The notes under the pieces are model-generated. The model was not told the DNA's origin and did no database searches. It was given only the letters and a program-made list of their open reading frames with translations. Below, in pieces: positions 1 through 42,238 of a stretch of 42,238 bases of DNA. The position numbers were made by a program, and so were the translations under genes. Origin of the DNA: a virus; the IMG/VR virus record IMGVR_UViG_3300030118_004073, positions 1 through 42,238 of that record. One strand, written 5' to 3'. The stretch's first letter is position 1. Each line of letters starts with the position of its first letter.

Positions 1-1808
1 ATTTCTTCTCTGTCTAAACCAAGTTGTTTAAAAGGAACGCCATTAGCTATTTGGCCAAAAAACTCACGTGGAACAGCGTTTAATATTTCAATTTTCATTT
101 GATTTTGAAACTTACCAAAATCTAATGTTTCACTGTTAGGTATACCAGCAAATGCTTTTTTCATCACATCACCATCAATATCACCTTTTTCTAAAGTTAT
201 AACTTCGTTAAAAACTTTGTTAGCAGTGTTTATGTATCTTATATTGTCTAAATAAGCTTTGTCAAACTTTTGACCTCTTGCATCTACAGGACCACCAGTT
301 GCGTCAAAAAACTCACCAGTAAATTTATTTACCTTGTTGTTAAAATAAAGAGATTTATTTGGATTATCTTTTAAATAATCTTCTTTACTCGTGTAGTTAG
401 TTCCTTCTTCTTCATTTATATTTTCTAAAACTTTATTAGTGTAATACTCTAATCTTTCTTTGTTAAACTTTTGTTTGTTTGTAAAAGCGTTACCACCATT
501 GTAAGTATACTCAACTTCTTTTTTATCTTCTTTTTCTTTTTCTTTTATTTCAACAACGTCTACACCCATAGGGCTGTCAATAGTTTTTTTGCTAAACTGC
601 TCTTTTATTTCTTTACTTTTTTGATCTGGATCTACGGTTGTTATGCTACCGTCTTTTAACGGGTCTGTTATTGGTTCTTGCTTAATTTGCTTACCTGTAC
701 CAATAGCATCGGTAATTTCTTTAGGTAGTTCACGTGGAAAAGTAATAACTTTTTTATCTTCAACTTCTTTTTCGTCGTCGTCTTCATCTTCATTACCAAA
801 GTCAAAGTCATCTTTTTCTTTAGCTTCGTAATTAAATATGTTAGAGCTTCCTTTTATAGTTACTTCTTTTAAACCATCTGTAGGAAGTTTTGTTGTATAT
901 TCTTCCTCTTTTTGATCTACTATTTCGTTTTCTTTTTCTTTTCTATCTATATTAACCTCAGTATACGGCGTAGCTTTTTCAAGCTCCATCACTCTTTCTT
1001 CTACCTCCATTTTTTCAACAGGTAGCTTTTCAATAGCATCTACTTGCACATCTCCTTTTTTACTTCTACCAGTTTGACCAGCTGTAGGACCAGCTCCACT
1101 TTGATCTATAACTTCACCTGTGCTTGGATCTATAACTTGCTGACTAACCACTGGTTCTTTTTTCTTAAAATTTGGATCACTAAACTGTGTCCAAGCGGCT
1201 CTACTTTTTGGCCCCCAAACACCATCAACAGCAATGTCAAAACCAGCGTCAGCCATTTGCTTTTGTTTACCCATTACAATATCTCTATTTAATGAAGTAC
1301 CGCCATAAGCAACTATTGATGCAGGTGTTAACTCGTTAGTATTTTGATTAACCCAAACAGGATTAGCAGATTTCCACTTGTTAATAGCTGCGTCAGCCTC
1401 TTCTACTGTTTTATATGTTTCAGGAAGTTTTTGGTGAAGACTATCACCGGTTATAGGTTCGTTATATTTAAAAAGACCAGATACAGGTAAAGCTACAGTT
1501 TGATAAGGGTGTGTACCTTTTTTATGGTTTTTTTGAAAGTATTTATCTACATAATCTAACTGATCTAAAACAGACATAGCTTTTAAATCAGCAGTTGTAG
1601 TACCAAGGTCTGCGGCAGTTTTAGGTATAAACTGTATTAAACCAGTAGCTCCAGAACTGTCGTTAACATTTGATGAATCAAAAGCAGACTCTTTTTCTAT
1701 TACAGACAACAACTCGTCTACGCTAAAACCGTTAGTATCAGCTATTTGTTCTAGTCGTTGCTGAACACCTTCAATTTTTAAAAAGTCTTCTCTGGTTGTC
1801 TTAGCCAT
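1..1808 (-). CDS. Virion lytic transglycosylase (SLT + peptidoglycan-binding-like), 3' end outside window
   Basis: Partial gene: the start is at 1808 and the frame stays open to the left edge (602 codons). Residues 28-65 match the catalytic core of soluble lytic transglycosylases: an E-S pair at residues 40-41 gives the catalytic Glu40, followed by the GATGLIQFIP segment at 53-62, the family's G-A-x-G-L-x-Q motif. Around residues 190-209 a VDGVWGPKSRAAW stretch resembles the peptidoglycan-binding type 1 repeat. From about residue 230 to 420 the chain is rich in Lys, Glu and Asp and looks disordered. Enzymes of this family cleave the glycan strand of peptidoglycan. As the last visible gene of the structural region, it is probably a virion protein that opens the cell wall during DNA entry, although an exit role is possible. 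No signal peptide is seen. The full length cannot be known here. Confidence 0.8.
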   Translation of the reverse strand, partial: MAKTTREDFLKIEGVQQRLEQIADTNGFSVDELLSVIEKESAFDSSNVNDSSGATGLIQFIPKTAADLGTTTADLKAMSVLDQLDYVDKYFQKNHKKGTHPYQTVALPVSGLFKYNEPITGDSLHQKLPETYKTVEEADAAINKWKSANPVWVNQNTNELTPASIVAYGGTSLNRDIVMGKQKQMADAGFDIAVDGVWGPKSRAAWTQFSDPNFKKKEPVVSQQVIDPSTGEVIDQSGAGPTAGQTGRSKKGDVQVDAIEKLPVEKMEVEERVMELEKATPYTEVNIDRKEKENEIVDQKEEEYTTKLPTDGLKEVTIKGSSNIFNYEAKEKDDFDFGNEDEDDDEKEVEDKKVITFPRELPKEITDAIGTGKQIKQEPITDPLKDGSITTVDPDQKSKEIKEQFSKKTIDSPMGVDVVEIKEKEKEDKKEVEYTYNGGNAFTNKQKFNKERLEYYTNKVLENINEEEGTNYTSKEDYLKDNPNKSLYFNNKVNKFTGEFFDATGGPVDARGQKFDKAYLDNIRYINTANKVFNEVITLEKGDIDGDVMKKAFAGIPNSETLDFGKFQNQMKIEILNAVPREFFGQIANGVPFKQLGLDREE

Positions 1809-1818
1809 GTATTATAAT

Positions 1819-3492
1819 TTAATTTTGTTTTTTATAACTAATAGAATACGATGGAGCTGTTAAATTCCAAGTATTAGCATCGTTACCTAAACCATCTAGT
1901 AAAGAAAAGTTATCAAAGTTACTTCTATTTAAATAAGATTTTAGTTGTTGAAGTTTTTTATTATCCATAGTTTTAGTATCAAACGATTGTGGCTCGTTTT
2001 CACCTACTCGAACAGTTAAAACACCGTCTTTAGCTGTTAATTCTACATCGTCATATTTACCATATTGCTCTTGTAAAGACTTAAACATGTCACCTTCACT
2101 TGTACCTAAGTTTGTAGACATATCAACCGCCTTAGCATCAAACTGTGTTCCAATACCTTGTGTAAAGCCTTCAAAAAGTTGATCTTTAAATGCTGTTTCT
2201 CTTTGCGTTTGTATAGTGGCTGCTGTTGGAAAATTAATTTCACCACCCATAAAAGGAGTGTCTTGACCAGGCATTATAAAATATCTGTTTGCTTTTTGCA
2301 TTTCTTCAGCTTGTCTTTTCTTATAAAAATCAGAAGTAACCTCACCATGATATTTACTGTATTTATCTACAATAAAGTCATTAATTCTGGTTTCGTTTCT
2401 ATAATCTCTAGAACCGTCTTGCATTGTACCTTTTAAATAACCAGCTAATTCTTCTTCTGTTAGACCACCTAACGGCCCTTTGCTAGGATCATAAGTTACT
2501 TTAATTGTACGCTCTCCATCTCTAGGATTGTCTACAGTGTCTGGTATACCATCTTTATCTCTATCATTTGCAAACTTTTCAGAGTCTTCTTGTGTTTGTG
2601 GTCCAGAAACGTTACGACCAACTTTTCTATATACAGATATATATGTTTTGTTGTTGTCTGTAGAGTTTATATCTTCATAATACTCTGGTGATAACTGACC
2701 ACTAGCAAACTGTTTAGAAAAAGGATTATCTACACCGTCTTCAGAGTGGTCTTGGTTTATTAAGTCTTGACCTTGCCAATAGTTAACTCCTCCTAAATCA
2801 GTTTTTAATTTAGCACCAATAGCAGTTGCGCTGCTACCTGTTTTTTCCCAGTTTACGGGCTTACCATCTTCTCCTACAATATTTCTATTCCAAATGTCCA
2901 TAACCTTTGTTGATCCTGCGTGCCATTTATCCATACCCACAGGGTCGTTATTAACATTAAAATAAACAAAACCATCTTTACTAGGATAACCTTCAGGTGC
3001 TTTTATTTTTCTCATTGGAACGCCGTCAACGCTAACAATTTCAGAGTTTACGCTTGCTTTTACAAAATACTCGTCAGTTTGATCATAACCAGGTCCAAAC
3101 ACACCACCGTTTTCTATATTCATATGCGTATTAGAACTCATTTGTTTAGCAGCATTAATATTGTTTTGCACAGCATTAACAACTTGGTCTTGACCAACTT
3201 TATCTTGATTTGCAAATAAGTTTTTTCCAAATTTCATTAATGGATTTAAAAATTTAAGAGCTTCTGGTGTATAACCTTTACTACCCTCAGGAAGTTCAGT
3301 GTTAACTCTTTTATAATAATCATCGTTAACTTTTTGTATAGACTCTGCTTTAGCTTTATCTTTTTGCATTTGCATGCCGATCATTTGCTTTGCAAATTGA
3401 CCAGCCGCTGCCGCAGTACCAACACCTTCGTCTATACCGTAACGAGCTGCATCAGCTTTTATTAATCCTAAATCTGCTTTTCCGAATGCCAT
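1819..3492 (-). CDS. Putative internal virion protein (557 aa)
   Basis: Function not recognised from sequence alone. The protein is hydrophilic, with an Ala/Gln/Met-rich, probably helical N-terminus (residues 20-60) and no membrane segment. Around residues 308-325 it has a DRDKDGIPDTVDNPRDGE stretch, which follows the DxDxDGxxD spacing of thrombospondin type 3 calcium-binding repeats. It starts 2 bases after the 233-aa gene ends and is followed 10 bases later by the transglycosylase gene, so the three are probably co-transcribed. In podoviruses this position, after the tail genes and next to a lytic transglycosylase, is typical of proteins ejected with the DNA, which is the basis for the call. 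A tail-associated structural role is the alternative. Confidence 0.5.
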   Translation of the reverse strand: MAFGKADLGLIKADAARYGIDEGVGTAAAAGQFAKQMIGMQMQKDKAKAESIQKVNDDYYKRVNTELPEGSKGYTPEALKFLNPLMKFGKNLFANQDKVGQDQVVNAVQNNINAAKQMSSNTHMNIENGGVFGPGYDQTDEYFVKASVNSEIVSVDGVPMRKIKAPEGYPSKDGFVYFNVNNDPVGMDKWHAGSTKVMDIWNRNIVGEDGKPVNWEKTGSSATAIGAKLKTDLGGVNYWQGQDLINQDHSEDGVDNPFSKQFASGQLSPEYYEDINSTDNNKTYISVYRKVGRNVSGPQTQEDSEKFANDRDKDGIPDTVDNPRDGERTIKVTYDPSKGPLGGLTEEELAGYLKGTMQDGSRDYRNETRINDFIVDKYSKYHGEVTSDFYKKRQAEEMQKANRYFIMPGQDTPFMGGEINFPTAATIQTQRETAFKDQLFEGFTQGIGTQFDAKAVDMSTNLGTSEGDMFKSLQEQYGKYDDVELTAKDGVLTVRVGENEPQSFDTKTMDNKKLQQLKSYLNRSNFDNFSLLDGLGNDANTWNLTAPSYSISYKKQN

Positions 3493-3494
3493 AA

Positions 3495-4196
3495 TTAATT
3501 AGTTTTCATTAGTCCAGCGGTAAGCATGTTGCCTATACCACCTATCATTTGTTGTTGTGCCATCATTTGTGCTTTTTGCGCAGCACCCAGTCTATTAGCT
3601 TCCATACCAAGTATAGTACCTTGTTTACTTTGCTCCATTTGCATTGACAATAAATCTCCTTTAGCTATCGCCATATCAGTTGCCTGAGCGCCTTTAGCCT
3701 CGAGCATTTCATTTCTTGACATTTCTTGAGCTGTCATCATGTCTATTTTAGCTTGATTTTGCGCAGCCATTAAATTGTTTTTAGCTTCTTGTTGACCTAT
3801 AGAAGCTGCTGATTGTCTTGCAAACTTAGCGCTTGCGTTAGCCATAGCTTGAGCCATACTAGCAACACCACTACCACCAGCTGCAGCCTGCATATTTTGC
3901 ATTATATTAGCTTGACTTTGTTGAAACTGATCTGCTTGAAACTCAGCTTGTTGTGTATTAACTTCAAGGTCTGCCATAGCGTTGTCCATACCAGCAAATT
4001 GACTTTCCATACCGGCAAATCTATTTTTAAGATTAGCATACGGGTTGCTAGTATCTAAACCTCTATATATATTCATTTGTTTTTGATGTGCTGCTTTAGC
4101 GTCTTGAAGCTCTTTTCTTCTTGCACCTGTCCAGTCAATAGCTGACAAAGTTTGCGCTGCACCACCCGCTAAACCTAATAGCATTAAAGCACTCAT
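3495..4196 (-). CDS. Putative internal virion/ejection protein, Ala-Gln-Met rich (233 aa)
   Basis: A low-complexity helical protein: after a short hydrophobic, glycine-rich N-terminus (MSALMLLGLAGGAAQ) nearly the whole chain is Ala, Gln and Met with heptad-like spacing, and it ends in another Gly/Met-rich hydrophobic stretch (residues about 215-230). This composition is typical of small podovirus internal virion proteins (T7 gp14-like role) that insert into the host envelope, but I see no specific motif proving it. It lies directly upstream of the 557-aa gene with a 2-base gap. A 68-base gap separates it from the preceding 120-aa gene; that gap is AT-rich with no clear hairpin. Confidence 0.5.
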   Translation of the reverse strand: MSALMLLGLAGGAAQTLSAIDWTGARRKELQDAKAAHQKQMNIYRGLDTSNPYANLKNRFAGMESQFAGMDNAMADLEVNTQQAEFQADQFQQSQANIMQNMQAAAGGSGVASMAQAMANASAKFARQSAASIGQQEAKNNLMAAQNQAKIDMMTAQEMSRNEMLEAKGAQATDMAIAKGDLLSMQMEQSKQGTILGMEANRLGAAQKAQMMAQQQMIGGIGNMLTAGLMKTN

Positions 4197-4264
4197 TTGT
4201 TTATATTTTTAGTTAATATCATAATTTTATTCTTATATGTTAATATAGTTACATTTTTTAGCGA

Positions 4265-4627
4265 TTATTTACTACTTATAGCTATTTCTGAACCAACCGC
4301 AAATAACTCTGCTTTTTCAGTAGAACTATTCTTCATTTGTACTTCTGCATAGTAACCAGTTAGCTTAGCATTACATACATCAGCTTTTTTAACAAAAAAC
4401 ACATAGTCACTACTTGGACTACCGTCAGCTGGTATTTGAGGGTTGTCATTAGGTACTATAGTTATGGTAACAGTTTTTCTATCTGCTGACAAAGCAGTTA
4501 CATCACCTATATAGTGTATACTACCATCAGACGACTTCATAAATGCAGAGTCGCGAGCATCGGAGTTACCACCTACTTGTAAAGATACGTTTGCTGGGTT
4601 ATCAAACCCTAAAGTTATTGTTGACAT
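4265..4627 (-). CDS. Small beta-rich structural protein (120 aa), function unknown
   Basis: Not recognised as a named family. The sequence alternates short hydrophobic strands with Asn/Asp/Gly/Ser turns and has no helix-rich stretch, membrane segment or enzyme motif, which suggests a beta-sandwich such as a head or tail decoration protein. It lies 3 bases downstream of the 441-aa beta-rich gene and both follow the giant tail gene, so it is probably part of the virion or of tail assembly. Its start is preceded by an A/T-rich leader with no Shine-Dalgarno sequence, like its neighbours. Confidence 0.55.
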   Translation of the reverse strand: MSTITLGFDNPANVSLQVGGNSDARDSAFMKSSDGSIHYIGDVTALSADRKTVTITIVPNDNPQIPADGSPSSDYVFFVKKADVCNAKLTGYYAEVQMKNSSTEKAELFAVGSEIAISSK

Positions 4628-4630
4628 ATT

Positions 4631-5956
4631 TTAAATTGCTAAGTTTTCGTTTGATAAAGCGCTTTGGTTACTAACAACTGTTGCGTTACCAGTTGAAACA
4701 ACACTTGTTGTTGGAATTTGATTTGCTTGTTCAACTCTAGTTCTGTTAGTCGTTAAATAAACTGGAGCTGCTTGAGCTACGGCTAAAGATACTATAGAAA
4801 AAGTTTCAGGCGTAGACAAACTTGGAATAAAAGAACCTGACGTATTTTCTGTTAAAGTTATTGTAAAAGTTAAATTAGCTGAAGAGTTATTTTTAGGAAA
4901 CTCTAAATATTCAGTATACATACCATCATTACCTATTGTTTTGACAGTATTATCAGCGACTAGCACATGTGTAAAAGTAATTAGTTCGTCTGTCGCAGCG
5001 CTTTGAGCAAGGTTAAGTGTTACAGTGTCTGGGGATCCCGACGTGTCTTTGCTTACAACCTTAACACCACTAGTTATAGACGTACCACCACCCATAGCGG
5101 TTATAGTCATACCTTTATTTATAAGAGTTCCATCAGCAGATCCAGATAAATTTAAAGTTGTTTGATTTGTAACACTACTTGCCTCGTGATTTAAGCTTAC
5201 ATTGTTTGATTTTACACCTAATTTAAAAGTAACACCAGGATCGCCGTAAACAATTAATAATCTAGTTTCTGCTTTTTTGTTTATATTTTTTTTACTTGGA
5301 AAGCCAATGTTTGACAAGTCTTTTTGAAAAGAGCTTTTTTTATTTGTTAAGCTTTCTATAGTAACACCTGGCGCGTTTGCTAAAAACTCATAACCATAAA
5401 TACTGTCGTTTACACCAGTTTCATCTACAATAGTATCTGCTTTTAAATATACAATGTCGTCAGACTGTATTTTTTTTACTGGAACTTTAAACGTTACGTC
5501 ATATTCTCTTTTTATAAGTTCTGTTACGTTTTCAAATGTATCACTAGAAACAACCTTGTAGTTAGCAATGCTATGCACACCTTCAAAATTTATACTAGGA
5601 TTAGGGCTTAGTATATTACCAACTTCTCTTTGCACTGTTATTTTAAAACTACTAGTCTCACCAACTCTACCACTTGTTGTAAACGTGTTGTCGTTACTAG
5701 TAAAAGTTAAAGCTGTATTTGCGTTTATAGTAGTGCTAGATGATAGTGTGACTTTTGATCTTCTAACATTATTATAAATTTCTTCTATAACACTGCTAAC
5801 AGTTATATTACCTATACCTATAGACTGACCAGCTCTAATTTGAGGATTATAAGTAGTCATATAATGAACAGTACCAGTTGTTGTAGCAAGAGCAGTTGCT
5901 GTTGTTGATAAAGTTACATCACACTTGTCTTTATATATTTTTAATTTTCCAGGCAT
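4631..5956 (-). CDS. Beta-rich tail/virion structural protein (441 aa)
   Basis: Not assignable to a named family. It is Thr/Ser/Val/Asn-rich with many predicted strands. Two internal stretches, about residues 20-90 and 265-335, share a pattern: a Gly before a hydrophobic strand, a V-S turn, a T-V-T-L strand and an L-x-T-F-T strand. They look like repeats of one small beta module that also seems present in the 2455-aa and 932-aa proteins of this window. The start is 1 base past the stop of the 2455-aa gene, so translation is probably coupled. The C-terminus is Ala/Val/Gln-rich. It is probably a tail or fibre-attachment component. I see no enzymatic motif. Confidence 0.55.
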   Translation of the reverse strand: MPGKLKIYKDKCDVTLSTTATALATTTGTVHYMTTYNPQIRAGQSIGIGNITVSSVIEEIYNNVRRSKVTLSSSTTINANTALTFTSNDNTFTTSGRVGETSSFKITVQREVGNILSPNPSINFEGVHSIANYKVVSSDTFENVTELIKREYDVTFKVPVKKIQSDDIVYLKADTIVDETGVNDSIYGYEFLANAPGVTIESLTNKKSSFQKDLSNIGFPSKKNINKKAETRLLIVYGDPGVTFKLGVKSNNVSLNHEASSVTNQTTLNLSGSADGTLINKGMTITAMGGGTSITSGVKVVSKDTSGSPDTVTLNLAQSAATDELITFTHVLVADNTVKTIGNDGMYTEYLEFPKNNSSANLTFTITLTENTSGSFIPSLSTPETFSIVSLAVAQAAPVYLTTNRTRVEQANQIPTTSVVSTGNATVVSNQSALSNENLAI

Positions 5957-5957
5957 A

Positions 5958-8900
5958 TTATATTTGTTCTTGATAAGCTGATCCAGCTGTTATTGTTAAA
6001 GTTGTAACTGTATTTGAAGAAGGAAAAGGGTTACTAACGTAAGTTATTCTAACTCTTATTGAGCCGTTGCCTTGTAAGGTTGCTGCAACTGTACCAGCAA
6101 AGTTATTTATAGGCGTAGGTTCTGTTAAAGAAAAAGTAAAGTCATCTGCAGCTAATTTCCATAGTATACCTTTTTCAACTTGTGGATGTATATAAAAATC
6201 TACAGTTTTGCCAGTTACGTTAGAACCTGATTTTTCATTAAACTTAATAACTTTGTTAGTTGATGTTGAGTCTGAAGACGAATTATTTATTATCCATTTT
6301 TTAGGATGTTTATTAGAAGCTATATCAACAGCTGTAACCGTATGTGTAAAACTTCTGACATTAGAATTTAATCCTATTGTAGAAGGTTTACCTATACCTT
6401 GAACATTTAACCCAGCAGTTTTTAACAAATCAACGTCGTTGTTTATTTTAGTACCTTTTATAAAGTTAAAATATTTACCTTCTTTTTCAACAAAAGCTGT
6501 TATACTACCACTTTCTTTGTCAGTAGTTATAGTGTTAGCAATCCAACCAGTATCACCCTCATAACTTATTGTTTTAAAATCTTTAACAGTATCTGGCTCG
6601 CCGTTAAATATAAGATTAACTGTTGAGTCATATTGAGTTCCGTAAAAATTATTTCTAGTTAAATTTTCACCATGCATGTATATCTCTCCATCTTTAAAAG
6701 TATAATACGAGTTTGTTATAGACAAGCCGTTTTCAGGAACAAAAGATTTAAAACTTACCCAGCCATTTACTTTTTCTGTAAAACTCAACGTTTTACCATT
6801 TAACGTTATATTGTAATTATCCTTTAATACGTCGTAAGATCCATGAACCTTTAAAGAATCATCTAAGTTTTCTCTAAAATATTTAGACATACCTTTTTCA
6901 GATATATTAGTAAGCCCGTCCATTGACAACCTAAGCACAGCACCTCGTTTTTTATCTGAAAAATAACACCTATAGCCATACGAGGCAAAAGACTCTGGGT
7001 TTGTAGATATACCATACTCACCTGCAAAAGGCACCGCTTGTCCTAAAACTTTGTTGGTTGCCGTAAGTTGAGGATTTCCATCAGCATTAAATATAGCGTC
7101 TTTTGTTGCTAAAACTTTTAAAACTTTATCTTCACACAAAACAACTATATTAGTATCTCTTGTATGAAGTTTTTGTATAGAACCATAATCAGGATTTAAA
7201 TCTTTAGTTATTTTTTCACCTTGTATAAACTGGTTTAAATTATTAAAACTTGATTTTGAGTTGTATATACCAGAATATATTATGCTGTTATATTTAGTTT
7301 CTTCTTTATAATCTTCATTAAGTATAGTAGAAACCCTAGGCCCTTTATCTATAGTTACAGCGTTGTAATCATCAAAAAGCCTGTTAGATTCTACACCGTT
7401 ACCAAAAGCAAAACAGTTGTAATATTCTAATCTTTTAGTAAGAACATCTTCGTTTAAAATATTATATACAACATTATCTACTTGTTCAAAACCACTAGAC
7501 TGTATTGTCTCGCCTTGTGGAACAGGTACTATATCAGTGTTTAAAACAAAGTTTTCTTCATAAAGAACATTTCCATTTTGATCTTTTTCAAATATAATTA
7601 TTTCTTCGCCGGCAGGTATTCTAAAGTTAACATGCGATGGTTTTATTTGAAAAACATTACCTTGTGACAAGTTTTGTTTAGTTACTATAGCGTTATTAGA
7701 AAGTGGGTTTTCATTATTAGCAGTTCTAAAATTAGTCTTTACACTCATACCGTCTTTTACAACCATTCTAGCTACTGGTGTTTCATAAAATAGCTCTAAA
7801 TCTGCCTTGTCTTTTGGTAATACCTCAAAAACAGCTGGTGAATCACTACTTATGTCAACCTCTCCAAAGTCTATTTCAAAAGCAGAAAATCTACTAGAAT
7901 TAGAATTTTTTAAGTTTTCTTTATTATTTTTTTCTTCAGTAGAGCCAAACGTTTTATTAGCTGCGTAAGAATTAGTGTTTAACTCTAAAGGTGTTATTAC
8001 TGGCTGACCATTACTTCCTACACTTTCCATTGGGCTCCAAACAATAGCTTTGTCTAACTGAATATTTATAGCTAAACTTTTTTCATAATATTTTAATTGA
8101 TCAGGTTTTATTGTTGTTTGATCGTTAGAAGAAGCGTCAACAGTAATACTACCGTCGTTAGTTCTACAATCAGTATTTACAACGTCAAAAGCCTCAAAGC
8201 CTCTTATAATATAAGCTGTATTTGTAGGATCATTAGTAAACCTAAAAGTTTGACCTTCAGTAGTTAAGTATCTATAAAAATTGTAAAGCACGCCTAAATT
8301 ACCTTTTGCGCGGCCAAAGCCGTTTATACCAAAAAGTTTAAAAGTACAATTTGTTTTACCAACTTGCCAACCGTCACCAACGTAAGGCGCAACATCATAC
8401 TGTGGTAAATCTCCAGTCTTTGGATTACCAGGCTCTTTCATAACTCTAAAACCTACTGTTTGATCTATGCAAATAGAAGGGTTTGCTGCTCCACCAGAGT
8501 TAGATGGGTTTGCGTAGTCAAGCTCTTTCATGCTAAATCCATTTATAGCATTTTGGCCATACACAGAGCTGTCTATTATACCTCTAGTTGTTCCACCAAA
8601 TTTAATATGCTTTGCAACACCACCAACAGTAATAGTTGCTGCCCAAGCAACACCGCCAGCAGTCTCTGGGTTTAGATTAAAGCCATTACCATTTTTCTCA
8701 CCAGATATTAACCTAGTAGAAGCGCTCCAATTATTTATACCAAAAGCTCTTCTTGCATATACTAAATCACTTTCATTGAAAAATGTTTCATACCTTACTT
8801 TTCTAGTAGTTGACAAACCTAGCAATTCCTTTATATAATTAGAAGATGTTGTAAGGTTAGTATCTTCTATTATTGCATCGCCATTACCCTGATCAAGTAA

Positions 8901-11900
8901 CCATGTTTGTGCGTAAAACATTTTTGCAGAATCTCTGCTTTTAAACGTTTTATTTGCAGCTTGAGTTTGATATATAAAATCATTTAATATGTGGTCTCTT
9001 GCTGTTTTTATAAAAAATTTACCTTTAAATTCTTCTCCGTGATCTTCTGTTGTTTGTTTAAAAAACTTAACTTTAAGTTTCAAATCTTGAGGGTTTGGTA
9101 AAACAGTATTGCTAGAGTCGTAAGAAGAAGTGGCTATATCTAAAAGCTCTATTTTTTCTGCTTGAGGAGAGTTGCCCATAAAGCTTATGTCATGACTAAA
9201 AGGTGTTTTTGTTTTAAACAAATAAACATCAGTCATATCCATAAAAGTTAACTCTTCGTGCTCGCTTACACTAATTGGACTACTTAAAGTTATACTGTTA
9301 GTGCCCACTTTTGTTATAACTATTATTTCGTCAACTTTAAACCCTTCTTCAGTAGACGTTGTAGCGTTTCTTGGTGATCCAGTATACGTTGTAACATCTT
9401 TACTATCTACAAGTCTCATACCAACTTGTAAAGCACCGTCTGGATCACTTACAACTTGGTCGTTTGACTCGCTTGTTTTTTGATTTTGATCTAAAGCTAT
9501 TACAGACTTGTTTTGATAATCCGCAGCCGTAACAACAACAATACCAGCATGGCTTTGAGCTATACCTTTTTGATAATGAGCGTTTGTAGTTCCTTCTACA
9601 GCTATAGTTATAGTCTTTTTATATATTTTTTCTATTTCATACTTTTTAGACATAGAGCCATTTAAAGTTGAAGAAAAATCTACAAACCTATTGTCAACGT
9701 CATACCACACGCCTGTGTTTGTAATATAAGACTCGAGTTCATCTATTAACTCAGCATCTTTTCTAATATCATACGCGCTTAAAGAAAAGCTTGATTTTCC
9801 AGCAACAGGATAATCACAAAATTGCTTTTCATACTTAGCGTTTTTTGTAGCGTTATTATCCGACGAGTTTACAACAGCACCAGCTGAAAAAGTAACACTA
9901 TTTTCGCTTTCACCAATCTCTTCCATTCTAAACCTTATATGTTCAGGTGGTTGAGCTTGTTTATCTAAAACTTTGTATTTAACAATTGACCCAGGAACAA
10001 TACTAACAGCAGTTTCTGAATCGTGCTGCTTTTTTATAGATATGTAATCGTTTTCATTTATTTTATTAATTTCAGAAGAAGGAAATGAAATCCATACGTT
10101 TTCATCTTCAACATCACTATAAAATCTATCCATAGCTAAGTTGTAATATTCGCTAGAAGAATCTTTAACGTAATATTTATAGTGCGTAGCCCAGTCTGGA
10201 GGAGATGAAGACAAAGCACACTGTAACATGTTTGCTGTAGCAGCTTTGTTTTGGTCTAACTTAACAATACCTGTTTCGTCTGTAAAAACAGGTGTTTGTC
10301 TACCATATTTATCTAAAAACGAAACACCAATTTGATAATTTCTTAATGCTTTTAAAGATTTTAATGGTTTATCTTCTACTTCAATACTATTTGTTTTAAC
10401 TTTAAACTCAGCAGGAGTGTTAAAATAGTTGTATTGTTGTAAATAATTACCATACATTATTCTATTACCAGTAATTTCTTGAGCTTTAGCTTTTCTAGGA
10501 ACATTGTCATAAGGTCTTAACATTTGGTTTTCTGACAATAAAGATTTTATTTCTTCAGATGTAATAACAACAGAATCGTCTGTTTTAAGAGTTTCAAAAT
10601 CTTTGTTTTGAATAGTTCTTACAATATAAACGTTAGTAGAGTCAGACTTTTTATAAAGTATGTCTATAGACTTTACATCTTCTGGCATTTTACTTATACC
10701 TGACAAAGTTATTCTTCTAAGATCATTTATCATAGACTTATTATAACCTTGTTTTGAGTCATAATTATAACCGTCTTCGTCTTTTGGTATAAAACAAACC
10801 TCTGTAAAAGGTGATATTGCAGAGTACTCATTATCTATGTATTTATATCTATAAGCAAATCTTGCAAACTCTTTTTCATATATAGCTTCAGGTTGTTGTC
10901 TTCTTGATACAAACTTTAAATTTCCTAAGTTACCAATAATAGAGTTGTCTATAGAAAGTATTTCAATATCAAAAGCTTGTCTACCGTTATTATTAGACCC
11001 TCTAAAACCACAACTAGTTTCAGAGTTTCCACTAACTTTTTGTACACCCACATTGTCAATAGCGCCAGACCACTCGGTGTCATTAAAAAACATTAATTCA
11101 GTTAAGCTAAAAGCCCCTCTTTCAATAGATTTTTGTTTCCAGTAAACACTATAAGTTCCAGTTGCGTGTGTAGGTAACAATATGTGGTTTGAATGACCTC
11201 TATCTGTATCGTCGCCGGTATACCTGTCATCTGTTGCTAAAATTAAGTTTAACCTACCTTGCAAACCGCTACTACCAGAAGAAGCCGTTGTTACTGTATA
11301 TGTTAATTTGTAAACTTCATCTGCAACTAAAGCTTCAGATAAAACATTTCTAACATAACCACCGGCTGAGTTTGATGAGGTTAGTGTACCTCCAGTAACA
11401 TAAAACCCAGCTGAAGAAGTTCCAATATCAGTGGTTCCAGAGGTTCCAGTGTGCCAAGTTGTTAAATTTGAAAAATCACCATTAGATATTTTTTGATTAC
11501 CAGTAACACCAGTACCTATTGCGTCAGCATGTGAATTAGATATACGTTTGTTATTTTGGCTTTTTATTTCTTTTGTAAGTTTTACTGTTATATCAACAAA
11601 CTCGTTATCATCTGAACTTGTAGCTAAAACGTCGTTAGCTTGTAAAGTTATAATATCGTTAACAGCGTAAGAAGTGTTTCCGTAAAAATGCAAAGGTTGT
11701 ACTCTAACTACTCTAGGTTTAGATAAACAAACTATTTCGTTTATTTTTAAAGTACCTACAGCTGTTGACTCTGCAAATATACAAAGTTGCCCATATGTAG
11801 AAGAGTTGTTACATTTCCATATAATATCTATTTCATGTGTACCAACCGCGCTTCTTCTAGTTTCGTAACCATTTATACCTGTTTTTTGCCCGTTTATATT

Positions 11901-13325
11901 ACTATGCTCATTTAAAAATCCTATAGTACCAGCTGTAGTTATAGTTATAGTGGCTTTCATTCTATATATATGACCTTTTATAAGGTCTGTCGGCGCTGTA
12001 ATTTTAGGGTATATAGAAACTGAACCGCCAGTACCATCGTAAGAGTATGTTCCAGAGCTATAACTCCAACCAGTTTCATAATTATGCTCTCCAGTTCCGG
12101 AGGTTGCAGCAGACTGCGTTAAAGTTATATCAGTACCAGTTCCATCGCCTAACAAGCCAGCGTCTTTTAAAATATTACCACTAGCATCTGTAAAATTTTC
12201 AGAATTAGTTCCTACAGGTTTTTTTAATATATTACCACTGCTATTTTTATAAGCCCAAAAATAATCGTTGTTATATGGTGAAGACCAGTGAAATATTCTA
12301 ATTTTAGTACCATCTGTAGGTTGTGTTATAAAAGGAGCTACACCTTTTACTGTTAAAGTGTGGTTATACCAGTCAACCGTTTCTACAGTATGATATACGA
12401 CTGGTTCAGCCCAAGTCCCAGATCCGTTAGTGCTTATAGCAACTTTCATACCAGGTTCTACAGCTCTCCATTTTTTATAATCAACACCAGTAGTAAAACC
12501 AGAAGTAGCAAAAGAAATAATAAGATTATTATTATCGTCTACATAGTTGTTTGCAACTCTTTCTAAATAGTTTTCTTCTGTTAAATTAAAAATAGTGTGA
12601 CTACCAGATGTTGAAGCTAATATATTTTGTGGTAAAAAATTTGAATTTTGATATTCACTTGATGTTATAGCTGATCTTTCTACAAAATAACTATTGCTAG
12701 AACTATAAGAAACTCCTTTAACATTACCCTCTCTAATAGAACTATCAAGTTTTACTTTTGGCGCGTTAAGAGGGTATTTTTTTATAACCGTTATTAAAGC
12801 TTCGTGAACATTGTTAGTGTACGTACCATCAGAATTTTGGTACTTTGTGGTTGTTGAAAAGTTAGTAGAACCATTTTTCATTCTACTAATATTTATTTTT
12901 TTAGGCTCTGAGTTGTTATCTGTAAAAAACAATAACTCATCTATTATGTTAGCACCAGTTATTAAAAAATCACTATTAAAATTTAAAAAAGAACTACTAG
13001 TACCTTTATTTGTATCTACTAAAACCGGTGTTACGTCACCAGTAAAAGGGTTGTATTCAGCTATAGCGTCAACAGTGTCTCCACAAATAAACCATAAAAT
13101 ATTTTCAGTTTGTTTGTCAACAACTGAACCAATACATGTTCCGCCTATACCTACGGTAGATTTTACAACGTTACCATAAGAATTTTGTGCCGATCCAGCA
13201 TCACTAGATTCTGAAAACGACACGTCAACATTTAATGCATCTCTATATTGTCCATTAGGTATTAATCTCTCGTCGAGATCTTTGTTCATCTTACCAGCAT
13301 GGAACACATTTTTTAATTCCGGCAT
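5958..13325 (-). CDS. Giant tail nozzle/muzzle-like structural protein (2455 aa)
   Basis: This is by far the largest gene of the window. The N-terminus (about residues 5-45) has NKDLDERLIPNGQYRDALN, a motif I know from large tail tube/nozzle-type proteins of marine and crAss-like podoviruses; it describes a protein that closes the distal tail, like T7 gp12 in role. A conserved-looking stretch near residue 955 (VPRKAKAQEITGNRIMYGNY) fits the same family. Two inserts, about residues 420-535 and 613-760, look like jelly-roll carbohydrate-binding modules; the second opens with ISNGDFSNLTTWH, the usual start of a CBM_4_9-like domain. The rest is strand-rich, with no membrane segment and few cysteines. 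It follows the 373-aa connector-type gene by 3 bases. The assignment rests on the N-terminal motif, size and position; exact tail location is inferred. Confidence 0.7.
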   Translation of the reverse strand: MPELKNVFHAGKMNKDLDERLIPNGQYRDALNVDVSFSESSDAGSAQNSYGNVVKSTVGIGGTCIGSVVDKQTENILWFICGDTVDAIAEYNPFTGDVTPVLVDTNKGTSSSFLNFNSDFLITGANIIDELLFFTDNNSEPKKINISRMKNGSTNFSTTTKYQNSDGTYTNNVHEALITVIKKYPLNAPKVKLDSSIREGNVKGVSYSSSNSYFVERSAITSSEYQNSNFLPQNILASTSGSHTIFNLTEENYLERVANNYVDDNNNLIISFATSGFTTGVDYKKWRAVEPGMKVAISTNGSGTWAEPVVYHTVETVDWYNHTLTVKGVAPFITQPTDGTKIRIFHWSSPYNNDYFWAYKNSSGNILKKPVGTNSENFTDASGNILKDAGLLGDGTGTDITLTQSAATSGTGEHNYETGWSYSSGTYSYDGTGGSVSIYPKITAPTDLIKGHIYRMKATITITTAGTIGFLNEHSNINGQKTGINGYETRRSAVGTHEIDIIWKCNNSSTYGQLCIFAESTAVGTLKINEIVCLSKPRVVRVQPLHFYGNTSYAVNDIITLQANDVLATSSDDNEFVDITVKLTKEIKSQNNKRISNSHADAIGTGVTGNQKISNGDFSNLTTWHTGTSGTTDIGTSSAGFYVTGGTLTSSNSAGGYVRNVLSEALVADEVYKLTYTVTTASSGSSGLQGRLNLILATDDRYTGDDTDRGHSNHILLPTHATGTYSVYWKQKSIERGAFSLTELMFFNDTEWSGAIDNVGVQKVSGNSETSCGFRGSNNNGRQAFDIEILSIDNSIIGNLGNLKFVSRRQQPEAIYEKEFARFAYRYKYIDNEYSAISPFTEVCFIPKDEDGYNYDSKQGYNKSMINDLRRITLSGISKMPEDVKSIDILYKKSDSTNVYIVRTIQNKDFETLKTDDSVVITSEEIKSLLSENQMLRPYDNVPRKAKAQEITGNRIMYGNYLQQYNYFNTPAEFKVKTNSIEVEDKPLKSLKALRNYQIGVSFLDKYGRQTPVFTDETGIVKLDQNKAATANMLQCALSSSPPDWATHYKYYVKDSSSEYYNLAMDRFYSDVEDENVWISFPSSEINKINENDYISIKKQHDSETAVSIVPGSIVKYKVLDKQAQPPEHIRFRMEEIGESENSVTFSAGAVVNSSDNNATKNAKYEKQFCDYPVAGKSSFSLSAYDIRKDAELIDELESYITNTGVWYDVDNRFVDFSSTLNGSMSKKYEIEKIYKKTITIAVEGTTNAHYQKGIAQSHAGIVVVTAADYQNKSVIALDQNQKTSESNDQVVSDPDGALQVGMRLVDSKDVTTYTGSPRNATTSTEEGFKVDEIIVITKVGTNSITLSSPISVSEHEELTFMDMTDVYLFKTKTPFSHDISFMGNSPQAEKIELLDIATSSYDSSNTVLPNPQDLKLKVKFFKQTTEDHGEEFKGKFFIKTARDHILNDFIYQTQAANKTFKSRDSAKMFYAQTWLLDQGNGDAIIEDTNLTTSSNYIKELLGLSTTRKVRYETFFNESDLVYARRAFGINNWSASTRLISGEKNGNGFNLNPETAGGVAWAATITVGGVAKHIKFGGTTRGIIDSSVYGQNAINGFSMKELDYANPSNSGGAANPSICIDQTVGFRVMKEPGNPKTGDLPQYDVAPYVGDGWQVGKTNCTFKLFGINGFGRAKGNLGVLYNFYRYLTTEGQTFRFTNDPTNTAYIIRGFEAFDVVNTDCRTNDGSITVDASSNDQTTIKPDQLKYYEKSLAINIQLDKAIVWSPMESVGSNGQPVITPLELNTNSYAANKTFGSTEEKNNKENLKNSNSSRFSAFEIDFGEVDISSDSPAVFEVLPKDKADLELFYETPVARMVVKDGMSVKTNFRTANNENPLSNNAIVTKQNLSQGNVFQIKPSHVNFRIPAGEEIIIFEKDQNGNVLYEENFVLNTDIVPVPQGETIQSSGFEQVDNVVYNILNEDVLTKRLEYYNCFAFGNGVESNRLFDDYNAVTIDKGPRVSTILNEDYKEETKYNSIIYSGIYNSKSSFNNLNQFIQGEKITKDLNPDYGSIQKLHTRDTNIVVLCEDKVLKVLATKDAIFNADGNPQLTATNKVLGQAVPFAGEYGISTNPESFASYGYRCYFSDKKRGAVLRLSMDGLTNISEKGMSKYFRENLDDSLKVHGSYDVLKDNYNITLNGKTLSFTEKVNGWVSFKSFVPENGLSITNSYYTFKDGEIYMHGENLTRNNFYGTQYDSTVNLIFNGEPDTVKDFKTISYEGDTGWIANTITTDKESGSITAFVEKEGKYFNFIKGTKINNDVDLLKTAGLNVQGIGKPSTIGLNSNVRSFTHTVTAVDIASNKHPKKWIINNSSSDSTSTNKVIKFNEKSGSNVTGKTVDFYIHPQVEKGILWKLAADDFTFSLTEPTPINNFAGTVAATLQGNGSIRVRITYVSNPFPSSNTVTTLTITAGSAYQEQI

Positions 13326-13328
13326 GTA

Positions 13329-14450
13329 TTAGTGTTTTATTTGTTTTGATTTACCTCTCATTACAGACGTTAATTCTTCTGCTTTTAAATTTGACAGTCT
13401 TAATTTAGCTGTTCTTATAGCAGCACGTCTTTCTTTTTTATATCTAGCTACTAAAAACTCTGGTATATTAATTTTAGTTGCTAATATAGCGTGAGCAATA
13501 TGTTTGTATATAGCTTCTTCAGCAAACTTGTGTACTATCATTTCGGCATCAGTACCTAAACCGTCACTTATATACTGTAATACAACAACCTTGTTTGTTA
13601 AATTTGATGAAAAATGTATTTTACCAGTATTATAATCTATAAAATAATCACCGTTAATACTTGCTAACGAAGTGTCCATACCATATCTTCTTCCTTCGTT
13701 AATATCGTGTATGTCTGTATCATACTCTGGATCATTGTTATTTCTTAAATAATCATCGTTAGCCTCTCTTCTTGTTAACGTTGTTGACTTAGGATTAGAT
13801 AAATAAGTACCGTCGTTATTAAATAGGTACTCATAATCTTCATCTTGTGATAATTCAGTTGGATTACCAGTGTGTTTTGTAGGAACTAAAGGCCTAAAAA
13901 CACCAGCATTGTCTACCCACATTATTTTTACATAATTTACATAATCAGGTGGTAACTCCATAACAAGTGTAGGTGGTACTTCTAGCTCTTGACTTTTTGT
14001 AGACCTAAATGTATCATAACTAAATTCTTGTATTCCTCTTTTTGCATGAAACACAACGTCTGTTCTTTTAGCTCTGTTTATTATTTTATCTTCACCTGTA
14101 TAACCAACAATAAAGTTATTAACTAAATCTTCTAGTTTTATATACTGGTAATTACCTAAGTTTGGATTTGTTATTATAACCTCAACACTTACGCCTACTG
14201 GTATGTTTGTATTTAATACTAAAACACCTGTAGAAGCTGTATAACTTGTTATTGCAACACTGTGAACAGCTATTAAAGCTCTTGACGTACTAGTAACACC
14301 GTTTACTGTACCTGTTATATAAACGTTAAACAAACTGCTTGACGTAGGTAATGTTGGAAAATCTAATGTAAATGTATTTGTTGGTGAACCAGTTACTGTA
14401 AATGAATTTAACCCGTGATATTGTTCTTGTGTTCCTTTAAATAATCCCAT
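13329..14450 (-). CDS. Head-tail connector / tail adaptor-type structural protein (373 aa)
   Basis: Two parts are visible. Residues 1-100 are strand-rich (Thr/Val/Ser), resembling a small beta domain. From about residue 105 comes a helical region with LEDLVNNFIVGYTGEDKI and a following helix containing FHAKRGIQEFSYDTFR, then LPPDYVNYVKIMWV and further mixed alpha/beta sequence ending in a basic helical C-terminus. The helical part resembles the adaptor proteins that sit between portal and tail in podoviruses (P22 gp4-like role). That is a structural analogy I cannot test here. It lies between the 240-aa connector-type gene (gap of 3 bases) and the giant nozzle gene, exactly where connector genes are expected. 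Confidence 0.6.
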   Translation of the reverse strand: MGLFKGTQEQYHGLNSFTVTGSPTNTFTLDFPTLPTSSSLFNVYITGTVNGVTSTSRALIAVHSVAITSYTASTGVLVLNTNIPVGVSVEVIITNPNLGNYQYIKLEDLVNNFIVGYTGEDKIINRAKRTDVVFHAKRGIQEFSYDTFRSTKSQELEVPPTLVMELPPDYVNYVKIMWVDNAGVFRPLVPTKHTGNPTELSQDEDYEYLFNNDGTYLSNPKSTTLTRREANDDYLRNNNDPEYDTDIHDINEGRRYGMDTSLASINGDYFIDYNTGKIHFSSNLTNKVVVLQYISDGLGTDAEMIVHKFAEEAIYKHIAHAILATKINIPEFLVARYKKERRAAIRTAKLRLSNLKAEELTSVMRGKSKQIKH

Positions 14451-14453
14451 GTG

Positions 14454-15176
14454 TTATTGTTTTTCTTGTTGAACTTGTTTAACTTCTTCTTGAGTTGCAA
14501 TTTGATATAACTGCGGATCTTCTATTGAAACACCAGCTAAAGCTAATATTTTTAATACTAATAAAGTTTCTTCTGACTCGTGTAGCTGAGGATCTGTTGA
14601 AGCGCCAGAGTTGTATAACGCTGTACCTCCTACAGTTTCAAAGCCCCATACAATATCTGTTGGTCTACAAACATAGTTACAAGTTACGTTGTTAACTGTG
14701 TAAGCAGATGGTGGAGAAGATGGAAAAACTTTTATAGTTGTGTCTGTTTTTCTTGTGTAAACAGGGTAGTCGCCAGAAGGTTGTGCTAGTGGCGATCTTT
14801 CCATATATACTAATTCTTTTTTATTTATTTGCTGTACTTCAACATCATAAGCACCTGTTGGCGCGTAAAACACAGTTCCTAGCCTATAAACGTCAGTAGG
14901 TAGCGTTAAAGTATTACCATTAACAGCTGACATTGCTACTCTGTATTTTTCAAATGGACTAATTTTTTCTTCTAATAAACTAACCATGTTAGAATATTCT
15001 GTGTCGTTTGCTAATCGTCTGTCAAATTGATTTAAGTCGTAGAAGTATTGCTCAAATATATCCATTTGCGCTTGGTTTGCAAATAAATTAAATTCTTGAG
15101 GTGTAATATAGCCTCTTTGTTCTTTATTAGCGATTGCTAATACTCTTTGATGTACTGTATCTATGTTTATAGCCAT
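14454..15176 (-). CDS. Connector/ring-type structural protein (240 aa)
   Basis: The N-terminal helical segment (residues 5-52) contains VHQRVLAIANKEQRGYITPQ followed by FNLFANQAQMDIFEQYFYDL, a conserved opening I associate with unnamed structural proteins encoded beside the connector in marine Bacteroidota podoviruses. The middle is beta-rich (residues about 85-190) and the C-terminus is Gln/Glu-rich and helical. It is probably a ring or stabiliser between portal and nozzle. The gene begins 51 bases beyond the hairpin terminator at 15227-15256, so it needs either read-through or its own start signal. A direct repeat ACTAGTAA occurs at 15191-15198 and 15216-15223 in this leader. Confidence 0.6.
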   Translation of the reverse strand: MAINIDTVHQRVLAIANKEQRGYITPQEFNLFANQAQMDIFEQYFYDLNQFDRRLANDTEYSNMVSLLEEKISPFEKYRVAMSAVNGNTLTLPTDVYRLGTVFYAPTGAYDVEVQQINKKELVYMERSPLAQPSGDYPVYTRKTDTTIKVFPSSPPSAYTVNNVTCNYVCRPTDIVWGFETVGGTALYNSGASTDPQLHESEETLLVLKILALAGVSIEDPQLYQIATQEEVKQVQQEKQ

Positions 15177-15226
15177 ATTATTTGTTTATAACTAGTAATA
15201 TAGTCACTCAATACTACTAGTAAGTT

Positions 15227-15256
15227 AAAAAATAGCCACCCTAAAAAGAGTGGCTA
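15227..15256 (-). terminator. Intrinsic terminator after the 267-aa gene
   Basis: Perfect 7-bp stem TAGCCAC/GTGGCTA (15233-15239 with 15250-15256) around a 10-base loop. On the minus strand it is followed directly by a run of six T (complement of 15227-15232). It lies 12 bases after the stop of the 267-aa gene and 51 bases before the next start, so it would stop or reduce transcription from the capsid genes into the tail genes. Confidence 0.8.
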
Positions 15257-15267
15257 CTTTTATTAGG

Positions 15268-16071
15268 TTAGCTTAGTTGCTTTTCTATATTTTGTAGAAT
15301 CTCCATACCTTCGTCAGTTTTAAACCAAGCGGCTAAAGCTGAGTATGGGTGTTCGTCAAAAGGTACGTTCATTAACTTTCTGTTGTTTGAGCCCCAAGTA
15401 AACACTCTTTGATCTCCAGATAATTTAATAATACCTTGTTCAACTGCTTTTATACCCATATTTCTAAGATGTACGTTGTCGTCTTTTGCTAATTCTAAAA
15501 ACAACTTAGGTTGTTCTTTAGCAAATAATAGCAAGTCTCTTTTAAGTTCCTTAGAACTCATCTTAGACACCTTAGAACCTACCTCTACACGCATAATTGC
15601 TTCAGCTATATCTATATCTAAAGATCTTGCCATAACCATTGCGTCTAACTCTAGTTCTAAATCAGCAACTTCGTCAACAGCTTCTTTTACGTTGTCAACT
15701 TCGTAATATAAAACATCTTTGCTAGGGTGATAAATAGATAAAAACTTTTGTAACATTACGTCTTCTCTTTTAACGTATAAAACGCCATCTCTAAAAACTA
15801 TATGTGACAACCGTCTGTCATCATTCATTTCATCTACAAAAGGTGTGTTTTGATTTTCGCAGTATTGTATTGCTCTTGAATAACCTGCGTCTTCATCAAA
15901 ATACATCATGTTTTTTGATTTTAAAGTAAATGTTAGTGGTGATAAATTGTTTTTTAAAACATAAGTTCTATCTTTTAAATCCCACTTTTTTCCTTTTGGT
16001 TTTACAACCGTTTCTACATGCTCATCACCAGGATCTCCTTGGTATGAGACTTTTTCTTGTTTTTTTGCCAT
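15268..16071 (-). CDS. Capsid-associated protein downstream of the major capsid gene (267 aa), unknown function
   Basis: The chain opens with a basic tail (MAKKQEKVSYQGDPGDEH), followed by a strand-rich part with TYVLKNNLSPLTFTLKSKN around residues 37-55, and a long helical C-terminal half rich in Leu, Glu and Lys (about residues 125-215). No enzyme motif is seen. It is flanked by two hairpin terminators, one after the capsid gene and one after itself, so it may be expressed at a level of its own. Position suggests a head auxiliary protein, such as a decoration, vertex or completion protein, but this is inference. I recall similar proteins encoded after the capsid gene in related marine phages without a described function. 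Confidence 0.55.
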   Translation of the reverse strand: MAKKQEKVSYQGDPGDEHVETVVKPKGKKWDLKDRTYVLKNNLSPLTFTLKSKNMMYFDEDAGYSRAIQYCENQNTPFVDEMNDDRRLSHIVFRDGVLYVKREDVMLQKFLSIYHPSKDVLYYEVDNVKEAVDEVADLELELDAMVMARSLDIDIAEAIMRVEVGSKVSKMSSKELKRDLLLFAKEQPKLFLELAKDDNVHLRNMGIKAVEQGIIKLSGDQRVFTWGSNNRKLMNVPFDEHPYSALAAWFKTDEGMEILQNIEKQLS

Positions 16072-16094
16072 AATAATATATAATATAAGTTAAT

Positions 16095-16129
16095 AAAAAG
16101 AAAAGGAGAGGAGTTAACCTCCCCTTTTC
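16095..16129 (-). terminator. Intrinsic terminator after the major capsid gene
   Basis: Strong 12-bp stem (16100-16111 with 16118-16129, one G-U pair on the RNA) with a 6-base loop. On the minus strand it is followed by a T-run (complement of 16095-16099). It starts 16 bases beyond the capsid stop codon, and would favour a short, abundant capsid transcript with partial read-through to the 267-aa gene. Confidence 0.88.
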
Positions 16130-16145
16130 AATAATAAAGTTGCGA

Positions 16146-17636
16146 TTAAGCCTTCAATAACATGAAGTTGTTAGCCGCTTGAACTACTAAGCATCTTTCA
16201 GATAAGTAGTTAACTTGCATTGCATCTAAGTCAGAAGTAATGTTACCACCAACAGATCCAGTGATCCAAGTTTTCATCTTTCTGTTTTCGCTTTGTGAAG
16301 CTCTGTATCTAACATGTAAGAAAGGTCTCTTCATGTTTCTTCCCATAGTTTCATCGTAAACAGATGATACACCAGCAGGAATAAGAGCACCTTCAATCTT
16401 ATTGTTTTTAGCAGAAGCAGCAACACTACCATACATTTGAGTATCGTTTAAGTATTTCCAGTCAGTTTTGTAGAAGTCATAAGAACCTCTTCTGAAACCA
16501 GAGAAACCTAAATTTAAAGCCATGTCAGCAGAATTGTCAAACACACCAAAACCAGCAGAAGCAGCATAACCAGCACCGATGCTACCAAGAGTATCATCTA
16601 AGTTGATATTTTGCGCTCTGTTTAAGTAAAGCATGTTTTCTTCAATAGCACCTTGAGAATCTAAAGTAGTTAGTATGTTGTCTATAGTACCCATGTTATC
16701 AGCAAACATAGTATTTACTGAACTTGCAACAAAAGTATCGTTTATAACGTGACCTCTGTCTTCAATAGCAGCAAACATACCTTCAGTACCACCAGGAACT
16801 GCAGCGTTTGCATTTGCACCTTTTTCAACAGCCTCAAGCATTGACATTTCTAGATAGTCGTTAAAACGAGCTCTAGTGTCACCTTCAGCTTTTAAGTACC
16901 ATAAGTAACCTGATTGACCTTCTTCACCAGTAACTTCTACCCAACCAATTTGTGCAGCATCAGATCCAGATACTTGAAATCTATCTCTAATGATGATTGG
17001 CTTGTTAGTAAAAGACTTGAAAGATGGAGTTAAAGCACCTCTATCTAAAGAAGTTCCTTTCGCATGCTCAGAACCATATATTAGTAACGTAAACGTTGTG
17101 TTGTCGTTACAAGTAACGTCTCCAGTAGCAGTTGAAGTTAAACTTGCTTGAGTATAAGGCTTAACAGTACAACCCATCAAGTCATTAGTACCACCTGCAG
17201 TTGAATCTACATCAACAGCAGTTACAATACACTTGATTTGATCACCTACAACAGCTTGTGTTGCGCCTGAACCACCTGAAACAGATGCTACAGTAAGTAT
17301 TATAGTGTCAAATTTTCTAACTAAGTTTGCTTCAGCAGCATCGTCAAAAATAAGCATATCTTCAGACGCGTCACATGTTACATCTGCAATTGATATGTGT
17401 AGTCTACCTTGCTCTGACCAGACTACTTGATCAGAAGCCATTGCTTCTTCAGCTCCGACTTTTGCTAAAAATCCTGATAACATTCTGTTACCGTATCTTT
17501 CTACCTCAGCTTCGTAAAGCTCTGGTAAATATTGTTGCGCCCAGCCCGTGCTAAAATCTAGATATGCACTAGATAATGTTTGTTGAACTGGAGCTGGAAC
17601 CGGTGATAAATTCGGTCCCGCACTAGGAGTTGCCAT
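16146..17636 (-). CDS. Major capsid protein (496 aa)
   Basis: Position between the scaffold gene and the connector genes, length near 500 aa, and a dedicated strong terminator point to the main shell protein. The N-terminal arm (residues 27-50) contains DFSTGWAQQYLPELYEAEVE followed by RYGNRMLSG, a pattern I associate with HK97-fold capsid proteins of crAss-like and related phages. The C-terminal part (residues 445-496) is a compact alpha/beta region ending in SERCLVVQAANNFMLLK. Codon use is visibly less AT-biased than in its neighbours, as expected for the most abundant protein. A Thr/Ser/Val-rich segment at about 115-210 may be an inserted surface domain. The HK97 fold is known for the family and not directly visible here. 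Confidence 0.82.
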   Translation of the reverse strand: MATPSAGPNLSPVPAPVQQTLSSAYLDFSTGWAQQYLPELYEAEVERYGNRMLSGFLAKVGAEEAMASDQVVWSEQGRLHISIADVTCDASEDMLIFDDAAEANLVRKFDTIILTVASVSGGSGATQAVVGDQIKCIVTAVDVDSTAGGTNDLMGCTVKPYTQASLTSTATGDVTCNDNTTFTLLIYGSEHAKGTSLDRGALTPSFKSFTNKPIIIRDRFQVSGSDAAQIGWVEVTGEEGQSGYLWYLKAEGDTRARFNDYLEMSMLEAVEKGANANAAVPGGTEGMFAAIEDRGHVINDTFVASSVNTMFADNMGTIDNILTTLDSQGAIEENMLYLNRAQNINLDDTLGSIGAGYAASAGFGVFDNSADMALNLGFSGFRRGSYDFYKTDWKYLNDTQMYGSVAASAKNNKIEGALIPAGVSSVYDETMGRNMKRPFLHVRYRASQSENRKMKTWITGSVGGNITSDLDAMQVNYLSERCLVVQAANNFMLLKA

Positions 17637-17662
17637 AATTTCTAATTTTTTTAATTAATAAT

Positions 17663-18853
17663 TTACTTTTTTAGTTTTAATTTAAAACCCGAAGAATTAT
17701 CACCTAACACTTTGTATTTAAAGCCAGTTTTTTCGTCTCCATAAGACTGTCTTGGACTCATGTCTACGTTTTTTGCTTTACTAACACTTTCTTTTATAGC
17801 ATCAGCTTTGCCTTGCTCGTAAAAGTGTTGTGCAATAGCATCTGAGTTCATAGCAGTAAAAAGAGATTTATGATAACCTTTAGCATCTGACATTTCATTT
17901 TTTTCATTCAAGAACTTCTTGACAAAATTATTAATGTCGCTTTGTGTTTGTTTAACCTCGCTAGCATTGTTAACATTAAACCTATAAGTTTTATCACCAA
18001 CGTTATATTCAAACCCTTTGAAATCGTTGTTAAATAAACTTTCGGTTTTTTTGTCAAAAACACTTTTTTGTTGCAATTGAACTTTTTTGTTTTGCTCCGA
18101 GTTTTTGTTGTATTCGTTATAGAAATTAATAGCTTCCTTTTGGTCGGAAGTCAACTTACTCCCAGCTTTAATTTCTTCGTAATACGAGGACTTTAGCCCG
18201 TCCATGTGGCGTCTAGCGTCAGCAACTTGCTCTTTAAACGCTAATTTTTTTCTTTTTATTTCTCTATCAGTAGCTTCTTCTTCATCATAAGAAAATCTAT
18301 CTTCAATAAGAAAATCTATTTCTTCATTATTTAAATGACCTTTAGTTTGTTTATAATATTCTTTTAAAACTAAATTGTCATCTAATTTACTGTAATCTTG
18401 ATTTAACTTTACATAATCTGTTAAATCACCACCTGTTTTATCCATAAAGTCAATTAACTTTTGTATATTTTCAGGTAAAGGTTTACCAGTTTCTTTGGCT
18501 TCAGCTATAGCGTCTTTAGTTTCTTCAACTAATTCTTCTACTTTTTCTTCTACTTTTTGCTCAGTTACTTCTTCTAATACTGGAGCTTCTTGTGCTTCGG
18601 TTTCCGGTTGTACTTCTTTTTGTTCTTGTGCGGCCCCGGTGTCCTCGGGTTTAACATCCTCAAGGACTCTTGTTTCGTCAGCACTATCGTTTGTAGTTTC
18701 ATTTTCTTTAACTTGCTCTACTGGTTCTTCTTTTTTTGATAAATCTAATTTTATAGGACCATCGTCCTTAACTATTTTTGGCATTTTAATTTTAAGTTTG
18801 CCTTCTTCTTTAGGTTGTGTAGTTTCTTCAACTACTTCTTTGTTTTCTTCCAT
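17663..18853 (-). CDS. Scaffolding protein (396 aa)
   Basis: Residues 1-125 are extremely rich in Glu with Lys, Val and Gln and should be disordered or coiled coil. The middle (about 140-330) is helical and highly charged. The last 20 residues form a compact basic tail ending in GFKLKLKK. Acidic, helical, without cysteines and encoded between portal and capsid protein, it has the usual features of a head scaffold, whose basic C-terminal segment binds the capsid protein. The N-terminal KLKIKMPKI (residues 19-27) resembles the C-terminal KLKLKK tail, so both ends may carry a capsid-binding element. No protease domain is visible, and no separate prohead protease is seen in the window. Confidence 0.78.
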   Translation of the reverse strand: MEENKEVVEETTQPKEEGKLKIKMPKIVKDDGPIKLDLSKKEEPVEQVKENETTNDSADETRVLEDVKPEDTGAAQEQKEVQPETEAQEAPVLEEVTEQKVEEKVEELVEETKDAIAEAKETGKPLPENIQKLIDFMDKTGGDLTDYVKLNQDYSKLDDNLVLKEYYKQTKGHLNNEEIDFLIEDRFSYDEEEATDREIKRKKLAFKEQVADARRHMDGLKSSYYEEIKAGSKLTSDQKEAINFYNEYNKNSEQNKKVQLQQKSVFDKKTESLFNNDFKGFEYNVGDKTYRFNVNNASEVKQTQSDINNFVKKFLNEKNEMSDAKGYHKSLFTAMNSDAIAQHFYEQGKADAIKESVSKAKNVDMSPRQSYGDEKTGFKYKVLGDNSSGFKLKLKK

Positions 18854-18878
18854 AATAAAATATAATAATTAATAATTT

Positions 18879-21305
18879 TTATACGCTAGGCTCAAATTGA
18901 CCTACGTCAAATCCACCTCCCATACTGTCATTTGCAGATTCAAAATCTACAGGTTGACCGTCACCTGTTCTTTGGTTTATAAGTTTGCTTTGTTGAGACG
19001 CTTGCATTTTAGTTCTATTATCTTTTCTGTCTTCACGAGCAGACTCTCTGTCAGACAAACTTTTAGTTTCTTTTTCTTTTAGTTGCATATTGTAAAAATG
19101 CTCTAACTGCATTAACTGTTTTTTCAAATCAGCTTCGCTCATCATTTCTTGTTTTTTAAACTCTGATCTTTGAGCTTCTAACTGCATTTCTGTTTGAGCT
19201 AGCATTTGCTGTTTTTGAACTTCAGCTTGTGCTGCTGCGGCTGCAGACTGTTGGTTTAACTGTGCTTGCTGCTGCATGTTTTGTTGTGCTATTTTTTGAT
19301 CTAGCTCTTGCTTTTTCTTTCTACGTACTTTTAACAACTGGTTAGCTAGTTTTAAATTTCTAACCTCTCTAACGTCAATAGCATCTTCTAAATTTATACT
19401 TTGTTGTTGCAATGCCATTTGTATATTGTTTTCTAACAACTGTTTTTCTTCTTCATCTGGTTGTAGCTCTATAAATATACCAAAGTCGTGTAAATGTAAG
19501 TCTTTTAGTTCTTGTAAAACACCAACATTAAACGCGCCTATTTTTTGCACAAAAGCTTCTTTTGTTGGTGAATACTCTAAAACATCTGATATCCTTAATG
19601 ATAAACACTCTGCTATTTCAGCTGTTAAAAACAAACCTGCGTCTAATATGTGTCTTGTAGCTGTGTTGCTATTAGCGGCTGCAATTTTTTGTATACCAAC
19701 CAATGCGTTTTTATCAGGCATACTACCATCTCTTGCTTCGTTAAGACCAGTAGCATCTCTAATCATTTGCATGTAGTAGTTATACGTTTGTATTAAGCTT
19801 TGCATTTTAGCACCACCATTACCACTTGCTATTTCTTGTATAGGCACTCTACCTGGATTCATATCACCATCAGCTGTCATTGATCTACCAATAACACTAC
19901 CTGTTTGGAAAAACATGTTTAAAGCTTCTTGCGGATTATAGTTTGTACCATTACCTAAGTCTATCTCTGCAAGTCCATCAGCATCTAAGTATATACCATC
20001 AGGTATCATACGTGACATTACTTGCTGTAGTTTTAAATGTGTTAACTGTATCATATCAGCAAAACCAGTTGTTCTACTAACTAAACTTTCTATTTTACCG
20101 TTGTACATACGAGGAGCGACAATAGCGTAATTCATTTTTACTTTAGTATAATCACTTTTTGGACGCATCATGTTTTTAGCTAGTCCCCAGTGTAATAGTT
20201 TGTTAGTGCCAAGTATTACAGCGCCTTCATATAAAACTTCTACAGCTTTTTCTAGTTTTGTAAAGTCTCCTTGTAGTTCAGCTGGTGGATTGAACTGATC
20301 TGTTTTTAATATAGCTTTAACACCACCAGTTCTAGTGTTTTTCATTTTATAAACCTCGTTGTTATAAGTTTTGTAATTAAAATATAACACTTGAATTTTA
20401 TTGCTATCGTACTTTCCTTGACTAACATATCTTTGATTATATGCTAACTCGTTATAAGGTTTTGTTTTTTGTATTTCTTCAAGCTCAGCCGCTGTTAAAT
20501 CAGGAAACTGTTTTATTAATTCGTTTACAGGTATTGTTTTTACTTCACCTATATAATATATATCTTCAAAATACGGAGACTCTGTATAAGAATAAACTAT
20601 TTTTGCAGGGTCAACGTAATCTACTGTAATACCGGTTGATTTAGAGTAATTAGTTTTTACAGCTCCAATACCTAAAACTGTTAAATCATATAAATATCTT
20701 TTTCTAACTAAATCATAATTATTACCATCAAGCATACAGTTAATAGCTTCTTCTTCTGCTATTTCAATACCTTGTTTATAGTTTAACTGCATATGTAAAG
20801 AAAGCTCCTCTTCATTAGCAGGTAACTCTTCTGTTTCAAACTCACTTGTTCTTACATCAATACCTTCTTGAGCTGCCATCTGTGTAAAAGGTATGCTTTT
20901 CATATCTTCAAGCACATCCTCCATGTATTTAGTTCTTTTTTCAACACCAAAAGGATCTTGAGAATAAGCTCTTATATCGTAAACTCTTTGTGACATGCCA
21001 TTAACTACTATATCAACAAACTTAGGTATAATAGGTACTGGCTTCCAGTCTAAATTTAAATAAGATAAATCACCGTTTATAGACAACTCATCTTTATATT
21101 TTTGTATTGATTGTTCGCCTCTAGCGTACGATCTTAATTTGTGAAAATTATCTTTACCTCTTTGATACTTGCTATTTAAACCACCGTCTTCAAACCACTC
21201 AGCTTCAATAGCTTTAGCAACTTTTAAACCGTACTCTGCCGAGTTTTTATACTCGTCGCTTACGTTTTGTTTAGGAAAATAATCTTGTGAAACAGCTTCT
21301 GCCAT
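18879..21305 (-). CDS. Portal protein (808 aa)
   Basis: The portal forms the dodecameric DNA channel at one capsid vertex. Evidence: it lies directly after the large terminase (gap of 1 base) and before the scaffold; its length is in the range of large podovirus portals; the N-terminal region (residues 40-110) has a KLRSYARGEQSIQKYKDE segment and a following LDWKPVPIIPKFVDIVVNGM segment, which I recognise from portals of crAss-like phages. Residues about 635-770 form a long Gln/Ala/Glu/Lys-rich coiled coil, likely the barrel and crown helices, followed by a flexible acidic tail. No enzyme motif is expected or seen. Confidence 0.82.
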   Translation of the reverse strand: MAEAVSQDYFPKQNVSDEYKNSAEYGLKVAKAIEAEWFEDGGLNSKYQRGKDNFHKLRSYARGEQSIQKYKDELSINGDLSYLNLDWKPVPIIPKFVDIVVNGMSQRVYDIRAYSQDPFGVEKRTKYMEDVLEDMKSIPFTQMAAQEGIDVRTSEFETEELPANEEELSLHMQLNYKQGIEIAEEEAINCMLDGNNYDLVRKRYLYDLTVLGIGAVKTNYSKSTGITVDYVDPAKIVYSYTESPYFEDIYYIGEVKTIPVNELIKQFPDLTAAELEEIQKTKPYNELAYNQRYVSQGKYDSNKIQVLYFNYKTYNNEVYKMKNTRTGGVKAILKTDQFNPPAELQGDFTKLEKAVEVLYEGAVILGTNKLLHWGLAKNMMRPKSDYTKVKMNYAIVAPRMYNGKIESLVSRTTGFADMIQLTHLKLQQVMSRMIPDGIYLDADGLAEIDLGNGTNYNPQEALNMFFQTGSVIGRSMTADGDMNPGRVPIQEIASGNGGAKMQSLIQTYNYYMQMIRDATGLNEARDGSMPDKNALVGIQKIAAANSNTATRHILDAGLFLTAEIAECLSLRISDVLEYSPTKEAFVQKIGAFNVGVLQELKDLHLHDFGIFIELQPDEEEKQLLENNIQMALQQQSINLEDAIDVREVRNLKLANQLLKVRRKKKQELDQKIAQQNMQQQAQLNQQSAAAAAQAEVQKQQMLAQTEMQLEAQRSEFKKQEMMSEADLKKQLMQLEHFYNMQLKEKETKSLSDRESAREDRKDNRTKMQASQQSKLINQRTGDGQPVDFESANDSMGGGFDVGQFEPSV

Positions 21306-21306
21306 A

Positions 21307-23523
21307 TTAGTTTTCTATTATTTTAGAAGTATAACCATCGTTTTTATATCTAGCTATACTTATATTTAATTTTTGTCTTTGTACTGTTGCGTTAGGCTTG
21401 TATAAATGTCTATTGCAAGCCATAATTGCTAAACCGCTACTTATAGCAGCGTCAAATTTTGTACGTTTGTTTATATCAAATCTAGCCCAGTCATTTAAAG
21501 TGTCATTAAAATACATATTACCTATGCTACCATCTGGTTTTGTTCCTACGTTGTTTTGTATATACATTTCAATAGCAGCTGCATGCGCTTGTTTAATATC
21601 TTCACTTGAGTTTGGTATGCCACCTATTTCTTTTTCTGCAACAGAAAGTTTATTCCAAACTTTGTCAGGTCTATTCATACTATAACCTCTATATCCTCTA
21701 CGCCTTAAATAGTATAGTAATCTTGGTTTGTTGTTTTCTGCAAGTAAAGGCATACCGTAAAATACTAGTGCCATTAATACATCTTCAAAAAACATATCTG
21801 CAGTTTGTGGTCTTGCTACATATTCTAAAAAAAACTGACTTGGTGGCGCGTCTTCCATGCTAAACTTAGTTAAGCCATGTAAAGCGCCTTTTGATCCTCT
21901 ACCGTCTACCGTGCCACTAATGTCGTAGCTATCACAACCAAAAGCACCCATATGATCGTTGCCAGGATATTTCGTGCCATTTTTTATTATTATATTGTTT
22001 TGCAAATTACTGGGTGGTGTCCAGCTAATTTTAAATCTACCTTTTAAATCTGGATAAAATATAACGCTTGTGTCTTGAACGCCATTTAACCATTGAAAGT
22101 TACCTGTTGAAATGCCTAGTGTTCTTGACATTTCTTCATTGTAATCTATTTGTTCGTATATTTTTACTAAGTTAAATATACTGTTTTGTGCCTCATCTCT
22201 AAACGCATGCTCAGTAGTTCTTGGAAACTGGCGGTAAAATTCGTTTAATGCGTCGCTATCTCCTTTTAAACCATCGGCTTCGTTTTGCCAGTGATCTACA
22301 ATACCTACGTCTATTAATTCCCCGTCGGGTCCGACAACATCTGCGTCAGGACTATTAAATACTGGATATCCGTGTTCATCAATAAATCCTTCGTAGTTCC
22401 ATTCCATTGGGATAAACAAAGAGTAAAGGCCAGACTTCGTTTGACCATTTCTATTTCTTTGTGTGACATCTGATGCGTTGTATAGTTTTTTAAAATTGTC
22501 TCCACCTTTATCTAATGCGTTTGAAGTTGAGCCCATCATACATTTACCAACTATTCTACTACCTAATCGCAAACATGTCTTTGTAACTCTCCAGTTATTT
22601 AATATATTATCAGGTCTTTCCCACTTACCACTTTCATCATGTACTAACAGGTTAAGCTTTTCTCCGTCATAACTATTGTCACCTGTATTTTTCCAATCAA
22701 TAGTAGTATCAAGTCCAACCAAGTCTTCCTGCTGTTCGTTTGTAGTAATTTTTTTACGCGTAAACTTACTTGCAGGAACCCTATAAGCAAGTTCAGACTT
22801 AGGTCTGTCCATACCATCTTGAATCGGTTTAAAGAAAAACGGATAATTGATTGATATTGGAACAACTTTATCTGTAAACATTTTTTTAGCATCTGCACCT
22901 GTTTTAGAGAGTATACCAAACCTACTATCACTTGCTAATGTAGCTTGGTTAACTGTTTCTGCTGAAGACATGAAAGAAAATCCAGACCTACGATTTTTAA
23001 GGTAGCATATCCCGTAACATCTTTTGTCGGCTTTACAAGCTTCCCAGAATATATAAAATAGTCGATTTGCTTCTCTAAAATCAGGCGCACCTACATCTAT
23101 TTTACTCCACTGCAAGTACATATAATGTGTACCTGTTATATATGTTGGTGTGCCTTTGTTATTAAACCAAAAACCTTGCTCTCTACGCTTGAACTCTTCA
23201 TCTATATAGTCATACCACTGTTCTTTAGCTTCGTCAGGGTAGGCTCTCCAGTCAAATATATTTTTTAATTTACTTAACTGTTTTGGCTGTTCAAATCTAA
23301 CCCACTTTTTTTCTTTGTTGCTATACACACTGCTAGCTTTTGGCAAAGCTATTTTAAGGTTTTGTATTTCGTATATATCACCTATTTGACCTGTTCTACT
23401 TATAACAACAACATCGTGCTCTTTGTTATAGCCATACCTCCACTTTTTACTTTTATTTAATCTAGTTATAGTGGTTTTTTTTATAGGCTCTATTACATTT
23501 AAAAGCTTTTGTTCGTAACTCAT
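21307..23523 (-). CDS. terL: Terminase large subunit (738 aa)
   Basis: ATP-driven DNA packaging motor with a headful or end-cutting nuclease. The ATPase part has a deviant Walker A at residues 176-183 (KNRRSGFS), a Walker B strand at 291-297 (NLLVHDE, with Asp296-Glu297) and a GSTSN coupling motif at 331-335. The nuclease part has an RNase H-like first acidic strand FGCDSYDISG at 528-537 with Asp531, a likely second acid Glu596 in LLAENN, and a later Asp in KFDAAISSGLA near residue 700. The N-terminal FNNKGTPTYITGTHYMYLQW-like region (residues 120-139) is typical of the crAss-like/Bacteroidota podovirus branch as I recall it. The start overlaps the small-subunit stop by 3 bases (ATG-TGA overlap), indicating coupled translation. 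Confidence 0.9.
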   Translation of the reverse strand: MSYEQKLLNVIEPIKKTTITRLNKSKKWRYGYNKEHDVVVISRTGQIGDIYEIQNLKIALPKASSVYSNKEKKWVRFEQPKQLSKLKNIFDWRAYPDEAKEQWYDYIDEEFKRREQGFWFNNKGTPTYITGTHYMYLQWSKIDVGAPDFREANRLFYIFWEACKADKRCYGICYLKNRRSGFSFMSSAETVNQATLASDSRFGILSKTGADAKKMFTDKVVPISINYPFFFKPIQDGMDRPKSELAYRVPASKFTRKKITTNEQQEDLVGLDTTIDWKNTGDNSYDGEKLNLLVHDESGKWERPDNILNNWRVTKTCLRLGSRIVGKCMMGSTSNALDKGGDNFKKLYNASDVTQRNRNGQTKSGLYSLFIPMEWNYEGFIDEHGYPVFNSPDADVVGPDGELIDVGIVDHWQNEADGLKGDSDALNEFYRQFPRTTEHAFRDEAQNSIFNLVKIYEQIDYNEEMSRTLGISTGNFQWLNGVQDTSVIFYPDLKGRFKISWTPPSNLQNNIIIKNGTKYPGNDHMGAFGCDSYDISGTVDGRGSKGALHGLTKFSMEDAPPSQFFLEYVARPQTADMFFEDVLMALVFYGMPLLAENNKPRLLYYLRRRGYRGYSMNRPDKVWNKLSVAEKEIGGIPNSSEDIKQAHAAAIEMYIQNNVGTKPDGSIGNMYFNDTLNDWARFDINKRTKFDAAISSGLAIMACNRHLYKPNATVQRQKLNISIARYKNDGYTSKIIEN

Positions 23524-23795
23524 TTTGATCTGCCTTCAGCAAAGCCCTTAAACACTTTACTTTCTTTTTTAACTTCCTTACCTTCAAGTATGTTTTCTTC
23601 TTCTTGTATTCTGTTTAATATTTCAAAAGCATCGAATATAGCTAGCTTTTTTGTAGCAGCTGCGTTTTTAAGCCTATCAGCACTAACATCATCTTCTGTG
23701 TTAGTTATTATTTTTTCTTTAGCAACGTTAATTAATTCTTCAACTGCTCTGTGCCCAGCTTGGATTATAAGCTTCTTCGTTTCCTTGATATTCAT
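23520..23795 (-). CDS. Probable terminase small subunit (91 aa)
   Basis: All-helical, charged 91-aa protein encoded directly upstream of and overlapping the large terminase gene. It has KETKKLIIQAGHRAVEELI near the N-terminus and a central DRLKNAAATKKLAIFDAFEI helix pair, consistent with the oligomerisation core of small terminases. I chose the ATG at 23795 over the in-frame ATG at 23882 because the upstream 29 residues are hydrophobic, unlike the rest, and would overlap the preceding gene by 143 bases. With the chosen start the overlap is 56 bases. The call rests on position and helical character; no helix-turn-helix is obvious. Confidence 0.68.
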   Translation of the reverse strand: MNIKETKKLIIQAGHRAVEELINVAKEKIITNTEDDVSADRLKNAAATKKLAIFDAFEILNRIQEEENILEGKEVKKESKVFKGFAEGRSK

Positions 23796-24330
23796 ATTTA
23801 ATTGTAATATTATTAGATTTAACTCGATACAACCTTTTGCCATCAATAACAAACTCATATTTAGAGTTAGGTGTAAAGCCAATTAAAGATCCTTTTTCAA
23901 CAACACCATCAGTGTGTATAACAATACCTTTAAAAGGTTCTTCTTTGTCTTCAGAAAAAATATTTGTGTTTTTAATAGGTTGTACAAAACAATAACCTTC
24001 TATACAAAACCACTCATTATTTCTTTTGTATGCAAAAACTTGATCGTAAGATATTATAAAATCGTTACGGTTTAAAAAAGCTCTACCGTTACGCTCTATA
24101 CCTTTCATATCATGGTATCTTCTAAAAACATTATGATGAACAACTATTTCATCTCCTATTTTTATTGGCGTGTATATCGCCAGCGGCACTTGTTTAACAA
24201 TAGCGTTTCTATTTATATATTTGTGGTTAAATATTTCTGTGTTTAAAACTAACTCAGAATCACCAACTTTTTTTGTATTGTTATATCTTTGGCCTACTGG
24301 TGATATAATGTAGTCATATAAGCATTTCAT
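23740..24330 (-). CDS. Putative tandem GroES-like protein (196 aa)
   Basis: Inference from reading it against the GroES encoded at 37503-37760. Domain 1 (residues about 4-103): an opening strand, a loop (KKVGDSELVLNTE) at the GroES mobile-loop position, then PIKIGDEIVVHHNVFRR, matching the GroES GD-x-V strand, and a closing DFIISYDQVFAYK, matching the last strands. Domain 2 (110-182) repeats the pattern: YCFVQPIK, a loop, VIHTDGVVEKGSLIGFTPNS, and a final LYRVKSNNITIKYEY. GroES-type proteins cap chaperonin rings. The gene sits upstream of the terminase genes and overlaps the small subunit by 56 bases, so it may act in head assembly. I recall homologues in marine Bacteroidota phages annotated only as hypothetical. 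A different small beta-barrel is the alternative. Confidence 0.5.
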   Translation of the reverse strand: MKCLYDYIISPVGQRYNNTKKVGDSELVLNTEIFNHKYINRNAIVKQVPLAIYTPIKIGDEIVVHHNVFRRYHDMKGIERNGRAFLNRNDFIISYDQVFAYKRNNEWFCIEGYCFVQPIKNTNIFSEDKEEPFKGIVIHTDGVVEKGSLIGFTPNSKYEFVIDGKRLYRVKSNNITIKYEYQGNEEAYNPSWAQSS

Positions 24331-24551
24331 TAGTATTGTAAATCGTACTCTATAGCTACAGCCATATTTTTGTTAAAATCTTTCCAAGGTAAAACATCTT
24401 TGTTTTTTTTAATATAAACAGAATATTTATCCTCTTCTTCTATAATATGACATATAGTATGACCGCCATAAACTTCTTGATCAACAGCATAATGCATTGC
24501 ATCATTTTTGTAATTAGACCCTATACTTATTTTACGAATTACTTTTGCCAT
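24330..24551 (-). CDS. Conserved-looking small protein (73 aa), unknown
   Basis: Not recognised functionally. A compact alpha/beta protein opening with AKVIRKISIGSNYKNDAMHY and containing a GGHTICHIIEE segment near residues 29-39. No membrane segment or cysteine pair. It overlaps the upstream 91-aa gene by 20 bases and shares one base with the start of the GroES-like gene downstream, so the three are translated from one message. Context suggests a minor assembly or packaging role, without direct evidence. Confidence 0.6.
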   Translation of the reverse strand: MAKVIRKISIGSNYKNDAMHYAVDQEVYGGHTICHIIEEEDKYSVYIKKNKDVLPWKDFNKNMAVAIEYDLQY

Positions 24552-24807
24552 CTTTAACTTCAGTAATTACTCCAGTTCGTATATCAACGTCTACTTTACC
24601 ATATTTTTCTTGCAGCTCAGAACTAATTGCTTGCATTTTTTGCTGTAACTCTACATAGTTATGCAATAACATATGTTTTTTTATTTCAACTTCAGCTATT
24701 TGCAACTTAGCAATATTCATTTGATCTGCGTGTCCTTGTAAACCTTCTAACTCTTCTTTTGTTAGTTTTTTAGCCAAGTCTACTTTAGGTGTTTTTCTTT
24801 TTGCCAT
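24532..24807 (-). CDS. Small coiled-coil protein (91 aa), unknown
   Basis: After a basic start (MAKRKTPKVDLAKKLTKEEL) the chain from about residue 17 to 70 is a continuous amphipathic helix rich in Gln, Glu, Lys and Leu, likely a coiled coil, followed by a short beta-like C-terminus (VDVDIRTGVITEV). It lies first in the small-gene cluster before the terminase, overlapping the next gene by 20 bases. Possible roles are a minor head protein or chaperone; there is no specific evidence. The 74 bases upstream (24808-24881) are AT-rich without an obvious strong terminator. Confidence 0.58.
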   Translation of the reverse strand: MAKRKTPKVDLAKKLTKEELEGLQGHADQMNIAKLQIAEVEIKKHMLLHNYVELQQKMQAISSELQEKYGKVDVDIRTGVITEVKDGKSNS

Positions 24808-24881
24808 AATTTTATTTAATTTAAGTTAATTTATTGTTATTTATCTACTTATAATATTACATGAAATAGTGATTAATTACA

Positions 24882-25142
24882 CTAATCATCTAGTTCTGAT
24901 ATATATGTGTTTTCTTCTAGCTCTTCAACTTCAATGCCCGTGCCATCACCTACCCAACTACTATGATTTGTAAACGTGTAGTTTGAGCAAGTTTCTATAT
25001 TGTTAAACTTACGTATACGGTCGTTGACAGTGTCTATTGTAGCTATTATTCTTTGTGTACGATCTATGCTTTTACGCATAAACGTTATATTTTCTTTATT
25101 AAGTGTATCAAATACCTCTGCTGTTACTATATAATAATTCAT
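24882..25142 (-). CDS. Small hypothetical protein (86 aa)
   Basis: Not recognised. The N-terminal half is alpha/beta (MNYYIVTAEVFDTLNKENIT, then a basic helix with RKSIDRTQRII), and the C-terminus is acidic (VEELEENTYISELDD). No signal peptide or membrane segment. It begins 1 base after the LamG protein gene ends and is therefore probably co-transcribed with the fibre genes. Coding is supported by its tight spacing and a normal amino-acid composition. Confidence 0.55.
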   Translation of the reverse strand: MNYYIVTAEVFDTLNKENITFMRKSIDRTQRIIATIDTVNDRIRKFNNIETCSNYTFTNHSSWVGDGTGIEVEELEENTYISELDD

Positions 25143-25143
25143 T

Positions 25144-26277
25144 TTATTTATTTACTATTGATGAACCTCCAGATATTGCAAAGTTATCGTTTCCGTCTAT
25201 ACTAATATTACCATTAACTTCAAAATTCCAATATCCTATTAAGTTAGAACTAGCGCTATGAGTTTCAGGATCTATTGCTGTACCGCTGTTATATAAAGAT
25301 GTAACTTCACTGTCACTAAGTTGTTTATTCCAGATAGTTAAATCATTATATACTGTGGCTGAACCATCACCACACTTTTGTTGTAAAGTTGAAGCGTTTG
25401 AGTGTTCACCGTTACTACCTAAACTCCACAACCTATCATTAGTAGTACTCATTGGATAACTAGACCTATTACCAGAGTTGTTATTTGTTTGTATTGGAGC
25501 AGTACCCATACCATTTGCATTCCAATATAATCTCAATGAAGCTGCTGTATTAGTACCATCATTAGTTACAGTAATCATTGTATAGTCAGTTTCATTACCA
25601 CCATCACCATCACCAGTATAACCTCTATTTGCAGCGCTCCAAAACGTAGTACCTAAACCTGCGGCTTGGTAACCAGCTTGATAAATTCCAGAGTTAGCAT
25701 GAAACAACCAACCACCTTGATTATACCATTGACCACTACCAGCAACGTTACCATACCTAACTTCTATTCTATTAGTGTTTTCAGCATATATAATTTTAAC
25801 CATATCTTCAATTTGCTTAGCCGCACCTGATTTTTGACTAATAACAAAATGTATATTAGTATTTAAGTTGGCTGTCCAACCAGCTTTTACCCAAAAAGAT
25901 ATTGACCACGTTGAAGCACCTGTAATATTAAATGTATCGTCAGTGTCAGTAAATTTAATTGCATTGGCAGTACCTACAGATGTTGTTTTAGAAACTGCTT
26001 TAGTATTTGTAAATGGAGCGGCTGCGTCCTGATCATAACCACTAAATATACTAAGATCTAACTGTGATTCACCATCATAAACACCATTGGTAATACCTTG
26101 TATATTAAAATTACTTAAATAATCTGGAGAGTTTTGATTTAAAGTTTTTGAAGCAATATAAGCTGCCATATCAATATTAGCATCATCTGAACCATCTGAT
26201 GCAGCTGCTGCATATGCTTCGTCTTTAAGCTCTTTATATATACCGTAATTATCTATATTAGTACTAGGAATTGCCAT
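25144..26277 (-). CDS. LamG/concanavalin A-like lectin-domain tail protein (377 aa)
   Basis: Residues about 105-350 show the pattern of laminin G-type jelly-roll domains: a strand with STWSISFWVKAG, a middle strand-rich part, and the closing YNDLTIWNKQLSDSEVTSLY segment followed by a final WNFE strand. In phages such domains bind carbohydrates as part of fibres or adhesins. Residues 1-100 are more helical and acidic and may attach the protein to the tail. The gene overlaps the 3' end of the 1520-aa fibre gene by 14 bases, so the two are coupled and may form one fibre complex. It could equally be a virion decoration protein. Confidence 0.72.
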   Translation of the reverse strand: MAIPSTNIDNYGIYKELKDEAYAAAASDGSDDANIDMAAYIASKTLNQNSPDYLSNFNIQGITNGVYDGESQLDLSIFSGYDQDAAAPFTNTKAVSKTTSVGTANAIKFTDTDDTFNITGASTWSISFWVKAGWTANLNTNIHFVISQKSGAAKQIEDMVKIIYAENTNRIEVRYGNVAGSGQWYNQGGWLFHANSGIYQAGYQAAGLGTTFWSAANRGYTGDGDGGNETDYTMITVTNDGTNTAASLRLYWNANGMGTAPIQTNNNSGNRSSYPMSTTNDRLWSLGSNGEHSNASTLQQKCGDGSATVYNDLTIWNKQLSDSEVTSLYNSGTAIDPETHSASSNLIGYWNFEVNGNISIDGNDNFAISGGSSIVNK

Positions 26278-29200
26278 TGATTATTTCTTTTAACTCTTCA
26301 ATTTGTTTTTGTTGTTCTTGTATTGCTTTTGTTAAGACAGCAACCATTTTAACGTAGTCAACACCTTTTGCTTTTTTGTCATCAAAAATTGTTTTAGACT
26401 CAGTAACTAGTTCTGGAATAACTTTTTCTACTTCTTGAGCTATAAAACCTAAACTATTTGTCTTATCTGCGTCAACTTCTTTTTTCCAATCATAACTTAC
26501 TGGCCTTAATTTCATAATAGCGTCAAGACCATAATTTAGATTTTTTATATTTTCCTTTAATCTTTTATCTGACCAACCGGTGTAGTTAAGAACTTGTGTT
26601 CCTAAAGATCTAAATATACCACCATTTGTAAACTCAAACTTTCTATTACCATCGCTAGCACTTGCACTGTTTGCGTGGTCTGTTCTAATAGTTATAGCAT
26701 CTGACTCGGTTTTGTAATCCATATACATACCTGTACCGCCTCTACCAATTCTTAAGTTTGTATTAAAAATATCATCAGAAACAGAAATACCATTTGAATC
26801 AACTGTAATATTATTGTTTGGGAATAGTTTTATAGTGTCAACGTCTAAGCTTAATCCATGACCAAGATTAACACTTAAAACACCGCTAGTTGCAGTTAAA
26901 CCGCCACCAGCAAATAAAGTTGCTACATCGTCAATACTTCCTTTAGACTGGGTACCAGTTGCACCACCGTCTATAAATATTATATTATCTCCAGCTGCTA
27001 TTGTTGCTGCGGTAGCTTCTGTTAAGTCAACATTAAACTGTGTTGATGATAAGTCTAATAAAGTTCCGGCGGTATATGTTGTGTTAGTGTCGGAGTCTGC
27101 TCTCCAACCAGGTACACCAGCACCGTTAGTTTTCCACACTTTGTTGCTAAGTCCACCTGCTGCTACGTAGCCTGCTTGAGTGTCAGTGTTTGCTTGCCAT
27201 GTATTTGTGTCTGTTGCGTTTATTTGTGTACCAAGAATTGCTAAGTTATTATTAGGTGTTGCCCACTTTGCTTCACCAGCACTGTGATCGTATATTAAAA
27301 TTTTATCAGAACCAGGGGCTGTTGGCAGGCCACTACCACCAGAATTATTAGCCACATAATCTACAACTGCAGCTGACGTAGGTATTGTAGTATCATTATC
27401 ATTATTACCAATACCTTCTGATTCAGTTACAATTACAGCGGCAGTCATGTTTCCAATATCAATGTTAGTTATCGAATTACCAGTGCCGTTAGCATCTATA
27501 GTTTTATTTGTAAATGTTTGTGTATTACTAGCGGTTGTAGTACCCGTGTTTGTTGTATAACCTGAGTCGTTTGTCCATTGTGATATGTTACCACTTTTGT
27601 TTGTAAACGTCTGTGAGTTAGATGCTGTAGTTGTACCAGTGTTTGTTGTGTAACCAGCACCATTTGTAATATATTGGTTATCTAATGCACCACCATTACC
27701 AGTATAAGTAGATAAAGCAGTATTTTCTACGCTTCCTAATCCAACATCACCTTTTGTAGTACCCTGTGCTCTAAGTGAAGCAAATGTACCATCGTTGTCA
27801 AAGGTGTCACCAGTCATTGGCGCAGAATTTGTAATAGTAATAGTAGATCCAGATCGTGACGTAGTTATACCTGTTCCTCCATCAAAACTTACTGTTGTGC
27901 CGTTAGTTATACTTCCTGCGCTATTAGCATCTGAATCAAGGTTCCAACTTGACATTGTACCACCACCAGCACTTGACACTTCACTGTCTACATAAGCCTT
28001 AATACTTTGTTGTGTAGCTAAAGCTGTAGCACTATCAGAAGCCATGTTATCCTCGTCTAATATTGTAGTAATTGTTGTACCAGTACCAACTTTTAATCCA
28101 TTTACAACATCAAGACCATTTTCGTCCATAGTCATTTGAACTACATTACTACCACCAACAAGCTTTTGTTGAAACTTCATTTTACCACTAGAGTTACAAA
28201 ATATACTAACTTCATCGTCGTCCGCATTCATAAACCTCATGGTAGGTGATGCACCTGTACCATCGTCTAATAAAAGAGAACCTGTAAAAGTTTTTGTTCC
28301 AGCTATAGTTTGAGAACCTGTTTTTTCAACAATTCCAGCAGCGTCTAAACTAGTAGCTCCAGTACCGCCTCGGTTAACCGCAAGTGTTGATGATAAAGTA
28401 GCGGCTGATCCAGTAGTATTCTGGTTCCAAGTAGGCACAGTGCCAGTTAAATCGCTATAACCAACTTGCACCCATTCAGGTTCTGTAGCAGTGTTTGCCG
28501 CACCTCTTGATCTTAAAAATTTATTACTACTTTGCGCGTTTCCACCTAATTTAGCAAAACCACTTTCTCCGCCGTAAACTATATCACCTAAACTAAGACC
28601 ACTTAAACTAGCTGCAGAGCCTGATGTATTTGAACTTATAGTTGTTGGTAAAAATGAAGCTCCTAAAGTACCATTGTTTATATTACTAGCGTTTCTTTGG
28701 TCTACATTTGCAACATTACCTAAACCAACATCGCTACTAGTTAGTGTTGCCCATTGAGCTGTACCAGCACTACCAGCATACTGAAGAAATTGACCGGTTG
28801 CGCCTGCAGCTGGAATATGTTTGTTACCAGCGTTTGTTGGGTGAACATAAGCATTAGCATTAGTATCAATAGTATCTAGTTTTGTACCATCAGTTTGTAA
28901 ATCTCTACCATCTACTGTACCACTAGTTAATATATTACCAAGAACATTAATTGGATGTGAAATTTTAAATGTATTAGCAGATGTGTCCCATAAAATAGTG
29001 GCATCAGTTGAAGAGTTTACAGCATCTTGTATTGTAATACCAGCGCCATTAGCTGAAGAGGAAGAATCACTAGTGCTATAGTTTAATGTTATATTTTTGT
29101 CTTGTACGTTTAAGTTTGTGGTATCTACTGTTACCGTAGTACCGTTTACGGTTAAATTACCAGCTATTGTTACATCTGTACCAAACGTTGAACTACCACC

Positions 29201-30826
29201 AATTTGCAATATTGATTGAGTATAGTCTGTTTCGTGTGCGTTAAAATTATAATCAACACCTCCATTGTTAGTTCTTGTCAGTTTCATGTCAGAACTACTG
29301 TCATTAAAGAACTGATAAACATCATCGTCTCCATTTATAAATCTTAGAGTAGGCGTGTCACCATTACCATCGTCAAGCGTTAAATTTCCTTGCATTGTTT
29401 TCGCCCCAGTAAACGTTTGAGATGTTGATAAATGAGCTGTGTCAGAATCAAGATAAGCAGACGCAATAACAGCACCATTCCAAGTTGCGGTTGATATTGT
29501 TCCAGATATGTCAGCGTCACCGTTTATGTCTAAAGACGTGGCTTCAACCTCACCATGTGCAAACACGTTACCTACGTGCATTTCTGCTGTAGGATCATTT
29601 GCGGTATCAAAAAGAGTTGTTCCACTAGTTATTGTCGCAGCTGTTAAAGCACCTGAGTCAGGAAAATTTGACGAAAACCTATGTCTAGCTTCAACGTATA
29701 CTCGCGAATAATCAACGCATGTAATCCACACGTACATGTTTCCAGAACCATCATCTATAAGTCTTGCGTGTACTCTATCGTTTGCAGCATCTTGATCGTC
29801 TGCCTCGTACCACCAAGTTCCTCTTGCAGTTCCTGATCTTTGTGCGAAGTTGAAATGTAATGTACAGTTGTTAGTAGTAGTACCGTAATCATATGCAAAA
29901 TGTACTGTTGCTGAAATTGCACCATCAGTACTAGAACTGTCTTCTATCTTACCAATTAAAAAACTACCACCACTACCACCGGTATCTAATTCGTAATTTC
30001 TAAGGTATACACTAGTACCAACCTTTTCATTTATATTGTTTATATTACCTGTAGCAGTTATATTGTTAACAGTTAAATTTCTACTTAAATCTATAAACTG
30101 TGTGTTACCACCATCACCTATATACAAACCGTTATCACTAGGTGTAGCGCTGTCTGATCTAAATCTAAACTCATTTCTATTTGCCCAAGTGTGTGTGTTA
30201 CTTGGAAAACCATAAGCATAAAAACCATTCTCAGCAGCAAGGACAACAGCTTCGTTAGTTGCTCCCCAATTAGTTTTCATAACATCTCCAACATCACCAG
30301 CTGTTATAAGAACAGTATCATCGTGACCAAGTTGTATCGCACCGTTTTCACTAATTCTACTAAGTATTGTTTTTTCTGTACCGTTATGATCAAATTTTAA
30401 CAAAGGAACTTCTGTTGTATATTCATCAGTATCACCAGAAGGTTCGTAGTCAAATAATATATAACCACTACTACCTGTAAACGTAAGTTTATTATTTATT
30501 GTTGTAGAGCCTAAAGTCATTGTACCGCTAATACTTGGGCTTTCTAAAACTAAGTTTGTGTTTGTACCTCCTAGTGTTAAGGTTCTTGTTGAACTAGAGT
30601 CTGCAAATATAGCCATATCTTGCTCAAACCTAATATCTACAGTATTTGTTCCATCACCAATAAACACATCATCACTACCATTACCTAAAAGTATATCACC
30701 AACAGCGTTGCTTATAACTAAATCATCACCTGTTTGTGATATTTTACCAGCATTAGCACCTGCAGTTGTTTTAAACTGTATATCGTTTGCCGTCTCTAAA
30801 TTTATATTACTTAAAAATTTCGCCAT
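26264..30826 (-). CDS. Long tail fibre with C-terminal S74 self-cleaving chaperone (1520 aa)
   Basis: A long Thr/Ser/Asn/Gly-rich, strand-rich shaft with repeated modules (for example TTASNSQTFTNK and TTASNTQTFTNK near residues 1080-1120) typical of trimeric fibres. The last 105 residues form an intramolecular chaperone of the endosialidase/S74 type: GWSDKRLKENI near residue 1418 carries the catalytic Ser and the Lys that cut the domain off after trimer folding, followed by LRPVSYDWK, LGFIAQEVEKVIPELV and a closing coiled coil (IQEQQKQIEELKEII). The N-terminal MAKFLSNINL resembles the start of the 677-aa fibre (MPKFLNHLNL), suggesting both attach to the same tail site. It recognises the host surface; the receptor cannot be read from sequence. 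Confidence 0.85.
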   Translation of the reverse strand: MAKFLSNINLETANDIQFKTTAGANAGKISQTGDDLVISNAVGDILLGNGSDDVFIGDGTNTVDIRFEQDMAIFADSSSTRTLTLGGTNTNLVLESPSISGTMTLGSTTINNKLTFTGSSGYILFDYEPSGDTDEYTTEVPLLKFDHNGTEKTILSRISENGAIQLGHDDTVLITAGDVGDVMKTNWGATNEAVVLAAENGFYAYGFPSNTHTWANRNEFRFRSDSATPSDNGLYIGDGGNTQFIDLSRNLTVNNITATGNINNINEKVGTSVYLRNYELDTGGSGGSFLIGKIEDSSSTDGAISATVHFAYDYGTTTNNCTLHFNFAQRSGTARGTWWYEADDQDAANDRVHARLIDDGSGNMYVWITCVDYSRVYVEARHRFSSNFPDSGALTAATITSGTTLFDTANDPTAEMHVGNVFAHGEVEATSLDINGDADISGTISTATWNGAVIASAYLDSDTAHLSTSQTFTGAKTMQGNLTLDDGNGDTPTLRFINGDDDVYQFFNDSSSDMKLTRTNNGGVDYNFNAHETDYTQSILQIGGSSTFGTDVTIAGNLTVNGTTVTVDTTNLNVQDKNITLNYSTSDSSSSANGAGITIQDAVNSSTDATILWDTSANTFKISHPINVLGNILTSGTVDGRDLQTDGTKLDTIDTNANAYVHPTNAGNKHIPAAGATGQFLQYAGSAGTAQWATLTSSDVGLGNVANVDQRNASNINNGTLGASFLPTTISSNTSGSAASLSGLSLGDIVYGGESGFAKLGGNAQSSNKFLRSRGAANTATEPEWVQVGYSDLTGTVPTWNQNTTGSAATLSSTLAVNRGGTGATSLDAAGIVEKTGSQTIAGTKTFTGSLLLDDGTGASPTMRFMNADDDEVSIFCNSSGKMKFQQKLVGGSNVVQMTMDENGLDVVNGLKVGTGTTITTILDEDNMASDSATALATQQSIKAYVDSEVSSAGGGTMSSWNLDSDANSAGSITNGTTVSFDGGTGITTSRSGSTITITNSAPMTGDTFDNDGTFASLRAQGTTKGDVGLGSVENTALSTYTGNGGALDNQYITNGAGYTTNTGTTTASNSQTFTNKSGNISQWTNDSGYTTNTGTTTASNTQTFTNKTIDANGTGNSITNIDIGNMTAAVIVTESEGIGNNDNDTTIPTSAAVVDYVANNSGGSGLPTAPGSDKILIYDHSAGEAKWATPNNNLAILGTQINATDTNTWQANTDTQAGYVAAGGLSNKVWKTNGAGVPGWRADSDTNTTYTAGTLLDLSSTQFNVDLTEATAATIAAGDNIIFIDGGATGTQSKGSIDDVATLFAGGGLTATSGVLSVNLGHGLSLDVDTIKLFPNNNITVDSNGISVSDDIFNTNLRIGRGGTGMYMDYKTESDAITIRTDHANSASASDGNRKFEFTNGGIFRSLGTQVLNYTGWSDKRLKENIKNLNYGLDAIMKLRPVSYDWKKEVDADKTNSLGFIAQEVEKVIPELVTESKTIFDDKKAKGVDYVKMVAVLTKAIQEQQKQIEELKEIINGNS

Positions 30827-30835
30827 ATTTATATT

Positions 30836-33634
30836 TTATAATCTTCCTGATATTCTTTTTTTACCTAAATTAAAGTTTGCTGATGGTCTTACTGTTACTT
30901 TTGCAAAGCCTTTTGGCCATAAATGCGGACCACCTGATGGCGCTTTAGACATGGCCACATGTATATCTTCAGCTTCCCAACCCTCATGAATTAAATCGTG
31001 ATCTTGAAGATAATAACCAAACTTTAAATTATAACTTCTATACTGCGGTTGTACTGTTATTATTTTTGTTTCAAAAGCACCTATAGCATTTGTAGTATGT
31101 TGTTCGTATTCTATAAAACCATTACGTAATTTTCCTTGTGCTTGCGTGCTGTTTAATAAATCTGCTGTTTCATTTGAATCATTTAAATCTAGCTCATCAT
31201 TATAAAACCGATGAAGATTTGAGTTTATATCATATGTATTAGCACCAAAAGTTTGATTATGAGCATAAGCAGCTATTATATAAGGAGGTGACGATGAATC
31301 AATACCTCTACCTGTTCCGTCCCACTCTGTTTCATTTATTCTAATAGTAGATTTTATTTTAACAGTACAGTTTGCGGGTACTTGAAGTAAGCCTGTTGCT
31401 ATTGGATTACCACTCCAAGAAGAAGAATACAAATCTCTAGCTCTTCCTTTTAAACCATGAAACCTTGTTATATTATAGTATATTTTTATTTTTTCTTGTT
31501 CTTTAAAATTATGCTCGTCAAAACAAACATAACCTTTCCAACCAGTTCCACTGCTTCGGTATAAAGCATTATGTGAACTTGCATGGTTTTGTAAAGTGTT
31601 AGGGTATCTTACACCAACACCAGTACCATATATACTAGACGTAGCATCCCAGTCGTTAGGGTATATTTTAGAATCACACACATATATATTACTATTGCTA
31701 TCAGCTATATATGTTGCTTGACCATATCTATTAGCAAAAAACCTTCTATAGTTAGGATATATTGAACTACCGCCAAAGTAAAAAGCATAACTACGCTGGT
31801 TTTCGCTTCTTAAATGCATGACGTGAGTAGCGTCTTGTTGTCTACCAAGGTTATATAATAAATATCCATAATCTTCACAACCATAACCTTGTATATAAGA
31901 AATTTCATTAGAATATTGATAAGCACCACCAATTTCAAAACTAGCGTAACTAGAGTGAGCTGAAATATGCCCATGTGTTTTTATGTAGTATTGCGAGCTC
32001 CAGTGCCACATACCTCTACCACTACCAACTATAATATGGTTTCTGTTAGTCATACCATAAGGGTGTCTTACGCATATGCTATTATAATCATCACCGTCTC
32101 TGTTATCATTGGCATTTAAATTGTAAGCAGTGTAACTACAACCATCTAAATAGTTTTCACCTGTTTGACTAACACCATTGTGATTGTGTATTGTATTGCT
32201 GCTTGCAGAACTTCCTGTTATACCTTTATCATAATAACCATTATAACCAGCTACGGTTACACCTGCTCTAAAATTTGTACTGTCATTAGTATTATAGCCT
32301 AAACCTACAAACTCTACGTATTTTATTTTAACTCTTCTTGTTGGTGCGTTATGCCAACTATTGCTAGTCCAGTATTTAACGTTAAAAAACACTCTTGCTG
32401 TATCTTGATCGCCATCAGCTACATCATTACCACTTGAATCACAAGCTTTAATAAGCACGTCTCTCGTCATTCTTACAACAGGTCCACCTACTTCACCGTT
32501 AAAAAGTATATCTCTATCAACTGTTATTGTTTTAGCACTGGCATCAATAGCTGTTATATTATATATAGCTTTAAGCCTCCATACACCTTCGTTACCACCT
32601 AAGCTTGTAGCTCCAAATCCGCTAGTACTATAATAATAACTAACAAGGTTTCCAGCTCCTGGGTTTGCAAAACTTATGTGTATGTAAACCGTGTCTCCAA
32701 CAGAAAAATCAGTTACATCGTTAAGTGTAATAGTTCTAACGCTAGTACCACCTGTATAAGCAGTTGCTATTGCACTTGCTAGTCTTCTACAAAACTGACC
32801 GTTTTCATGGTATTTTTCTGTACCGGTTTGATACACTGTTGTGCCAACTAAAGAAGGATTATTATCTACCGTACTGCCAAAAGTTATAACATTTTCACTT
32901 ATACCTGTAACAGCTAGCACGTTTCTATTATCACCAGTACCAAATATTAATTTATAACCAACTCTAAAAACACTAGCATCGTTAACTGTTATTGTACTAC
33001 CGCTTACTGATTGTATCGTTGCTTCAGGACCAACGTAATGCCTAACGTAAATTCTATTGTTTGAAGTGTCTACATCATGAATAAAAAAGCACTCATCATT
33101 AACCACCGTATAATCACACTCTCTTGTATAAAGCGATATTCTGTCGTTGATAGCAAAGTTTGCCGCTGATGTTACTGTAATATAATCAGCGTTAGGAGCT
33201 TGATTACCATTAACAGTTGTTACTAATGTTGGCTCACCACCATCTATTTGTACACCACACCATTTTCTAGCATCAACTTGTATACCGTGTTGAGCAGCAT
33301 TGTCACCAGATATTTTAACTTCAGTGCCACCAACCATGCTAAGCAAAGAACCTGACGTGCTACTACCTTCAACAAACTCACCAGCAGTGTTGTTGCTATT
33401 ACTAGTGTTTTTTACAGTCATACGACCGTGTAAGTGCATTTTACCACCATTAGCAAAATGTAAATTACCATCAATAGTAACATCACCAGTTCTTGTAGAC
33501 TGTATATTTGTGCTTAATGTAACTTTATGGCCGTGTGCAATAACTACTAAATCGTCAGCAGCAGGTACTGACCCACCAACCCAAGTGCTAGTGTCATGCC
33601 AATTACCTGTTTGTGTACTAGTTATCGTCGCCAT
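30836..33634 (-). CDS. Beta-helix tail fibre/spike protein with G8-like N-terminus (932 aa)
   Basis: The N-terminus (residues 5-45) reads TGNWHDTSTWVGGSVPAADD followed by a hydrophobic strand and GHKVTLS, the typical opening of G8-like/right-handed beta-helix surface proteins. Residues about 45-110 continue as beta-helix-like turns rich in Gly and Asn. Between about 135 and 340 three short modules with a (V/I)GD-type turn (AINDRISLY, RVGYKLIFG, SVGDTVYIH) look like repeats of a small beta domain. The middle (about 480-700) is Tyr/Asn/His-rich with possible beta-helix coils, and a lectin-like C-terminus follows. Such proteins act as receptor-binding spikes and sometimes as polysaccharide-degrading enzymes; I cannot identify catalytic residues. 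Its start overlaps the preceding 63-aa gene by 17 bases. Confidence 0.68.
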   Translation of the reverse strand: MATITSTQTGNWHDTSTWVGGSVPAADDLVVIAHGHKVTLSTNIQSTRTGDVTIDGNLHFANGGKMHLHGRMTVKNTSNSNNTAGEFVEGSSTSGSLLSMVGGTEVKISGDNAAQHGIQVDARKWCGVQIDGGEPTLVTTVNGNQAPNADYITVTSAANFAINDRISLYTRECDYTVVNDECFFIHDVDTSNNRIYVRHYVGPEATIQSVSGSTITVNDASVFRVGYKLIFGTGDNRNVLAVTGISENVITFGSTVDNNPSLVGTTVYQTGTEKYHENGQFCRRLASAIATAYTGGTSVRTITLNDVTDFSVGDTVYIHISFANPGAGNLVSYYYSTSGFGATSLGGNEGVWRLKAIYNITAIDASAKTITVDRDILFNGEVGGPVVRMTRDVLIKACDSSGNDVADGDQDTARVFFNVKYWTSNSWHNAPTRRVKIKYVEFVGLGYNTNDSTNFRAGVTVAGYNGYYDKGITGSSASSNTIHNHNGVSQTGENYLDGCSYTAYNLNANDNRDGDDYNSICVRHPYGMTNRNHIIVGSGRGMWHWSSQYYIKTHGHISAHSSYASFEIGGAYQYSNEISYIQGYGCEDYGYLLYNLGRQQDATHVMHLRSENQRSYAFYFGGSSIYPNYRRFFANRYGQATYIADSNSNIYVCDSKIYPNDWDATSSIYGTGVGVRYPNTLQNHASSHNALYRSSGTGWKGYVCFDEHNFKEQEKIKIYYNITRFHGLKGRARDLYSSSWSGNPIATGLLQVPANCTVKIKSTIRINETEWDGTGRGIDSSSPPYIIAAYAHNQTFGANTYDINSNLHRFYNDELDLNDSNETADLLNSTQAQGKLRNGFIEYEQHTTNAIGAFETKIITVQPQYRSYNLKFGYYLQDHDLIHEGWEAEDIHVAMSKAPSGGPHLWPKGFAKVTVRPSANFNLGKKRISGRL

Positions 33635-33809
33635 CTATTGTTGTTTCGTTAAATTGTTCTTGGTATTGAGAAACATCTAATGCTATTTCAAAAGACAGAG
33701 TGTCACTGTCATCAACAACGGTGTTGTTATTAATAACAGCAACTATCTCTTCATCTTTTGTTAAATTTAGTGCATTAGTTGTTTTATCGTACTCGATTTT
33801 TATTATCAT
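33618..33809 (-). CDS. Small acidic protein between fibre genes (63 aa)
   Basis: Not recognised. A short beta-strand start (MIIKIEYDKTTNALNLTKDE) is followed by an Asp/Glu/Asn-rich chain with no membrane segment. It lies 23 bases after the 677-aa fibre gene and overlaps the start of the 932-aa spike gene by 17 bases, so it is probably co-translated. It may be a fibre-assembly chaperone or connector; that is suggested only by context. Confidence 0.5.
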   Translation of the reverse strand: MIIKIEYDKTTNALNLTKDEEIVAVINNNTVVDDSDTLSFEIALDVSQYQEQFNETTIDGDDN

Positions 33810-33832
33810 TTAATTTTATTTTGCTATACACA

Positions 33833-35866
33833 CTATGCCATTCTTGTAATCATTGCTCTATAAGCTCCGTTAGCAACGTCTGATCCAAATGTCACTACAA
33901 TAGTTGTGTCAGAAGGTCTTGTTACGTCTACGTAAACAGTGTCATAGTTACCACTGTCTTGAACAACTTCAACCTTGTAGAATCTACTAGCACCCATACC
34001 GTGAGCAATTGTCCATACCGCAGAGTCTGTAGAGTTACTACCGTTTTCGTTTGTAACACCACCAGCGCCGTGTGTTAATTCAACAACTTTAACAGCACCA
34101 ACTGCACCAGCTGTAATACCAGCAGCAGTACCAGTTATATTTGCCGAAGCTGTGATGTAATTAGCACCATTTGTTAATTGGTTGTTATTACTAATAACAG
34201 TTCTACTGTTTGTAATTGTTACTGTACCGTCTGCTGTAGTTTCACAACTAATACCTGATCCAGCAGCAAAGAATAAATCATCATTTTCTGTTATAGTAGT
34301 TGGGGTAGTATCAGTAGTTGCAGATACAGTGAAACCAGAACCCATTGTGTTTGTATTAGTTACAGTCTCTGTTGCAGATACTATACCAGTTACGTGACCA
34401 TTACTATCTAAAGTTATATCTTGTATATATGTTCTACCACTGTTATCTACGCTACTTGCTGCAGAAATATTAGGGTGAGCGGTTAAATAACTGTAACTTT
34501 CTATTTTTTCTTTAATAGCACCAGCAGACATTAAGTGATCATCAACATCGTTAAACTCATTGCCTATGTCAATATCGCTAACAGTATGACCACCTATTAC
34601 AAAGTCAGTTGTAGTTAATTTTCCAGTTTCAAGCTCTCCAGCATTGTCCCAAGTAACTGTACCACCTGGAACATCGTCTCCGTAACCAAGTTTAAACTTA
34701 GTTGCAGAAGCATCCCAGTGCATACCAGCATATTTAGTACCAGAGTCTACAAACTTACCATACCAACCAAAATCAGTTGAATTAGCGGAGTTATTTGTAG
34801 CAAGCTCAAGCATATTATCCCCAGTTTTAACTGTGTTTGATAATGTTGTTGTTTGAGTACCTGTTACTGTTAAGTTACCAGCAATTGTAATTGTATCGTT
34901 ATTATCACCAATAGTAAGTGCACCACCTTGTGAAGTGTTAAGTAAAGCGTTTGCAGCAGCAGCGGCCGTTGATTGACCGGTACCACCTTCAGATATTGGT
35001 AAGTCACCAGTTACATCAGCTGTAAGATCAATAGCTCCTAATGTAATAGCTTGTGATGATATAGATAAGTAATCGTGAGAACTAGTTACAAGTGTTACAT
35101 TAGTAGAGTTGTCTGTACCTGCTTGATCTACGTCTAATGCTGTTCTAGCACCAGAAGCAGTAGTAGCGCCAGTACCACCAAGACTGACAGGGACTGTACC
35201 TGCGGTTATTGCTTGTCCTGATATACTTAAATAGTTGTTAGCTACTGTAGCTAGTGTTACGTCTGTTGAATTATCAGTACCTGCAACATCTACATTAAGC
35301 GAGGTTCTAACAGTAGCACCGCTTTCGTATGCAAAAGCACCAGATCCTGTAGCTACTATAAATTGACCATCTGAAGCAGGAGCTCCTAATGTGTCTAGGT
35401 CTTCAAGTACACCATCTACAGCTAAGTCTAGTTCATTATTAGCGTCGTCATAAGTTGCTGTAATACCAGTGTGGTTACTATGAACAAGTACACCACCACC
35501 AATTATGTCTTGCACTTGTTCAGTGGTTAAAGCAGAACTATCAGTCCAAGGTACGTTAACAACCATCTTGTCGTTTTCAGTTAGCTGAACTCCATACCAT
35601 CTATTAGCTGTAGCTGTAATCGCGTTAACACCAGATTCGGTTACATCAGTGTCATTAAATAATTTTACTACACCAGCGGCAGATGTTGTTGCTGTATCGT
35701 TATCTCCAAGAGTTATAAAGTTACTACCATCATGGTATCTTACCGTGTTGGTGGTGTCGTGGTAATGTATTACACCCTCTTCCGCTAATGGAGAGTCTGT
35801 GATCTCAAGCTTTGCATTTTTAAGCTGATTACCATTGAGATTTAAATGATTTAAAAATTTAGGCAT
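33833..35866 (-). CDS. Tail fibre protein (677 aa)
   Basis: A Thr/Ser/Asn/Gly-rich fibre with short repeats such as LGGTGATTASGARTALDVDQ and ISEGGTGQSTAAAANALL-type segments (residues about 200-320), found widely in phage fibres. The N-terminus (MPKFLNHLNLNGNQLKNAKL) matches that of the 1520-aa fibre and probably binds the tail. The stretch around residues 325-415 (GNLTVTGTQTTTL onward, then DSGTKYAGMHWDASATKFKL) is homologous in layout to a segment of the 1520-aa fibre. The C-terminal 55 residues (VWTIAHGMGASRFYKVEVVQ onward) resemble the end of the 233-aa protein upstream. No S74 domain is present. It is expected to bind the host surface. Confidence 0.78.
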   Translation of the reverse strand: MPKFLNHLNLNGNQLKNAKLEITDSPLAEEGVIHYHDTTNTVRYHDGSNFITLGDNDTATTSAAGVVKLFNDTDVTESGVNAITATANRWYGVQLTENDKMVVNVPWTDSSALTTEQVQDIIGGGVLVHSNHTGITATYDDANNELDLAVDGVLEDLDTLGAPASDGQFIVATGSGAFAYESGATVRTSLNVDVAGTDNSTDVTLATVANNYLSISGQAITAGTVPVSLGGTGATTASGARTALDVDQAGTDNSTNVTLVTSSHDYLSISSQAITLGAIDLTADVTGDLPISEGGTGQSTAAAAANALLNTSQGGALTIGDNNDTITIAGNLTVTGTQTTTLSNTVKTGDNMLELATNNSANSTDFGWYGKFVDSGTKYAGMHWDASATKFKLGYGDDVPGGTVTWDNAGELETGKLTTTDFVIGGHTVSDIDIGNEFNDVDDHLMSAGAIKEKIESYSYLTAHPNISAASSVDNSGRTYIQDITLDSNGHVTGIVSATETVTNTNTMGSGFTVSATTDTTPTTITENDDLFFAAGSGISCETTADGTVTITNSRTVISNNNQLTNGANYITASANITGTAAGITAGAVGAVKVVELTHGAGGVTNENGSNSTDSAVWTIAHGMGASRFYKVEVVQDSGNYDTVYVDVTRPSDTTIVVTFGSDVANGAYRAMITRMA

Positions 35867-35885
35867 TGTTTTTTATTTTTGTTAG

Positions 35886-36587
35886 TTAGTTTAAATATGC
35901 AAATCCTGAAACTGCTCCAGAAAATGATATTGTTAAATTGTTTTTATCTGTATGTGAAATATCAGCTTGTACCTGTTCACCAGCAGCAGTAGTTATCATT
36001 ACTGAAGGAAACTTGTTAAGGTTATGTGCGATCGTCCACGTCGCGGCGCCAGTATTTTGTAAAAAAGTAAAATCCTTATCTTGAGCGCCAGCGAAAAGGA
36101 CTACCATATAATTAAACTCATTAATAAGATTTCCATTGCCACTTTTGTATATAAGTGTTAAATCAAAAAAATCTGTTTCTGAGCTATCTTGTACAACAGC
36201 TGTGCATGTATAAACACCATAATTATTAGTGTTTTTAATATCAGCTATTAAAATTTCTTTATCTACAAACTCTGTGTAAAAGTTTTGTAGTGTGTTATTA
36301 CCACCATGTTTAAACTTGCTTAACTTTATAGTAGTTACAGATGAGAAAGGAAAGTTAGTGTTAGGTGTATTTATTGTTATACTACCAGAAGGTCTAGAAC
36401 CACTGTAAGCATTGTTAAAATATCTATATGGTATTTGACCACTTATACCTATAGCGCCAGTAAAGGAATAATGCGTAGCAATATCACCTAGTGTAAAATT
36501 CTTTACTTCTCCAGTTGGTGAACTACCAAGCATTTTATCTGTATTCTCTGGAGTAGAGTCTACAGCATAAGTTCCTATTCTAGCCAT
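35886..36587 (-). CDS. Short fibre-like protein (233 aa)
   Basis: The N-terminal 60 residues are mixed (ARIGTYAVDSTPENTDKMLG, with NFTLGDIATH), resembling the opening of many short phage fibre proteins that list virtual coordinates of a trimeric stalk. The middle is strand-rich. The C-terminal 50 residues (WTIAHNLNKFPSVMITTAAG onward) form a small beta domain that also ends the 677-aa fibre, with the shared W-T-I-A-H motif. It lies 1 base below the holin-like gene and 19 bases above the 677-aa gene. Probably a minor fibre or fibre tip; an assembly role is possible. Confidence 0.62.
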   Translation of the reverse strand: MARIGTYAVDSTPENTDKMLGSSPTGEVKNFTLGDIATHYSFTGAIGISGQIPYRYFNNAYSGSRPSGSITINTPNTNFPFSSVTTIKLSKFKHGGNNTLQNFYTEFVDKEILIADIKNTNNYGVYTCTAVVQDSSETDFFDLTLIYKSGNGNLINEFNYMVVLFAGAQDKDFTFLQNTGAATWTIAHNLNKFPSVMITTAAGEQVQADISHTDKNNLTISFSGAVSGFAYLN

Positions 36588-36974
36588 TTATTTTTTTACT
36601 TTTTCAAGAGATCGACCGCCAAAGTAAGCACCGATCACAGTTATTAATACTAATTGTAATAAATCAGTCCATTTGTCTTGTACTTGAAAACTTAAAACAC
36701 CAGCATCAATAAATATTAGTAATACAGTTGCTACTACTAAAAACACTAATACTAGCGGTCTTATATTTTTACTAAGCCACGAGTCAGACTGCATGTCCAT
36801 TTTCCACCTTTGAGTTATTTGCTTTTGCATTTCAGCTTCATAACCCATTATCATATCTTTTATTTTAGCCTGTGCTTCGAGTTTTTCTTGTTTAGTCGTG
36901 GTGAGGTTATCTAAAACCCCACCCACGCTATTAACAAGATTAGCTGCACCTGCAGATAATAGTTTATTTATCAT
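36588..36974 (-). CDS. Holin-like membrane protein, 3TM/GTA-type (128 aa)
   Basis: Residues 28-60 form a charged, Gln/Lys/Glu-rich helix; SDSWLSKNIRPL at 63-74 precedes a first membrane segment (73-89, VLVFLVVATVLLIFI) and a second at about 103-120 (LQLVLITVIGAYFGG), with a basic C-terminus (RSLEKVKK). A third, amphipathic N-terminal segment (residues 3-23) is possible. The W-K-x-D-x-x-S-D-S-W-L-S-x-N-I-R-P pattern followed by two hydrophobic helices is characteristic of the 3TM holin family described from phages and gene transfer agents. Holins time host lysis by opening the inner membrane. No endolysin gene is next to it; the transglycosylase at the left end may be the partner or a separate virion enzyme. 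Confidence 0.78.
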   Translation of the reverse strand: MINKLLSAGAANLVNSVGGVLDNLTTTKQEKLEAQAKIKDMIMGYEAEMQKQITQRWKMDMQSDSWLSKNIRPLVLVFLVVATVLLIFIDAGVLSFQVQDKWTDLLQLVLITVIGAYFGGRSLEKVKK

Positions 36975-37061
36975 TTATTTTTTCTTCTTTTTCTTTTTCA
37001 TCATTTTGCTTTTCATTCCTCCACTTTTTGTTTTGGACTTTTTTCCTTTTGCGTATGGCAT
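36975..37061 (-). CDS. 28-aa lysine-rich peptide
   Basis: Short reading frame of 28 codons between the winged-helix gene and the holin gene. It begins MPYAKGKKSKTKSGGMKSKM and ends in seven consecutive lysines, giving a net charge far above that of its neighbours. Its stop is followed directly by the holin ATG with no gap, and its start is 5 bases below the winged-helix stop, which fits a real gene in a tightly packed operon. Similar tiny basic reading frames occur in other marine phages, from memory. It might bind DNA, RNA or acidic membrane lipids; nothing in the sequence decides this. Confidence 0.6.
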   Translation of the reverse strand: MPYAKGKKSKTKSGGMKSKMMKKKKKKK

Positions 37062-37065
37062 AATT

Positions 37066-37506
37066 TTATCTGTTTTTGTCTTTAATCATATCATCAATAG
37101 CTTTGTTGTAAACTTTATCAGTATATGATCGGTTATTAAAAAATACACTTCTTTCTGAAAAAGGTAAATCTTCTTCTGCCAGAAGTATTCTATACAATCT
37201 GCTAATGAGTTGAGAACATTTAAACGATGTTTTAAAAACAGAGTATTTAATAGTAGTTCTATTACGATGTCTCCATGTTTCAATCCAACCGTCTCTTCTC
37301 AATCTCTCCCACCTGTTTTTATCCCACGAATACGTATACGTACCGTCGATAAACTCTTTACGTGTAAATCTACCTTTACAATCAAGGTATATTAACAACT
37401 CTAAGTCTGCATCTTTTAAATTATAAGTTTTACAAGCCCATTTACGTACAAGCCTGTAATATTTTAAAAGATTAATATCTCTAAGATCTTGCGCTGTTAG
37501 TCTCAT
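37066..37506 (-). CDS. Winged-helix DNA-binding protein, MarR-like (146 aa)
   Basis: Residues about 4-28 form a basic helix, 31-43 a helix (KDADLELLIYLDC), 47-54 a helix (FTRKEFID), and 60-71 the likely recognition helix (SWDKNRWERLRR), followed by a two-stranded wing (DGWIETWRHRNRTTIKYSV, 72-90) and C-terminal helices that could mediate dimerisation. This order fits a MarR-type winged helix. The start overlaps the GroES stop by 4 bases (ATGA), so it is translated with the chaperonins. It could regulate late transcription or the divergent control region at 39.9-40.4 kb; the target is not visible in sequence. Confidence 0.65.
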   Translation of the reverse strand: MRLTAQDLRDINLLKYYRLVRKWACKTYNLKDADLELLIYLDCKGRFTRKEFIDGTYTYSWDKNRWERLRRDGWIETWRHRNRTTIKYSVFKTSFKCSQLISRLYRILLAEEDLPFSERSVFFNNRSYTDKVYNKAIDDMIKDKNR

Positions 37507-37760
37507 TCAACTACAACAACATCTCTTACAGTTATTACATAATACATTTGATCTTTATGATCTATGCCAAAACCAGCATGTTTGTCATATCTTACAATAT
37601 CTCCTTCACTTAAACCCTCTACAAGGTTTCCACAAGATATAACCTTTGCTCTTAAGTACCTATTGTCAGTGTCTGTATTTTCTGTTAATAACAAGCCAGA
37701 CTCAGTTTTTCTTTCTTCTTTTAGCTTGTCAACTATTACAAAATTATTTATCGCTCTCAT
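37503..37760 (-). CDS. groES: Co-chaperonin GroES (85 aa)
   Basis: Forms the cap of the GroEL cage. The chain has the GroES order: FVIVDKLKEE opening strand, mobile loop at residues about 14-30 (RKTESGLLLTENT, with Leu23-Leu24-Leu25 in place of the Ile-Val-Leu contact of E. coli), the RAKVISCG strand, LSEGDIVRYDKHAG (53-66) and the closing YYVITVRDVVVVE. It is about 10 residues shorter than typical GroES (about 97), mainly in the roof region and loops. It overlaps the upstream groEL gene by 17 bases and the downstream winged-helix gene by 4 bases. Order groEL-groES is the reverse of the usual bacterial groES-groEL operon. Confidence 0.9.
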   Translation of the reverse strand: MRAINNFVIVDKLKEERKTESGLLLTENTDTDNRYLRAKVISCGNLVEGLSEGDIVRYDKHAGFGIDHKDQMYYVITVRDVVVVE

Positions 37761-39318
37761 CTAGTCTCATATTTGAAATTACACAATCTGCAGAAACAAT
37801 AGTTGATACCACACTCACTGCATTTTTGAGCGCCGATTTTGTAACCAAAACCGGATCTATAATACCACATTCAATCATATTAACTTTTTCACCAGTTACA
37901 ACATCAACACCTTTGCCTTGTGTGTTAACCATATTAGGTCTTTCAATACCAGCATTGTCTAATATTGTTATGTAAGGTGAAACTATAGATTTTAATAATA
38001 TTTCTTCACCCACCGCGTCAGCGGTGATTTTTGTAGAAGCATCTAACAAAGCTACACCACCACCTGACACTATACCTTCTTTCAAAGCAGCTTTAGTAGC
38101 GTATATAGCGTCTTCGACACGATCTTTCTTTTCTTTTAATTCTACTTTAGAATTAGCACCCACTTTGATGATTCCAACACTACCCGATAACATAGACAGT
38201 CTTTGTTCCAGTTTTTTCTTAATGAAACCATTTTTTTCGTTAGAAATGAGTTTTGATACGTGTTTGATTCTTTCGGGTAAAGCCTGTTGAACATCATCTA
38301 TTGTAGTTATTACTGTTGTTTTTTCTTCTGTAACAGACAAAGCGGCTTCGCCTAAGTGTTCTGGTGATATAAGATCTAAATCATCACCAAGTTGTTCATC
38401 TATTACTGTTGCACCTGTTAATACAGCTAAATCCTCACATGTATTTCTTTTAGTAGGACCAAAGCCTGGTAAGTCAACTACATTAACTTTTATATTACCT
38501 TTAACTTTGTTTGTTAATAAAGCTGCTTTTACCTGCTGAGCAACTGGCGCTACTATTAATAAAGATCTGTTTTTCTTTATAACATGCTCTAAAACGTTTT
38601 GTATACGTCTTATATTTGGTATTTCACTGTAAACTATTAATACATGTGGATTATCTAGCTCACATTTATGTTTTTCTGTGTTTGTTACCCAATGTGGCGA
38701 CGTTAAACCAACATCTAACTGCACACCTTCAACAACATCTACATAAGTTTCGTTAGTTTCGCTCTCTTCCATAAAAACTACGCCATTTTTACCAACTTTT
38801 GAGTATGCTTCTGCTATAATTTTGCCAAGTTCTGCATCATTATTACAAGATATTGTGCTTACAGCGTTCAAAAGATCATCTTTAACGTCTATTTTAACAC
38901 TATTTAAGTAATTATTGACTTTTTCTAGTCCAGAATTAAGACCTTGTTTAATTTCTCTTATAGAAACGTCTTTGTAAGTGTCACTATTTATAGTTTTTAT
39001 TAGTGATTCAGCAAGGACGGTAGCTGTAGTAGTACCGTCACCTGCTTCTCTCACTGTATTTTGCGCAGCTTCTTTAATTAAAGTTGCACCTATGTTTTCA
39101 ACCGGATCATATAAGACTACGCTTTGCGCCACGGTTACACCATCTTTTGTTATGACCGGTTTGCCGCGTCCATCTTCGTAAACTACGCACTTACCAGAAG
39201 CGCCTAACGTGGACTTTACGGCTTTAGCTAGCTTTTCCACACCAGCAATTACTTTATTCTTAGCATTATCGCCAAAGTCTAACGACTTAACGATTTCGCT
39301 AGGGTTGTTATATTCCAT
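37744..39318 (-). CDS. groEL: Phage-encoded chaperonin GroEL (524 aa)
   Basis: Tetradecameric ATP-driven folding chamber. ATP-binding motifs are intact: [10 protein letters not shown] (37-46), [10 protein letters not shown] (56-65), [11 protein letters not shown] (93-103) with Asp94, and [10 protein letters not shown] (401-410) with the catalytic Asp403, then SGGGVAL (418-424). The apical domain (about 195-375) deviates at substrate-binding positions: where E. coli has Y199, Y203 and F204, this protein has Leu205, His209 and Trp210, and E. coli L234 is Gln240. The C-terminus ends in NMRLDESDK and lacks the Gly-Gly-Met tail that fills the cavity floor. At 524 aa it is about 24 shorter than E. 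coli GroEL. It lies near the head of the late region, so it probably folds virion proteins. Alignment is by eye. Confidence 0.93.
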
Positions 39319-39350
39319 ATTAAATTTAATTTGATTTTATTAGTTATTGA

Positions 39351-39644
39351 TTATTCAAAAGTTTTTACAACCTTTGGGCCTTTTGATGCCTCTAACTTTT
39401 TTGAGAAGTGGTCGATGCTTCCGTCAATTGCTGCTTCTGCACCTTCTATGGTTTCTCTTCTAGTTACGTCGTGCCATGTATCATCTTTTACATGTTTGCA
39501 CTCTGTTTGGTAATATCCATTTGGCAGTTGTACTATTCTCCAGTTGCTTTTAGCAGCTAAGTGTTTCCATTGCTCAATTGTTTCATTACTCGGTTTTTGG
39601 TTGCCAGTAGTTAATGTACTGGTCTTGTAGTATAAATAAGTCAT
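39351..39644 (-). CDS. Hypothetical protein (97 aa)
   Basis: Not recognised. An alpha/beta protein with aromatic strands in the N-terminal half (WRIVQLPNGYYQTECKHVK, residues 35-53) and a VTRRETIEGAEAAIDGSIDH segment (60-79) that looks like a helix with a conserved feel. No membrane segment or metal-binding motif. It lies 32 bases above groEL and 47 bases below the basic 79-aa gene. The arrangement suggests expression in the same message as the chaperonins. Confidence 0.6.
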   Translation of the reverse strand: MTYLYYKTSTLTTGNQKPSNETIEQWKHLAAKSNWRIVQLPNGYYQTECKHVKDDTWHDVTRRETIEGAEAAIDGSIDHFSKKLEASKGPKVVKTFE

Positions 39645-39691
39645 TTTGGTTTTTGTTTTTGGTTAATATTGACTTGGTCTAGGGTGTCTCC

Positions 39692-39931
39692 CTATCTTTT
39701 CTTTTCTTTTTTAGTTCCTTTACCGTCATTTCCACGGTTTTTCTTTACAGATTTAAACTTTCTATCTTTGTGATCGTAATCTTTACCTTTTATGTTTTTA
39801 CCTGCTTTTTTAGCTGCTCTACGCTTTCTCTGGTTTTCGGCACGCATCTTTTCACGCCTGCGAGAGTTTGCAGCCTTTAGATCTCTTCTTTTTTTAGATG
39901 CCTTTGCTTTCTTTGATAGTTTCTGTGCCAT
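39692..39931 (-). CDS. Small, highly basic protein (79 aa), possibly nucleic-acid binding
   Basis: About half the residues are Lys or Arg, including KKAKASKKRRDLKAANSRRR near the N-terminus, a helical ENQRKRRAAKKAGK segment (33-46) and a Lys/Gly/Asp C-terminus. No cysteines and no fold motif. It could compact DNA, bind RNA or fill the head like other phage basic proteins. As the first gene of the minus-strand region, just below the divergent control region, it is likely made early in late expression. I recall similar unnamed basic proteins in marine phages. The function remains open. Confidence 0.6.
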   Translation of the reverse strand: MAQKLSKKAKASKKRRDLKAANSRRREKMRAENQRKRRAAKKAGKNIKGKDYDHKDRKFKSVKKNRGNDGKGTKKEKKR

Positions 39932-40032
39932 AGCTATATTATTACATAGTAAAGCAAAAAGTTAAAAGTGTGACACTAGGTAGTTACTAAGTATATTTTA
40001 TAGGCTAATGTCACAAAAAAAGCATTATAAAT

Positions 40033-40057
40033 ATAGGGGTATAGTGTTACCCCCTAT
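40033..40057. repeat. Inverted repeat / hairpin in control region
   Basis: ATAGGGGTA pairs with TACCCCCTAT around a 6-base loop, with one extra C bulged. No T-run follows directly on either strand, so it does not look like an ordinary intrinsic terminator. It may be an operator, an RNA structure or part of an origin. Confidence 0.5.
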
Positions 40058-40097
40058 CTTATTGATTATCAATCATTTACAAAACCGTTTACGTTTA

Positions 40098-40113
40098 GCC
40101 GGGGCCCCCCTCG
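40098..40113. other. GC-rich island in AT-rich control region
   Basis: Sixteen bases, GCCGGGGCCCCCCTCG, with 15 G or C, in flanks that are over 70 percent A/T. It contains the 8-base palindrome GGGGCCCC and is bordered by GTTTACG on the left and CGTTTAAAC on the right. Nothing of similar composition occurs in the neighbouring non-coding DNA. It could be a protein-binding or end/packaging site, but no function can be read from it. Confidence 0.6.
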
Positions 40114-40173
40114 TTTAAACATAATATTTCAAATTTTTTACATTTTTATATATTTTTATAATGACTATTTTTT

Positions 40174-40209
40174 TTACAAACTAAATACATATGTGTGTAG
40201 ATAATATAA
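40174..40209 (+). promoter_or_regulatory. Promoter element, copy 1
   Basis: TTACAA at 40174-40179, exactly 20 bases, then GATAATATAA at 40200-40209. Identical boxes with identical spacing occur four times upstream of small plus-strand genes. The 14-codon reading frame at 40238 starts 28 bases beyond the second box. Confidence 0.75.
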
Positions 40210-40237
40210 ATGTAAATAAAATATAAATAATTACAAA

Positions 40238-40282
40238 ATGAGAGAAGTCGCGGAATATATACTAACTAAAATTTATAAGTAA
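40238..40282 (+). CDS. Possible 14-aa leader peptide
   Basis: ATG to TAA frame coding MREVAEYILTKIYK, the first frame after promoter copy 1 and just before copy 2. It is too short to judge by composition. Its position allows it to be a small early product or a leader affecting the genes behind, but it may be chance. Confidence 0.25.
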   Translation: MREVAEYILTKIYK

Positions 40283-40297
40283 ACAATGTATATACTT

Positions 40298-40333
40298 TTA
40301 CAATGTAAATACGACACTCAAAAGATAATATAA
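40298..40333 (+). promoter_or_regulatory. Promoter element, copy 2
   Basis: TTACAA at 40298-40303, 20 bases, GATAATATAA at 40324-40333; the bases after the second box (ATGTAAATAA) match copy 1 as well. It lies 32 bases before the 75-aa gene. Confidence 0.78.
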
Positions 40334-40365
40334 ATGTAAATAATGTTTAACTAAAATTAATTAAA

Positions 40366-40593
40366 ATGAATATAATAAAATCAAAAAGATTTGTAGTAAG
40401 AAAATCTCTAATCGGTAAAAATCAAGTAATAGAATTTACTAACAAAAAAGGTGACACAATAACTTATAATCACGATAAAGTATACGAAGTTATGAAGTCA
40501 AAACTAGAAACTTTACCATGTTGGACTAAGTACAAAAGTTATACTGCAACTAACAATATTCCAATGTCAGTTAGAAATATAGAGTTAGTATAG
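40366..40593 (+). CDS. Small basic hypothetical protein (75 aa)
   Basis: Not recognised. Basic, with strands and turns in the first half (RFVVRKSLIGKNQVIEFTNK) and a helix around residues 37-48, followed by a Trp/Lys-rich segment (CWTKYKSYT). No membrane segment. It has its own copy of the promoter element 32 bases upstream and a hairpin overlapping its stop codon, so it looks like a single-gene transcription unit. Position on the plus strand, away from virion genes, suggests an early host-interaction protein; this is inference. Confidence 0.62.
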   Translation: MNIIKSKRFVVRKSLIGKNQVIEFTNKKGDTITYNHDKVYEVMKSKLETLPCWTKYKSYTATNNIPMSVRNIELV

Positions 40594-40608
40594 AAATATA
40601 CTAACTTT
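40583..40608 (+). terminator. Hairpin terminator overlapping the stop of the 75-aa gene
   Basis: Perfect 10-bp stem AGTTAGTATA/TATACTAACT (40583-40592 with 40597-40606) closed by a GAAA tetraloop and followed by TT-ATTA. The TAG stop lies at 40591-40593 inside the hairpin. The stem is AT-rich and the T-run short, so termination may be partial; it also immediately precedes promoter copy 3. Confidence 0.6.
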
Positions 40609-40609
40609 A

Positions 40610-40645
40610 TTACAAAATAAATACAAACTAAACTGGATAATATAA
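40610..40645 (+). promoter_or_regulatory. Promoter element, copy 3
   Basis: TTACAA at 40610-40615, 20 bases, GATAATATAA at 40636-40645, directly behind the hairpin of the previous gene and 26 bases before the 40-aa gene. Between the boxes AATAAATACAAACTAAACTG shares the TAAATAC core with copies 1 and 2. Confidence 0.78.
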
Positions 40646-40671
40646 TAAAATAAATAATAAAAATAAATAAT

Positions 40672-40794
40672 ATGTTAGTAAAAAAATTAGACAAATTAGC
40701 TTTTAAATTATACTCTGAATTTGGTTTTACCACCTGTTCAGTTGAAGAACAAGAAATAATATTAAAAGAATTTATAAAACAACTAACTAAATAA
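40672..40794 (+). CDS. Small hypothetical protein (40 aa)
   Basis: Short helical protein beginning MLVKKLDKLAFKLYSEFGFT and ending KEFIKQLTK; amphipathic, basic at both ends, with one cysteine. It follows promoter copy 3 by 26 bases, which supports its being a gene in spite of its length. It precedes the tRNA-like element. Function unknown. Confidence 0.5.
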   Translation: MLVKKLDKLAFKLYSEFGFTTCSVEEQEIILKEFIKQLTK

Positions 40795-40803
40795 TAACAA
40801 ATG

Positions 40804-40895
40804 TTGTAGTTCCACTTGTTTAGCAACTATAAATAATACGAACAAGTATCAGTAGTCATGGTGCCGAGGTGTGTTCGATTCACACGCTACTACAA
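40804..40895 (+). ncRNA. tRNA-like element with perfect T-arm
   Basis: Bases 40869-40885 form a textbook T-arm: GTGTG, loop TTCGATT, CACAC. The outer ends pair as TTGTAGT (40804-40810) with ACTACAA (40889-40895), like an acceptor stem. A 7-bp stem ACTTGTT/AACAAGT (40814-40820, 40841-40847) with a 20-base loop sits at the D-arm position, and TATCA/TGGTG encloses a 7-base loop (GTAGTCA) at the anticodon position. It is not a normal tRNA: the D-loop lacks GG and is too long, three bases separate T-arm and acceptor, and the anticodon arm is weak. Alternatives: a decayed tRNA, a tRNA 3' end serving as an attachment-site core, or a phage structural RNA. Confidence 0.4.
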
Positions 40896-40906
40896 AATTA
40901 ATAAAT

Positions 40907-41092
40907 ATGCAAGTAAATCAACAAATTGAAAATAAGAAAAGGTTTAGAAAAGAAAATTATAAACCAACATTAGAATATATAAACTGGAGTGAAATAGTAA
41001 AAGACTACGATTTAAAAACAGGTGATATATGTTACAGTCAAGTAAACAAATTAGAAACAATAATAAATAATTTCATAAAAAATAATAAGTAA
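40907..41092 (+). CDS. Small hypothetical protein (61 aa)
   Basis: I chose the ATG at 40907; the in-frame ATG at 40871 lies inside the tRNA-like element and would add 12 residues of unlike composition. The protein is highly charged, with a basic start (QIENKKRFRKENYKP), an NWSEIVKDYDL segment and a C-terminal helix (LETIINNFIKNNK). No known motif. It is followed after 1 base by the 41-aa gene, forming a compact series downstream of promoter copy 3. Confidence 0.58.
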   Translation: MQVNQQIENKKRFRKENYKPTLEYINWSEIVKDYDLKTGDICYSQVNKLETIINNFIKNNK

Positions 41093-41093
41093 T

Positions 41094-41219
41094 ATGATAG
41101 TAAGAAAAGTAGGTGGACTATGGATAGTTCAAGCAAAAACAAGTAATCAAATAGTATTCTCACACAAGTCAAAAATGGCATGTTACGAATGGATGTTTAA
41201 AGATGTACACTATGCGTAA
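41094..41219 (+). CDS. Small hypothetical protein (41 aa)
   Basis: ATG at 41094, 1 base after the previous stop, to TAA at 41217. The product starts MIVRKVGGLWIVQAKTSNQI and contains a CYEWMF segment; its strand-turn-strand pattern with aromatic residues looks like a small folded protein. Overlap of 8 bases with the next start supports translation coupling. Function unknown. Confidence 0.5.
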   Translation: MIVRKVGGLWIVQAKTSNQIVFSHKSKMACYEWMFKDVHYA

Positions 41220-41289
41220 AGTAGCAGATAATTATACAGCAGAAGTAATAATATTATTAGTAATATTAATAATGATTTTTACAAAATAA
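41212..41289 (+). CDS. Tiny single-span membrane peptide (25 aa)
   Basis: Frame from ATG 41212 to TAA 41287, overlapping the previous gene by 8 bases. After a short charged start (MRKVADNYTAE) the remaining residues VIILLVILIMIFTK form one strongly hydrophobic segment, enough to cross a membrane. Such peptides can act on host membrane proteins or in lysis control, but no role can be read here. The first box of promoter copy 4 overlaps its last codons. Confidence 0.45.
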   Translation: MRKVADNYTAEVIILLVILIMIFTK

Positions 41290-41314
41290 AAACAACTAGA
41301 GTAAGATAATATAA
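41279..41314 (+). promoter_or_regulatory. Promoter element, copy 4
   Basis: TTACAA at 41279-41284, 20 bases, GATAATATAA at 41305-41314, 12 bases before the 57-aa gene. The bases following the second box (TAATAAAAT region) match copy 3 (TAAAATAAATAA) in part. Confidence 0.76.
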
Positions 41315-41326
41315 TAAAATTACGTT

Positions 41327-41500
41327 ATGAACAAAATAAAATTCCTTAAAAACAATAAAATTAAACTAAATAATACAACTTATAAACCATACACTATTTG
41401 TCAACTCGCCGACACTAAATTCGGTTTAACTGACACTGACGGTAATTCTTTTATTACTGAATGGTTTAACTATAAAGGCTTCACCTATGTCGCAGAATAA
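41327..41500 (+). CDS. Small hypothetical protein (57 aa)
   Basis: First gene after promoter copy 4. It has a basic start (MNKIKFLKNNKIKLNNTTYK), then YTICQLADTKFGLTDTDGNS and a closing WFNYKGFTYVAE; a strand-rich fold is likely. The stop overlaps the start of the 85-aa gene by 14 bases, indicating coupled translation. No known motif. Confidence 0.56.
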   Translation: MNKIKFLKNNKIKLNNTTYKPYTICQLADTKFGLTDTDGNSFITEWFNYKGFTYVAE

Positions 41501-41744
41501 ATATCGAGTAACAATAACAAAAGCAGGCGAAAGCTACTGCGTAGAACTGCGCGACCACTACTGTAATTACTGTTGTGTGTACGAGCCAACTATAACAAAA
41601 GCTCTACAATATGCAGACAAGTGGTTTGCCGAAGCAGATAAACGTGAAGAAGCAAATAAAATACATAGCAAAGCTGTAATAGCAATGCAAAAAATTGACA
41701 AAGAAGCTGGTATACTAACTGGCAACTATGATGGATTAGATTAA
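41487..41744 (+). CDS. Small hypothetical protein (85 aa)
   Basis: The N-terminal half has strands with four cysteines in a short span (VELRDHYCNYCCVYEP, plus one earlier Cys), which might bind metal although the C-x-x-C spacing is incomplete. The C-terminal half is helical and charged (WFAEADKREEANKIHSKAV onward). It overlaps the previous gene by 14 bases and is followed after 6 bases by the 51-aa gene. Function unknown; likely an early accessory protein. Confidence 0.58.
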   Translation: MSQNKYRVTITKAGESYCVELRDHYCNYCCVYEPTITKALQYADKWFAEADKREEANKIHSKAVIAMQKIDKEAGILTGNYDGLD

Positions 41745-41750
41745 AATAAT

Positions 41751-41906
41751 ATGAAATACGAGCACGAAATAACTTTTAATGACAACTCAATACAATATTT
41801 AGAGTCAGAAACTAATTACTTGTCTGATATAGATAAAGAGTTTTTAGAAGAAGTAGGCGTTGACTTGTCAACTATAAAAACAATAATAACTTATGAGAGA
41901 AAATAA
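41751..41906 (+). CDS. Small acidic hypothetical protein (51 aa)
   Basis: ATG at 41751 to TAA at 41904. Acidic and helical, with DIDKEFLEEVGVDLSTIKTI in the second half. It overlaps the next start by 14 bases. Small acidic proteins of this kind in early phage regions sometimes mimic DNA or bind host enzymes, but nothing specific is visible. Confidence 0.52.
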   Translation: MKYEHEITFNDNSIQYLESETNYLSDIDKEFLEEVGVDLSTIKTIITYERK

Positions 41907-42238
41907 TAAATGGAAGTATGCTGGCGATGACAGATACATGAAAGTATATAACAATATGCAACTACTTGGTATTCAAGATGTTACAACAGAAAAACAACAT
42001 AAAAATGGTACAATAGTGTGGCGATTACCAATACTATCAGATGCAAAAGGTAAATACCTTGAGTACGCTTCATTCAAAAGCGGTTACGTAAGAAATCAAG
42101 GTGTAGACTGTCACAGCAATTGGCAATGTAACAAAAGAATACCAAAAGACGAGTATTATCCAGAGTACAAATGGGTTGATGGTTATCAAGTAAAAACAGG
42201 TAAATATAGAAAATTTACTACTCGTACTTGTGAACTAA
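41893..42238 (+). CDS. Hypothetical protein, cut by the right edge (at least 115 aa)
   Basis: Open frame from ATG 41893 to the end of the window. Aromatic and charged, with WRLPILSDAKGKYLEYASFK, a CHSNWQCNKRIP segment with two cysteines, and many Tyr/Lys residues. It overlaps the preceding gene by 14 bases. No recognised motif in the visible part; the C-terminus lies outside. Confidence 0.55.
   Translation, partial: MRENNKWKYAGDDRYMKVYNNMQLLGIQDVTTEKQHKNGTIVWRLPILSDAKGKYLEYASFKSGYVRNQGVDCHSNWQCNKRIPKDEYYPEYKWVDGYQVKTGKYRKFTTRTCEL

Follow-up and report, generated by a model that had tools for sequence, protein, structure and literature searches.

Promoter-Like Elements of an Uncultured Flavobacterial-Type Phage and Their Probable Recognition by a Phage-Encoded σ70-Family Factor

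Genome Organization of the Window

The sequence analyzed here (hereafter, the window) is the IMG/VR virus record IMGVR_UViG_3300030118_004073 over its full length of 42,238 nucleotides. Virion genes (terminase, portal, capsid-type proteins, tail fibre and groEL) are located on the minus strand, and a block of small genes on the plus strand starts at ca. 40.2 kb. Features referred to below are listed in Table 1. The terminase and portal proteins group the window with podophages of Flavobacterium (elemo), Cellulophaga (phi38:1 and phi18:3) and Maribacter (Panino); the same grouping includes the spring-water genome MW202828, whose terminase is 63% identical to that of the window.

Table 1. Positions of genes, putative promoters and other features in the window.
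Feature	Position	Strand	Remarks
Giant virion protein, start	3–1808	−	runs off the left edge
2455-aa virion protein	5958–13325	−	C-terminal crAss muzzle domain
Portal	18879–21305	−	used to place the phage and in the orientation test
Terminase large subunit	21307–23523	−	used to place the phage and in the orientation test
Phage GroEL	37744–39318	−	PHROG 5725
Divergent region between virion and early genes	40035–40130		hairpin and palindrome
Putative promoter, copy 1	40174–40212	+	upstream element 40174–40190 (TTACAAACTAAATACAT); −10 box GATAAT 40200–40205; predicted +1 G 40212
Putative promoter, copy 2	40298–40336	+	upstream element 40298–40314 (TTACAATGTAAATACGA); −10 box 40324–40329; predicted +1 G 40336
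First conserved early-strand gene	40366–40593	+	75 aa, no known family
Putative promoter, copy 3	40610–40648	+	−10 box 40636–40641; predicted +1 A 40648
Small early-strand ORF behind copy 3	40672–40794	+	40 aa
tRNA-like stretch	40822–40893	+	between early genes
Putative promoter, copy 4	41279–41317	+	−10 box 41305–41310; predicted +1 A 41317
Small early-strand ORF behind copy 4	41327–41500	+	57 aa

The muzzle domain of the 2455-aa protein links flavobacterial podophages with crAss-like phages. The start of a second giant virion protein, seen at the left edge, apparently carries an N-terminal lytic transglycosylase-like domain, as judged by eye; giant open reading frames of relatives encode 2300–3700 aa. 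A phage GroEL is also present in the isolated Flavobacterium, Cellulophaga and Maribacter relatives. The divergent region contains a GGGGTA...TACCCC hairpin with T-rich sequence after it on both strands, which resembles a bidirectional terminator, together with a GGGGCCCC palindrome; many relatives have similar GGGCCCC stretches ahead of their first early gene. The tRNA-like stretch was called tRNA-Met(cat) by ARAGORN at a relaxed threshold only, and scans of the window with Rfam and with ARAGORN at default settings returned nothing; in relatives G028 and G022, the early strand has a clear tRNA-Met(cat).

Four Identical Elements Among Small Early-Strand Genes

A search of the whole window retrieved four exact copies of TTACAA-N20-GATAATATAA, all on the plus strand. 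No match was found in 100 dinucleotide shuffles of the window, no additional copy appeared in the window when two mismatches were permitted at a gap of 20, and no copy of comparable quality was seen there at gaps of 16–24. In a Markov-shuffle control with five mismatches permitted, the mean was 0.11 matches against the 4 observed. The proposal of an earlier sequence-only reading that four identical elements with a fixed 20-base spacing are present is thus confirmed, as is its description of the spacer cores (TAAATAC in three copies, TAAAAAC in copy 4). The spacer is non-random: in relatives, it holds a second conserved block, TAAATACGA.

The same reading placed each element in front of a small plus-strand gene, which is correct for copies 2–4, with leaders to the downstream ORFs of 30, 24 and 10 nt, respectively. 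It does not hold for copy 1, the first member of a tandem pair in the divergent region, behind which only a 14-codon ORF (40238) precedes copy 2. Paired copies ahead of the same first early gene are common in relatives. Orthologues of this gene are present in other motif-bearing genomes, and none was found in the five motif-less isolates compared.

The Elements Are Confined to the Non-Virion Strand of a Phage Clade

The two boxes together with the TAAA-AC core were found in at least 119 IMG/VR stretches. The terminase of the window is encoded by 38 of the 41 motif-bearing records examined, mostly with 71–85% identity. In every one of the 41, all copies within a record are on a single strand, and in all 38 records with a terminase match, the terminase is on the strand opposite the motif. 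In eight near-complete relatives and the window, the copies keep out of larger genes: 70 of 81 are located within 60 nt ahead of an ORF (18% under the null), and 6 of 84 are inside ORFs of at least 150 aa, where 73% would be expected at random. The downstream genes are short, with a median of 72 aa and no product longer than 300 aa. The random scatter that would have spoken against a regulatory role is therefore rejected, and further copies, as anticipated, are restricted to the non-virion strand and lie before small genes. This distribution supports the suggested early or middle regulon, with the two classes taken together. The motif is absent from the isolated relatives MW202828, Panino, phi38:1, elemoA and phi18:3. 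Judging by sequence, the elements are predicted promoters common to a large uncultured group of marine viruses that infect flavobacteria-like bacteria.

Motif Anatomy and the Predicted Start Site

The anatomy of the element was derived from eight near-complete records (59–71 kb) and the window, using the core AAATACGA-N9-GATAAT with at most two mismatches. Early strands of this set contain 84 core copies, against 12 chance-like matches on late strands, and the consensus is TTACAAACTAAATACGA-N9-GATAATA. Conserved positions comprise T/A-T-A-C-A-A-A-C at −38 to −31, TAAATACGA at −30 to −22, GATAATA at −12 to −6 and a purine at +1. Since positions outside the search pattern (G at −23 and A at −22) are also conserved, the motif extends beyond what was first recognised. 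With its blocks separated by 9 bases, the strict pattern matched more than 119 IMG/VR stretches, and there were 0 matches in IMG/VR when the gap was set to 8 or 10 bases. Excesses on the early strand at gaps of 12, 14 and 15 look, by reasoning, like self-overlap of GATAATATAAT and not like alternative spacings.

A purine is found exactly 12 bases past the G of GATAAT in 98% of the 84 copies. In copies with a leader, the +1 base is a purine in 97% (A in 48%, G in ca. 49%), and G accounts for less than 10% at neighbouring positions; among 105 aligned promoters of the first early gene, a purine occupies +1 in 100%. In 21 of the 84 copies, an ATG begins exactly at +1. These two independent signs indicate the same start, seven bases after GATAAT, and therefore identify GATAAT as a −10 box with a predicted +1. 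Two elements at a fixed spacing and a predicted start ca. 7 nt after a −10 hexamer are what a σ-dependent promoter is expected to show. The start had been anticipated 5–10 bases past the second box; the predicted position instead lies 3 bases beyond the right box, which is 10 bases long. Roughly one promoter in four looks as though it yields a leaderless mRNA. Many loci were found via the motif itself, which biases the upstream part of the logo; the +1 purine and the set of records selected by the σ gene (see below) do not carry that bias.

The −10 Box Differs from the Host Promoter Code

The promoters of Flavobacterium hosts have the consensus TTTG / TAHHTTTG, with T−12, A−11, T−8, T−7, T−6 and G−5 (PMC6847099). 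The phage box shares only A−11 and T−7 with this primary promoter (PMC6847099). At −12, −8, −6 and −5, it has G, A, A and T/A where the host has T, T, T and G, and the phage element is without the TTTG element at −33. The remark of the sequence-only reading that the second box is unlike the flavobacterial −7 element was thus well founded. A scan of 257 Gb of bacterial and archaeal genomes gave two matches to the strict pattern, both in phage fragments within Bacteroidetes MAGs, each fragment carrying the first early gene of the clade; a looser core pattern had no copy elsewhere in those two MAGs. Since the strict pattern is confined to phage fragments of MAGs, host promoters are not its source, and the consensus comparison and the bacterial genome scan together led us to reject the elements as host promoters. 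Host-type pairs (TTG-N17-24-TAHHTTTG) were also sought ahead of the early genes, and none was found.

A σ70-Family Gene Accompanies the Motif

Motif-bearing relatives encode a protein of ca. 250 aa with σ70 regions 2 and 4. Region 2 matched Pfam PF04542 (Sigma70_r2) above the cutoff in two of the three sequences scanned (2.5e-5 and 5.8e-6); matches of region 4 to PF04545 (Sigma70_r4) were obtained in three sequences (0.0013, 1.8e-4 and 5.7e-8), the third alone being above the cutoff. The protein matches PHROG 351, its best PDB matches are FliA, with an alignment spanning regions 2–4, and SigA/RpoD, and its fold matches in Foldseek are σA. No match to this σ was found at E ≤ 1e-3 in the 50,697 phage records of INPHARED.

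Of 20 motif-bearing records, 19 contain the σ gene; of 20 motif-less relatives, among them five complete phage genomes, 0 do. The core motif was absent from the 15 of these 20 relatives that were scanned for it. The sole motif-bearing record without σ, G026, is 59 kb long, shorter than most, and ends within the early region. The association also holds in the other direction. The σ is encoded by 354 IMG/VR stretches, and 24 of 35 records picked by the σ gene alone have the exact core. A motif matrix applied to 80 σ loci gave 117 matches on the σ strand and 0 on the other. Ahead of genes, GATAATA occurs 3–11 times per genome on the early strand and 0–2 times on the late strand of σ-bearing genomes, and 0–2 times on both strands of σ-less relatives; for GATAAT before genes, the counts are 50 early and 9 late. 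The association is seen within a single clade, and common descent instead of function could account for it.

In σ70, Gln437 and Thr440 read the base at −12. The equivalent positions, in the register of the PDB-match alignment, are Gly and Arg in 78 of the 78 phage σ proteins scored. This substitution matches the G found in place of T at −12 of the phage box, a suggestive correspondence that falls short of proof. The window record ends at 42238, and in relatives such as G030, the σ gene is ca. 8 kb beyond the first early gene; because the window ends before the expected site, its own σ is deduced from the nearest relatives. The earlier suggestion that another σ factor or a phage protein may read the elements is supported by these data.

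The Upstream Half Varies and Is Accompanied by an HTH Gene

The sequence TACAA-N6-TACGA at −37 to −22 is a direct repeat with an 11-base period and has the look of a binding site that one protein occupies two times along the same helical face, as in the case of λ CII. In most of the 11 σ-selected records (of 35) without an exact core, GATAATA stays in place and the upstream half is changed, consistently within each genome: to TTACAAACAAAATACAA in G059, G064, G074 and G082, to TCGAAACATAATACGAAT in G062 and G073, to CACGGAC in G070 and to ATATAAGTTTGACACGA in G092. A constant −10 box with a variable upstream half is expected if the conserved σ region 2 reads the −10 box.

A gene for a protein with a C-terminal HTH lies at most 30 bp upstream of the σ gene at 55 of 76 loci and at most 300 bp upstream at a further 17. 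It is missing from three records (L226, L255 and L260, two of them near-identical, with 98% identity of σ) whose upstream half is TCGAAAC and which keep GATAATA promoters; records with the other upstream variants retain it. This pattern hints that the HTH protein may read the TTACAAAC part. Variation of the upstream half was not significantly related to divergence of the σ or HTH proteins in a Mantel test (p about 0.08–0.13). The predicted structure of the HTH protein is of low confidence (pLDDT 67) and had no Foldseek match at E ≤ 0.001, there was no meaningful match among PDB sequences, and the 50,697 INPHARED phage records contained no match at E ≤ 1e-2. In two of the records without the HTH gene, a protein of 169–170 aa (MNIFYLH...) is encoded in its slot, between the ligase and σ genes (L255:3407–3916 and L260:3404–3916).

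A two-part modular code can be put forward tentatively and with considerable doubt. In such a code, an invariant GATAATA would be read by the phage σ, the swapped upstream halves (TTACAAACTAAATACGA, TTACAAACAAAATACAA, TCGAAACATAATACGAAT, CACGGAC and ATATAAGTTTGACACGA) would be read by the HTH partner encoded beside it, and a quarter of the promoters would be leaderless, starting at the ATG. If so, related phages in a shared host would each be unable to drive the early programme of another.

Proposed Mechanism and Alternative Explanations

We consider it likely that the four elements serve as promoters for a σ70-family factor encoded by the phage itself, the σ of the window being represented by those of its relatives. 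The phage σ would recruit the host RNAP core and redirect transcription to viral genes. DNA melting is expected at GATAAT(A), read by σ region 2, and the upstream half (−37 to −22) would replace the normal −35 element and be contacted by σ region 4, by the HTH protein that most loci encode immediately ahead of σ, or by both. Since the σ gene is located downstream of several same-strand copies, the system should be self-reinforcing once the first dose of σ exists, which puts “middle” or “delayed early” timing on a par with “immediate early” timing in likelihood. It also follows that the first dose of σ must come from elsewhere; it could be made from a host-read promoter, not recognised here, or arrive as protein from the virion. 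No late promoters were identified. A second role of σ in late transcription is possible; GATAATA boxes are few on the late strand.

Alternatively, host RNAP with a host σ could be directed to the elements by a phage activator bound at TACAA-N6-TACGA, in the manner of λ CII or T4 MotA, the phage σ being reserved for late virion genes. The direct repeat at −37 to −22, with its 11-base period, resembles CII/MotA-type sites, an HTH gene lies within 30 bp of σ at 55 of the 76 loci, and early genes need to be started before any phage σ exists. We nevertheless regard this arrangement as unlikely: GATAATA departs from the host TAHHTTTG at four positions (−12, −8, −6 and −5), the core in the two carrier MAGs is limited to phage contigs, GATAATA is nearly absent before genes of the late strand, and the three σ-bearing records that lack the HTH gene still have GATAATA promoters.

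Giant virion proteins at the left edge of the window and in relatives, and the crAss-related muzzle domain of the 2455-aa protein, bring to mind a virion-carried phage RNAP (crAss-type or T7-like) that would read the elements as immediate-early promoters. Such a polymerase is very improbable here, since a crude regular expression for the catalytic-type motif D-x-D-x-D gave only chance-like matches in the giant proteins, the visible start of one of them resembles a lytic transglycosylase, isolates that have giant proteins and no σ are motif-less, and the −10/+1 geometry is of the σ type and not that of a contiguous single-subunit RNAP promoter. That the element always stands ahead of small genes would also suit an operator or a translation signal, i.e., a site acting at the DNA-binding or RNA level and not a promoter itself. 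The two boxes with invariant spacing and the +1 purine at a fixed distance make this extremely unlikely; the element is not a transcribed leader, because an ATG occupies the predicted +1 in 21 copies, and the putative mRNA shows no element beyond an A-rich leader.

Relation to Known Phage Regulatory Systems

Phage σ factors are known from SPO1, T4 and phiEco32/7-11. Bacillus phage SPO1 gp28 and gp33/34 and T4 gp55 shift the host polymerase to later gene classes, and T4 gp55 reads a −10-like box alone; the promoter sequences described here differ from those of all these factors. T4 middle (MotA) and λ CII promoters have a conserved element near −30 that replaces the −35 box, the CII site being a direct repeat one helical turn apart, and both use the −10 box of the host σ. 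Here, in contrast, the direct repeat at −37 to −22 is combined with a non-host −10 box that tracks a phage σ gene.

The closest parallel is with phiEco32 and 7-11, the phage σ regulon of which has the consensus TAATGTATA (PMC4331800, PMC8948821). Shared features are a phage σ70-family protein, use of the host RNAP core (predicted in our case) and few, well-conserved phage promoters (in our case deduced from sequence), some of which are also upstream of the σ gene. For phage 7-11, which has a comparable layout, the explanation given is that σ is initially transcribed from host promoters (PMC4331800). The phiEco32/7-11 σ factors serve middle and late (structural) genes through a short 9-bp element, whereas the copies described here are on the non-virion strand and combine a conserved upstream block of 17 bp with a −10 element of another sequence. 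The host phylum and the σ sequence are also different, and the consensus is unlike TAATGTATA.

No report of the motif or of this σ was found in the open-access literature searched; the σ, its putative HTH partner and the promoter code are undescribed in the searched phage records and that literature. What appears to be new is that Bacteroidota-type phages would have a σ regulon whose upstream element is long and lineage-specific and whose promoters are often predicted to start at the ATG. The host polymerase that Bacteroidota phages encounter follows an unusual promoter code, and little is known of how they take it over beyond the virion polymerases of the crAss type. The find made from sequence leads to a specific σ, a promoter resolved to single bases and its predicted start, a candidate partner and hundreds of natural variants for studies of specificity. 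The infection programme of an abundant group of uncultured marine phages becomes testable, and an orthogonal promoter/σ pair is on offer for flavobacteria.

Records with Repeated σ Genes or Promoter Sets

Record G011 contains two σ genes (L139:3695–4447 and L142:4909–5661) and two HTH partners. Its σ copies are ca. 55% identical to the σ of G018, and the arrangement represents either a duplication or a chimeric contig. In L230/G063, 17 exact core motifs form two near-repeating sets (0.8–6.4 kb and 64.5–70.2 kb), suggesting a duplication of the early region or an assembly of two related phages.
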